NCBI GenBank assembly: GCA_012517285.1
Contig: JAAYVG010000047.1
Coordinates: forward strand, 1 to 35,603
Reading direction: 5' to 3'
DNA: 35,603 nucleotides
From: Elusimicrobiota bacterium
GTDB lineage: Bacteria; Elusimicrobiota; Elusimicrobia; Elusimicrobiales; UBA9959
Shown here: positions 1-35,603 of the stretch, one piece after another
Position numbering within the stretch: position 1 is the stretch's first letter
Layout: each line of letters starts with the position of its first letter
Notes under the pieces: generated by a model
Told to the model about the DNA's origin: nothing
The model's input: the letters and a program-made list of their open reading frames with translations, nothing else
Databases searched by the model: none
Made by a program: the position numbers and the translations under genes

Positions 1-247
1 AAACGGATTCATCAAGATGAAGACAGATATCATCGAGATGTAATCAGGATGAAGACAGATATTATCAAGATGAAGACAGATATCATAAGGATGAAGACGG
101 ATATCATTGAGATGTAATCAGGATGAAAACGGATATAATCGAGATGTAATCAGGATGAAGACAGATATCATCGAGATGAAAACAGATATCATCAGGATGT
201 AAACAGATATCATCGAGATGTAATCAGGATGAAGACGGATATTATAG
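1..247. repeat. Degenerate 21-bp / 11-bp tandem array
   Basis: The region is built from two alternating units. One is 21 bp (type AAGACAGATATCATCGAGATG with substitutions; about nine copies, first and last incomplete). The other is an 11-bp short form, TAATCAGGATG, at 41-51, 115-125, 147-157 and 221-231. The short form looks like the long one with ten bases deleted, so both steps are close to whole turns of the DNA helix. No open reading frame explains it. A related, more decayed array lies at 26484-26568. Function unknown; the array may continue beyond the left edge of the window. Confidence 0.9.
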
Positions 248-484
248 TTGTCTGGTTGTTTAGGAATACAAAAAAACTAAGAAGCAAAGCTCAAAGAACA
301 AATAGCAAACAAACAGTTTTATCAGCAATATGCAACCAGAAAGAAGTTGTAATGGAACAGATTATCCACAATTTTTGGAAAAGTTAACAGCTACCTTTTG
401 TAACGCTTGCAAAAAGAAAAAATAAAAAATAATAAAACAGAAAATTAGTATGTTTAAAATCATAAAACACAAAGAGTTGGAAAA
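248..484. other. AT-rich intergenic spacer with one DnaA-box match
   Basis: No gene is seen. The stretch begins with a fragment of the GGTTGTTTAG octamer family (about 254-263), contains TTATCCACA at 362-370 and ends in a very A-rich tract (about 410-480). It lies downstream of nnrE, whose stop is at 485-487. Confidence 0.6.
362..370 (+). promoter_or_regulatory. Perfect match to the DnaA-box consensus
   Basis: TTATCCACA is an exact match to the classical DnaA box. It is a single site, about 115 bp from the 21/11-bp array and just before an A-rich tract. A chance occurrence in 35 kb is quite possible, so function is unproven. Confidence 0.3.
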
Positions 485-1210
485 CTAAACTTTTATATAC
501 TTTTTTATCAGCTCCTGAGGATAGCCTATGTCGACTACTTTAAGAGTTCCTGTATACTTTTTAGCATCACTGTTCAACAGGCCTGACTTCAAAAGGCCCA
601 ATGTCAGTGTAAGAACAGAATTTACACATACACCTGAAACTTCACCAGTATCAGGGTTTATTCCTGATGGTATATCTATGGAAACAACATTCTTAGCTGA
701 GGCATTTATAATATTTATTATGCTTTCTATAATTCCTGTTGGTTTTCCAACTGTGCTTATTCCAAGCAGTGCATCAACTATCAGATCAGTTCTTTTTATC
801 TCATCCATGATATTACCAATAGAATCAGGATCAACAGTTTTCACAGGTATCCCCCTTTTTTTTGCCATATCAATATTTTTTAAAACCAGAGGATTATATC
901 TTTTTTCAGATGGCGGAACCATATATATGATCACATTAAAACCCTTATCACTTAAATATCTTCCACAGACAAGCCCATCACCACCATTGTTTCCCCTGCC
1001 GGAAAAAACAGTTATCATTATATCACCATAGTTTTTCTTTATGTTTTCTGATATGTATTTTTCTATTTCAATGGCACAGGCTTTACCAGCATTTTCCATA
1101 AGTGTCTCTTCAGTTATTGAGTAATAACGCGTTGCTGCCTGATCAATCTCTTTCATCAGTTCTGCAGTTACAGATAAAGATCCTGATTGTTTAATGTTTG
1201 AATTTTTCAT
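485..1210 (-). CDS. nnrE: NAD(P)H-hydrate epimerase
   Basis: About 241 aa, the YjeF N-terminal (epimerase) domain as a free-standing protein. It would interconvert the R and S epimers of hydrated NAD(P)H so that the dehydratase NnrD, encoded separately at 7259-8209, can repair both. The family motifs GRGNNGGDGLVCGRYL (nucleotide-binding loop), DALLGIS and SIDIPSGINPDTG are present in order. The start chosen is the ATG at 1210 because GGAGGT lies 5 bases upstream; the same frame is open a further 17 codons upstream, but that extension does not resemble the family. It lies 182 bp downstream of polX and is probably transcribed separately or by read-through. Splitting NnrE and NnrD into distant genes is less common than the fused bifunctional form. 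Confidence 0.93.
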   Translation of the reverse strand: MKNSNIKQSGSLSVTAELMKEIDQAATRYYSITEETLMENAGKACAIEIEKYISENIKKNYGDIMITVFSGRGNNGGDGLVCGRYLSDKGFNVIIYMVPPSEKRYNPLVLKNIDMAKKRGIPVKTVDPDSIGNIMDEIKRTDLIVDALLGISTVGKPTGIIESIINIINASAKNVVSIDIPSGINPDTGEVSGVCVNSVLTLTLGLLKSGLLNSDAKKYTGTLKVVDIGYPQELIKKYIKV

Positions 1211-1392
1211 ATACCTCCAGCTATAAAAAGCTCCAACCTTAATATTTTGAGTTAGAATCAATCTGTATTAGTAAGTTGTAGAATAAATTCTCAGAAATAG
1301 CAGCAATTAAATTTTACTGGCTAATGTTTAACTTTTTTATGTTTTATTACAGGACAGTTTACTGTTATAACCGTGAAGTAAGTTCAATATGT

Positions 1393-3135
1393 TTAACCTT
1401 TCTGCAACTGTTTTTTTCTTGTTCTGTTTTCTTTTATGAACTCGTTTAGTTCTTTCCAACCAAGAGAGTTTATTATATCATTTTTTGTTAGGCCAGCTCG
1501 CCTTGCGTTGTTTAAAGCATATTCAATATTATCAAACTGTTCAATGGAATGAGCATCTGAAGAAAGTATAACTCTGAGTCCTAAAGACTTAACTTTTCTG
1601 ATGTTTACATCTTTAAGATCAAGTCTATCAGGCTGACCATTGATCTCAAAAACAGTATTGTTTTTTGAGGCTAACTCAAATATAAGATCATAGTCTGCAT
1701 CCATCTCATCCCTTTCAAAAATAAGCCTGCCTGTTAGATGAGCAATAACATCAGAGTATGGGTTTGATATCGCTTTTAATATTCTTGCAGTCAAATCATC
1801 CCTTTTCATACGATTGTTGGAATGAACTGCGGATATCACCAGAGAAATTTTATCAAGCTCCTCAGGTTTAAAAGGAAGTGAACCATCCTTTAATATCTCT
1901 GTTTCAAGCGAACGATCAAAATTAATGTCTGGATATTTTTTCAGAAGCTTTAAGAGTTCTTCTCTTGTTTCAGTGTATCGTTTAAAATCAAGACCATTTA
2001 CAAAGTTTAATGGTATTGAGTGGTCACCAATAAAAAACCACTTATATCTTTTGCTGAGATGATCAACTATTTCCTCTATTGAGTTTGCACCATCAGTAAA
2101 GAAGGTATGGGAATGAGCATCACCATTTATATCGCTATAGCTAACAAGCTCCGGGATAGCATTTTTTAATGCAAGCTCTATCTCGCCATTATCCTCTCTG
2201 AGCTCAGGAGGGATGTACTGCATTCCAAGCTTTTTATATATCTCCTCTTCAGTTTTACCAGCGACCATTTCTTTTGATACTGATTTTTTAAAAAGCCCAT
2301 ATTCGTTTAATAGATATCCAGCCTTGTTTGCAAGTTCTCTCAACCTTATGTTGTGCTGCTTTGAGCCTGTGAAATAGCAGAGTGCAGCTCCATATGAGCT
2401 TTCTTCAAAAACCCTCAGGTCACACTGCATCTGATTTTTTAGTATAACTGATGATTTTAATTCTCCAGCTGAAAGGACTCTTTCTATACCAGAAAATTTA
2501 AGAAAATCATCAATAACTTTTCCACCACCAACCGCTATTATATCTATATCACCAACGGTTTCAGCACATCTTCTAAGGCTTCCTGCGTAACCAACTTTTT
2601 TATGACCGCAGCTGTTAAGATATTTTATTATATCATTAGCAGTTTTTTTAGCAAAGCTGTATAAAAATCTATTTTTTGTGCTGATACCCTTTTCAACAGA
2701 TTCTATGATCATTTTTTCTAACTTTTCTCCAAAGCCATCAATGTTTCTTATCATCCCTTTTTTTGCAGCCTTTACAAGGCTATCAATAGAATCAATCCCT
2801 AGCTTTTCATAAAGGATTTTAGCCCTTTTTGAACCAAGACCCTCGATGCTAAGAAGCTCATAAAGGCTTAATGGATACTTGGACTTCAACTCCTCAAACT
2901 CGCTAAATGTTTGAGTATGCTTTATCTCATTTATATGTTTTAATATACCACGACCGATACCCCTTATCTCACAGAGTTTATCTTCAGAGATATCAAGGAC
3001 ATCTTCTGATAGCATTGATATGACTGAGGCAGCCTTCTTATAAGCTCTGACCTTGAAAGGATTTTGATTATCAAGCTCACAGAGAAAGGCCATCTGTTCA
3101 AACATCTGAGATATTCTTTTATTAGACTCAGGCAT
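1393..3135 (-). CDS. polX: Family X DNA polymerase with PHP domain (PolX)
   Basis: About 580 aa, the usual length of bacterial PolX, a repair polymerase with 3'-5' exonuclease activity from its PHP domain. Two helix-hairpin-helix segments (IRGIGRGI and IEGLGSKRA) come first. The nucleotidyltransferase core follows, with GSLRR and GDIDIIAVG carrying two of the metal-binding Asp, and YFTGSKQHN. The PHP domain has DAHSHTFFTDG, a GDHS motif, SAVHSN, HLTGR and SSDAHS, so its metal ligands look complete. The ATG at 3135 overlaps the preceding stop codon by 8 bp (ATGCCTGA), which suggests translational coupling. A TTG five codons upstream is possible but less likely. Confidence 0.94.
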   Translation of the reverse strand: MPESNKRISQMFEQMAFLCELDNQNPFKVRAYKKAASVISMLSEDVLDISEDKLCEIRGIGRGILKHINEIKHTQTFSEFEELKSKYPLSLYELLSIEGLGSKRAKILYEKLGIDSIDSLVKAAKKGMIRNIDGFGEKLEKMIIESVEKGISTKNRFLYSFAKKTANDIIKYLNSCGHKKVGYAGSLRRCAETVGDIDIIAVGGGKVIDDFLKFSGIERVLSAGELKSSVILKNQMQCDLRVFEESSYGAALCYFTGSKQHNIRLRELANKAGYLLNEYGLFKKSVSKEMVAGKTEEEIYKKLGMQYIPPELREDNGEIELALKNAIPELVSYSDINGDAHSHTFFTDGANSIEEIVDHLSKRYKWFFIGDHSIPLNFVNGLDFKRYTETREELLKLLKKYPDINFDRSLETEILKDGSLPFKPEELDKISLVISAVHSNNRMKRDDLTARILKAISNPYSDVIAHLTGRLIFERDEMDADYDLIFELASKNNTVFEINGQPDRLDLKDVNIRKVKSLGLRVILSSDAHSIEQFDNIEYALNNARRAGLTKNDIINSLGWKELNEFIKENRTRKKQLQKG

Positions 3136-3646
3136 ATATACCGAAAACAACCGATAACGCTAAAACAATTGCAGACATAAATCCAACAGTGAAGATGATT
3201 ATGTGCGGGAATAAAACAGCTATGACAGAGTTTATAAAACCAAAATCAGTACACTTTTTTACCATCCATATCCTTAATATCCAGATAAAGAACATCACAG
3301 CAGTTATTAGAAGAAAAGGATTAATCTTAAAAAATCCGATATAGGCTAACGGAATAAGGATAAATGTCAGGTACTCAGAAAGGCCATAAAAGTGGAAGAC
3401 ATCCCTTGCCCTCAGCTGTTCATTGTTCTGAACATCTATATAAAGCGAGGTTATAGCTGAAAATATAAAATTGCCAACAAAAACCATACAGAAAAAAAAC
3501 ATAAAAAAAAGAATACTGAAATCAAGCCTGTTAACTATTAATAGATACAAATAAAAATTTAATGCCTCAAAAAAATAACCGAGCGTTGAGAAAAATGGAT
3601 ATCTCTTATCAAAAAGTCTTTTTATTTCTTCCCATAAAGCAAACAT
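3128..3646 (-). CDS. Hypothetical multi-pass membrane protein
   Basis: 172 aa, not recognised with certainty. It is strongly hydrophobic, with about five predicted membrane segments separated by short loops (around residues 22-40, 43-65, 88-106, 108-128 and 140-168), and has a short charged N-terminus (MFALWEEIKRLFDKRYPFF). The layout resembles small Yip1-like membrane proteins, but no signature is clear. It lies 9 bp downstream of sppA and overlaps polX by 8 bp, so it is the middle gene of a three-gene unit. The ATG at 3646 is preceded by AGGT at a suitable distance. No function is assigned. Confidence 0.75.
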   Translation of the reverse strand: MFALWEEIKRLFDKRYPFFSTLGYFFEALNFYLYLLIVNRLDFSILFFMFFFCMVFVGNFIFSAITSLYIDVQNNEQLRARDVFHFYGLSEYLTFILIPLAYIGFFKINPFLLITAVMFFIWILRIWMVKKCTDFGFINSVIAVLFPHIIIFTVGFMSAIVLALSVVFGIYA

Positions 3647-3655
3647 AATGATTAC

Positions 3656-4711
3656 CTAAAAAGAAAACCTGTACTCAATCATAGGATAGCTGTCCTTCTC
3701 AGTAAATGATAGGAAGGAAAGCTTTGAATCAATAGAAGAAAATATATCGTTAAAAATGGTTGGCTTGACCTTTACAAATGAAGGATTTTTACCGAGCCCT
3801 GACATAACACCAGCCTCATCTATTGCATCATAGAGATCGCCTATCCTATCAATAAGCCCTATCTGTTTTGCCTGATTACCAGTGAATATCCTTCCATCTG
3901 CAAACTCCTTTACCTTATCCTTATCCAGCTTTCTTCCCTGAGCAACTATGCCAACAAAGCCATCATATATGTCATTTATCATATTCTGCAAAAGCTCTTT
4001 TTCATCCTTTGTCATCTCTCTTGAAAATGAGCCTATATCCTTAAACTTACCAGATTTTATAACATTTGGTTTGAGGCCAATTTTTTTGAACAATGCCTCG
4101 CCCTCAGTTGTAGAAAATATGACACCAATAGACCCTGTTAGTGTCCCAGCATCAGAAATTATTTTATCACAGGCCATAGCAACATAAAGTCCCCCGCTTG
4201 CTGCGACATCACCAAAATGTGCAACAAAAGGTTTTTTGTATTTATCCTTTATTCTCTTGATCATTGTATATATTTCTTCAACTGCTGCAACACTTCCTCC
4301 GGGAGAATTTATATCCAGAACTATAGCTTTTATGTTCTTGTCCTCACCATATTTTTTTATCATATTAACTATTAAATCACTTCCCTTATCAGAAAACCCA
4401 GAATCCTTCTTATATATAGCCCCATAAATCGGTATAACAGCAACCTTGTTTTTTGTATCCTTTATAATGGCATTTGATAAATCCTTAGTATCTATTTTAA
4501 CCTTTTTGTTTGTTGATATGACAGATAATGACATAAAAATTGAAACAATATATAAAATAGAAAATACTGTTAAAAGGAGTGTCAATGGCGTTAGTTTAAA
4601 CTTTTTTTTCTCTTTCTTGCTGTTGTTATCAGAATTATTGTTAGAAATCTCAGGTTTTAAATCATCAGGCTGTAATTCATTTTTAGTGTTTTCATTTGAT
4701 ACTTCATCCAT
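3656..4711 (-). CDS. sppA: Signal peptide peptidase SppA (S49 family)
   Basis: 351 aa, the short single-domain form. A hydrophilic Asn/Lys/Asp-rich cytoplasmic N-terminus of about 40 residues is followed by one membrane anchor (about 42-66) and the ClpP-like S49 fold. The nucleophile is the Ser in DVAASGGLYVA (about residue 171) and the general base is the Lys in SGKFKDIGS (about 224). NSPGGS, the oxyanion-region motif, precedes them. It degrades cleaved signal peptides in the cytoplasmic membrane. The start is fixed by AGGAGG just upstream, and an extended -10 promoter 19 bp ahead makes it the first gene of an sppA-membrane protein-polX unit, separate from rimI. Confidence 0.94.
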   Translation of the reverse strand: MDEVSNENTKNELQPDDLKPEISNNNSDNNSKKEKKKFKLTPLTLLLTVFSILYIVSIFMSLSVISTNKKVKIDTKDLSNAIIKDTKNKVAVIPIYGAIYKKDSGFSDKGSDLIVNMIKKYGEDKNIKAIVLDINSPGGSVAAVEEIYTMIKRIKDKYKKPFVAHFGDVAASGGLYVAMACDKIISDAGTLTGSIGVIFSTTEGEALFKKIGLKPNVIKSGKFKDIGSFSREMTKDEKELLQNMINDIYDGFVGIVAQGRKLDKDKVKEFADGRIFTGNQAKQIGLIDRIGDLYDAIDEAGVMSGLGKNPSFVKVKPTIFNDIFSSIDSKLSFLSFTEKDSYPMIEYRFSF

Positions 4712-4729
4712 TACATCCTCCTTTTAAAT

Positions 4730-4738
4730 ATTATACCA
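4730..4738 (-). promoter_or_regulatory. Extended -10 promoter of sppA
   Basis: On the minus strand the sequence is TGGTATAAT, a perfect TGn-extended -10. The predicted transcription start is near 4723, giving a leader of about 12 nt that is almost entirely Shine-Dalgarno (AAGGAGGATGTA) before the sppA ATG. No good -35 is seen, as expected for extended -10 promoters. Confidence 0.55.
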
Positions 4739-4823
4739 TAATTACTATGACTTAATATTTCGCATTAATGCATCCAATCTTCTATTTCTTAAGCTCTCTA
4801 TTGTTATAGCTTATATAATATTC

Positions 4824-5261
4824 TCATTCATCTATTACAAGCTCCATAAGGAGAGCATCGTATTTTAAATCATAATACTTTTTTCTTGTGTTATAGACTC
4901 TAAATCCCTTTTTTTTATAAAGCGATATTGCAGGGATGTTTTTCTCATTGACCTCAAGTATTATTCTTTTACAACCACTTTTTGGGGCACAATTAACAAC
5001 AAAATCAATAAGCATACTCCCAATGGATGACCTCAATCTTCTGTGAGATACAACTATTGAGTTTATTTCTAATATATCATCAATTTCCCAGAAGTTTATA
5101 AAACCGTATATGACATCATCATGAACAAACACAAATGTTCTGCTAAAGTCTTTTTCAAACTCCTTTAAAAAACCGTTTTTACCCCACTTAGGATAGTCCT
5201 GCCATTCATTTTCAATCTCAACTATATCATCTAAATCATTTAGGTCAGCTTTTCTTATCAT
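4824..5261 (-). CDS. rimI: RimI-like ribosomal protein S18 N-acetyltransferase (GNAT)
   Basis: 145 aa, a GNAT-fold acetyltransferase of RimI length. The acetyl-CoA pyrophosphate loop appears as HRRLRSSIGSMLID (about residues 78-91), followed by LEVNEKNIPAISLYKKKGF, the typical RimI strand-helix (Asn, Ala, Leu-Tyr). Its start overlaps the tsaB stop by 4 bp (ATGA). The tsaE-tsaB-rimI order is widespread and supports RimI rather than an unrelated GNAT. It would acetylate the N-terminal Ala of S18 or other protein N-termini. It is the last gene of the chain that starts at glmS. Confidence 0.88.
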   Translation of the reverse strand: MIRKADLNDLDDIVEIENEWQDYPKWGKNGFLKEFEKDFSRTFVFVHDDVIYGFINFWEIDDILEINSIVVSHRRLRSSIGSMLIDFVVNCAPKSGCKRIILEVNEKNIPAISLYKKKGFRVYNTRKKYYDLKYDALLMELVIDE

Positions 5262-5911
5262 AGCTCAAACTTTGCTGGCTTTAAATAAAACGGCGATATG
5301 TCAGTGTGTGAAAAGAACTTTGATGCCTTGATTATATTATAAGGTATTATCTTAGAGATCTCAGATGGGGCTTTATCAAGATTATTAAATATTGAATATG
5401 TTTCAGGATAATCCTCAAAATCACTTATCAAAACCCCTTTAAAATTATCAAGCTTTTTTTGAAGCTTATCAATAAATATCCACTCAGGACTTTGCTTTCT
5501 TATGATTTTTTTATTTTTTATTCGATAATAGCACAGATAAAACTCATCTTTGAATGCATGAACAACCACTGCCACATCACCCTCATAACCACTTTGATAA
5601 AGGTTATAAACGAGTGCTTCAAACACATCTATCCCATAAACACGAGCACCGCTTAAAACATTATATACTTTTGCAAAGGTATACAATGATCTTATTCCAG
5701 TAAATCTTCCTGGCCCTCTTATTATATCAATCTCAGATATATCAGAAAATTTACAGTTAAATTTTTTGACCATATTTGAAAGCTTATCAAAAAATATATC
5801 CTCAAAATTTAATATCTGCTTTGAAAAATCAATATGTTTTATACCATCTGATACAGAGAGCTTAACATACGATGAGTAGGCAGAAACGCCACAAATTATT
5901 TTTTTATCCAT
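5258..5911 (-). CDS. tsaB: tRNA t6A biosynthesis protein TsaB
   Basis: 217 aa, ASKHA-fold partner of TsaD in the threonylcarbamoyl transfer step that makes t6A37 in ANN-decoding tRNAs. The hallmark is the IRGPGRFTGIRSL motif (about residues 64-76; family form GPGSFTGLR). The N-terminal strand (KIICGVSAYSSYVKLSV) is more divergent than usual. It overlaps tsaE by 8 bp upstream and rimI by 4 bp downstream. TsaD and TsaC are not in this window. Confidence 0.92.
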   Translation of the reverse strand: MDKKIICGVSAYSSYVKLSVSDGIKHIDFSKQILNFEDIFFDKLSNMVKKFNCKFSDISEIDIIRGPGRFTGIRSLYTFAKVYNVLSGARVYGIDVFEALVYNLYQSGYEGDVAVVVHAFKDEFYLCYYRIKNKKIIRKQSPEWIFIDKLQKKLDNFKGVLISDFEDYPETYSIFNNLDKAPSEISKIIPYNIIKASKFFSHTDISPFYLKPAKFEL

Positions 5912-6368
5912 ATTTTTTTATCACTATCCTCCTCTCATCATTTTTTAAAAGTTTTATATCAATAACATACGGTTTAAATCTTATATATTTTGATACATCA
6001 TATGGCCATTCTATTGCGACAACAGTTCTATCATCAGCATATTCTAAAAGTTCTAAATAATTAAACTCTCCAGAGGTCCTATAAAGATCAAGGTGAACTA
6101 TATTAAAGCTCTTTGTTTCATAAATCCTCATAAGAACAAAGCTCGAGCTTATAACTCTTTTCTTTGAACCTAGATATTCAAGAATACCACGAAGAAATGT
6201 TGTCTTTCCACAACCTATGTCACCATTTAAAAGTATAAAGTCGCCAGCACAAAGTTTTTTAGCAAAGTCTTTAGCAACATCAATGGTTTCATCTGGAGAA
6301 GATGTTTTAAAAGTGTTCAAAGTAGTGTATTTTACCTTCATATTCTGATATATCAACTCCATATCCAT
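5904..6368 (-). CDS. tsaE: tRNA t6A biosynthesis ATPase TsaE
   Basis: About 154 aa, small P-loop ATPase that drives the TsaB-TsaD cycle. Walker A is GDIGCGKTT, followed by the family's S-S-F segment (ISSSFVLMRIY), HLDLYR and a late AIEWPYDV motif (family VEWpe). The start is uncertain. I chose the ATG at 6368, preceded by AGGAAG at 8 bases. An ATG at 6341 would give 145 aa with a smaller overlap with thiL, and a TTG at 6374 is also possible. It overlaps thiL by up to 62 bp, but thiL ends with its expected YFEHF tail, so both genes look real. Confidence 0.9.
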   Translation of the reverse strand: MDMELIYQNMKVKYTTLNTFKTSSPDETIDVAKDFAKKLCAGDFILLNGDIGCGKTTFLRGILEYLGSKKRVISSSFVLMRIYETKSFNIVHLDLYRTSGEFNYLELLEYADDRTVVAIEWPYDVSKYIRFKPYVIDIKLLKNDERRIVIKKYG

Positions 6369-7272
6369 TTTCAAGTCTTCCTATTATATGAACATCCTTT
6401 ATATCGGATTTTAATTTGTTAATATTTTTTTCAGGAACAGTGAATATTAGGTTGTAATCCTCACCGCCTGAGATAACATATTCTTTAAAATCTTTATGAT
6501 TTAAAACTGACCATCTTTTAAGTGATTTGGATGCAACAAAAGAGAGGCTGTTAATATCTAATTTTACTCTCACAGAATTGACCTCCGATATAATCTCAAG
6601 CGAACGATAAAGCCCATCAGAGTTATCAAGCATTGATGATGCATATTTAGAAATGCAAGATGCATAATCTTTATATATTCGAGGTTTTACAAATGACCCA
6701 AAAAGTTTTTTTTCATCAGAAGTAAAAAAATCCCTTTTTTTAGATAGCATCGTTTCAACCGCAGCTTTTACATCACCCATATTCCCAACGCAACAGAGGA
6801 TATCTTCTGCTTTTGCACCACATCTTCTTGTTATTCCTTTTTTGCTAACCTTACCGCAGAGCGAAAGTGTAAAAAAAACAGTTTCACTTTTTGAAATATT
6901 TCCACCAATATTTTTGACACCAAAAAAATCAAGCTCTTTTTTTAAAGCCTTTATAAAATCAGCTAACCACTCATTATCTATTTTCTTATCATTTATTCCA
7001 GAGCTTACAAGGCAGTATATCGGGACAGCATCACCCATAGAATATATATCGCTTACATTCATACGGACAAGCCTTGATGCTACCTCAGAAGGTTTTAAAT
7101 AATCCATCAGAAAATGTGTATTTTCAACAAGATCATCAACCGTAAATATATAAAAATTTTTTTTATCACCCAAGTCAATCACTGCACAATCATCTCCAGG
7201 ACCTTCTATTATAGACCTGTCAGTATAATCAAATGTCTTAACAAGTTTTTTTATTATTTCACTTTCCTTCAT
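6307..7272 (-). CDS. thiL: Thiamine-monophosphate kinase
   Basis: 321 aa, phosphorylates thiamine monophosphate to the active diphosphate. The PurM/AIRS-type fold is shown by GPGDDCAVI (metal and phosphate loop), FTVDDLVENTHF, the MNVSDIYSMGDAVP helix and MLDNSDGLYRSLE. The C-terminus (YFEHF) matches the usual GYDHF-like end. It overlaps nnrD by 14 bp and tsaE at its other end. It is the only thiamine gene in the window. Confidence 0.95.
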   Translation of the reverse strand: MKESEIIKKLVKTFDYTDRSIIEGPGDDCAVIDLGDKKNFYIFTVDDLVENTHFLMDYLKPSEVASRLVRMNVSDIYSMGDAVPIYCLVSSGINDKKIDNEWLADFIKALKKELDFFGVKNIGGNISKSETVFFTLSLCGKVSKKGITRRCGAKAEDILCCVGNMGDVKAAVETMLSKKRDFFTSDEKKLFGSFVKPRIYKDYASCISKYASSMLDNSDGLYRSLEIISEVNSVRVKLDINSLSFVASKSLKRWSVLNHKDFKEYVISGGEDYNLIFTVPEKNINKLKSDIKDVHIIGRLENGYGVDISEYEGKIHYFEHF

Positions 7273-8209
7273 AAATATTCTTTATAGCACTGGGAATAAG
7301 ATCAATAATATCAGACGCAAGGACAGAATATTTTCCATACTGCTCACGTGCAGCAAGACCACATAGAGAATGAATATAAACTCCACATATCGCTGAGTTA
7401 AGAGCAGTTTTTAGATCAAAGCCATTCTTCTTTCCTGCCTGCCGGAGCCGTTTCGGCGTAGGCAGGCCTGCCTGCGCAGAAACGGCTTTGGCAGGCTGGC
7501 CTGACTGAGCCCATATCCCCGCAATAATTCCAGCAAGGACATCGCCACTGCCCGCCTTTGAAAGAGCAGAGTTTCTTTTATCAATCAAAAAAAGAGACTT
7601 TGAGTCAGTTACATAGGTTCTAAAATCTTTCAGGACACATACCCCTCCTGTCATAGAGCTTATCTCAAGAGCAAGTTTTTCATCGTTTTCTTGAACAAGC
7701 CTTCTTGCTTCACCTGTATGAGGAGTAACTATGGTTGGAATATTTTTCAAAAATGATATATCATTCTCATTTGAAAGAGCATTTATTGCATCGGCATCTA
7801 TAACTGTTGGAAGATTTAGTTCCTTTATTATTTTTATAACAGTTTTGTTTATTTTTTTTTCATTACCAATCCCTGGGCCTATTAAAAGGATATCAAATCT
7901 ATTTTTTTTAGAGATATCAACTACAAAATCAAGGGTTTCATCAGATATATAATCACCGCTTCCAGCAGGATAAAATATTCCCTCAGGCATAAGCGATGAA
8001 ATAATCGGTTTGATTTTTTCAACACAAACACCGTAGACAAGTCCTGCACCTGATCTCATAGCAGCCTTTGATGAAAGATATAATGCACCGCTCATTGGAT
8101 AGGAACCTGCTATGACAAGCAGTCGTCCAAAATCATTCTTATTACTATCATCCATGCGTTTTGGAAATAATTTTTTTACAAGTTTTTTTTCTATGTATTG
8201 TCTTTTCAT
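7259..8209 (-). CDS. nnrD: ADP/ATP-dependent NAD(P)H-hydrate dehydratase with in-frame repeat insertion
   Basis: 316 aa, the YjeF C-terminal ribokinase-like dehydratase that restores damaged NAD(P)H. Seen in order: GRLLVIAGSYPMSGA, LIGPGIG, VIDADAINAL, TPHTGEARRL and KAGSGDVLAGIIAG, which carries the catalytic Asp. The family normally continues straight into a helix of the type here read as DLKTALNSAICGVYIHSL. Instead about 22 GC-rich codons (residues about 237-259, QPAKAVSAQAGLPTPKRLRQ) lie between, encoded exactly by an inverted pair of a 33-bp repeat (7434-7499). The reading frame survives, so the enzyme may tolerate a surface loop there. It overlaps acpS by 4 bp. Confidence 0.93.
   Translation of the reverse strand: MKRQYIEKKLVKKLFPKRMDDSNKNDFGRLLVIAGSYPMSGALYLSSKAAMRSGAGLVYGVCVEKIKPIISSLMPEGIFYPAGSGDYISDETLDFVVDISKKNRFDILLIGPGIGNEKKINKTVIKIIKELNLPTVIDADAINALSNENDISFLKNIPTIVTPHTGEARRLVQENDEKLALEISSMTGGVCVLKDFRTYVTDSKSLFLIDKRNSALSKAGSGDVLAGIIAGIWAQSGQPAKAVSAQAGLPTPKRLRQAGKKNGFDLKTALNSAICGVYIHSLCGLAAREQYGKYSVLASDIIDLIPSAIKNIYEGK
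7434..7499. repeat. Inverted pair of GC-rich 33-bp palindromic repeat inside nnrD
   Basis: Two 33-bp arms (7434-7466 and 7467-7499) abut exactly and are inverted copies of each other. Their type is CCTGCCTGCCGAAGCC... ending in GGCGTAGGCAGG. A third copy lies at 10637-10669. Each arm is itself partly palindromic and about two thirds G+C, against an AT-rich background. The 66-bp total is a multiple of three and keeps nnrD in frame. Confidence 0.9.
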
Positions 8210-8580
8210 TTTACAAGCTCAGCATTTTCAATTATACATATAGCTGCAGCATAATCCGATGTGTGAGTAATACTCAAACTGGCATCAACCTTTATACCTT
8301 CAATTTTTAAAAATGGCATCCCATCGCTTTTGTTTAATATGTTTATTTTTTTTAATGGAAGTTTTAAAAAAAATGACTTCAACTCACCAGCTGGAAGGGA
8401 TTTAAATGCCTTTATCACAGCTTCTTTTGCTGCAAACTTACCAGCATATCTCTCATAAGTGTTTTTAAATCTTTTACAGTAGGACTGTTCTTTTTCTGAA
8501 AATACTCTTTCAATAAAAGAACTCATCCCTGATAATTTTTTTATTCTTTTAACCTCTACAATATCAATGCCAACTTTCAT
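8206..8580 (-). CDS. acpS: Holo-[acyl-carrier-protein] synthase
   Basis: 124 aa, transfers 4'-phosphopantetheine from CoA to the fatty-acid ACP. Both signature regions are present: GIDIVEVKRI with the Mg-binding Asp near the N-terminus, and ERYAGKFAAKEAVIKA, with LSITHTSDYAAA at the C-terminal end. The ends overlap glmS and nnrD by 4 bp each. A second, Sfp-type transferase occurs at 32057-32686 beside the polyketide synthase, suggesting that the two divide primary and specialised carrier proteins. Confidence 0.95.
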   Translation of the reverse strand: MKVGIDIVEVKRIKKLSGMSSFIERVFSEKEQSYCKRFKNTYERYAGKFAAKEAVIKAFKSLPAGELKSFFLKLPLKKINILNKSDGMPFLKIEGIKVDASLSITHTSDYAAAICIIENAELVK

Positions 8581-10445
8581 TTAACGGTTACACTCTTTGC
8601 TAAATTTCTTGGTTTATCTATGTCAGTGCCACGCCTTACCGCAGTCCAGTAGGCAAAAAGCTGGAGAGGGATTATATTTAGAACAGGCATAAAGCACTCG
8701 GATGCATATGGAACTTCAAGATAATAATCAGCCCTTATCTTTTGCTTTGAGTTTTTATCTACAACTGCAACAACGACCCCACCACGAGCTCTTGTCTCTT
8801 CAATGTTTCCCCTCACAAGATCAATATCTGATGAAGATGTTGCAATTACGATTACAGGCATACCATTTGTTATTATAGCAATAGGCCCATGCTTCATCTC
8901 ACCAGCAGCATAGCCCTCAGCATGAAGATATGAAATTTCCTTCAGTTTAAGCGCTCCCTCAAGTGCAACAGGATAGTTTATTCCACGACCTATGAACAAA
9001 TAATCATCCTGAGCAGAAAATTTATCAGCAAGTTCTTCGACATAATCGTTTATTTCAAGCGACTCCTTTATAAGTTTTGCCAATGATAAAAGTTCTTCCG
9101 CAAACTCCCTTGCCTTTGTTATAAGAAGATTTCCCCTAATGTATGAAAAGCTCAGGGCGAGGACATATAAAGCTGCAAGCTGTGATGTAAAGGCTTTAGT
9201 TGACGCCACAGCAATCTCAGGCCCACAGTGAGTGTACATAACATAATCAGCTTCTCTTGTTATTGTTGAACCAAGGGTATTTGTTATAGCAAGAATCTTA
9301 TTACCATTTTTCTTTGCAATTCTCAGTGCGTCTATAGTATCTGCTGTCTCACCAGACTGGCTTATCGCCACCACGAGAGAGTTTTTATCAACGACTAATG
9401 ACCTTGATGAAAACTCACTTGCGAGATCCACATCAGCCCTCATTCCCATTCTTTCAAAAAGATATCTTCCAATATATGCTGCATGATACGCTGTTCCACA
9501 GGCCACAAAGTTTATCATAGAAAATTTTTTTATATCATCTTCTTTTAAATTCATCTCATTGCCAAGTATATACTTTCCAACAGGAAGGACTCTTCCCATA
9601 AGCGTGTTCTCAAAGCCCATCTCTTGCTCAAATATTTCCTTTAGCATAAAATGTTTATACCCACCCTTTTCTGCCATCTTTATATCCCAATTAACAGTCT
9701 TTAACTCCTTGTTTATTTTCTTGCCATCAAGATTAAAAAATGCGACATTGTTTTTATCTAAAAATACAACCTCATTATCATCTACGAAATAAACATTCTT
9801 TGTCCACTCAATAAAGCCAGCGACATCAGAGGCCAGAAAGTTTTCACCTTCTCCCTTACCTATCACAAGCGGGCTAAATCTTCTTGCTGCGAGTATCATA
9901 CCCGGTGCTTTTTTCCATATCACGGCTATTGCAAAACTTCCCTTTAATTTTCTGAGAGTATTTAAAAAAGCCTCAAAAAAAAGTGGTTCTAACATCTCAC
10001 TTCTCTTTCCCATATCCTTTTTCATTAGCTTTTTTACATTTTCTTCAATGAGATGAACAATGACCTCTGTATCAGTTTCAGATTTAAATGTATGTCCCTT
10101 TAAACCTTCTTTGAGTTCAATATAATTTTCTATTATTCCATTGTGAACAACAACGATATCGCCATCACAGTCTGTATGAGGATGTGCATTTGCCTCGCTT
10201 GGGAGTCCGTGAGTTGCCCATCTTGTATGAGCTATACCGTTTAAAATATTATTAAATTTTTTACCGGATATTTTCTTTTCAAGAGCACTAACCCTTCCCT
10301 CAACCCTTTCAAGAAAAACTTCATCATCAGCAATCATTGCAACACCACAGGAGTCATAGCCCCTGTATTCAAGCATCTTAAGCCCTTTCAAAAGGACATC
10401 TTGGGCTTTATGCTTGTCTCCAACATATCCAACTATACCACACAT
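8577..10445 (-). CDS. glmS: Glutamine-fructose-6-phosphate aminotransferase (isomerizing)
   Basis: 622 aa, first step of UDP-GlcNAc synthesis. The N-terminal glutaminase begins MCGIVGYVGD, where Cys2 becomes the nucleophile after Met removal, and contains HTRWATHG and the SETDTEVI segment. Two SIS domains follow (ACGTAYHAAYIG, ISQSGETADT, FIGRG), and the protein ends DKPRNLAKSVTVK, the classical C-terminal loop. The start is the ATG at 10445 with GAGGTG ahead; a GTG two codons upstream would bury the catalytic Cys. I see no glmS ribozyme in the short leader. It heads the overlapping chain acpS-nnrD-thiL-tsaE-tsaB-rimI. Confidence 0.97.
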   Translation of the reverse strand: MCGIVGYVGDKHKAQDVLLKGLKMLEYRGYDSCGVAMIADDEVFLERVEGRVSALEKKISGKKFNNILNGIAHTRWATHGLPSEANAHPHTDCDGDIVVVHNGIIENYIELKEGLKGHTFKSETDTEVIVHLIEENVKKLMKKDMGKRSEMLEPLFFEAFLNTLRKLKGSFAIAVIWKKAPGMILAARRFSPLVIGKGEGENFLASDVAGFIEWTKNVYFVDDNEVVFLDKNNVAFFNLDGKKINKELKTVNWDIKMAEKGGYKHFMLKEIFEQEMGFENTLMGRVLPVGKYILGNEMNLKEDDIKKFSMINFVACGTAYHAAYIGRYLFERMGMRADVDLASEFSSRSLVVDKNSLVVAISQSGETADTIDALRIAKKNGNKILAITNTLGSTITREADYVMYTHCGPEIAVASTKAFTSQLAALYVLALSFSYIRGNLLITKAREFAEELLSLAKLIKESLEINDYVEELADKFSAQDDYLFIGRGINYPVALEGALKLKEISYLHAEGYAAGEMKHGPIAIITNGMPVIVIATSSSDIDLVRGNIEETRARGGVVVAVVDKNSKQKIRADYYLEVPYASECFMPVLNIIPLQLFAYWTAVRRGTDIDKPRNLAKSVTVK

Positions 10446-10702
10446 AAACACCTCACAAATTAGTTATCTCGTTGTTTAGTAAAACACCAAGATTAAGACA
10501 GAACCAAGAAGACAGAAATCAGAAGTCTGACGACAAAAAGCACGAAACAAGATTTAAGAAGTCAGAAATCAAAAAACAGAAAGCAGAATTTTAAAAAATT
10601 CCCTATTTCTCAGTCATCCGTTCTCTATTTTCTGTCCCTGCCTACGCCGAAATGGCTTCGGCAGGCAGGCTCTGTTTTCTGTCTTCTGACATCTGTTTTC
10701 TA
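10446..10702. other. Repeat-filled spacer between pdxJ and glmS
   Basis: After a GTTATCTCGTTGTTTAG octamer fragment (10461-10477) come two facing heptamer arrays. AGACAGA-type units, degenerate, run from about 10512 to 10592. TCTGNNN-type units run from 10610 to the pdxJ stop and are interrupted by one GC-rich 33-bp repeat. The two halves are loosely inverted and could pair in RNA. No gene is seen. Confidence 0.75.
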
Positions 10703-10705
10703 TTA
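10610..10705. repeat. Heptanucleotide TCTGNNN array ending on the pdxJ stop codon
   Basis: Units in 7-bp register include TCAGTCA, TCCGTTC, TCTATTT and TCTGTCC (10610-10637), then the 33-bp repeat, then TCTGTTT, TCTGTCT, TCTGACA, TCTGTTT and TCTATTA (10671-10705). The last unit contains the complement of the pdxJ TAA (10703-10705), so the array begins immediately after pdxJ in the direction of transcription. Confidence 0.8.
10637..10669. repeat. GC-rich 33-bp palindromic repeat, single copy
   Basis: The sequence starts CCTGCCTACGCCGAAATGG and ends in GGCAGGCAGG, and is the same family as the two arms inside nnrD at 7434-7499. Its outer 7-8 bases are complementary, so it can fold into a stem-loop. 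It sits inside the heptamer array, splitting it. Confidence 0.88.
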
Positions 10706-11425
10706 GTCAATCAGTTCTTTCATCTCACTAACAGCGTTTTTAAGACCAACAAATATCGCTCTTGATATTATGGAAAATCCAATGTTCAAACACTCCATAC
10801 CCTCTATATCAGCCACAGGCTTTACATTGTAATAATCAAGCCCATGACCTGAGTGAAGGGACATATTCAATTCCTTTACAAGATATGATGCTAACTGTAT
10901 TCTTTCAAGCTCGCTTGCTTGATTTTTGCTACCCCAGCTTTCAGCATACTTTCTTGTACAAAGCTCTATTGTATCAACACCTAACTTGTATCCCATTCTC
11001 ACATCATCAGCATTGGGATCGACAAAAAGGCTTACGCCTATTCCATTGTCTGATGCTGCTTTTATAACCTTTTCTATCTCCCTGATCATAGATTTATCCT
11101 TGAAGTTTAAACCACCTTCTGTTGTTACCTCGGCCGGTTTTTCAGGGACTATGCATATTGAATCTGGCTTATATTTAAGAGCAATATTTTTCATATCAGC
11201 ATTTGCCGCCATCTCAAGATGAACATAACATTTGACCTCTTTTCTTATCCTTTCTAAATCATCCTCCTGAATATGACGCCTATCACCTCTTATATGCATA
11301 ACTATCATATCCGCACCGCTTGAAAGAGCTACTCTTGCAGCCTCAATCGGATCAGGATTTATATCCTTTCTTGCCTGCCTTACGGTAGCAACATGATCAA
11401 TGTTGACACCTAATTTTATTCCCAT
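10703..11425 (-). CDS. pdxJ: Pyridoxine 5'-phosphate synthase
   Basis: 240 aa, condenses 1-deoxyxylulose 5-phosphate with 3-amino-2-oxopropyl phosphate in DXP-dependent vitamin B6 synthesis. LGVNIDHVATVRQAR at the N-terminus, MHIRGDRRHIQEDD, HLEMAAN, CIVPEKPAEVTTEGGL and HSGHGLDYYN are family signatures. AGGAGG lies 6 bases before the ATG. It lies between glmM and glmS on the same strand but is separated from both by repeat-bearing gaps. The window carries at least two PLP-dependent aminotransferases and a desulfurase that would need its product. Confidence 0.97.
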   Translation of the reverse strand: MGIKLGVNIDHVATVRQARKDINPDPIEAARVALSSGADMIVMHIRGDRRHIQEDDLERIRKEVKCYVHLEMAANADMKNIALKYKPDSICIVPEKPAEVTTEGGLNFKDKSMIREIEKVIKAASDNGIGVSLFVDPNADDVRMGYKLGVDTIELCTRKYAESWGSKNQASELERIQLASYLVKELNMSLHSGHGLDYYNVKPVADIEGMECLNIGFSIISRAIFVGLKNAVSEMKELID

Positions 11426-11438
11426 AAAACCTCCTATT

Positions 11439-11462
11439 AAATTTTGTCTTATGACAAAATTT
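11439..11462. promoter_or_regulatory. Perfect 10-bp inverted repeat in the pdxJ leader
   Basis: AAATTTTGTC and its exact complement are separated by TTAT, 6 bp upstream of the pdxJ Shine-Dalgarno. As RNA it forms a compact AT-rich hairpin just before the ribosome-binding site. As DNA it could be an operator. It has no adjacent U tract, so a terminator for glmM is less likely. Confidence 0.45.
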
Positions 11463-11628
11463 CAGTTATCAAATAGTAGTCAGTGATTAGTTATCATAAA
11501 TAATTAGAATACCTTAATTAAATAATCACTATCCTTGTACACTGCAATTTTATTGTCTTTGTGACCAGATTGATGATTTTTTTAGTTGCTGGCCACTAAC
11601 AATTTTTAACTATTTTATAATAACAGAA

Positions 11629-12972
11629 CTATCCCTTAGCCATATCAACAATGCTGTTTTTGTAATGTTCAAACAATCTTTCAGAAAGTGATGCAAGCTC
11701 ATCATCCTTCATATCAGCCTCTATAAGAATTCTTAAAACTGGCTCTGTCCCAGAATATCTGATAAATATTCTTCCACCTATATCATTCTCAATTGCTTTA
11801 ACAGCCTTTAAAAAAATATCCAATTTATTTAGATCATATTTTGTATCAACTCTATAAGATCTGAGATGGCTTGGATATCTTGACCACATTTTCTTCACAT
11901 CACTCAAATGGATATTCATCCTTCTTGCAGCAGAAACTGCTTCAAGCGATGTTATTATACCATCGCCTGTTGGAAGATATTTTTTGATTACTATATGACC
12001 GCTTGTCTCACCACCTAAAACAGCACCGTATTTTTTCATAGCAAGGCTTACATTTCTATCACCAACATCCACAAGAACAACCCTGATTTTTTCTTTTTTC
12101 AAAAATTTCACAAGCCCGTAGTTTGACATTCTAGTCAAAACAACTGTATTATTTTTAAGTCTTTTAGATCTCTTATAATAAACTGATAAAAGTGCTATGA
12201 TATCATCACCATCTATTAGCTTACCCTTCTCATCAGAAAGTATGCATCTATCCCCATCACCATCATAGCTTATTCCACAGAAAGATTTCCTTTTTAAAAC
12301 AGTCTTCCTCATCAAATTCGTATCAAGAGCCCCACATCCAACATTTATATTCTTCCCATCAGGTTTATCCCCTATCAAATAAAATGATGATTTAAGCTTT
12401 TTAAAAATTTTTGGAGCAATTTTGTATGATGCACCATTTGAACAATCAATCACAAGATCAATACCATCAAACTCTCCATCAAAGTGCGAGGTTGTATATG
12501 ATATATAATCATCTGATAGATCCTTAGTATAAATTTTTTTATTATTATTTTTTAATTTAATATCATCACAATCTATTAGCTTCTCTATCCTTCGTTCTAC
12601 GCCTTCACCTATCTTTTCACCGCTTGAGCTTAAAACCTTTATACCATTGAACTCCGGTGGGTTATGGCTTGCAGATATCATTATCCCAAACGATATATAT
12701 TTTTTATTTTTTGAAAGGATATAGCTCAGTGCCGGTGTTGTTATAACCCCTAAATCAATGACATCAGCTCCTGCTGAATTTATCCCTTTTGAAATATAAT
12801 TTAAAATCCTCTTACCAGAACCCCTTGTATCCCTCGCAATAAAAACTTTTTTCTTTTTATCCTTCAATATTACTTTTGATATGGAATATCCAATCTTTAT
12901 GAGATTTTCATTAGTAAATGGAAAATCAAAAGGGATACCCCTTATTCCATCTGTTCCAAAATATTTATACAT
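11629..12972 (-). CDS. glmM: Phosphoglucosamine mutase
   Basis: 447 aa, converts glucosamine-6-phosphate to glucosamine-1-phosphate and so acts directly after GlmS. YKYFGTDGIRG opens the protein. The phosphoserine loop is ISASHNPPEFNG, the Mg loop YDGDGDR, the sugar-binding loop GGETSGH and the phosphate loop RYSGTEPVLRIL. All four functional loops of the alpha-D-phosphohexomutase family are intact. The ATG start agrees with family N-termini, yet an extended -10 ends only six bases before it, which predicts a leaderless or nearly leaderless message. Confidence 0.96.
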   Translation of the reverse strand: MYKYFGTDGIRGIPFDFPFTNENLIKIGYSISKVILKDKKKKVFIARDTRGSGKRILNYISKGINSAGADVIDLGVITTPALSYILSKNKKYISFGIMISASHNPPEFNGIKVLSSSGEKIGEGVERRIEKLIDCDDIKLKNNNKKIYTKDLSDDYISYTTSHFDGEFDGIDLVIDCSNGASYKIAPKIFKKLKSSFYLIGDKPDGKNINVGCGALDTNLMRKTVLKRKSFCGISYDGDGDRCILSDEKGKLIDGDDIIALLSVYYKRSKRLKNNTVVLTRMSNYGLVKFLKKEKIRVVLVDVGDRNVSLAMKKYGAVLGGETSGHIVIKKYLPTGDGIITSLEAVSAARRMNIHLSDVKKMWSRYPSHLRSYRVDTKYDLNKLDIFLKAVKAIENDIGGRIFIRYSGTEPVLRILIEADMKDDELASLSERLFEHYKNSIVDMAKG

Positions 12973-12978
12973 AATACA

Positions 12979-13006
12979 ATTATACCATTTTAGCTTAAAA
13001 TGATAA
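12979..13006 (-). promoter_or_regulatory. glmM promoter predicting a leaderless transcript
   Basis: On the minus strand TGGTATAAT (12979-12987) is an extended -10, with TTATCA (13001-13006; 4 of 6 to TTGACA) placed 16 bp upstream of the hexamer. Standard spacing puts the transcription start at about 12972, the A of the glmM ATG. No Shine-Dalgarno is present between them. Confidence 0.55.
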
Positions 13007-13067
13007 TGGTTAATAGTATAATTATTTTATATTTTATCCATCTTATTATCAAATTTACTGTTATATT

Positions 13068-13112
13068 ATTCATTTGGAAAATTATCTTTCGTTAGAGTTT
13101 TTCAGTAACCCC
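13068..13112 (-). repeat. Solitary end of the MITE family
   Basis: Read on the minus strand, this 45-bp segment (GGGGTTACTGAAAAACTCTA...) is 41/45 identical to 27948-27992 and matches the left terminus of the 16042-16416 element over its first 22 bases. No opposing end is found within several hundred bases, so it appears to be a relic or an independently mobile end. It lies in the divergent gap between glmM and the DUF4139 gene. Confidence 0.75.
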
Positions 13113-13168
13113 TCGATAGTTTTTATTATTTTATAATTTGTTATATAATATTTTAAACGGGAGGAAAT

Positions 13169-14551
13169 ATGAATATTTTTTTATTACTTTTTAGTCTCAC
13201 TAACTTTTTAAACTCTGCTGAGCTAAAGGATACTGGAATAACAGTTTATAATGACAATAGGGCAGTTGTAAATCAGAAGTATACTGCGGATTGTAAGAAG
13301 GGGTTTATCGATATCGATATACCAAATCTTCCGCGAACCGTGGTTACAGATAGTATAAACATAGACCTTCCACAGGATCTGAGATTAAGATTTAACAGTT
13401 ATAAGAGCGAAAACGACAGCAAGATCAATCAAAATGTGAGCGTAATAACAAAGGATAATGAAAAAATAAATGGAGTTTTATATAGAATAGGGGATAAGAA
13501 CATTACTTTAAAAAATGATAGTGATGAATATCTCATAATAGAGAATGATTATATAAAATATATAAACTATGGTAAGTTTGATGAAACCGATTTTAAGAAC
13601 AGAATGATAAACAATGGAACACTTAATATCTCACTTGATTCAAAGAAGAGTGGTAAATGTGATTTTATGCTCAATTACATCATCAATAATCTATCGTGGC
13701 AGGCAGCTTATGATGCATATGTTGATGAGTCATTCAGCAATCTTGATATAAACGCAAGAGTAAACCTAACAAACAACTCAGGTTATAATTTTAAAAATTC
13801 TAAGATAAGCCTCGTCGCTGGTGTCGTTAATAAAGCATCAGATGATCAGCCACAAACATTCAGGCTTATGGCAGCAAAAAGTATGGATTTTGGGGGTAAT
13901 TCCGAGGAGATGACCCCAAAATCGCTTAGCGAATTCTATGCCTATGATCTACCTGTTAAAGATATAACTATAAATGATGGTGAAAGCATCTCGGTTGATA
14001 TGTTTACAGTAAAAAATATTAAGTTTGATAAAGTTTATATTTATAAGGGACAAAAAGACAACTGGTATTATTACGATAATCTTAAAAACTATAACTATGA
14101 TAAGAATCTGACTGCACAGCTGATATTCAAAAACACAAAAGAAAATAACCTTAACAAGCCTCTTCCTGAAGGAAAGATAAGGGTTTATCAAAAAAATGGA
14201 GATCTTATAAGTCTTGTTGGAGAGGACAATCTGCCACACACAGCTGTAAACGATAAGGTTGAGATAAACACGGGCAAGGCGTTTGATGTAAGCGGAGAAA
14301 GGAAGATAATAGAGCATAAAAAGGTGATGACAAATATTTATAGGGATACCATCAATATAAAGATAAAGAATGAAAAGAATGAACCTATCAACGTAAAAAT
14401 AAAGGAATATTTATGGGGAAATTCAAAGATTATAGATTCAAGTTCTAAATATAATAGAATAGATGCTAACAATATAGAATTTGATATCAAGGTTGAAAAG
14501 AAATCAACTTTTGTTCTGAATTTTACAGCAGAATATAATTTCAATCAATAA
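13169..14551 (+). CDS. DUF4139 domain-containing exported protein
   Basis: 460 aa. A hydrophobic N-terminus (MNIFLLLFSLTNFLNSAEL) looks like a cleavable signal peptide, so the protein is probably periplasmic. The rest matches DUF4139, which is related to mucoidy-inhibitor (MuiA-like) proteins: NNLSWQAAYDAYVD, SLVAGVVN, SEFYAYDLP and LPEGKIRVYQKNG are typical stretches. It has no recognisable catalytic residues. GGAGG precedes the ATG. It is one of three plus-strand protein genes, divergent from glmM and convergent with the MATE gene. The biochemical role of the family is not established. Confidence 0.85.
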   Translation: MNIFLLLFSLTNFLNSAELKDTGITVYNDNRAVVNQKYTADCKKGFIDIDIPNLPRTVVTDSINIDLPQDLRLRFNSYKSENDSKINQNVSVITKDNEKINGVLYRIGDKNITLKNDSDEYLIIENDYIKYINYGKFDETDFKNRMINNGTLNISLDSKKSGKCDFMLNYIINNLSWQAAYDAYVDESFSNLDINARVNLTNNSGYNFKNSKISLVAGVVNKASDDQPQTFRLMAAKSMDFGGNSEEMTPKSLSEFYAYDLPVKDITINDGESISVDMFTVKNIKFDKVYIYKGQKDNWYYYDNLKNYNYDKNLTAQLIFKNTKENNLNKPLPEGKIRVYQKNGDLISLVGEDNLPHTAVNDKVEINTGKAFDVSGERKIIEHKKVMTNIYRDTINIKIKNEKNEPINVKIKEYLWGNSKIIDSSSKYNRIDANNIEFDIKVEKKSTFVLNFTAEYNFNQ

Positions 14552-14581
14552 ACTTAACAATTAAAAGCAGAGTTTAAGCGT

Positions 14582-16018
14582 TTAGTATCCCTCAGAGGAT
14601 GGGATGCTTGCTGCTATATCATCAGCCACAGGTTCTGGTGAAAACATTTTTTTGCGTTTAATAAATACCTTTTTCCAGTGTCCAGATTGAAACGCAATTA
14701 TCATTGCTATGCCCTGAAATATATCAGAGGCATTGATACCAAGCCATATTCCATTATGACCCATCTTTAAACCAAGAGCACAGATGTATGCAAATGGTAT
14801 TCTAAAACCGAGCTGGCCTATTGCATTTAAAACAGTTGGTGTCTTTGTATCACCAGCACCATTCATAGCCTCAGAAAGCACAAGTGAAAAAGCGATAAAA
14901 GGAAATGTCACTGCAACATATCTTATAAATGAACTACCTATAGATATAACCTCAGGATTGGAATTAAATATTCTTACTATATCAGGAGCAAATATAAGGA
15001 ACAAAACTGCAAGAGGTATGGAAATATATTCATAGTATAAAACAGCCTGCCAAGTGGCTTTTTGTGCTCTATCAGGTTTCCCAGCTCCAAGATTTTGACC
15101 AGTTAATACAGCAGCAGCACTTGCAAAGCCAAACCCCGGAACCATAATAAATGATCTTATTCTTGAACCAATTCCATATGCTGCAAGCGTAACAGCTCCA
15201 AAAGATGCCACAAGACGCATAAGAAAAAGAAATGATATCTCACGAATGAATATCTGAAGCGATGCAAAAAAACCTATGCTCATAATCTGCTTCATAAGTG
15301 AGGGAAGAGGCTTGAGATTTTTTAATTCCAAATGAATTGTTGAATGACCAAATATTAAATGGTAAAAAAGAAATAAAACACCTATTCCTCTTGTTATAAC
15401 TGTTGCCATAGCTGAACCAGATACCCCCATTTTAGGAAATGGTCCATAGCCCATAATAAGAAATGGATTGAGTATAATATTTAATATATTTGCTGTTATC
15501 AAGGCATACAAAGGTGTTTTTGCATCGCCAGAGCCCCTCAGTGCATTGTTTATTCCAACAAATAAAAATATGATAATTGAATACGTAAAGGTTATTTTTA
15601 AATAGCTGACAGCATAGTATACAACATCTCCAGTTGCACCAAAGAGCCTTAACAATGGCTCTAAAAGAAAAAAAGCAACTGGCAGCATAATAACTGCTCC
15701 TATAATACTTAAAATAAATGTCTGACCAAGAATTTTATCAGCCATCTCATAGTTTTTTTCACCGGTAAAGCGAGATACGAATGACAGTGTTCCAACAGCT
15801 ATTCCCTGAATAAGCATCATAAGTATTGCAACGATTGTGCCTGAAATGGCGATCGCAGCAACTTGAATATGACCCAATCTTCCAACAAAGAATAGGTCCA
15901 CCATAGAAAATAGATCTTCAAGCGCACCGCCTATCAGCATCGGTGTTGCTAACTTCCATATTGATGATGAAAGTTTTCCTTCTACAAGACCTGTTTCAAT
16001 CTTTCTCTTTCTTGCCAT
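14582..16018 (-). CDS. MATE family multidrug/cation exporter
   Basis: 478 aa with twelve predicted membrane segments in two homologous halves, the MATE (NorM/DinF) arrangement. Diagnostic stretches are the first helix (WKLATPMLIGGALEDLFSMVDLFFVGRLG), NALRGSGDAKTPLY in the first half and EAMNGAGDTKTPTVLN in the equivalent place of the second half. It would export organic cations or drugs by Na+ or H+ antiport. No Shine-Dalgarno is visible before the ATG. TATAAT at 16028-16033 (minus) would place the transcript start only about 3 nt upstream. The MITE at 16042 begins just behind that -10. Substrate unknown. Confidence 0.93.
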   Translation of the reverse strand: MARKRKIETGLVEGKLSSSIWKLATPMLIGGALEDLFSMVDLFFVGRLGHIQVAAIAISGTIVAILMMLIQGIAVGTLSFVSRFTGEKNYEMADKILGQTFILSIIGAVIMLPVAFFLLEPLLRLFGATGDVVYYAVSYLKITFTYSIIIFLFVGINNALRGSGDAKTPLYALITANILNIILNPFLIMGYGPFPKMGVSGSAMATVITRGIGVLFLFYHLIFGHSTIHLELKNLKPLPSLMKQIMSIGFFASLQIFIREISFLFLMRLVASFGAVTLAAYGIGSRIRSFIMVPGFGFASAAAVLTGQNLGAGKPDRAQKATWQAVLYYEYISIPLAVLFLIFAPDIVRIFNSNPEVISIGSSFIRYVAVTFPFIAFSLVLSEAMNGAGDTKTPTVLNAIGQLGFRIPFAYICALGLKMGHNGIWLGINASDIFQGIAMIIAFQSGHWKKVFIKRKKMFSPEPVADDIAASIPSSEGY

Positions 16019-16027
16019 ATAATATTT

Positions 16028-16033
16028 ATTATA
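16028..16033 (-). promoter_or_regulatory. Candidate -10 of the MATE gene
   Basis: TATAAT on the minus strand, ten bases before the MATE start codon. The position expected for a -35 (about 16051-16056) now falls inside the MITE-like element, so the original upstream promoter half would have been displaced by the insertion. Confidence 0.35.
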
Positions 16034-16041
16034 TAACTTAA
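16033..16041 (+). repeat. Target-site duplication, left copy
   Basis: ATAACTTAA lies directly before the GGGG terminus of the MITE-like element and is repeated exactly at 16417-16425, directly after its other end. Nine-base duplications are typical of several DDE-transposase families. Confidence 0.85.
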
Positions 16042-16170
16042 GGGGTACTGAAAAACTCTAACGGTGGAGTTTTTGTAAATGAAAAACTATATAAAAAAGT
16101 TTAAAATTTTATATCAAAACTGCAAGGTTTTTTTTAAGTATTGTTGGCAAATTCCATTAAGTTTTTTTCC

Positions 16171-16214
16171 AAAATTGACAAAAAAAAGACGATCGTCTTT
16201 TTTTTGTCAATTTT
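16171..16214. repeat. 44-bp perfect palindrome inside the MITE
   Basis: AAAATTGAC, eight A, then the self-complementary core GACGATCGTC (16188-16197), eight T and GTCAATTTT. Every base pairs around the centre between 16192 and 16193. In RNA it gives a 22-bp stem with no loop, so a cruciform or a protein site is equally plausible. Confidence 0.95.
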
Positions 16215-16286
16215 TTTACACACACATTCCCATAGGAGAAAAGTTAGTTTTAATATTAATTTTAAACTAAAAATTTACATTTTTGG

Positions 16287-16315
16287 GACGATCGTCTTTT
16301 TTTTGTCAATTTTTT
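16287..16315. repeat. Half-copy of the palindrome
   Basis: The core GACGATCGTC and the right arm (T8, GTCAA and a T run) repeat 16188-16216 exactly at a distance of 99 bp, but the left arm is missing. This suggests partial duplication within the element. Confidence 0.95.
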
Positions 16316-16416
16316 AGATTAGATAAAAAATAATAAAAATTGCTTTCCTAAATAACCAAATAACAGATAACTAAATAACAATAAACTGTAGCTCAAATAG
16401 ACTTTTTCAGTGACCC

Positions 16417-16425
16417 ATAACTTAA
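16417..16425 (+). repeat. Target-site duplication, right copy
   Basis: ATAACTTAA, identical to 16033-16041, immediately after the right terminus of the element. Confidence 0.85.
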
Positions 16426-16556
16426 AAGTTTTATGATAAATAAAAGATAGCAAAAAATCACCTTACAACAGCCTTATTGACAAAGTATTTTTTTAGATTT
16501 AGACTATAATTATATAGCATTGTTAAGATTCAATGATACATTTCTATGGAGGAGAG

Positions 16557-17198
16557 ATGATAACAATAAACATATCAAGGCAGTTTGGAAGCGGTGGCTC
16601 ATATATAGGTAAAAAAATAGCAAACCATCTTGGATTTAAATATCTTGACAGTGAAATATTAAATCTTGCTTCAAAAAAACTTGGGATACCTGAAAAAGAA
16701 GTGGCTATAAAGGATGAAAGGGTTAAAGGGTTTTGGGAAAATTTTTTTACAACATTCTCATTTGCTGCACCAAGCGATTCCACCTATGTCCCCCCTCCTG
16801 TTGAGATGATAAGTGATAGTGAATTTTTTGAAACGGAGTCAGAGATAATACGTAATCTTGCAAACAGATATAATGCAGTAATTATAGGAAGGGGAGCATC
16901 ACATATACTTGCTGACAAACCTGGATGCATAAATGTATTTATATATGCGTCAATAGAGTTTAGGGTAAAACGTGTGATGAAAATATATAAAATAGATAAT
17001 GAAAAAAAAGCTTTTGATATGATTGAAAAGAAGGATGATGGCAGAAAAAAATTTATATACAATATATCTAAAAAGAATTGGAACGATGCTTTAAACTATC
17101 ACCTCTCGATAGATAGCGAAGCAAGCGGATTCAAGCTGGCAGGGAATATGATAATCAATCTGGTAAACAAAATCTCGGAAAAAAAAGAAAAGCAATAA
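16557..17198 (+). CDS. Cytidylate kinase-like family protein
   Basis: About 213 aa, P-loop kinase of the cytidylate-kinase-like group. The N-terminus ITINISRQFGSGGSYIGKKIA carries the nucleotide-binding loop (GSGGSxIGK in place of the usual GxxxxGK[ST]), followed by LGFKYLDSEIL. VIIGRGASHIL and the FIYASIEFRVKRVM segment with a lid Arg occur later. True Cmk proteins differ in their N-terminal motif, so I do not assign CMP as substrate. The start is the ATG at 16557, directly after GGAGGAGAG; an ATG eight codons earlier lacks a binding site. It stands alone on the plus strand, convergent with tRNA-Gln. Confidence 0.85.
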   Translation: MITINISRQFGSGGSYIGKKIANHLGFKYLDSEILNLASKKLGIPEKEVAIKDERVKGFWENFFTTFSFAAPSDSTYVPPPVEMISDSEFFETESEIIRNLANRYNAVIIGRGASHILADKPGCINVFIYASIEFRVKRVMKIYKIDNEKKAFDMIEKKDDGRKKFIYNISKKNWNDALNYHLSIDSEASGFKLAGNMIINLVNKISEKKEKQ

Positions 17199-17207
17199 CA
17201 TCCTTAA

Positions 17208-17278
17208 CTCCGGGACTAGGATTCGAACCTAGACTAAACGGTCCAGAGCCGCTTGTGCTACCGTTACACCATCCCGGA
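17208..17278 (-). tRNA. tRNA-Gln (anticodon CTG)
   Basis: 71 nt cloverleaf. The acceptor stem TCCGGGA pairs with TCCCGGA, discriminator G. The anticodon loop CTCTGGA gives CTG, and the T arm carries GGTTCGAATCC. CCA is not encoded. It is convergent with the kinase gene ending 9 bp away. Confidence 0.95.
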
Positions 17279-17473
17279 ATATATAATAAATTATATAAAA
17301 TTTATGGTTCTTTCGTATTTATTGTGGATATAGTCTTGGATTTAATAGTCCACAATCATCCATTCACATTTTTAAGTGCCGCGAACCAAAAGTAACCTAC
17401 GCGGTTACTTTTGGTTCTTCTTCCTAAATAACTATATAACCAAACAACCAGATAACTATCTTCTTTTTCTTCC
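17279..17473. other. Spacer between tRNA-Gln and the class III aminotransferase
   Basis: No gene. It contains an inverted pair ATTGTGGA (17321-17328) / TCCACAAT (17349-17356), the long hairpin at 17383-17417, and octamer-family units (AACTATAT, AACCAAAC, AACCAGAT) at about 17429-17460. Confidence 0.6.
17383..17417. terminator. Perfect 15-bp stem, 5-nt loop hairpin
   Basis: GAACCAAAAGTAACC pairs exactly with GGTTACTTTTGGTTC around the loop TACGC. It lies about 57 bp beyond the stop of the class III aminotransferase. There is no long U tract on either strand, so it may be an mRNA-stabilising or dispersed repeat hairpin rather than a classical terminator. Confidence 0.45.
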
Positions 17474-18832
17474 TTATATACCGTATTCCTTTGATATAAC
17501 ACCAAAGGCTTCATCGTATATTCTTATAGCTTCCTCTGCCTCTTTCTGTGTTATTATAAGAGGTGGATTAACTCTTATGGTATGTGAATAGCACATAGAG
17601 ATCATACCACGCTTCATACACTCATCAAAGAGTCTTCTTGATATATCCTTTCTTATGTGTTCCTTTGTTTTTCTATCCATTACCATTTCAACACCTATCA
17701 TAAGTCCTTTTCCTCTTACATCACCTATGAACTGGTATTTTTCCTGAAGTTTTTTGAACTCATTTAAAAGATATTCTCCGACCTTCCTTGAGTTTTCAAC
17801 GAGGTTCTCCTCTATTATCGTGTCAAGAGTAACATCACATGCACATCCCGCAAGAGCATTACCGCCATAGCTTGAAGAACTTCCGCTTGGATTTGCAAAT
17901 GGCTTTGCATTTATTATCTCATCACTTGATATAACACAGGCAACAGGGAATCCGTTTGCTATTCCCTTACCAACAGTCATTATATCAGGCATAACATCAA
18001 AGTGCTCTACACCAAACATCTTTCCTGTTCTTCCAAATCCACATATCATCTCATCACATATAAGAAGAGCATTGTTTTCCTTTGCAACCTCCTTAACAGC
18101 CTTTAAGAAATCCGGAGGTGGAACCACATTGCCATTTGTTCCTTGGATTGGCTCAACCAAAAATGCTGCTATCTCACCAGCACTTTCCTGCTTTAACTGT
18201 TTTCTTATAAAATCAACACAATAAAGTCCACAGGATGGATGCTCCATCCTAAATGGACATCTGTAGCAGTATGCATATGGTACTGAGTGTATTCCGCTCA
18301 TCACAGGGCCCATTTCTATCTTAAAATCATCCAAAAGTCCCATAACAGTTCCTGTCTTTCCATGAAAACCACCCCAGAAACCAACTATCTCATAATTTTT
18401 TGTATAGCTCTTAGCAAGCCTTATAGCTGCCTCAACAGCCTCAGCTCCACCTGAATAGAATTGAATTCTGTTCAGTTTGCCTGGAGTATATTTTGAAAGA
18501 TTCTTACAGTAGTGAGCTCTTCTCGGTGAAGAAAAGCTTCCTGTATTTATCTTTGATACCTGCTCGCTTATGGCCTTGGCATACTTAGGATGGCCATGGC
18601 CGAGTGATGCAACACCGACACCTGCATACATATCAAGATACTTGTTTCCATCCACATCGACAAAATGACATCCTTCACCTCTTTCCATAACAAGCTTTGA
18701 AAAAAGAGCGATGCTCTGAACTCCTGGTGCAATATATTTCTGCTCCTCTTCAAATATTTCCAGAGACTTAGGACCTGGCTTAAATCCACTATCATCCCTA
18801 GAATTTTTTTTGCTATCAACTTTTGTTTTCAT
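17474..18832 (-). CDS. Class III aminotransferase (acetylornithine/GABA-type, PLP)
   Basis: About 452 aa, fold-type I PLP enzyme of the aspartate-aminotransferase class III group. Seen: VDVDGNKYLDMYAGVGVASLGHGHP, FYSGGAEAVEAAIRLA (PLP phosphate), GGFHGKT, CDEMICGFGRTGKMFG and TVGKGIANGFPVA, with the Schiff-base Lys at about 288. A short segment at about residues 188-208 (YCYRCPF, then CGLYC) carries four cysteines, resembling a metal-site arrangement. The start is the ATG at 18832 with AGGAGG 6 bases ahead; a TTG two codons earlier is possible. Amino donor and acceptor cannot be told. Its neighbour is the ATP-grasp gene. Confidence 0.9.
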   Translation of the reverse strand: MKTKVDSKKNSRDDSGFKPGPKSLEIFEEEQKYIAPGVQSIALFSKLVMERGEGCHFVDVDGNKYLDMYAGVGVASLGHGHPKYAKAISEQVSKINTGSFSSPRRAHYCKNLSKYTPGKLNRIQFYSGGAEAVEAAIRLAKSYTKNYEIVGFWGGFHGKTGTVMGLLDDFKIEMGPVMSGIHSVPYAYCYRCPFRMEHPSCGLYCVDFIRKQLKQESAGEIAAFLVEPIQGTNGNVVPPPDFLKAVKEVAKENNALLICDEMICGFGRTGKMFGVEHFDVMPDIMTVGKGIANGFPVACVISSDEIINAKPFANPSGSSSSYGGNALAGCACDVTLDTIIEENLVENSRKVGEYLLNEFKKLQEKYQFIGDVRGKGLMIGVEMVMDRKTKEHIRKDISRRLFDECMKRGMISMCYSHTIRVNPPLIITQKEAEEAIRIYDEAFGVISKEYGI

Positions 18833-18932
18833 AATCAATCCTCCTATAAAACTTAAATCAAGAGATCAGGACTTAAAAATAAGAAGTTTTATTCCTATTT
18901 TCATTCAAATAATCAAAAAAAATATCAACCTT

Positions 18933-19745
18933 TCATTTAACCATCATTTTCTCATATATATGCTTTGCTATTTCTTTTTTTACAACATCTCTCACCCTTG
19001 CAAATGATGGCCAGCTGTTAATATCAATTATATATATTTTTGAATCTTCAGTTACTATAGCATCTCCGCCATAAATCTCAACGCCTACGGCATTTGCAAA
19101 TCTAACAGCATTCTTATGAAGATCTTCAACATTAAATTTATATTTTTTCACAACAGTTGGCTTGTGATAAAACCAGTCAAACCATTTACCCGGGCCAACA
19201 CCATAAAATTTTATCAAATCGCCCTGTATGTGCTCCTGTATGATAACATCCTTTATCCTTCTTGTGGCAAAATCATCTCTCACCTTCTCTGCCTCATCCC
19301 ATCTTTTAACATAATGAACATCATGAAGGCAGGTATTGTGAACATCACCACGCTTTACCCAGACACCCTTATCTGAGAAAAAATCAGGTTTTTCACCAGG
19401 AAAATTTGACATAGGTCTTATTATAGTTTTTGGAAATATATCAGGACAGCTTTTCATTATCAAATTAAACATTTTAAGTCGATAACAGTTATAAACTGAT
19501 TCAACCGTATTGAAAAATACTGCATTGATCTTTTTAATTTTATTAAGATTTACTGGGTTCTCACACATAGGGACAACGAGATCCCATTTATCATCAATTA
19601 TATCATCTATGACATCAGGCTCTATCAGATGAACTTTTACCCCTAACTTTATGAGTTCATCACACACAGCTTTGAGTATAAGGGCATCATCATTCTCTCT
19701 GTTTGGTGAGTTTGTTATTTCTCTAAAAACTGATAAACATCTCAT
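18933..19745 (-). CDS. ATP-grasp family protein, function unknown
   Basis: 270 aa. The C-terminal half has the ATP-grasp pattern: VWVKRGD (about 126, nucleotide-binding Lys), VIIQEHIQGDLIKFYGVG (central strand with acidic hinge) and GGDAIVTEDSKIYIIDINSWPSF, where the Asp and Asn are the expected Mg ligands. The N-terminal part is a small alpha/beta domain without known signature. It resembles RimK/glutathione-synthetase/D-Ala ligase type enzymes that form amide bonds through acyl-phosphates, but the substrate is unknown. AAGGAAG precedes the ATG. It lies between pckA and a class III aminotransferase with gaps of about 100 bp on each side, so joint transcription is likely but not certain. Confidence 0.75.
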   Translation of the reverse strand: MRCLSVFREITNSPNRENDDALILKAVCDELIKLGVKVHLIEPDVIDDIIDDKWDLVVPMCENPVNLNKIKKINAVFFNTVESVYNCYRLKMFNLIMKSCPDIFPKTIIRPMSNFPGEKPDFFSDKGVWVKRGDVHNTCLHDVHYVKRWDEAEKVRDDFATRRIKDVIIQEHIQGDLIKFYGVGPGKWFDWFYHKPTVVKKYKFNVEDLHKNAVRFANAVGVEIYGGDAIVTEDSKIYIIDINSWPSFARVRDVVKKEIAKHIYEKMMVK

Positions 19746-19844
19746 AATTTCTTCCTTATATACACCACTAAATAATATATTAATATTATTAAAGTAATTA
19801 GCTTTTAGGGATTATAAGACTTTCAATCTACATTCGATTTTATG

Positions 19845-21392
19845 TCAGATTTTTGGACCACCATTTAATATATCACTATCTTTTATATTAAACTTGGCAA
19901 AATTTTTGACAAAAAGCCCTGCAAGCTCTTTATACTTCAAATTATATTCAGCAGAATCCTTCCATGAAAGCTCTGGATTTAAAAGTTTATCATCAATCTC
20001 TGGTATCTGTGGAATTTCAAATCCAAACAGCTTATCCTTTTTAAATTTTATCCCTTTGCCTTTATAGCTTAGAGCAAAGTTAAGAATTTCTCTTGTAAGC
20101 TTTATGCTTATTCTCTTACCAACTCCATATGGACCACCGCAAAGCCCAGTATTAATAAGCCAGCAATTGGATTTATGCTCATCCATCCTTTTCCTGAGCA
20201 TATCAGCATAAACACTCGGATGATGCGACATAAACGGTGCACCAAAACATGTACTGAATGTTGCCTTTGGCTCTTTTATTCCCATCTCAGTGTTTGCAAC
20301 TTTTGCAGTATAACCTGAGATGAAATGATACATAGCCTGATTATGGTCAAGCCTTGATATAGGAGGCAAAACTCCAAACGCATCATATGCAAGCATTACT
20401 ATATTTTTTGGATGAGGAAATTTTTCACCATATACAGAGTTATCTATATAGCTGAGTGGATAACCACATCTTGTATTTTCGGTAAGGCTTCCATCCTCAA
20501 AGATAGGCATTCTGTTCTTATCAAAAACAACGTTTTCAAGCACACTTCCAAATCTGTTAACTGCAGAGTATATGGCGGGTTCAGCATCCTTTGAAAGATT
20601 TATAACCTTTGCATAACATCCTGCCTCAAAGTTAAATATTCCATCATCTGACCAACCATGCTCATCATCCCCTATAAGTTTTCTTTTTGGATCTGAGGAA
20701 AGGGTTGTCTTGCCTGTTCCTGAAAGGCCAAAAAATACTGCTGTTTCATTCTTTTCTGACAAATTGGCTGAACAGTGCATCGGAAAAACATTTTTAAGTG
20801 GAAGTATATAGTTCATTACGCTAAATGCAGTTTTTTTAATCTCACCTGCATAAGCAGTCCCACCTATCAAAGCCATCTTATGCTCAAAATTCAATATGAT
20901 AAATGTTTCGCTTCTTGTTCCATCTATCTCGGGCACAGCCTTAAAATTTGGGGCAACTATTATTGTAAAATCAGTATCTGATGGAGCGAGCTCCTCGTTT
21001 GAATCAAAAAAAAGATTTTTTGCAAAAAGGTTATGCCATGCCAATTCGGTTATAACAGTTGTTTTAAGCCTGTACTGTGGATTTGATCCTATATAAGAGT
21101 TTCTGACATATATATCCTTATCAGAGAGATACCTTTTCATTTTTTCAAAGAGATTTAAGAAGACTTTTTCATCTATAGCAACATTATATTCACCCCACCA
21201 GATATTCTTTTCTGATGGTTCTTTTTTAACAATAAATTTGTCAGAAGCACTTCTTGCTGTATGTTTTCCAGTTTTAAGGGAGATGGCTCCAGTTTTTAAC
21301 AGAGTCCCCTCCTCTCTCTTTATGATATGTTCATAAAGTTCGGCCTCATTCAGATTTGTATAAACCCTTCTTCTTGTTTCTATTATAGACAT
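19845..21392 (-). CDS. pckA: Phosphoenolpyruvate carboxykinase (ATP)
   Basis: 515 aa, interconverts oxaloacetate + ATP and PEP + CO2 + ADP. The ATP-type P-loop GLSGTGKTTLSSD is at about residues 222-234, followed by LIGDDEHGWSDDG with the metal-binding Asp. GGTAYAGEIKK and MHCSAN occur before it, and GGPYGVGKRISIKLTR late. Small departures from the usual text include FEAGCYAK (normally EGGCYAK) and NTGLCGGPYG (normally NTGWTGGPYG); no catalytic residue is lost. AGGAG precedes the ATG. The class I aminotransferase ends 8 bp upstream, implying one operon that links amino-acid carbon to PEP. Confidence 0.96.
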   Translation of the reverse strand: MSIIETRRRVYTNLNEAELYEHIIKREEGTLLKTGAISLKTGKHTARSASDKFIVKKEPSEKNIWWGEYNVAIDEKVFLNLFEKMKRYLSDKDIYVRNSYIGSNPQYRLKTTVITELAWHNLFAKNLFFDSNEELAPSDTDFTIIVAPNFKAVPEIDGTRSETFIILNFEHKMALIGGTAYAGEIKKTAFSVMNYILPLKNVFPMHCSANLSEKNETAVFFGLSGTGKTTLSSDPKRKLIGDDEHGWSDDGIFNFEAGCYAKVINLSKDAEPAIYSAVNRFGSVLENVVFDKNRMPIFEDGSLTENTRCGYPLSYIDNSVYGEKFPHPKNIVMLAYDAFGVLPPISRLDHNQAMYHFISGYTAKVANTEMGIKEPKATFSTCFGAPFMSHHPSVYADMLRKRMDEHKSNCWLINTGLCGGPYGVGKRISIKLTREILNFALSYKGKGIKFKKDKLFGFEIPQIPEIDDKLLNPELSWKDSAEYNLKYKELAGLFVKNFAKFNIKDSDILNGGPKI

Positions 21393-21400
21393 ATTTGCTC

Positions 21401-22555
21401 CTAACCAAGAAAATCTTTTATCCTTGTAATACCATTTTTGATATCATCATCAGCACCACAGAAGCTTATTCTAAGATAGCCATCCATTCCAAACTCAACT
21501 CCAGGAACGGTAACGACACCTATCTTCTCTATAAATAATGCTGAGAGCTTTGCACTGTCCTTCTCATAATCGGAAAAATCAACAAAGCTGTAAAAGGTTG
21601 CATACGGTTTTTCAAACTTAATCCTCTTAATCTTTACAAGCTCATTATAAAGTATATCCCTTTTTCTTTTAAGATCATCTCTGAGTCTTGAAGTAAAACT
21701 ATCCCCCTCTTCAAGTGCTCCTATGGCAGCATACTGCGAAAGCTCACTCGGACAGGATGTAACCTGAGCCTGCATATTTGACATTGCCTTTGCAAGCGGT
21801 AGTGATGATACAGAAAAGCCAATCCTGAAACCTGTCATAGAAAACGCCTTTGAAACACCGTTGACCAGCACAACATTTGAGTCATTTATATTATTTATGT
21901 ATGAAAATGGAGATTTTGGTTTTTTACCATCAAATATAAGCTGATCATATATGGAATCAAAGAGCACAAATATATTGTTGTTTGAACAGTATTCTATAAT
22001 TTTTTCAATAAGCTCATCAGGATAAACAAGCCCTGATGGATTGTTTGGAGAGTTTATGATTATTGCCCTTGTGTTTGATGTTAGATGTGGTTCAAGATCA
22101 TCCCATGTTGGCACAAGACCTTTAGATGGTTTTACAACCACAGGTGTTCCATAAACCATTGAAACCATCTCCGTATAGCTAACCCAGTATGGAGCAAATA
22201 TTATAACCTCATCGCCGGGATCAACAGTTGATAAAAGAAAATTATATATCGCCTGCTTTGCCCCTGTTGATATTATAATATTTTCTGCTGAAGGCTTTAC
22301 TCCATAGATATCATTACAATATGATGAAATTTTTTCTTTCAATGGTTTAAGCCCTGATGTAGGAGTATATTTTATCCTTTTTGAAGCCAGCTTTTCTATT
22401 GATTTTTTTATTGCTGTCTCGGGGACATCAAACTCGGGTTCACCACCACCTAAGTGTATGATATCCTTACCTTCTGATTTAAGCCTGTTTGCAAGTTCAT
22501 TCAGCTTTAAAGTGGCCGAAGGTTTTAAAGAAATAGCTATCTTACTCAGTTCCAT
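21401..22555 (-). CDS. Class I PLP-dependent aminotransferase (aspartate-aminotransferase type)
   Basis: About 384 aa, fold-type I aminotransferase. The N-terminal LGGGEPEFDVPE, YTPTSGLKPLKEKI, NSPNNPSG and VNGVSKAFSMTGFRIGF (PLP Lys) match the prokaryotic aspartate/aromatic aminotransferase subgroup (I-gamma). The C-terminus contains a carboxylate-binding Arg in the YLRISFCG segment. The start is the ATG at 22555 with AAGG five bases ahead; a GTG two codons earlier is an alternative. It is first in a pair with pckA and lies 22 bp downstream of tRNA-Cys, with which it may share a transcript. If aspartate is the donor, oxaloacetate would pass to PckA. Confidence 0.92.
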   Translation of the reverse strand: MELSKIAISLKPSATLKLNELANRLKSEGKDIIHLGGGEPEFDVPETAIKKSIEKLASKRIKYTPTSGLKPLKEKISSYCNDIYGVKPSAENIIISTGAKQAIYNFLLSTVDPGDEVIIFAPYWVSYTEMVSMVYGTPVVVKPSKGLVPTWDDLEPHLTSNTRAIIINSPNNPSGLVYPDELIEKIIEYCSNNNIFVLFDSIYDQLIFDGKKPKSPFSYINNINDSNVVLVNGVSKAFSMTGFRIGFSVSSLPLAKAMSNMQAQVTSCPSELSQYAAIGALEEGDSFTSRLRDDLKRKRDILYNELVKIKRIKFEKPYATFYSFVDFSDYEKDSAKLSALFIEKIGVVTVPGVEFGMDGYLRISFCGADDDIKNGITRIKDFLG

Positions 22556-22577
22556 CTTCACCTTCTTTATTATATGT

Positions 22578-22652
22578 TGGAGGCGCGGGTCGGAATCGAA
22601 CCGACGTATAGCGGTTTTGCAGACCGCGGCCTTACCACTTGGCTACCGCGCC
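22578..22652 (-). tRNA. tRNA-Cys (anticodon GCA), CCA encoded
   Basis: The acceptor stem GGCGCGG pairs with CCGCGCC, followed by discriminator T and an encoded CCA. The anticodon loop CTGCAAA gives GCA, and the T arm carries GGTTCGATTCC. This is the only one of the four tRNAs here with CCA in the DNA. Confidence 0.96.
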
Positions 22653-22661
22653 ACTAATGTT

Positions 22662-22690
22662 ATTTTACAATAAAAAACACTAAATTCCAA
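22662..22690 (-). promoter_or_regulatory. tRNA-Cys promoter
   Basis: On the minus strand TTGGAA (22685-22690) and TAAAAT (22662-22667) are separated by exactly 17 bp. The predicted start near 22655 gives only a few bases of 5' leader before the tRNA. The same transcript could continue into the aminotransferase-pckA pair. Confidence 0.5.
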
Positions 22691-22817
22691 AAACAAAGGA
22701 GCTACTTAATTTAACCTCACTCGCCCAGACAAATCTGGATTCGTTTGCCACATTTTGCATACAACACATCTCTGAACATTCAGAGCAGGATATTATATTA
22801 GTGACACTTAACAACAA

Positions 22818-23741
22818 TTACTTGCTATTTTTCAGTCTGCATATATCACCAGACGATGGAGTTTGTTCTAATTTTATAGGCTTTGCAACAGAACAGTTTC
22901 CACCATCACCGCAATATCTCACTATCTCAAAATCACCCAGATAGTTTTCCATATGACCTATGACCATATTTGTTGATGGATCAATTATTTCCTTGCCCTG
23001 CCTGTAGCAGGAAAGCTTCATCCCCATGCTTATATTTGAATCAGATCCAGCATTAATATATATTTCAGTGTTTGATGCACTAGCTATGGTTGCAGACCAT
23101 GGTCTTTTTGAGATCTGCTTTGATATGTTATCAACAAATTTTACAACAGCTGCTCGAAGTGCATCTCCTTCCAATGTCTCGTCATAACCACCCTTTGTTC
23201 CCATTCCTAAAACCCCACCCTTTGAAGACTTCGCTTCACCTTTTCCTGAATCTGCAAGTATTATCTGACCACTCTGGACATCAATAACCCTTATATCAAC
23301 GCTAACCTCAGCTACCTGCCTTTTGGTCTGTGTCAATAGATAGTTTGATCCCTCAGTTCTTACACCAAAGTTTGTAATGGCACCAACGACTATTGCTTCA
23401 AGCCCTAAAAGCTTTCCAACCTTAACAGCTGTTTGAGAGTCAACCGCCCCCTGCTGCTGAAATTTTTGTTCATCCATTATTTTATTTATCTTATCCCTAT
23501 CAACCACAACAAACCTGTTTGATTTCACAAGCTCTGTTATTAATATATCGCTCACGGCCTGACCAAGCCTCTTCTGGCCATAAGCAGTCTTGTTTTCAAA
23601 TTCCACAACACCTATTCTTCTCTTAGGTCCAATGATCTCATCAGTTGCCTTAGTGGTTGTGGTATCATCCATCTTAACAGATTTTGATGGAGCACATGAT
23701 ACAACCAAAAATACAAACATAGCTATTAATAGATTTCTCAT
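22818..23741 (-). CDS. CsgG-family lipoprotein
   Basis: About 307 aa. The N-terminus MRNLLIAMFVFLVVSCAPSKS is a lipoprotein signal with the lipobox Cys (VVSC) at about residue 16. The CsgG-type core follows: RIGVVEFENKTAY, LGQAVSDILITELVKSNRFVVVDRDKINKIMDEQ, KLLGLEAIVVGAITNFG and VSVDIRVIDVQSGQIILADSGKGEA. A C-terminal domain of about 90 residues has several cysteines. CsgG itself is the curli secretion pore, but most relatives lack curli genes, and none are seen here. The start is set by AGGAGGT before the ATG at 23741; the longer frame upstream would hide the signal peptide. Confidence 0.88.
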   Translation of the reverse strand: MRNLLIAMFVFLVVSCAPSKSVKMDDTTTTKATDEIIGPKRRIGVVEFENKTAYGQKRLGQAVSDILITELVKSNRFVVVDRDKINKIMDEQKFQQQGAVDSQTAVKVGKLLGLEAIVVGAITNFGVRTEGSNYLLTQTKRQVAEVSVDIRVIDVQSGQIILADSGKGEAKSSKGGVLGMGTKGGYDETLEGDALRAAVVKFVDNISKQISKRPWSATIASASNTEIYINAGSDSNISMGMKLSCYRQGKEIIDPSTNMVIGHMENYLGDFEIVRYCGDGGNCSVAKPIKLEQTPSSGDICRLKNSK

Positions 23742-23865
23742 ATAACCTCCTAAATAATGATAAATAAACCATATCAGCAAAACAATTATAAGTTTGAGCT
23801 TATATCACAAATATAATTTTACATTTTTTAAACAGAGTTTTGACAATTTTTAAAATCTTAAAAAA

Positions 23866-24738
23866 TTATGATTTATTTCTGCGGAAAACGATTTCATCAA
23901 CCTCAACAGCAATCATAGAAAAAAATATCAAAAAACCACCTATAGCCTTTAATAAAATAATTTTTTCACCACCAACAGTCCATGCAAATATGGCTGAAAA
24001 AACAGGCTCAAGCGTGAATATAATTCCTACCTTGAATGGATCAGCATACTTCTGAGCTGTCATTTGTATAAAAAAGGCTGAAAGCGTTGGGAAAAGTGCC
24101 AGAAAAATTATTATCATCCAGCCTGCTGGAGTTGAAACATAAAAACTTTCTCCACTCAATATCACTGCAACGGCTGATATAACTCCTACCATCCAGAACT
24201 GATGAAATGAAAGATTTAGTATATCATATCCAGATTTAATAAATTTATCGCTGTAAAGTATGTGCAGTGAATAACTCATAGCAGCAACAAGGGTTAGCAC
24301 ATCACCATAATTAATTTCCTTTACTCCATCGGTTAAAAGCCATAAGCCAGAAATTGCTATGAGTGATGAAATTGCTTCAATTTTTTTTGGTTTTTTTCTG
24401 TTGATAAAAAAGTTAAAAACAGGTATAAAAATTATAAAAAGTCCTGTTATAAAACCACTGTTTGATGCTGTGGTATAGACAAGTCCAAGTGTTTGAGAAA
24501 GGTAAAGTGATGATAAAAAAATTGATAGTATTAATGGCTCTTTCAGATTTGTAAAAATATTTTTTTTACCAGCTACCCATGGCAAAAGTGCAGCTGCTGA
24601 TATAAAAAATCTTATGCTCACCATTGCTGATGATGAAACATAATTGAGTCCGTACTTTGTTACAATAAATGTAGATCCCCATATAAATGAACAGTAAAAA
24701 AGCCCAGCATAAATCCAAAATGATTTTTTCTTATCCAT
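23866..24738 (-). CDS. DMT superfamily (EamA) transporter
   Basis: 290 aa with ten predicted membrane helices in two EamA repeats. The first begins with SFIWGSTFIVTKYGLNYV, the characteristic start of the family; the second begins near NYGDVLTLVAAMSYSLHILYSDKFI and includes FKVGIIFTLEPVFSAIFAW. Members export amino acids or small metabolites; the substrate here is unknown. It stands 44 bp downstream of the fumarase gene and may be co-transcribed with it. Confidence 0.9.
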   Translation of the reverse strand: MDKKKSFWIYAGLFYCSFIWGSTFIVTKYGLNYVSSSAMVSIRFFISAAALLPWVAGKKNIFTNLKEPLILSIFLSSLYLSQTLGLVYTTASNSGFITGLFIIFIPVFNFFINRKKPKKIEAISSLIAISGLWLLTDGVKEINYGDVLTLVAAMSYSLHILYSDKFIKSGYDILNLSFHQFWMVGVISAVAVILSGESFYVSTPAGWMIIIFLALFPTLSAFFIQMTAQKYADPFKVGIIFTLEPVFSAIFAWTVGGEKIILLKAIGGFLIFFSMIAVEVDEIVFRRNKS

Positions 24739-24782
24739 AAAAGATTAAGCTTTGAAAAGAATTATTTTAGCTATTTTTGATA

Positions 24783-26396
24783 TCACGATGGCTTTTTAAA
24801 AAAGTCATTTCCCTTATCATCAACAAGTATAAAAGCAGGAAAATCTTTAACATCAATAAGCCAGACTGATTCCATACCTAAATCAGGATAGTCTATGACA
24901 TCAACGCTCTTTATGCACTTTTCAGCTAAATATGCTGCAGGGCCACCAGGAGTTCCTAAATAAAATCCCTTATATTTTTTACAGCTTTCCCTTACAACAT
25001 CAGATCTGTTACCCTTTGCTATCATAACAAGCGAAGCATCCCTTGACTGAAGCATATTAACATAATCGTCCATCCTTCCAGCAGTGGTTGGGCCTAATGA
25101 ACCTGATGGTTTGTTCTTCGGTTTCTTTGCGGGACCGGCGTAAAGAACAGGATGTTTTAAGAGATAATCAGGAAGTGGCTTCTTATCCTCAATGAGCTTT
25201 CTAAACCTTGCATGAGCAAGATCTCTTGCAACAACAATCTTGCCTGTTAAAAGAACTCTTGTTCCAACAGAATATTTTGAAAGCTCAGAAACAACATCCC
25301 TCATATCCCTATCAATATCAATCCTTACTCCGCTCTGATTTTCATACTTATCCACCCACTCTTTTTTTATAAATCTTTCAGGCTCTCTATCAAGCTTTTC
25401 AAGCCATATACCATTTTCATCTATCCGTCCTAATGCCTGTCTATGAGCTATGCAGGAAAGCCCCATACCCACAGGGCAGCTTGCACTGTGACGACTGAGT
25501 CTTATAACCCTTACATCAAGTGCAAAATATTTTCCACCGAACTGAGCACCATATCCAAGCTTGTATGATTCATTTAAAAGATATTCCTCCATCTCTCTGT
25601 CACGAAATGCAATGGATTTTCTATCAGGTTTTGATGGAAGACCATCTAAATATCCTGTTGAGGCTAATTTGACTGTTTTAAGATTGAACTCAGCAGAGGT
25701 TCCACCAATAACAAAGGCAAGATGATATGGCGGGCATGCTGCTGTTCCTATGGACCTCATCTTTTCAACAAGAAATTTTTTTAATAACTCTGGCTTTAAT
25801 ATGCTTGGAGTTTCCTGATAAAGATATGTTTTATTTGACGATCCACCACCCTTTGCAATAAAAAGAAACTCATATTCCATAGAGTCTGTTGAATATATAT
25901 CAATCTGTGCAGGAAGGTTTGTTCCAGTGTTTTTTTCGCTGTACATATCAAGTGGTATAACCTGAGAATATCTTAAATTTTCTTTGTTATATGTTTCATA
26001 AATACCCTTTGATATAAACATCTCATCGTCTGTACCTGTAAAGACATAATCACCCTTTTTCGCTATAACTGTTGCTGTTCCCGTATCCTGACAAAGCGGA
26101 AGTTCAAAATTCTTTGATATGCAAGCATTTGAAAGAAATATATAGGCCATATACTTATCATTCTCAGAGGCATCCTTGTCATCAAGTATGGAAGCAATCT
26201 GTTTCAAGTGATCAGTTCTGTATAAAAACTCTAAATCCCTAAATGCTTCTTTTGATAAGAGTTCAAGAGACTTCGGATTAATATTTAATATTTTTTTGCC
26301 ATTGCACTTTACAACCTTCACTCCATCCTTTGATAAAAGTCTATACTTTGCATTTGATTTTTTTAAATTAAACATTCTTCTGAACTCAAATGGCAT
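24783..26396 (-). CDS. Class I (Fe-S) fumarate hydratase
   Basis: 537 aa, the one-polypeptide fumarase with both alpha and beta domains, reversible hydration of fumarate to malate. The three cysteines expected to hold the 4Fe-4S cluster are in LPLCQDTGT, GTAACPPYHLA and SASCPVGMG. The beta domain follows with GTRVLLTGKIVVARDLAHAR, SLGPTTAGRMDDY and GTPGGPAAYLA. GGAGG precedes the ATG. Such oxygen-labile fumarases are typical of anaerobes. Together with PckA it implies an active C4-dicarboxylate pathway. Confidence 0.94.
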   Translation of the reverse strand: MPFEFRRMFNLKKSNAKYRLLSKDGVKVVKCNGKKILNINPKSLELLSKEAFRDLEFLYRTDHLKQIASILDDKDASENDKYMAYIFLSNACISKNFELPLCQDTGTATVIAKKGDYVFTGTDDEMFISKGIYETYNKENLRYSQVIPLDMYSEKNTGTNLPAQIDIYSTDSMEYEFLFIAKGGGSSNKTYLYQETPSILKPELLKKFLVEKMRSIGTAACPPYHLAFVIGGTSAEFNLKTVKLASTGYLDGLPSKPDRKSIAFRDREMEEYLLNESYKLGYGAQFGGKYFALDVRVIRLSRHSASCPVGMGLSCIAHRQALGRIDENGIWLEKLDREPERFIKKEWVDKYENQSGVRIDIDRDMRDVVSELSKYSVGTRVLLTGKIVVARDLAHARFRKLIEDKKPLPDYLLKHPVLYAGPAKKPKNKPSGSLGPTTAGRMDDYVNMLQSRDASLVMIAKGNRSDVVRESCKKYKGFYLGTPGGPAAYLAEKCIKSVDVIDYPDLGMESVWLIDVKDFPAFILVDDKGNDFFKKPS

Positions 26397-26483
26397 AAAA
26401 CCTCCAAATAAATATTATCATCGATATTCCTTAATAAATAATAATATAGCAATAAAAAGGGAACAAGGCAAGTTAGTTATTTA

Positions 26484-26568
26484 ATCATCAGGATGTAAAC
26501 GGATTCAATCAAGATTTAGACAGATAATCATCAAGATGTAAACAGATTCATCAGGATGAAAACAGATA
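26484..26568. repeat. Second, decayed copy of the 21-bp array
   Basis: Four to five units of 20-22 bp of the type TAAACAGATTCATCAGGATG, clearly the same family as the array at 1-247 but without the 11-bp short units. It flows directly into octamer-family sequence (ATTAGTTATTTAG...). Confidence 0.8.
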
Positions 26569-26569
26569 A

Positions 26570-26634
26570 ATTAGTTATTTAGTTATTTAGAAAGAATAAA
26601 TTAGTTGTTTAGTCATTCAATTGGTTATTTGTTT
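26570..26634. repeat. AT-rich octanucleotide repeat units
   Basis: Units of the type AGTTATTT / GGTTATTT occur in an approximate 8-bp step. The complement (AACTAAAT, AACCAAAT) recurs at about 16348-16383 and 17429-17460, and fragments lie at 254-263 and 10461-10477. Confidence 0.55.
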
Positions 26635-26764
26635 TAAGTATATAAAATTTGCCTGTTTGATACAGTTTATTGTAAAATTATTAGTAGTAAGCTTATTTAT
26701 AACAAAGCTATTACGATAAAAATTATTTTATCTGTAACTTGGAAGGCTTTTGTTCTTTTATTAC

Positions 26765-26836
26765 GGGCGAGTAGCTCAGCGGCAGAGCACCTCCCTTACA
26801 AGGAGGGGGTCGTAGGTTCAAACCCTGCCTCGCCCA
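26765..26836 (+). tRNA. tRNA-Val (anticodon TAC)
   Basis: 72 nt. The acceptor stem GGGCGAG pairs with CTCGCCC, discriminator A. The anticodon loop CTTACAA gives TAC, and the T arm contains GGTTCAAACC. CCA is not encoded. Confidence 0.96.
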
Positions 26837-27002
26837 TTATTACTTTTTGCTTCTTAGATATATTTGACAGCTGCTTGGTATATTTATCTGCTCATGATTA
26901 TAACTACTTGATAATATAATGATGAGCAGCATTAGTTTTTAGATTTTATCTTGATATTTAGCAACACTATAAAAGGGGTTTTGTAGTTTTCAGATTTTTT
27001 TA

Positions 27003-27084
27003 GCCCTCGTGGCGGAACTGGCAGACGCGCATGGCTTAGGACCATGTCCTTAACGGGGTGCAGGTTCGAGCCCTGCCGAGGGCA
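27003..27084 (+). tRNA. tRNA-Leu (anticodon TAG)
   Basis: 82 nt class II tRNA. The acceptor stem GCCCTCG pairs with CGAGGGC, discriminator A. The anticodon loop CTTAGGA gives TAG, there is a variable arm, and the T arm carries GGTTCGAGCC. CCA is not encoded. It lies 27 bp upstream of the radical SAM gene and may share its transcript. Confidence 0.96.
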
Positions 27085-27111
27085 ATTTTTGTTTTTTAAT
27101 AAAGAGCGTTT

Positions 27112-27978
27112 ATGGCACTTCATCCTATAACTTCTTTCTGTAACCAGAAATGTATATTCTGCTCTGCATATCAGAGGGATGATGATCTATTTGATATAAA
27201 AGATTTTACAAAAGAAATTTTAAGCGACAGAGATCCTCTCTTCGTTATATCAGGCGGTGAACCTCTATCAGTTGGGATAGATAATCTGATCTATATACTC
27301 AACATTCTTAACAAACAGTCGAAGACAACAGAGATACAAACAAATGCATTGCTAATTGAAAACATACCATACGAAAAGCTTCATCTCCTCATATCGCTTC
27401 TTAACAGGAATAAAGGTTATTTTAATATAAATTTATCCGCTCATAACAAAACAACAGATTATAAACTTACAGGGGTAAAAAATGGTTTTGAGAAAAGACT
27501 TTCAGCTATAAAAACGCTTTCAAAGAATGGAGCAACTATAAGATTAACATATGTAATAAACTCAATAAATTACAAGCATATATCTGATTTTTCAAAGCTT
27601 GTAGTAAATAAATTACCATTTATTAACTGGGTTCAGTTCAGTTTTGTAAAGGGCATTGGTAAGGCAAAGGATAATAGAAATGTTATCCCTAAATATACTG
27701 ATGTATCACCTTATCTTATAAAGGCAATCAGCATACTTGATAGACACCATATAAAATTTAATACAGATCACATCCCACTTTGTTTTCTCGGAAAATACTG
27801 GGAGAGCAATGTTGATGTAAACAAAATGAGAAACGGTATTAAGGGCGATTATCTCTTAGAAAAAGAAAAGATTAAGGACTGTGATGGATGCAAGTTTTAC
27901 AGCATATGCTCCGGTCCAAGAAAGGATTACATAAAGGTGTATAAGAAGGGGTCACTGAAAAAGTCTAACGAAAGATAA
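27112..27978 (+). CDS. Radical SAM protein with C-terminal Cys cluster
   Basis: 288 aa. The 4Fe-4S/SAM motif is at the very N-terminus (CNQKCIFC, the CxxxCxxC pattern), followed by SGGEPLS and an IQTNAL segment, typical of the radical SAM barrel. Near the C-terminus CDGCKFYSICSGPRKDYIKVY holds three more cysteines, as in SPASM-like auxiliary cluster sites, although shorter. No peptide substrate gene is visible nearby. The last ten codons and the stop are formed by a 45-bp MITE-end copy that starts at 27948, so the original C-terminus may have been a little different. Substrate unknown. Confidence 0.88.
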   Translation: MALHPITSFCNQKCIFCSAYQRDDDLFDIKDFTKEILSDRDPLFVISGGEPLSVGIDNLIYILNILNKQSKTTEIQTNALLIENIPYEKLHLLISLLNRNKGYFNINLSAHNKTTDYKLTGVKNGFEKRLSAIKTLSKNGATIRLTYVINSINYKHISDFSKLVVNKLPFINWVQFSFVKGIGKAKDNRNVIPKYTDVSPYLIKAISILDRHHIKFNTDHIPLCFLGKYWESNVDVNKMRNGIKGDYLLEKEKIKDCDGCKFYSICSGPRKDYIKVYKKGSLKKSNER

Positions 27979-27992
27979 TTTTTCTAATGAAT
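27948..27992 (+). repeat. Solitary MITE end overlapping the radical SAM stop codon
   Basis: GGGGTCACTGAAAAAGTCTA and 25 more bases match 13068-13112 (41/45 on the other strand) and the termini of the 16042-16416 element. It supplies the last codons and the TAA of the radical SAM gene. No opposite end is found before the next gene. Confidence 0.78.
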
Positions 27993-28024
27993 AATTGTCT
28001 TGATTATAGTAGATTGTTGTTTTG

Positions 28025-28072
28025 AAAGTGCACGATTTTTAGGGTGATGTTGCAAAAACCTTGCACTTTTTT
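28025..28072. terminator. Bidirectional terminator candidate between convergent genes
   Basis: AAAGTGCA (28025-28032) pairs with TGCACTTT (28062-28069), with an inner T5/A5 pairing, and is followed by a run of T on the plus strand and of T on the minus strand (from the A run upstream). It lies between the converging radical SAM and cysteine desulfurase genes. Confidence 0.5.
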
Positions 28073-28096
28073 ATCTTTCTTTTGGCAATAAAGCTG

Positions 28097-29311
28097 CTAA
28101 TCTATAAGTTTCAAATATTTTTTCAAAGACCTTATAAAATAATTTACATCATCCTCCGTGTTATAAACAAAGAATGAAAGTCTTATAACTGACTTTATCC
28201 CAGTATTTATTGAAGCCAGATCAGCACAGAGCTTACCATATCTGACCGAAACAGGCTTGCTCTGACCTGATAAAAACATTGAAAAATCGGGATATGAAAA
28301 ATTTTTATTGATTGATGTAAAAGATATTATAGAGCCTTCTTCCAGCTCATCACCTATGATATTTATACCATCTATTTTATTCAATTCAGATACAGCATAT
28401 TTGACAAGTGAGGAGATATGCTTCCTTATTTCAAAGTAAGATATTTCATCAAGCTTTCTAATAGCAACAGAAAGTGCATAGGCACCAGAATAATTTTGTA
28501 TCCCCCCTTCAAAATTATAAAATTTATTAAGGAATCTGACATCTATTTTCCCATTACTTATGGATATGTCCTTTACAGTTCCACCACCAACCGCTGATGA
28601 GTTTAGAAAATTATAGAGCAAATCATTTATATAAAGCACACCAGTTCCATAAGGGGCACCTATCTTATGGCCTGAAAAAGCAATGGCATCAGCTCCCAGT
28701 GCTTTAACATCTATACTGTGAGAGGACACATACTGTGCACAATCAAAAAAAACTTTTATCCCGCACTTTTTTGCATAACTAACTATCTCTTCTGTCCTTA
28801 CTGTTCCTCCAAAGAAGTTTGATGCCTTTGATATACACAAAACCCTTGTTCTTTTATTGACAAGTTTTTTAAACTCATCAAATGAAGGTTGATAGTTTTT
28901 AATGGGAATTATCTTTAATTTTAATCCCTTTTCTTTTGATATCCTGTAAAATGGTAAAAAAACGCTGTTGTGTTCAAGCCCTGAAATAATTATCTCATCA
29001 CCAGTCTTAAATTTAAAAGAATTTGCAAGAATATTAAAACCATCAGTTGTTCCCGATGTGAAAACTATTTCATCCATTTGAGAATTTATGAAGTTTGCAA
29101 CATCTGATCTTGCAGACTCATATAACTCCTCAACCCTCAAAGCATTCTTATAAACAGCCCTTTTACCACCACAACTACCATAATCAAGCAAAAACCTCAT
29201 CTGAGCATCTGCAGAAGACTTCATTTTAAGGGCACTGCATGCACTATCAAGATATACAAAAGACTTATTAGATGCAGGAAATTCTTTTTTTATTTTTTTA
29301 ATATTAATCAT
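28097..29311 (-). CDS. Cysteine desulfurase-like class V aminotransferase
   Basis: 404 aa, fold-type I PLP enzyme of the SufS/CsdA type. Seen: YLDSACSALKMKSSADAQMR near the start, VFTSGTTDGFN, SGLEHNSVFLPF with the PLP-stacking His, FDCAQYVSSHS, IAFSGHKIGAPYGTGVLY with the Schiff-base Lys, and a late VSVRYGKLCADLAS, where the Cys is at the expected persulfide position. It would mobilise sulfur from cysteine. No scaffold (sufB/U, iscU) lies nearby. It follows the MBL-fold gene by 9 bp without an obvious ribosome-binding site of its own. It could alternatively act on another amino acid. Confidence 0.87.
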   Translation of the reverse strand: MINIKKIKKEFPASNKSFVYLDSACSALKMKSSADAQMRFLLDYGSCGGKRAVYKNALRVEELYESARSDVANFINSQMDEIVFTSGTTDGFNILANSFKFKTGDEIIISGLEHNSVFLPFYRISKEKGLKLKIIPIKNYQPSFDEFKKLVNKRTRVLCISKASNFFGGTVRTEEIVSYAKKCGIKVFFDCAQYVSSHSIDVKALGADAIAFSGHKIGAPYGTGVLYINDLLYNFLNSSAVGGGTVKDISISNGKIDVRFLNKFYNFEGGIQNYSGAYALSVAIRKLDEISYFEIRKHISSLVKYAVSELNKIDGINIIGDELEEGSIISFTSINKNFSYPDFSMFLSGQSKPVSVRYGKLCADLASINTGIKSVIRLSFFVYNTEDDVNYFIRSLKKYLKLID

Positions 29312-29320
29312 CTTAAATAA

Positions 29321-30160
29321 TTATATTGAGATAGTTTTCCCTTCCATTGCTCCAAAACATTTAATTTTAAGCCCAGCTTTTCTTATTTCCCTATTACAAT
29401 CATTGACTATAATATCAATCTGCTTGTCTGTTCTGTTCTGATTATGATGAAAAAGTATTAATTTCTTTACAACTGAACTGATCGCAAGTTCAAGAGCATC
29501 TCTCCATGTAGAATGTCCCCATGTTCTTCTGTATTCATACTCGCTATCAATATAATCTGCATCAGCAATCAAGAGATCAGCACCACGTGAGAACTCAACA
29601 TATTCATCAAAACTCCTTCCTCCAGGATGAGTATATCTCAGTTCATTATCAGTTAAAAAAACAACAGTTTTCCCATCCTCAATAAATTTATAACCGAACC
29701 CACCATTTGGATGACTGAGTTCTATTGGAATTATTTCTATATTATTTATTTTGATACCATTTTTTTCCATAGCCATAAATTTGAACTTTGCATCTATCTC
29801 CTCAAATTTTACAGGAAAACCCGGTGGCTGCATTATCTTTGAAACTATAGCTCTGACATCATCAGTTGTATATGAACAACCAGTAATGATTATCTCGTTT
29901 TTATCATCGTATATTGGAGCAAAAAAAGGAAAACCGAGTATGTGATCCCAGTGCTGATGAGTAAAAACTATAAATATTTTATTTATATTTTTTTTAATAA
30001 ATTCTTTGCCTAAATCTTTAACACCAGTTCCACAATCAACAATGATACTGTCATTATTTTTATCAATTATTTCAAGACATGTTGTACTTCCACCATACTT
30101 TAAAAATTCCCTGCCACTCACAGGTATGGAACCTCTTGTTCCCCAGAATTTTATTTTCAT
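29321..30160 (-). CDS. MBL-fold metallo-hydrolase
   Basis: 279 aa. It opens MKIKFWGTRGSIPVSG, the mark of a PhnP/RNase Z-like subgroup. The metal ligands are THQHWDH (about residues 67-73), the His of ELSHPNGGFG, the Asp of LLIADADYID and the His of ILFHHNQNRTD, so two metal sites look complete. Relatives are often phosphodiesterases, sometimes paired with signalling domains; the substrate is unknown. GAGGTAAT precedes the ATG. It probably forms a two-gene unit with the desulfurase downstream. Confidence 0.87.
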   Translation of the reverse strand: MKIKFWGTRGSIPVSGREFLKYGGSTTCLEIIDKNNDSIIVDCGTGVKDLGKEFIKKNINKIFIVFTHQHWDHILGFPFFAPIYDDKNEIIITGCSYTTDDVRAIVSKIMQPPGFPVKFEEIDAKFKFMAMEKNGIKINNIEIIPIELSHPNGGFGYKFIEDGKTVVFLTDNELRYTHPGGRSFDEYVEFSRGADLLIADADYIDSEYEYRRTWGHSTWRDALELAISSVVKKLILFHHNQNRTDKQIDIIVNDCNREIRKAGLKIKCFGAMEGKTISI

Positions 30161-30348
30161 ATTACCTCAATTAAAAACAGTTAACAGTGTTCAGTTAAAA
30201 GGAAACACCTTATTCACTGCTTACCGTCCACTATTGCTTTTTGTCTTTTCTGACCTCTGTCCTCTGTCTTCTGTTTTCTCTTTACTGACCACTGCCCACT
30301 GTTCACTGTTTTGCTGACCACTGCCCACCGATCACTGACCACTATTTC
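30161..30348. other. Repeat-bearing spacer before the carboxyltransferase stop
   Basis: No gene. Degenerate CAGTTAACAGTGTTCAGTT-like words (30176-30197) grade into a cleaner heptamer array from 30249 up to the carboxyltransferase stop codon. Confidence 0.6.
30249..30347. repeat. Heptanucleotide array TCTGNNN/ACTGNNN abutting a stop codon
   Basis: In 7-bp register: TCTGACC, TCTGTCC, TCTGTCT, TCTGTTT, TCTCTTT, then ACTGACC, ACTGCCC, ACTGTTC, ACTGTTT, one 8-bp slip, ACTGCCC, ACCGATC, ACTGACC, ACTATTT. The last unit touches the stop codon of the carboxyltransferase (30347-30349). The register is shared by the TCTG and ACTG forms, showing them to be one family. Confidence 0.85.
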
Positions 30349-32056
30349 ACAACGGTATATTTCCCTTTCTTTCTATTTTTGCACCAATATTTTTGTTTTT
30401 CAGTATGCTGAATGCCTCTATTATCTTAGCCCTTGCAAGCCTTGGCTCTATAACTTCATCAATAGAGCCTGTGGATGCTGTCTGATATGGAGAAGCAAAC
30501 TTATCAGCATATTCCTGAGCTAATTTTTCCTTCAATGCTTGTCTTTCCTCTTCCTTTGCTTCCTTTAATTGTTTTGAATAGAGTATTTCTATTGCACCCT
30601 GTGGGCCCATAACAGCTATTTCAGCACTCGGTAGTGAAAAATTTATATCACCACCTAAATACTTTGAGCTCATAGCAATATAAGCTCCGCCATAAGCTTT
30701 TCTCAGTATAAGAGAAACCTTTGGAACCGTTGCCTCAGCATAGGCATAAAGTAGCTTTGCCCCATGCCTTATTATTCCGTTGTGCTCCTGCTTTACACCC
30801 GGCCAGTATCCAGGAACATCCACAAGTGTTAATATCGGTATATTAAAATTGTTTAAAAATCTTATAAACCTTGCTGCCTTATCACTTGCATCAATATCAA
30901 GTGCTCCTGCCATATATGATGAATTATTTGCTATGATACCAACCACCTCACCATTCAATCTTGAAAAGCCCACAACAATATTTTTAGCAAAATTCCTGTG
31001 AACCTCTAAGAACTTATGATCATCACTCAACCACCATATAATATGATGAACTCTATAAGGCTTTTTAGGATCCATTGAACAAAGTCTTTCAAGTAAAGGG
31101 ATCTCTCTCTTCGGTGAATCATTTGAAACTATTGTGGATGGTTTTTCATAACAGTTTGACGGAAGATATGATAACAACTCCTTCACAGTTCTATAACACT
31201 CCTGTTCCGAGTTTGAAACGAAATGACATACTCCACTCTTTGATGCATGGGTCTTTGCTCCACCGAGAGTATCAAAATCCACCTCTTCACCTGTTGATGC
31301 CTTTACCACCGCAGGGCCTGTTACAAACATATTACTGATACCCTGAACCATAAAAACAAAATCTGTAAGTGCTGGGGAATAAACAGCTCCTCCTGCACAT
31401 GGCCCAACTATAACAGAGATCTGTGGAATTATACCTGATGACTCCACATTCCTTTTGAATATTTCTCCATACCCATCAAGGCTATCAACACCCTCCTGAA
31501 TTCTTGCACCACCAGAATCAAGTATCCCTATAACAGGGCATCCTATCCTTTTTGCAGTATCCATAAGATAGGCTATTTTTTTTGCATGGCTTAATCCAAG
31601 CGAACCACCGAGAAGCATAAAATCCTGAGAGAAAACCGCAACCCTTCTACTATTTATCTTTCCAAAACCGCATATAACACCATCTCCTTTTATATGCTTG
31701 TCCTTTATTCCAAAATCAGTACACCTTGTTTCAACAAGAAGCCCAAACTCTTCAAAACTGTTTTCATCAAGAAGGTATGCAAGTCTTTCCCTTGCTGTCA
31801 GTTTTCCCTTTGCTTTGTAAGCATCTATTTTATCCTGAGGATTCTGGTTTAATGCAGAATTAATGACATCCCTGTATCTCTGAAGCTTTGGAGGAATATC
31901 CTTTGTATGTGTCTTTTTTGATTTTTTTGTTTTAACCTCAGCAGTATTTTGGGCAGACACTGGCTTTTCATTAATAGGTGGCCTATCAGAATTAACAGAA
32001 CTATTATTCTTTTCCTCTTTCTTTGCACTTTCTAAATTCTCTTTTTTCTCTTCCAT
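30347..32056 (-). CDS. Acyl-CoA carboxylase carboxyltransferase subunit (PccB-like)
   Basis: 569 aa. From about residue 58 it follows the propionyl/acetyl-CoA carboxylase beta chain: KIDAYKAKGKLTARERLAYLLD, GDGVICGFGKINSRRVAVFSQDF, LDSGGARIQEGVDSL, VGPCAGGAVYSPALTDF, TGPAVVKASTGEEVD and DVPGYWPGVKQEHNGIIRHGAK. The N-terminal 55 or so residues are an unusual Lys/Glu/Ser-rich extension. It would pass CO2 from carboxybiotin to an acyl-CoA, giving malonyl- or methylmalonyl-CoA, which suits an extender-supply role for the upstream synthase. No biotin carboxylase or BCCP gene is in the window. The start directly follows the PPTase stop, with GGAGGA inside the end of that gene. Confidence 0.94.
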   Translation of the reverse strand: MEEKKENLESAKKEEKNNSSVNSDRPPINEKPVSAQNTAEVKTKKSKKTHTKDIPPKLQRYRDVINSALNQNPQDKIDAYKAKGKLTARERLAYLLDENSFEEFGLLVETRCTDFGIKDKHIKGDGVICGFGKINSRRVAVFSQDFMLLGGSLGLSHAKKIAYLMDTAKRIGCPVIGILDSGGARIQEGVDSLDGYGEIFKRNVESSGIIPQISVIVGPCAGGAVYSPALTDFVFMVQGISNMFVTGPAVVKASTGEEVDFDTLGGAKTHASKSGVCHFVSNSEQECYRTVKELLSYLPSNCYEKPSTIVSNDSPKREIPLLERLCSMDPKKPYRVHHIIWWLSDDHKFLEVHRNFAKNIVVGFSRLNGEVVGIIANNSSYMAGALDIDASDKAARFIRFLNNFNIPILTLVDVPGYWPGVKQEHNGIIRHGAKLLYAYAEATVPKVSLILRKAYGGAYIAMSSKYLGGDINFSLPSAEIAVMGPQGAIEILYSKQLKEAKEEERQALKEKLAQEYADKFASPYQTASTGSIDEVIEPRLARAKIIEAFSILKNKNIGAKIERKGNIPL

Positions 32057-32686
32057 TCATCCTCCATTATAGCAAAGGGCTACCAGATAATTATCTTTAT
32101 TAATAACCTCATAGTTAATTTTACAAATTTTGAAAAGACTTAATAACAACTTTGCTTCACCTTTATATAAAATATCATCATTATTGAACTCTATATCTCT
32201 TGCTGAAACACTCAATCCCCTTCCAATCATCTTAAGAAATGCTTCCTTCATAGCCCATATTCTGATGATCTCCTCATCACTATTATCAAGCTCAGATGAT
32301 GACATAAAATCAGTCAAATATTCCTTGTTTTTTTTCTCAAAAAGCTCTATATCTATCCCTATATAAGGCATCATATCACCTCTGAAAGCAACGCCTACAT
32401 ATTCTTCCCTATGAGAAAGTGATATATAAAATAATAATTTTTTATTGACAACAGCATAAGGCTTTCTGTCCTTATCATTTTTTATTTCAACATCACTGAA
32501 ATTACAAGATATAGAATCCGATATAAATTTTTTTGCCAGAATTCTGGATGCTAAAAACTCATTTTTTCTTTTAGCTATCTTGAATGAGTCATATTGATCC
32601 TTTTCAGATGGTGATAATAAACTTACATTAAGAATTATATCAGATATTTTTTCAACCTTCCATAATATAGTGTTCAAATCAGACAT
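32057..32686 (-). CDS. Sfp-type 4'-phosphopantetheinyl transferase
   Basis: 209 aa, two-domain PPTase that activates carrier proteins of synthases. IGIDIELFEKK (Mg-binding Asp/Glu, about residues 101-111) and IWAMKEAFLKMIGRGLS (WxxKEA motif, about 143-159) are intact, and ISLSHREEYVGVAF carries the usual CoA-binding Ser-His pair. It starts 36 bp after the synthase stop and abuts the carboxyltransferase gene, so it is very likely the dedicated activator of the synthase ACPs, the position PfaE has in omega-3 synthase loci. Confidence 0.93.
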   Translation of the reverse strand: MSDLNTILWKVEKISDIILNVSLLSPSEKDQYDSFKIAKRKNEFLASRILAKKFISDSISCNFSDVEIKNDKDRKPYAVVNKKLLFYISLSHREEYVGVAFRGDMMPYIGIDIELFEKKNKEYLTDFMSSSELDNSDEEIIRIWAMKEAFLKMIGRGLSVSARDIEFNNDDILYKGEAKLLLSLFKICKINYEVINKDNYLVALCYNGG

Positions 32687-32722
32687 AACTAAATAGCGAT
32701 CAGAAACAAGATATCATATCCG

Positions 32723-35603
32723 TTACAGCACATTCACAGGTATCATCACATAATCCAGTATCTCAGCATATATCCTTCCATTTTCATCAAAAGCCCATGC
32801 ATCATAAACGCTTTTCCCGTAATTATTTAAGCCTTTAAATACTGAGTACGTAAAGAGTTTTTCTGGATCCTCATTGTTATCAGATATTGATACCTCATTT
32901 ATAGAATCAGGAAGAGTCATCTTGTTGTCCATATAAAGATCTCTCCAGCCAGATGTCTGAAACATAGCCTCTATTATCATTGGATGGAAATAATATTTAA
33001 AATCCTTATCCCCGAGCAATCTTGCCATCGGTTTTTTAAAAACGCCAACGACACTGTTTCTGTCAACAGAGATTATCCCATCAAGGACCTGAAAACTAGG
33101 GCCATGAAAGTATGTCTTGTATATTGTTTCTTTATCACTTTTATATTTAAACTTATCCTTAATCTTTGGTAGCTCCAGAGATTTAAAGCTTACAGAGGAA
33201 AAATCAAACTCAGCAAAGAAGTGCTCCCTCGTATCGCCCATCTTAACTCCCTTAGGGTTAATAAAATCGCTTGATATCTTCATTCTGATTATGTTCTTAT
33301 CATCCCTTACAGCCGATATATCAAGGTCCACAGGCTTGTTCTTAATCAACTTTACTGGCAGTTTAAATCCAACACTTTTAAGCTTTAAAGGCAAGTTTCC
33401 GGTATATGCAGCAACTGTTTCAGCAAATATTTCAAGCCCCATAACGCCAGGCAGTAGAGGAGTGCCATTTATTGAGTGATCAGCCATATATTTATCACTC
33501 TCAACAGAAAGTCTTTTTTTAGCTTTAAAACCTTCTGTTTTAGAGTTTTGTTCAATCTTTTCTATGAAATGAAATGAATGATCTGATACCGCCGGAGATG
33601 ATGCAGGATTAGGAAATTTTTCATCATAGGCAAGCTGTTTATCTAAATCAAGTTTTCCAAGCGATGCAGAATATACCACCTCAGGGACATCACCATATGA
33701 TATTTCATCAGCAAGAGCATTCATAACCTCCTCAGGATACAAGAACTCCACCCCCTGAGATTTAAGAAATGTCTGAACTCCGGGTCTTATTCCCATACCA
33801 ACGTTTGCAATAGCAGTCATATTTATAGAAAATGCTCTCATACCTCTGTTAGCTAAATTTATTGCTAACTTTGATATATAATCTGATGCTGCAGCATAAT
33901 CGCTCTGACCTAAGTTCCCAAATTTTCCAGCTACAGATGATATCATAACCCACAATCCATTTTTCTCAATAATATTTTCTTTCAATATATTAACAGCACT
34001 GGTAGCCTTTGTATTAAATATAAGGAAAAACTCCTCCATCGCTTTATCAACAACAAGCTTTGATCTCTCAATACCCGCAAAATGGACAAGGCCATCAACC
34101 CTTCCAAACTTATTTTTTATCTCATTCATAACCTCTTTAAACTTTGCTGGATTATTGAGATCACAGTTATAATAATGCACCTTTGCTCCAAGTGCCTCAA
34201 TCTCCTTTATTGTCTTATAAAGGTTTGCACTATCCTTTATCTGAGTAAACTCCTTTTCAAGCATAACAGGAGTAACCTTCTGATGTTCTTTTTTCAACTC
34301 AGCCATAAGAACATTCATCTTATAATTTTCAAGCTCTTTATCACTCATCCTCGCAAATTTAATTGCATTATCATCAAGCCTTATTATATCAAGTATTATT
34401 ATCTCAGACTTCCATCTGTTGGACGCAATCTTTGCAAACAACGCCCCGAGTCCTCTGCCTCCGCCTGTTATGATAAGTTTCTTACCCCTAAGTGTAAATT
34501 TTTCCTTCTCTTTGTTTACAAGCTCAGGCAATGCCACCATAGTATATCTTTTACCATCCAGATTATATGATACAGAACATCTTGCATCAGAGTATTGAAT
34601 CTCATAAAATGTCCTTTTAACAAGGCTCTGTTTGTCATACCCCTTATTGAAATCAATGACCTTTACAACTGACTTTTCATACTCCTTCCTTAAACAAAGT
34701 CCCATACCATACATTGATGCATATATAGGATCATAAGTTTCCTTTGTAAGATATCCAAAGCCTCCATCAAGCATTGTTACAACAGTAATGAATGTAACAA
34801 AATCCTTTGATGGATTGCTGAGAGAATTATGAAAGTATTTTGCAGAAAGAAATAAAGGCATAGAATAATATTTAAGCTCCTTAAAAGGATCTATATCATT
34901 ATCAAGTTTTTTATCAACAACTCCCATAAGATATACTATGCCACCTATATTTTTCTTTAATGAAAGCTCTTTTATAAGATCCTCAACTCCATTTATATCA
35001 TTAAAATCAACAATATAGCTGCCCCTTATCTTCGTATCACCTGATGTAATAACTATTGAATCCACCCCCAATCTTGAAAACTCTGATCTAAACATCTTTA
35101 TTAACTCAATATCCTCACCAATTATTAAAGCAGGTCTTTGAGGATCTAACTTCTTTATTATTTCTTCCCTAACAGGCATTTCTTTTATAGCAGTTGTATA
35201 TCTTATATGTCTTGTGTTGTTATTCTTTATCTCATTCATAATAGAAGCTACATCAATCTCCAATTGCTCTTCAACAGCTACACCTGAATTTGAGGAAGCA
35301 AGGGAAGAAGTATCTTCTGTTTTCTGCTTTCTGTCCTCTGAGTTCTGACTTCTGTCTTCTGTCCTCTGACTTCTGTCATCTGACTTCTGACTTCTGTCCT
35401 CTGTCCTCTGACCTCTGACTTCTGTCTTGCTGTCCATAACAAATTTCACACAGTGCCTTATCGTAGGATAATCCTTTAAGCTTATGCTCTCTTGCTTAGG
35501 GATACCAAAGCCTTCCCTTATCATACCAAACAACTCTGCTTGCTTGACTGTGTCTATTCCTAAATCAGCTTCCATATCCAGATCTAAATCTAACATATCC
35601 TTC
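32723..35603 (-). CDS. PfaA/HglE-like polyketide synthase, C-terminal part (ACP-KR-DH), 5' partial
   Basis: At least 959 codons; the frame is open through the right edge and the first visible residues ([17 protein letters not shown]) lie inside a carrier domain, so the N-terminus is missing. Domains, numbered from the first visible Met: ACP (1-55; [10 protein letters not shown], with Thr where the pantetheine Ser is expected); charged linker (57-94) encoded by a heptanucleotide array; a KR with structural half (about 140-330), Rossmann loop [13 protein letters not shown] (about 375) and the catalytic SSVAGKF...[10 protein letters not shown] (about 552-567); and a hot-dog DH (about 700-955) with [12 protein letters not shown] and a [10 protein letters not shown] motif, with Glu at the usual Asp position. 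The order ACP-KR-DH matches PfaA-type lipid synthases. The PPTase and carboxyltransferase genes follow. Confidence 0.9.
35316..35427. repeat. Translated 16-unit heptanucleotide TCTGNNN array
   Basis: Sixteen consecutive 7-bp units, each beginning TCTG (plus strand), without a slip. On the coding strand three units make 21 nt, giving peptide heptads [28 protein letters not shown] and RKQKTED in the synthase linker. The same unit occurs as untranslated arrays at 10610-10705 and 30249-30347. Confidence 0.92.

Follow-up and report, generated by a model that had tools for sequence, protein, structure and literature searches.

The IS5-related MITEs of Porphyromonas gingivalis, BrickBuilt and MITE464/PgRS, have ends reading GAGAC...TGCA and duplications of varying length (PMC4596501). 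The element described here resembles them in being non-autonomous and multi-copy and in having ends in common with IS5-family elements; its own ends are different, however, and the P. gingivalis MITEs have parents in the same genome, whereas none was found in the genome carrying our element. It can also be compared with the transpos_IS5_1 (NF033578) group of IS5-family elements, such as ISMae6, with which it shares ends of the form GGG..CTGAAAAA and TA-bounded duplications of 6 to 7 bp; several members also carry a TGCA inverted repeat in the leader, of which it keeps one arm. Unlike these elements, it has no transposase gene. We consider it very probable that this element is a MITE derived from an IS5-family element of the transpos_IS5_1/ISMae6-like group and moved by a transposase supplied in trans.

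The element lies within a window of 35,603 nucleotides, the whole stretch analyzed (contig JAAYVG010000047.1 of an Elusimicrobiota bacterium), between divergent genes at 14582-16018 (−) and 16533-17198 (+). Named from their translations rather than by a family search, these are a putative MATE-type exporter and a putative cytidylate-kinase-like protein, respectively. A preliminary description, made from the window alone, had drawn a 375-bp segment at 16042-16416, and its ends, coordinates, and flanking repeat proved exact when the sequence was read directly. The left terminal inverted repeat, GGGGTACTGAAAAACTCTA (16042-16060, +), was assigned by direct reading and matches to the end pattern; the right one, at 16398-16416, is GGGTCACTGAAAAAGTCTA on the minus strand (TAGACTTTTTCAGTGACCC in forward-strand letters). 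The two ends are identical at 16 of 19 positions, and a repeat finder joins each flank and end into a 27-nt inverted repeat that is 81% complementary. By the convention used for the family, the complete copy spans 16041-16417 (+; 377 bp) and belongs to subfamily A, with a palindromic core. The ORF list of the window contains no frame of at least 80 amino acids within the 375-bp segment, in agreement with its description as noncoding.

The same 9 bp, ATAACTTAA, flank the element on both sides (16033-16041 and 16417-16425) and had been taken as a perfect 9-bp target duplication. We surveyed duplications at 55 end pairs from the window genome and a Flavobacteriales genome (MAG S010_51), comparing the flanks outside a fixed 10-base end. 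An exact duplication of 6 to 7 bp was present in 33 of these pairs, against about 5 expected with randomly re-paired flanks; 29 were 6 bp long and 4 were 7 bp long, the window copy being counted among the latter. Typical targets are TAAATA, TATTTA, TACTTA, TAAGTA, TATAATA, and TAACCTA, and the duplications of these MITEs are therefore 6 to 7 bp with TA at both ends (TANNTA or TANNNTA). Because this length holds across copies, we read the window duplication as the 7-bp TAACTTA (16034-16040 and 16418-16424), contained within ATAACTTAA. The extra A on either side, which brings the repeat to 9 bp, looks like a coincidence: the flanking A's consist of the upstream neighbor base and the outermost base of the element, which is changed at both ends. 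The duplication is thus intact, as had been proposed, but the family-wide survey sets its length at 7 bp.

The end pattern recurs throughout the window genome, a draft of 1.96 Mb in 52 contigs that is 97% complete. Within the window there are 4 exact matches versus 0.09 expected, namely both ends of the element and lone ends at 13093-13111 (−) and 27949-27967 (+). Across the genome, the 19-bp end has 151 matches with up to 3 mismatches (75 forward, 76 reverse), whereas the reversed pattern used as a control has 4 (1 forward, 3 reverse). Together, these counts indicate that the end pattern is not due to chance. A BLAST search with the window element returned 62 matches in this genome, and several contigs break inside copies, as is expected of repeats. 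At C3:28332-28640, a subfamily A copy flanked by a TAAGTA duplication is nested in an older unit bounded by ends of the same type (C3:28007-28790). A genome-wide search for the ends had been suggested in the preliminary description, which held that a lack of other end-bounded copies would speak against its reading; dozens of related copies are present. The same description regarded the features of this single copy as strong evidence of transposition. Transposition is indeed supported, but the strongest evidence for it comes from the family rather than from one copy.

The two lone ends in the window belong to truncated left ends of subfamily B copies, related elements that lie outside the main finding, at 13065-13112 (−) and 27948-28093 (+). 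The second is fused to the 3′ end of a radical-SAM-like ORF (27112-27978): the subfamily B end (27949-27978) supplies the final codons and the stop of this frame, whose product has the C terminus KKGSLKKSNER.

No gene matching transpos_IS5_1 (NF033578) was found in the 52-contig draft, and none of the spaces between or beside the end copies inspected there held a transposase. The MITE family therefore looks orphaned in this genome, although it is possible that a collapsed autonomous copy is hidden in the draft. A MITE need not strictly share its genome with an autonomous partner. Matches to DDE_Tnp_1, ISL3, DDE_Tnp_1_6, and DUF772 in the same genome were considered as parents and set aside, since none carries these ends, as were IS1182-like elements in two other genomes (G006 and G022), which also lack them. 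The preliminary description had proposed looking for an insertion sequence with the same ends; the window genome yielded no transposase so bounded, but relatives elsewhere identify the parent group.

Within the phylum, the end is present with at most 1 mismatch in 7 of 341 genomes. At 2 mismatches, copies are numerous in three genomes from other genera of the same family: an uncultured Elusimicrobia bacterium (G010), Elusimicrobium sp. SulCav_AS07-7 (G013), and G025. These copies are homologous to those of the window genome and have the same layout; the left end of the window element is 79% identical to the G010 sequence (E = 2.5e-6), and leader alignments give z scores of 7.1 (window versus G010) and 11.3 (subfamily A versus G010). 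The sole other congener searched, G001, has no match to the end when 2 mismatches are allowed, and neither do viral contigs match it. Several searches bore on the insertion site itself. The MATE and kinase flanking genes had no match in the relatives searched; a protein search with the kinase in ten relatives was likewise empty and, having no positive control, shows little. A DNA search with the surroundings of the insertion in six relatives recovered only the outer genes, each on separate contigs, and a search for joined flanks (empty sites) among sampled loci matched only repeats. None of these searches showed an empty orthologous site, the further proof that the preliminary description had proposed. 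Literature searches found neither the end sequence nor anything relevant on MITEs in Elusimicrobiota.

The Flavobacteriales genome (MAG S010_51) links these ends to a transposase. Here, the end pattern matches 85 times with 2 mismatches allowed, versus 0 times for the control, and the genes around the copies look Bacteroidota-like. The copies form a MITE of about 222 bp with TANNTA duplications; it has one end identical to ours over 19 bp and the same targets and duplications but differs from the window element in length, core, and phylum. On contig C343 of this genome, an end that is near-identical to the window-family end and lies at a TATATA target is followed by a gene that matches both transpos_IS5_1 (E = 3e-74) and PF13586. 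In this degraded copy, the gene is read in three frames, its N-terminal part lying in other frames, and the contig stops before the right terminus. The presence of the same end and target in Flavobacteriales points to an IS lineage common to different phyla, reflecting either transfer or long persistence. The same genome also contains a 1.64-kb unit with these ends (C442:252-1894), which in place of a transposase carries an ORF similar to a portion of a tyrosine recombinase; a Pfam search with this ORF gave no match.

A tblastn search of plasmids recovered relatives annotated as IS5, including ISMae6, and the annotated or tblastn-found relatives end in GGGnnTGCTGAA. The terminal repeats are GGGTTTGCTGAATAA in ISMae6 (Microcystis), GGGCTTGCTGAAAAA in an Oscillatoria element, GGGTCTGCTGAAA in a Persicobacter element, GGGTCTGCTGAATGA in an Alicyclobacillus element, and GGGGTTGCTGAAAAA in a Nostoc element, all five having ends of the type GGG..CTGAA. 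Most relatives have duplications of the TAnn(n)TA type, among them TAGTTA, TAAGTA, TAACATA, and TACGTTA; one Persicobacter copy has no direct duplication. The end of a Tetragenococcus element, ATGCCTACTGA, differs, and a terminal-repeat search of an Acaryochloris element gave none. Identity of the end to well-annotated relatives is partial (GGGTTCACTGAAAAA versus GGGTTTGCTGAAAAA): the window-element ends read CACTG, whereas most annotated relatives of the NF033578 group read TGCTG.

Outside the ends, similarity between the IS and the MITE leaders is weak, with a z score of 3.4 at best. The C343 IS leader, subfamily A, and the G025 MITE all have TGCA inverted-repeat arms at offsets 76 and 112, each with a chance probability below 1% by shuffling; the Persicobacter and Nostoc elements have TGCA arms at other offsets. 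In the C343 and Persicobacter elements, the second arm stands directly 5′ of an ATG. The window copy retains only the first arm, AAAACTGCAAGG (16116-16127, +), the second being present in other subfamily A copies, and the exact 6-base arm pair is absent in 8 of the 13 elements tested, including the window copy. The simplest reading of these sequence comparisons is that the MITEs may keep the leader end of a transpos_IS5_1-type element.

The core of the window element contains a 44-bp perfect palindrome, AAAATTGACAAAAAAAAGACGATCGTCTTTTTTTTGTCAATTTT (16171-16214), typical of window-type copies, and a further 27-nt copy of one palindrome arm (16287-16313) that is 100% complementary to 16171-16197. 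This palindromic module is common to the window-type copies on C6, on C25, and on C50, which has two; a broken one lies on C22. The 44-bp palindrome is perfect or nearly so even in copies with differing bases (TTGAC...GTCAA versus TCGAC...GTCGA), both halves changing together between copies. It also occurs outside any MITE, at C50:1793-1838. On C22, an ISL3/IS256-like transposase gene (37038-37735), cut by the contig end, apparently interrupts a MITE copy within its palindrome. A terminator scan of the palindrome found none by its rule, and an Rfam search gave only a nearby tRNA gene (17208-17278, −), where a 76-bp stretch is identical in G013.

The strong self-complementarity of the core (fold z = −5.3), together with the palindrome standing alone on C50, could suggest a dispersed structural repeat of the hairpin or terminator type that is not transposable and whose ends are inverted by chance. 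Site-specific target duplications, sharp boundaries, and nesting argue against this, as does the occurrence of ends and targets of this type in IS relatives, and we regard it as extremely unlikely. If the element is instead mobile, it might have been moved by a transposase of the IS4/IS10/IS50 or IS903 type that generates 9-bp duplications. The flanking repeat of the window copy is exactly 9 bp, but no other complete copy has this length, the exact duplications being of 6 bp (29 pairs) or 7 bp (4 pairs), and the genome's sole DDE_Tnp_1 match, at C6:62075, is not surrounded by such ends; an origin of this kind is very unlikely.

Equally slight is the probability that the MITE was moved by ISL3/IS256-like elements; contigs C22 and C47 each end in a fragment of such an element. 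Multi-copy elements are often found at contig ends, and the C22 fragment adjoins half of a MITE. This fragment, however, begins with its own GGGATAAAGACAG inside the MITE palindrome and therefore appears to have inserted into a MITE and not to be the parent, while the C47 fragment is not bounded by any end of the MITE type.

The derivation from a transpos_IS5_1-type element accords with the classification in the preliminary description of a MITE with terminal inverted repeats, mobilized by a transposase that the element does not encode; the genome-wide copies, the target duplications, the nested insertion, and the IS relatives support both points. The element combines terminal repeats (16/19), a duplication, short length without a transposase gene, and many dispersed copies. 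In the mechanism we propose, a parent IS5-family element would have lost its transposase gene while its terminal repeats and the end bearing the leader were retained. Acting in trans, a transposase would recognize ends with the consensus GGG[T/G][T/C]CACTGAAAAAGTCTA and make cuts staggered by 6 to 7 bp in an AT-rich target bounded by TA (TANNTA or TANNNTA). Insertion between the divergent MATE exporter and cytidylate-kinase-like genes would then have produced the TAACTTA duplication. The transposase may since have been lost from the window genome or may never have been encoded there, and the copy is probably now immobile.

These results define a MITE family in Elusimicrobiota whose copies occur in four or more genera of a single family and are missing from the congener searched. 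The ends and target duplication, and more tentatively the leader, tie this MITE family to one particular subgroup of IS5. The MITE family itself is new; the class of mobile DNA to which it belongs is known, and the general understanding of MITEs is unchanged by it. The family supplies boundaries for annotating many intergenic regions, as well as insertion markers for strain comparison.

Of 30 genomes from the same bacterial family, nearly all encode, beside thymidine kinase, a single protein of 165 to 195 amino acids. This protein matches only positions 8-134 of transpos_IS5_1, the N-terminal third, corresponding to DUF772 with no DDE domain, and is likely an exapted transposase domain; it is absent from the window's genus. 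That it serves as an exapted DNA-binding domain that recognizes IS and MITE ends and restrains or uses the group seems improbable. If it did, the lack of the protein in the window's genus could have permitted a burst of copies; this reading is weak because G010, G013, and G025 keep the protein yet carry MITEs.
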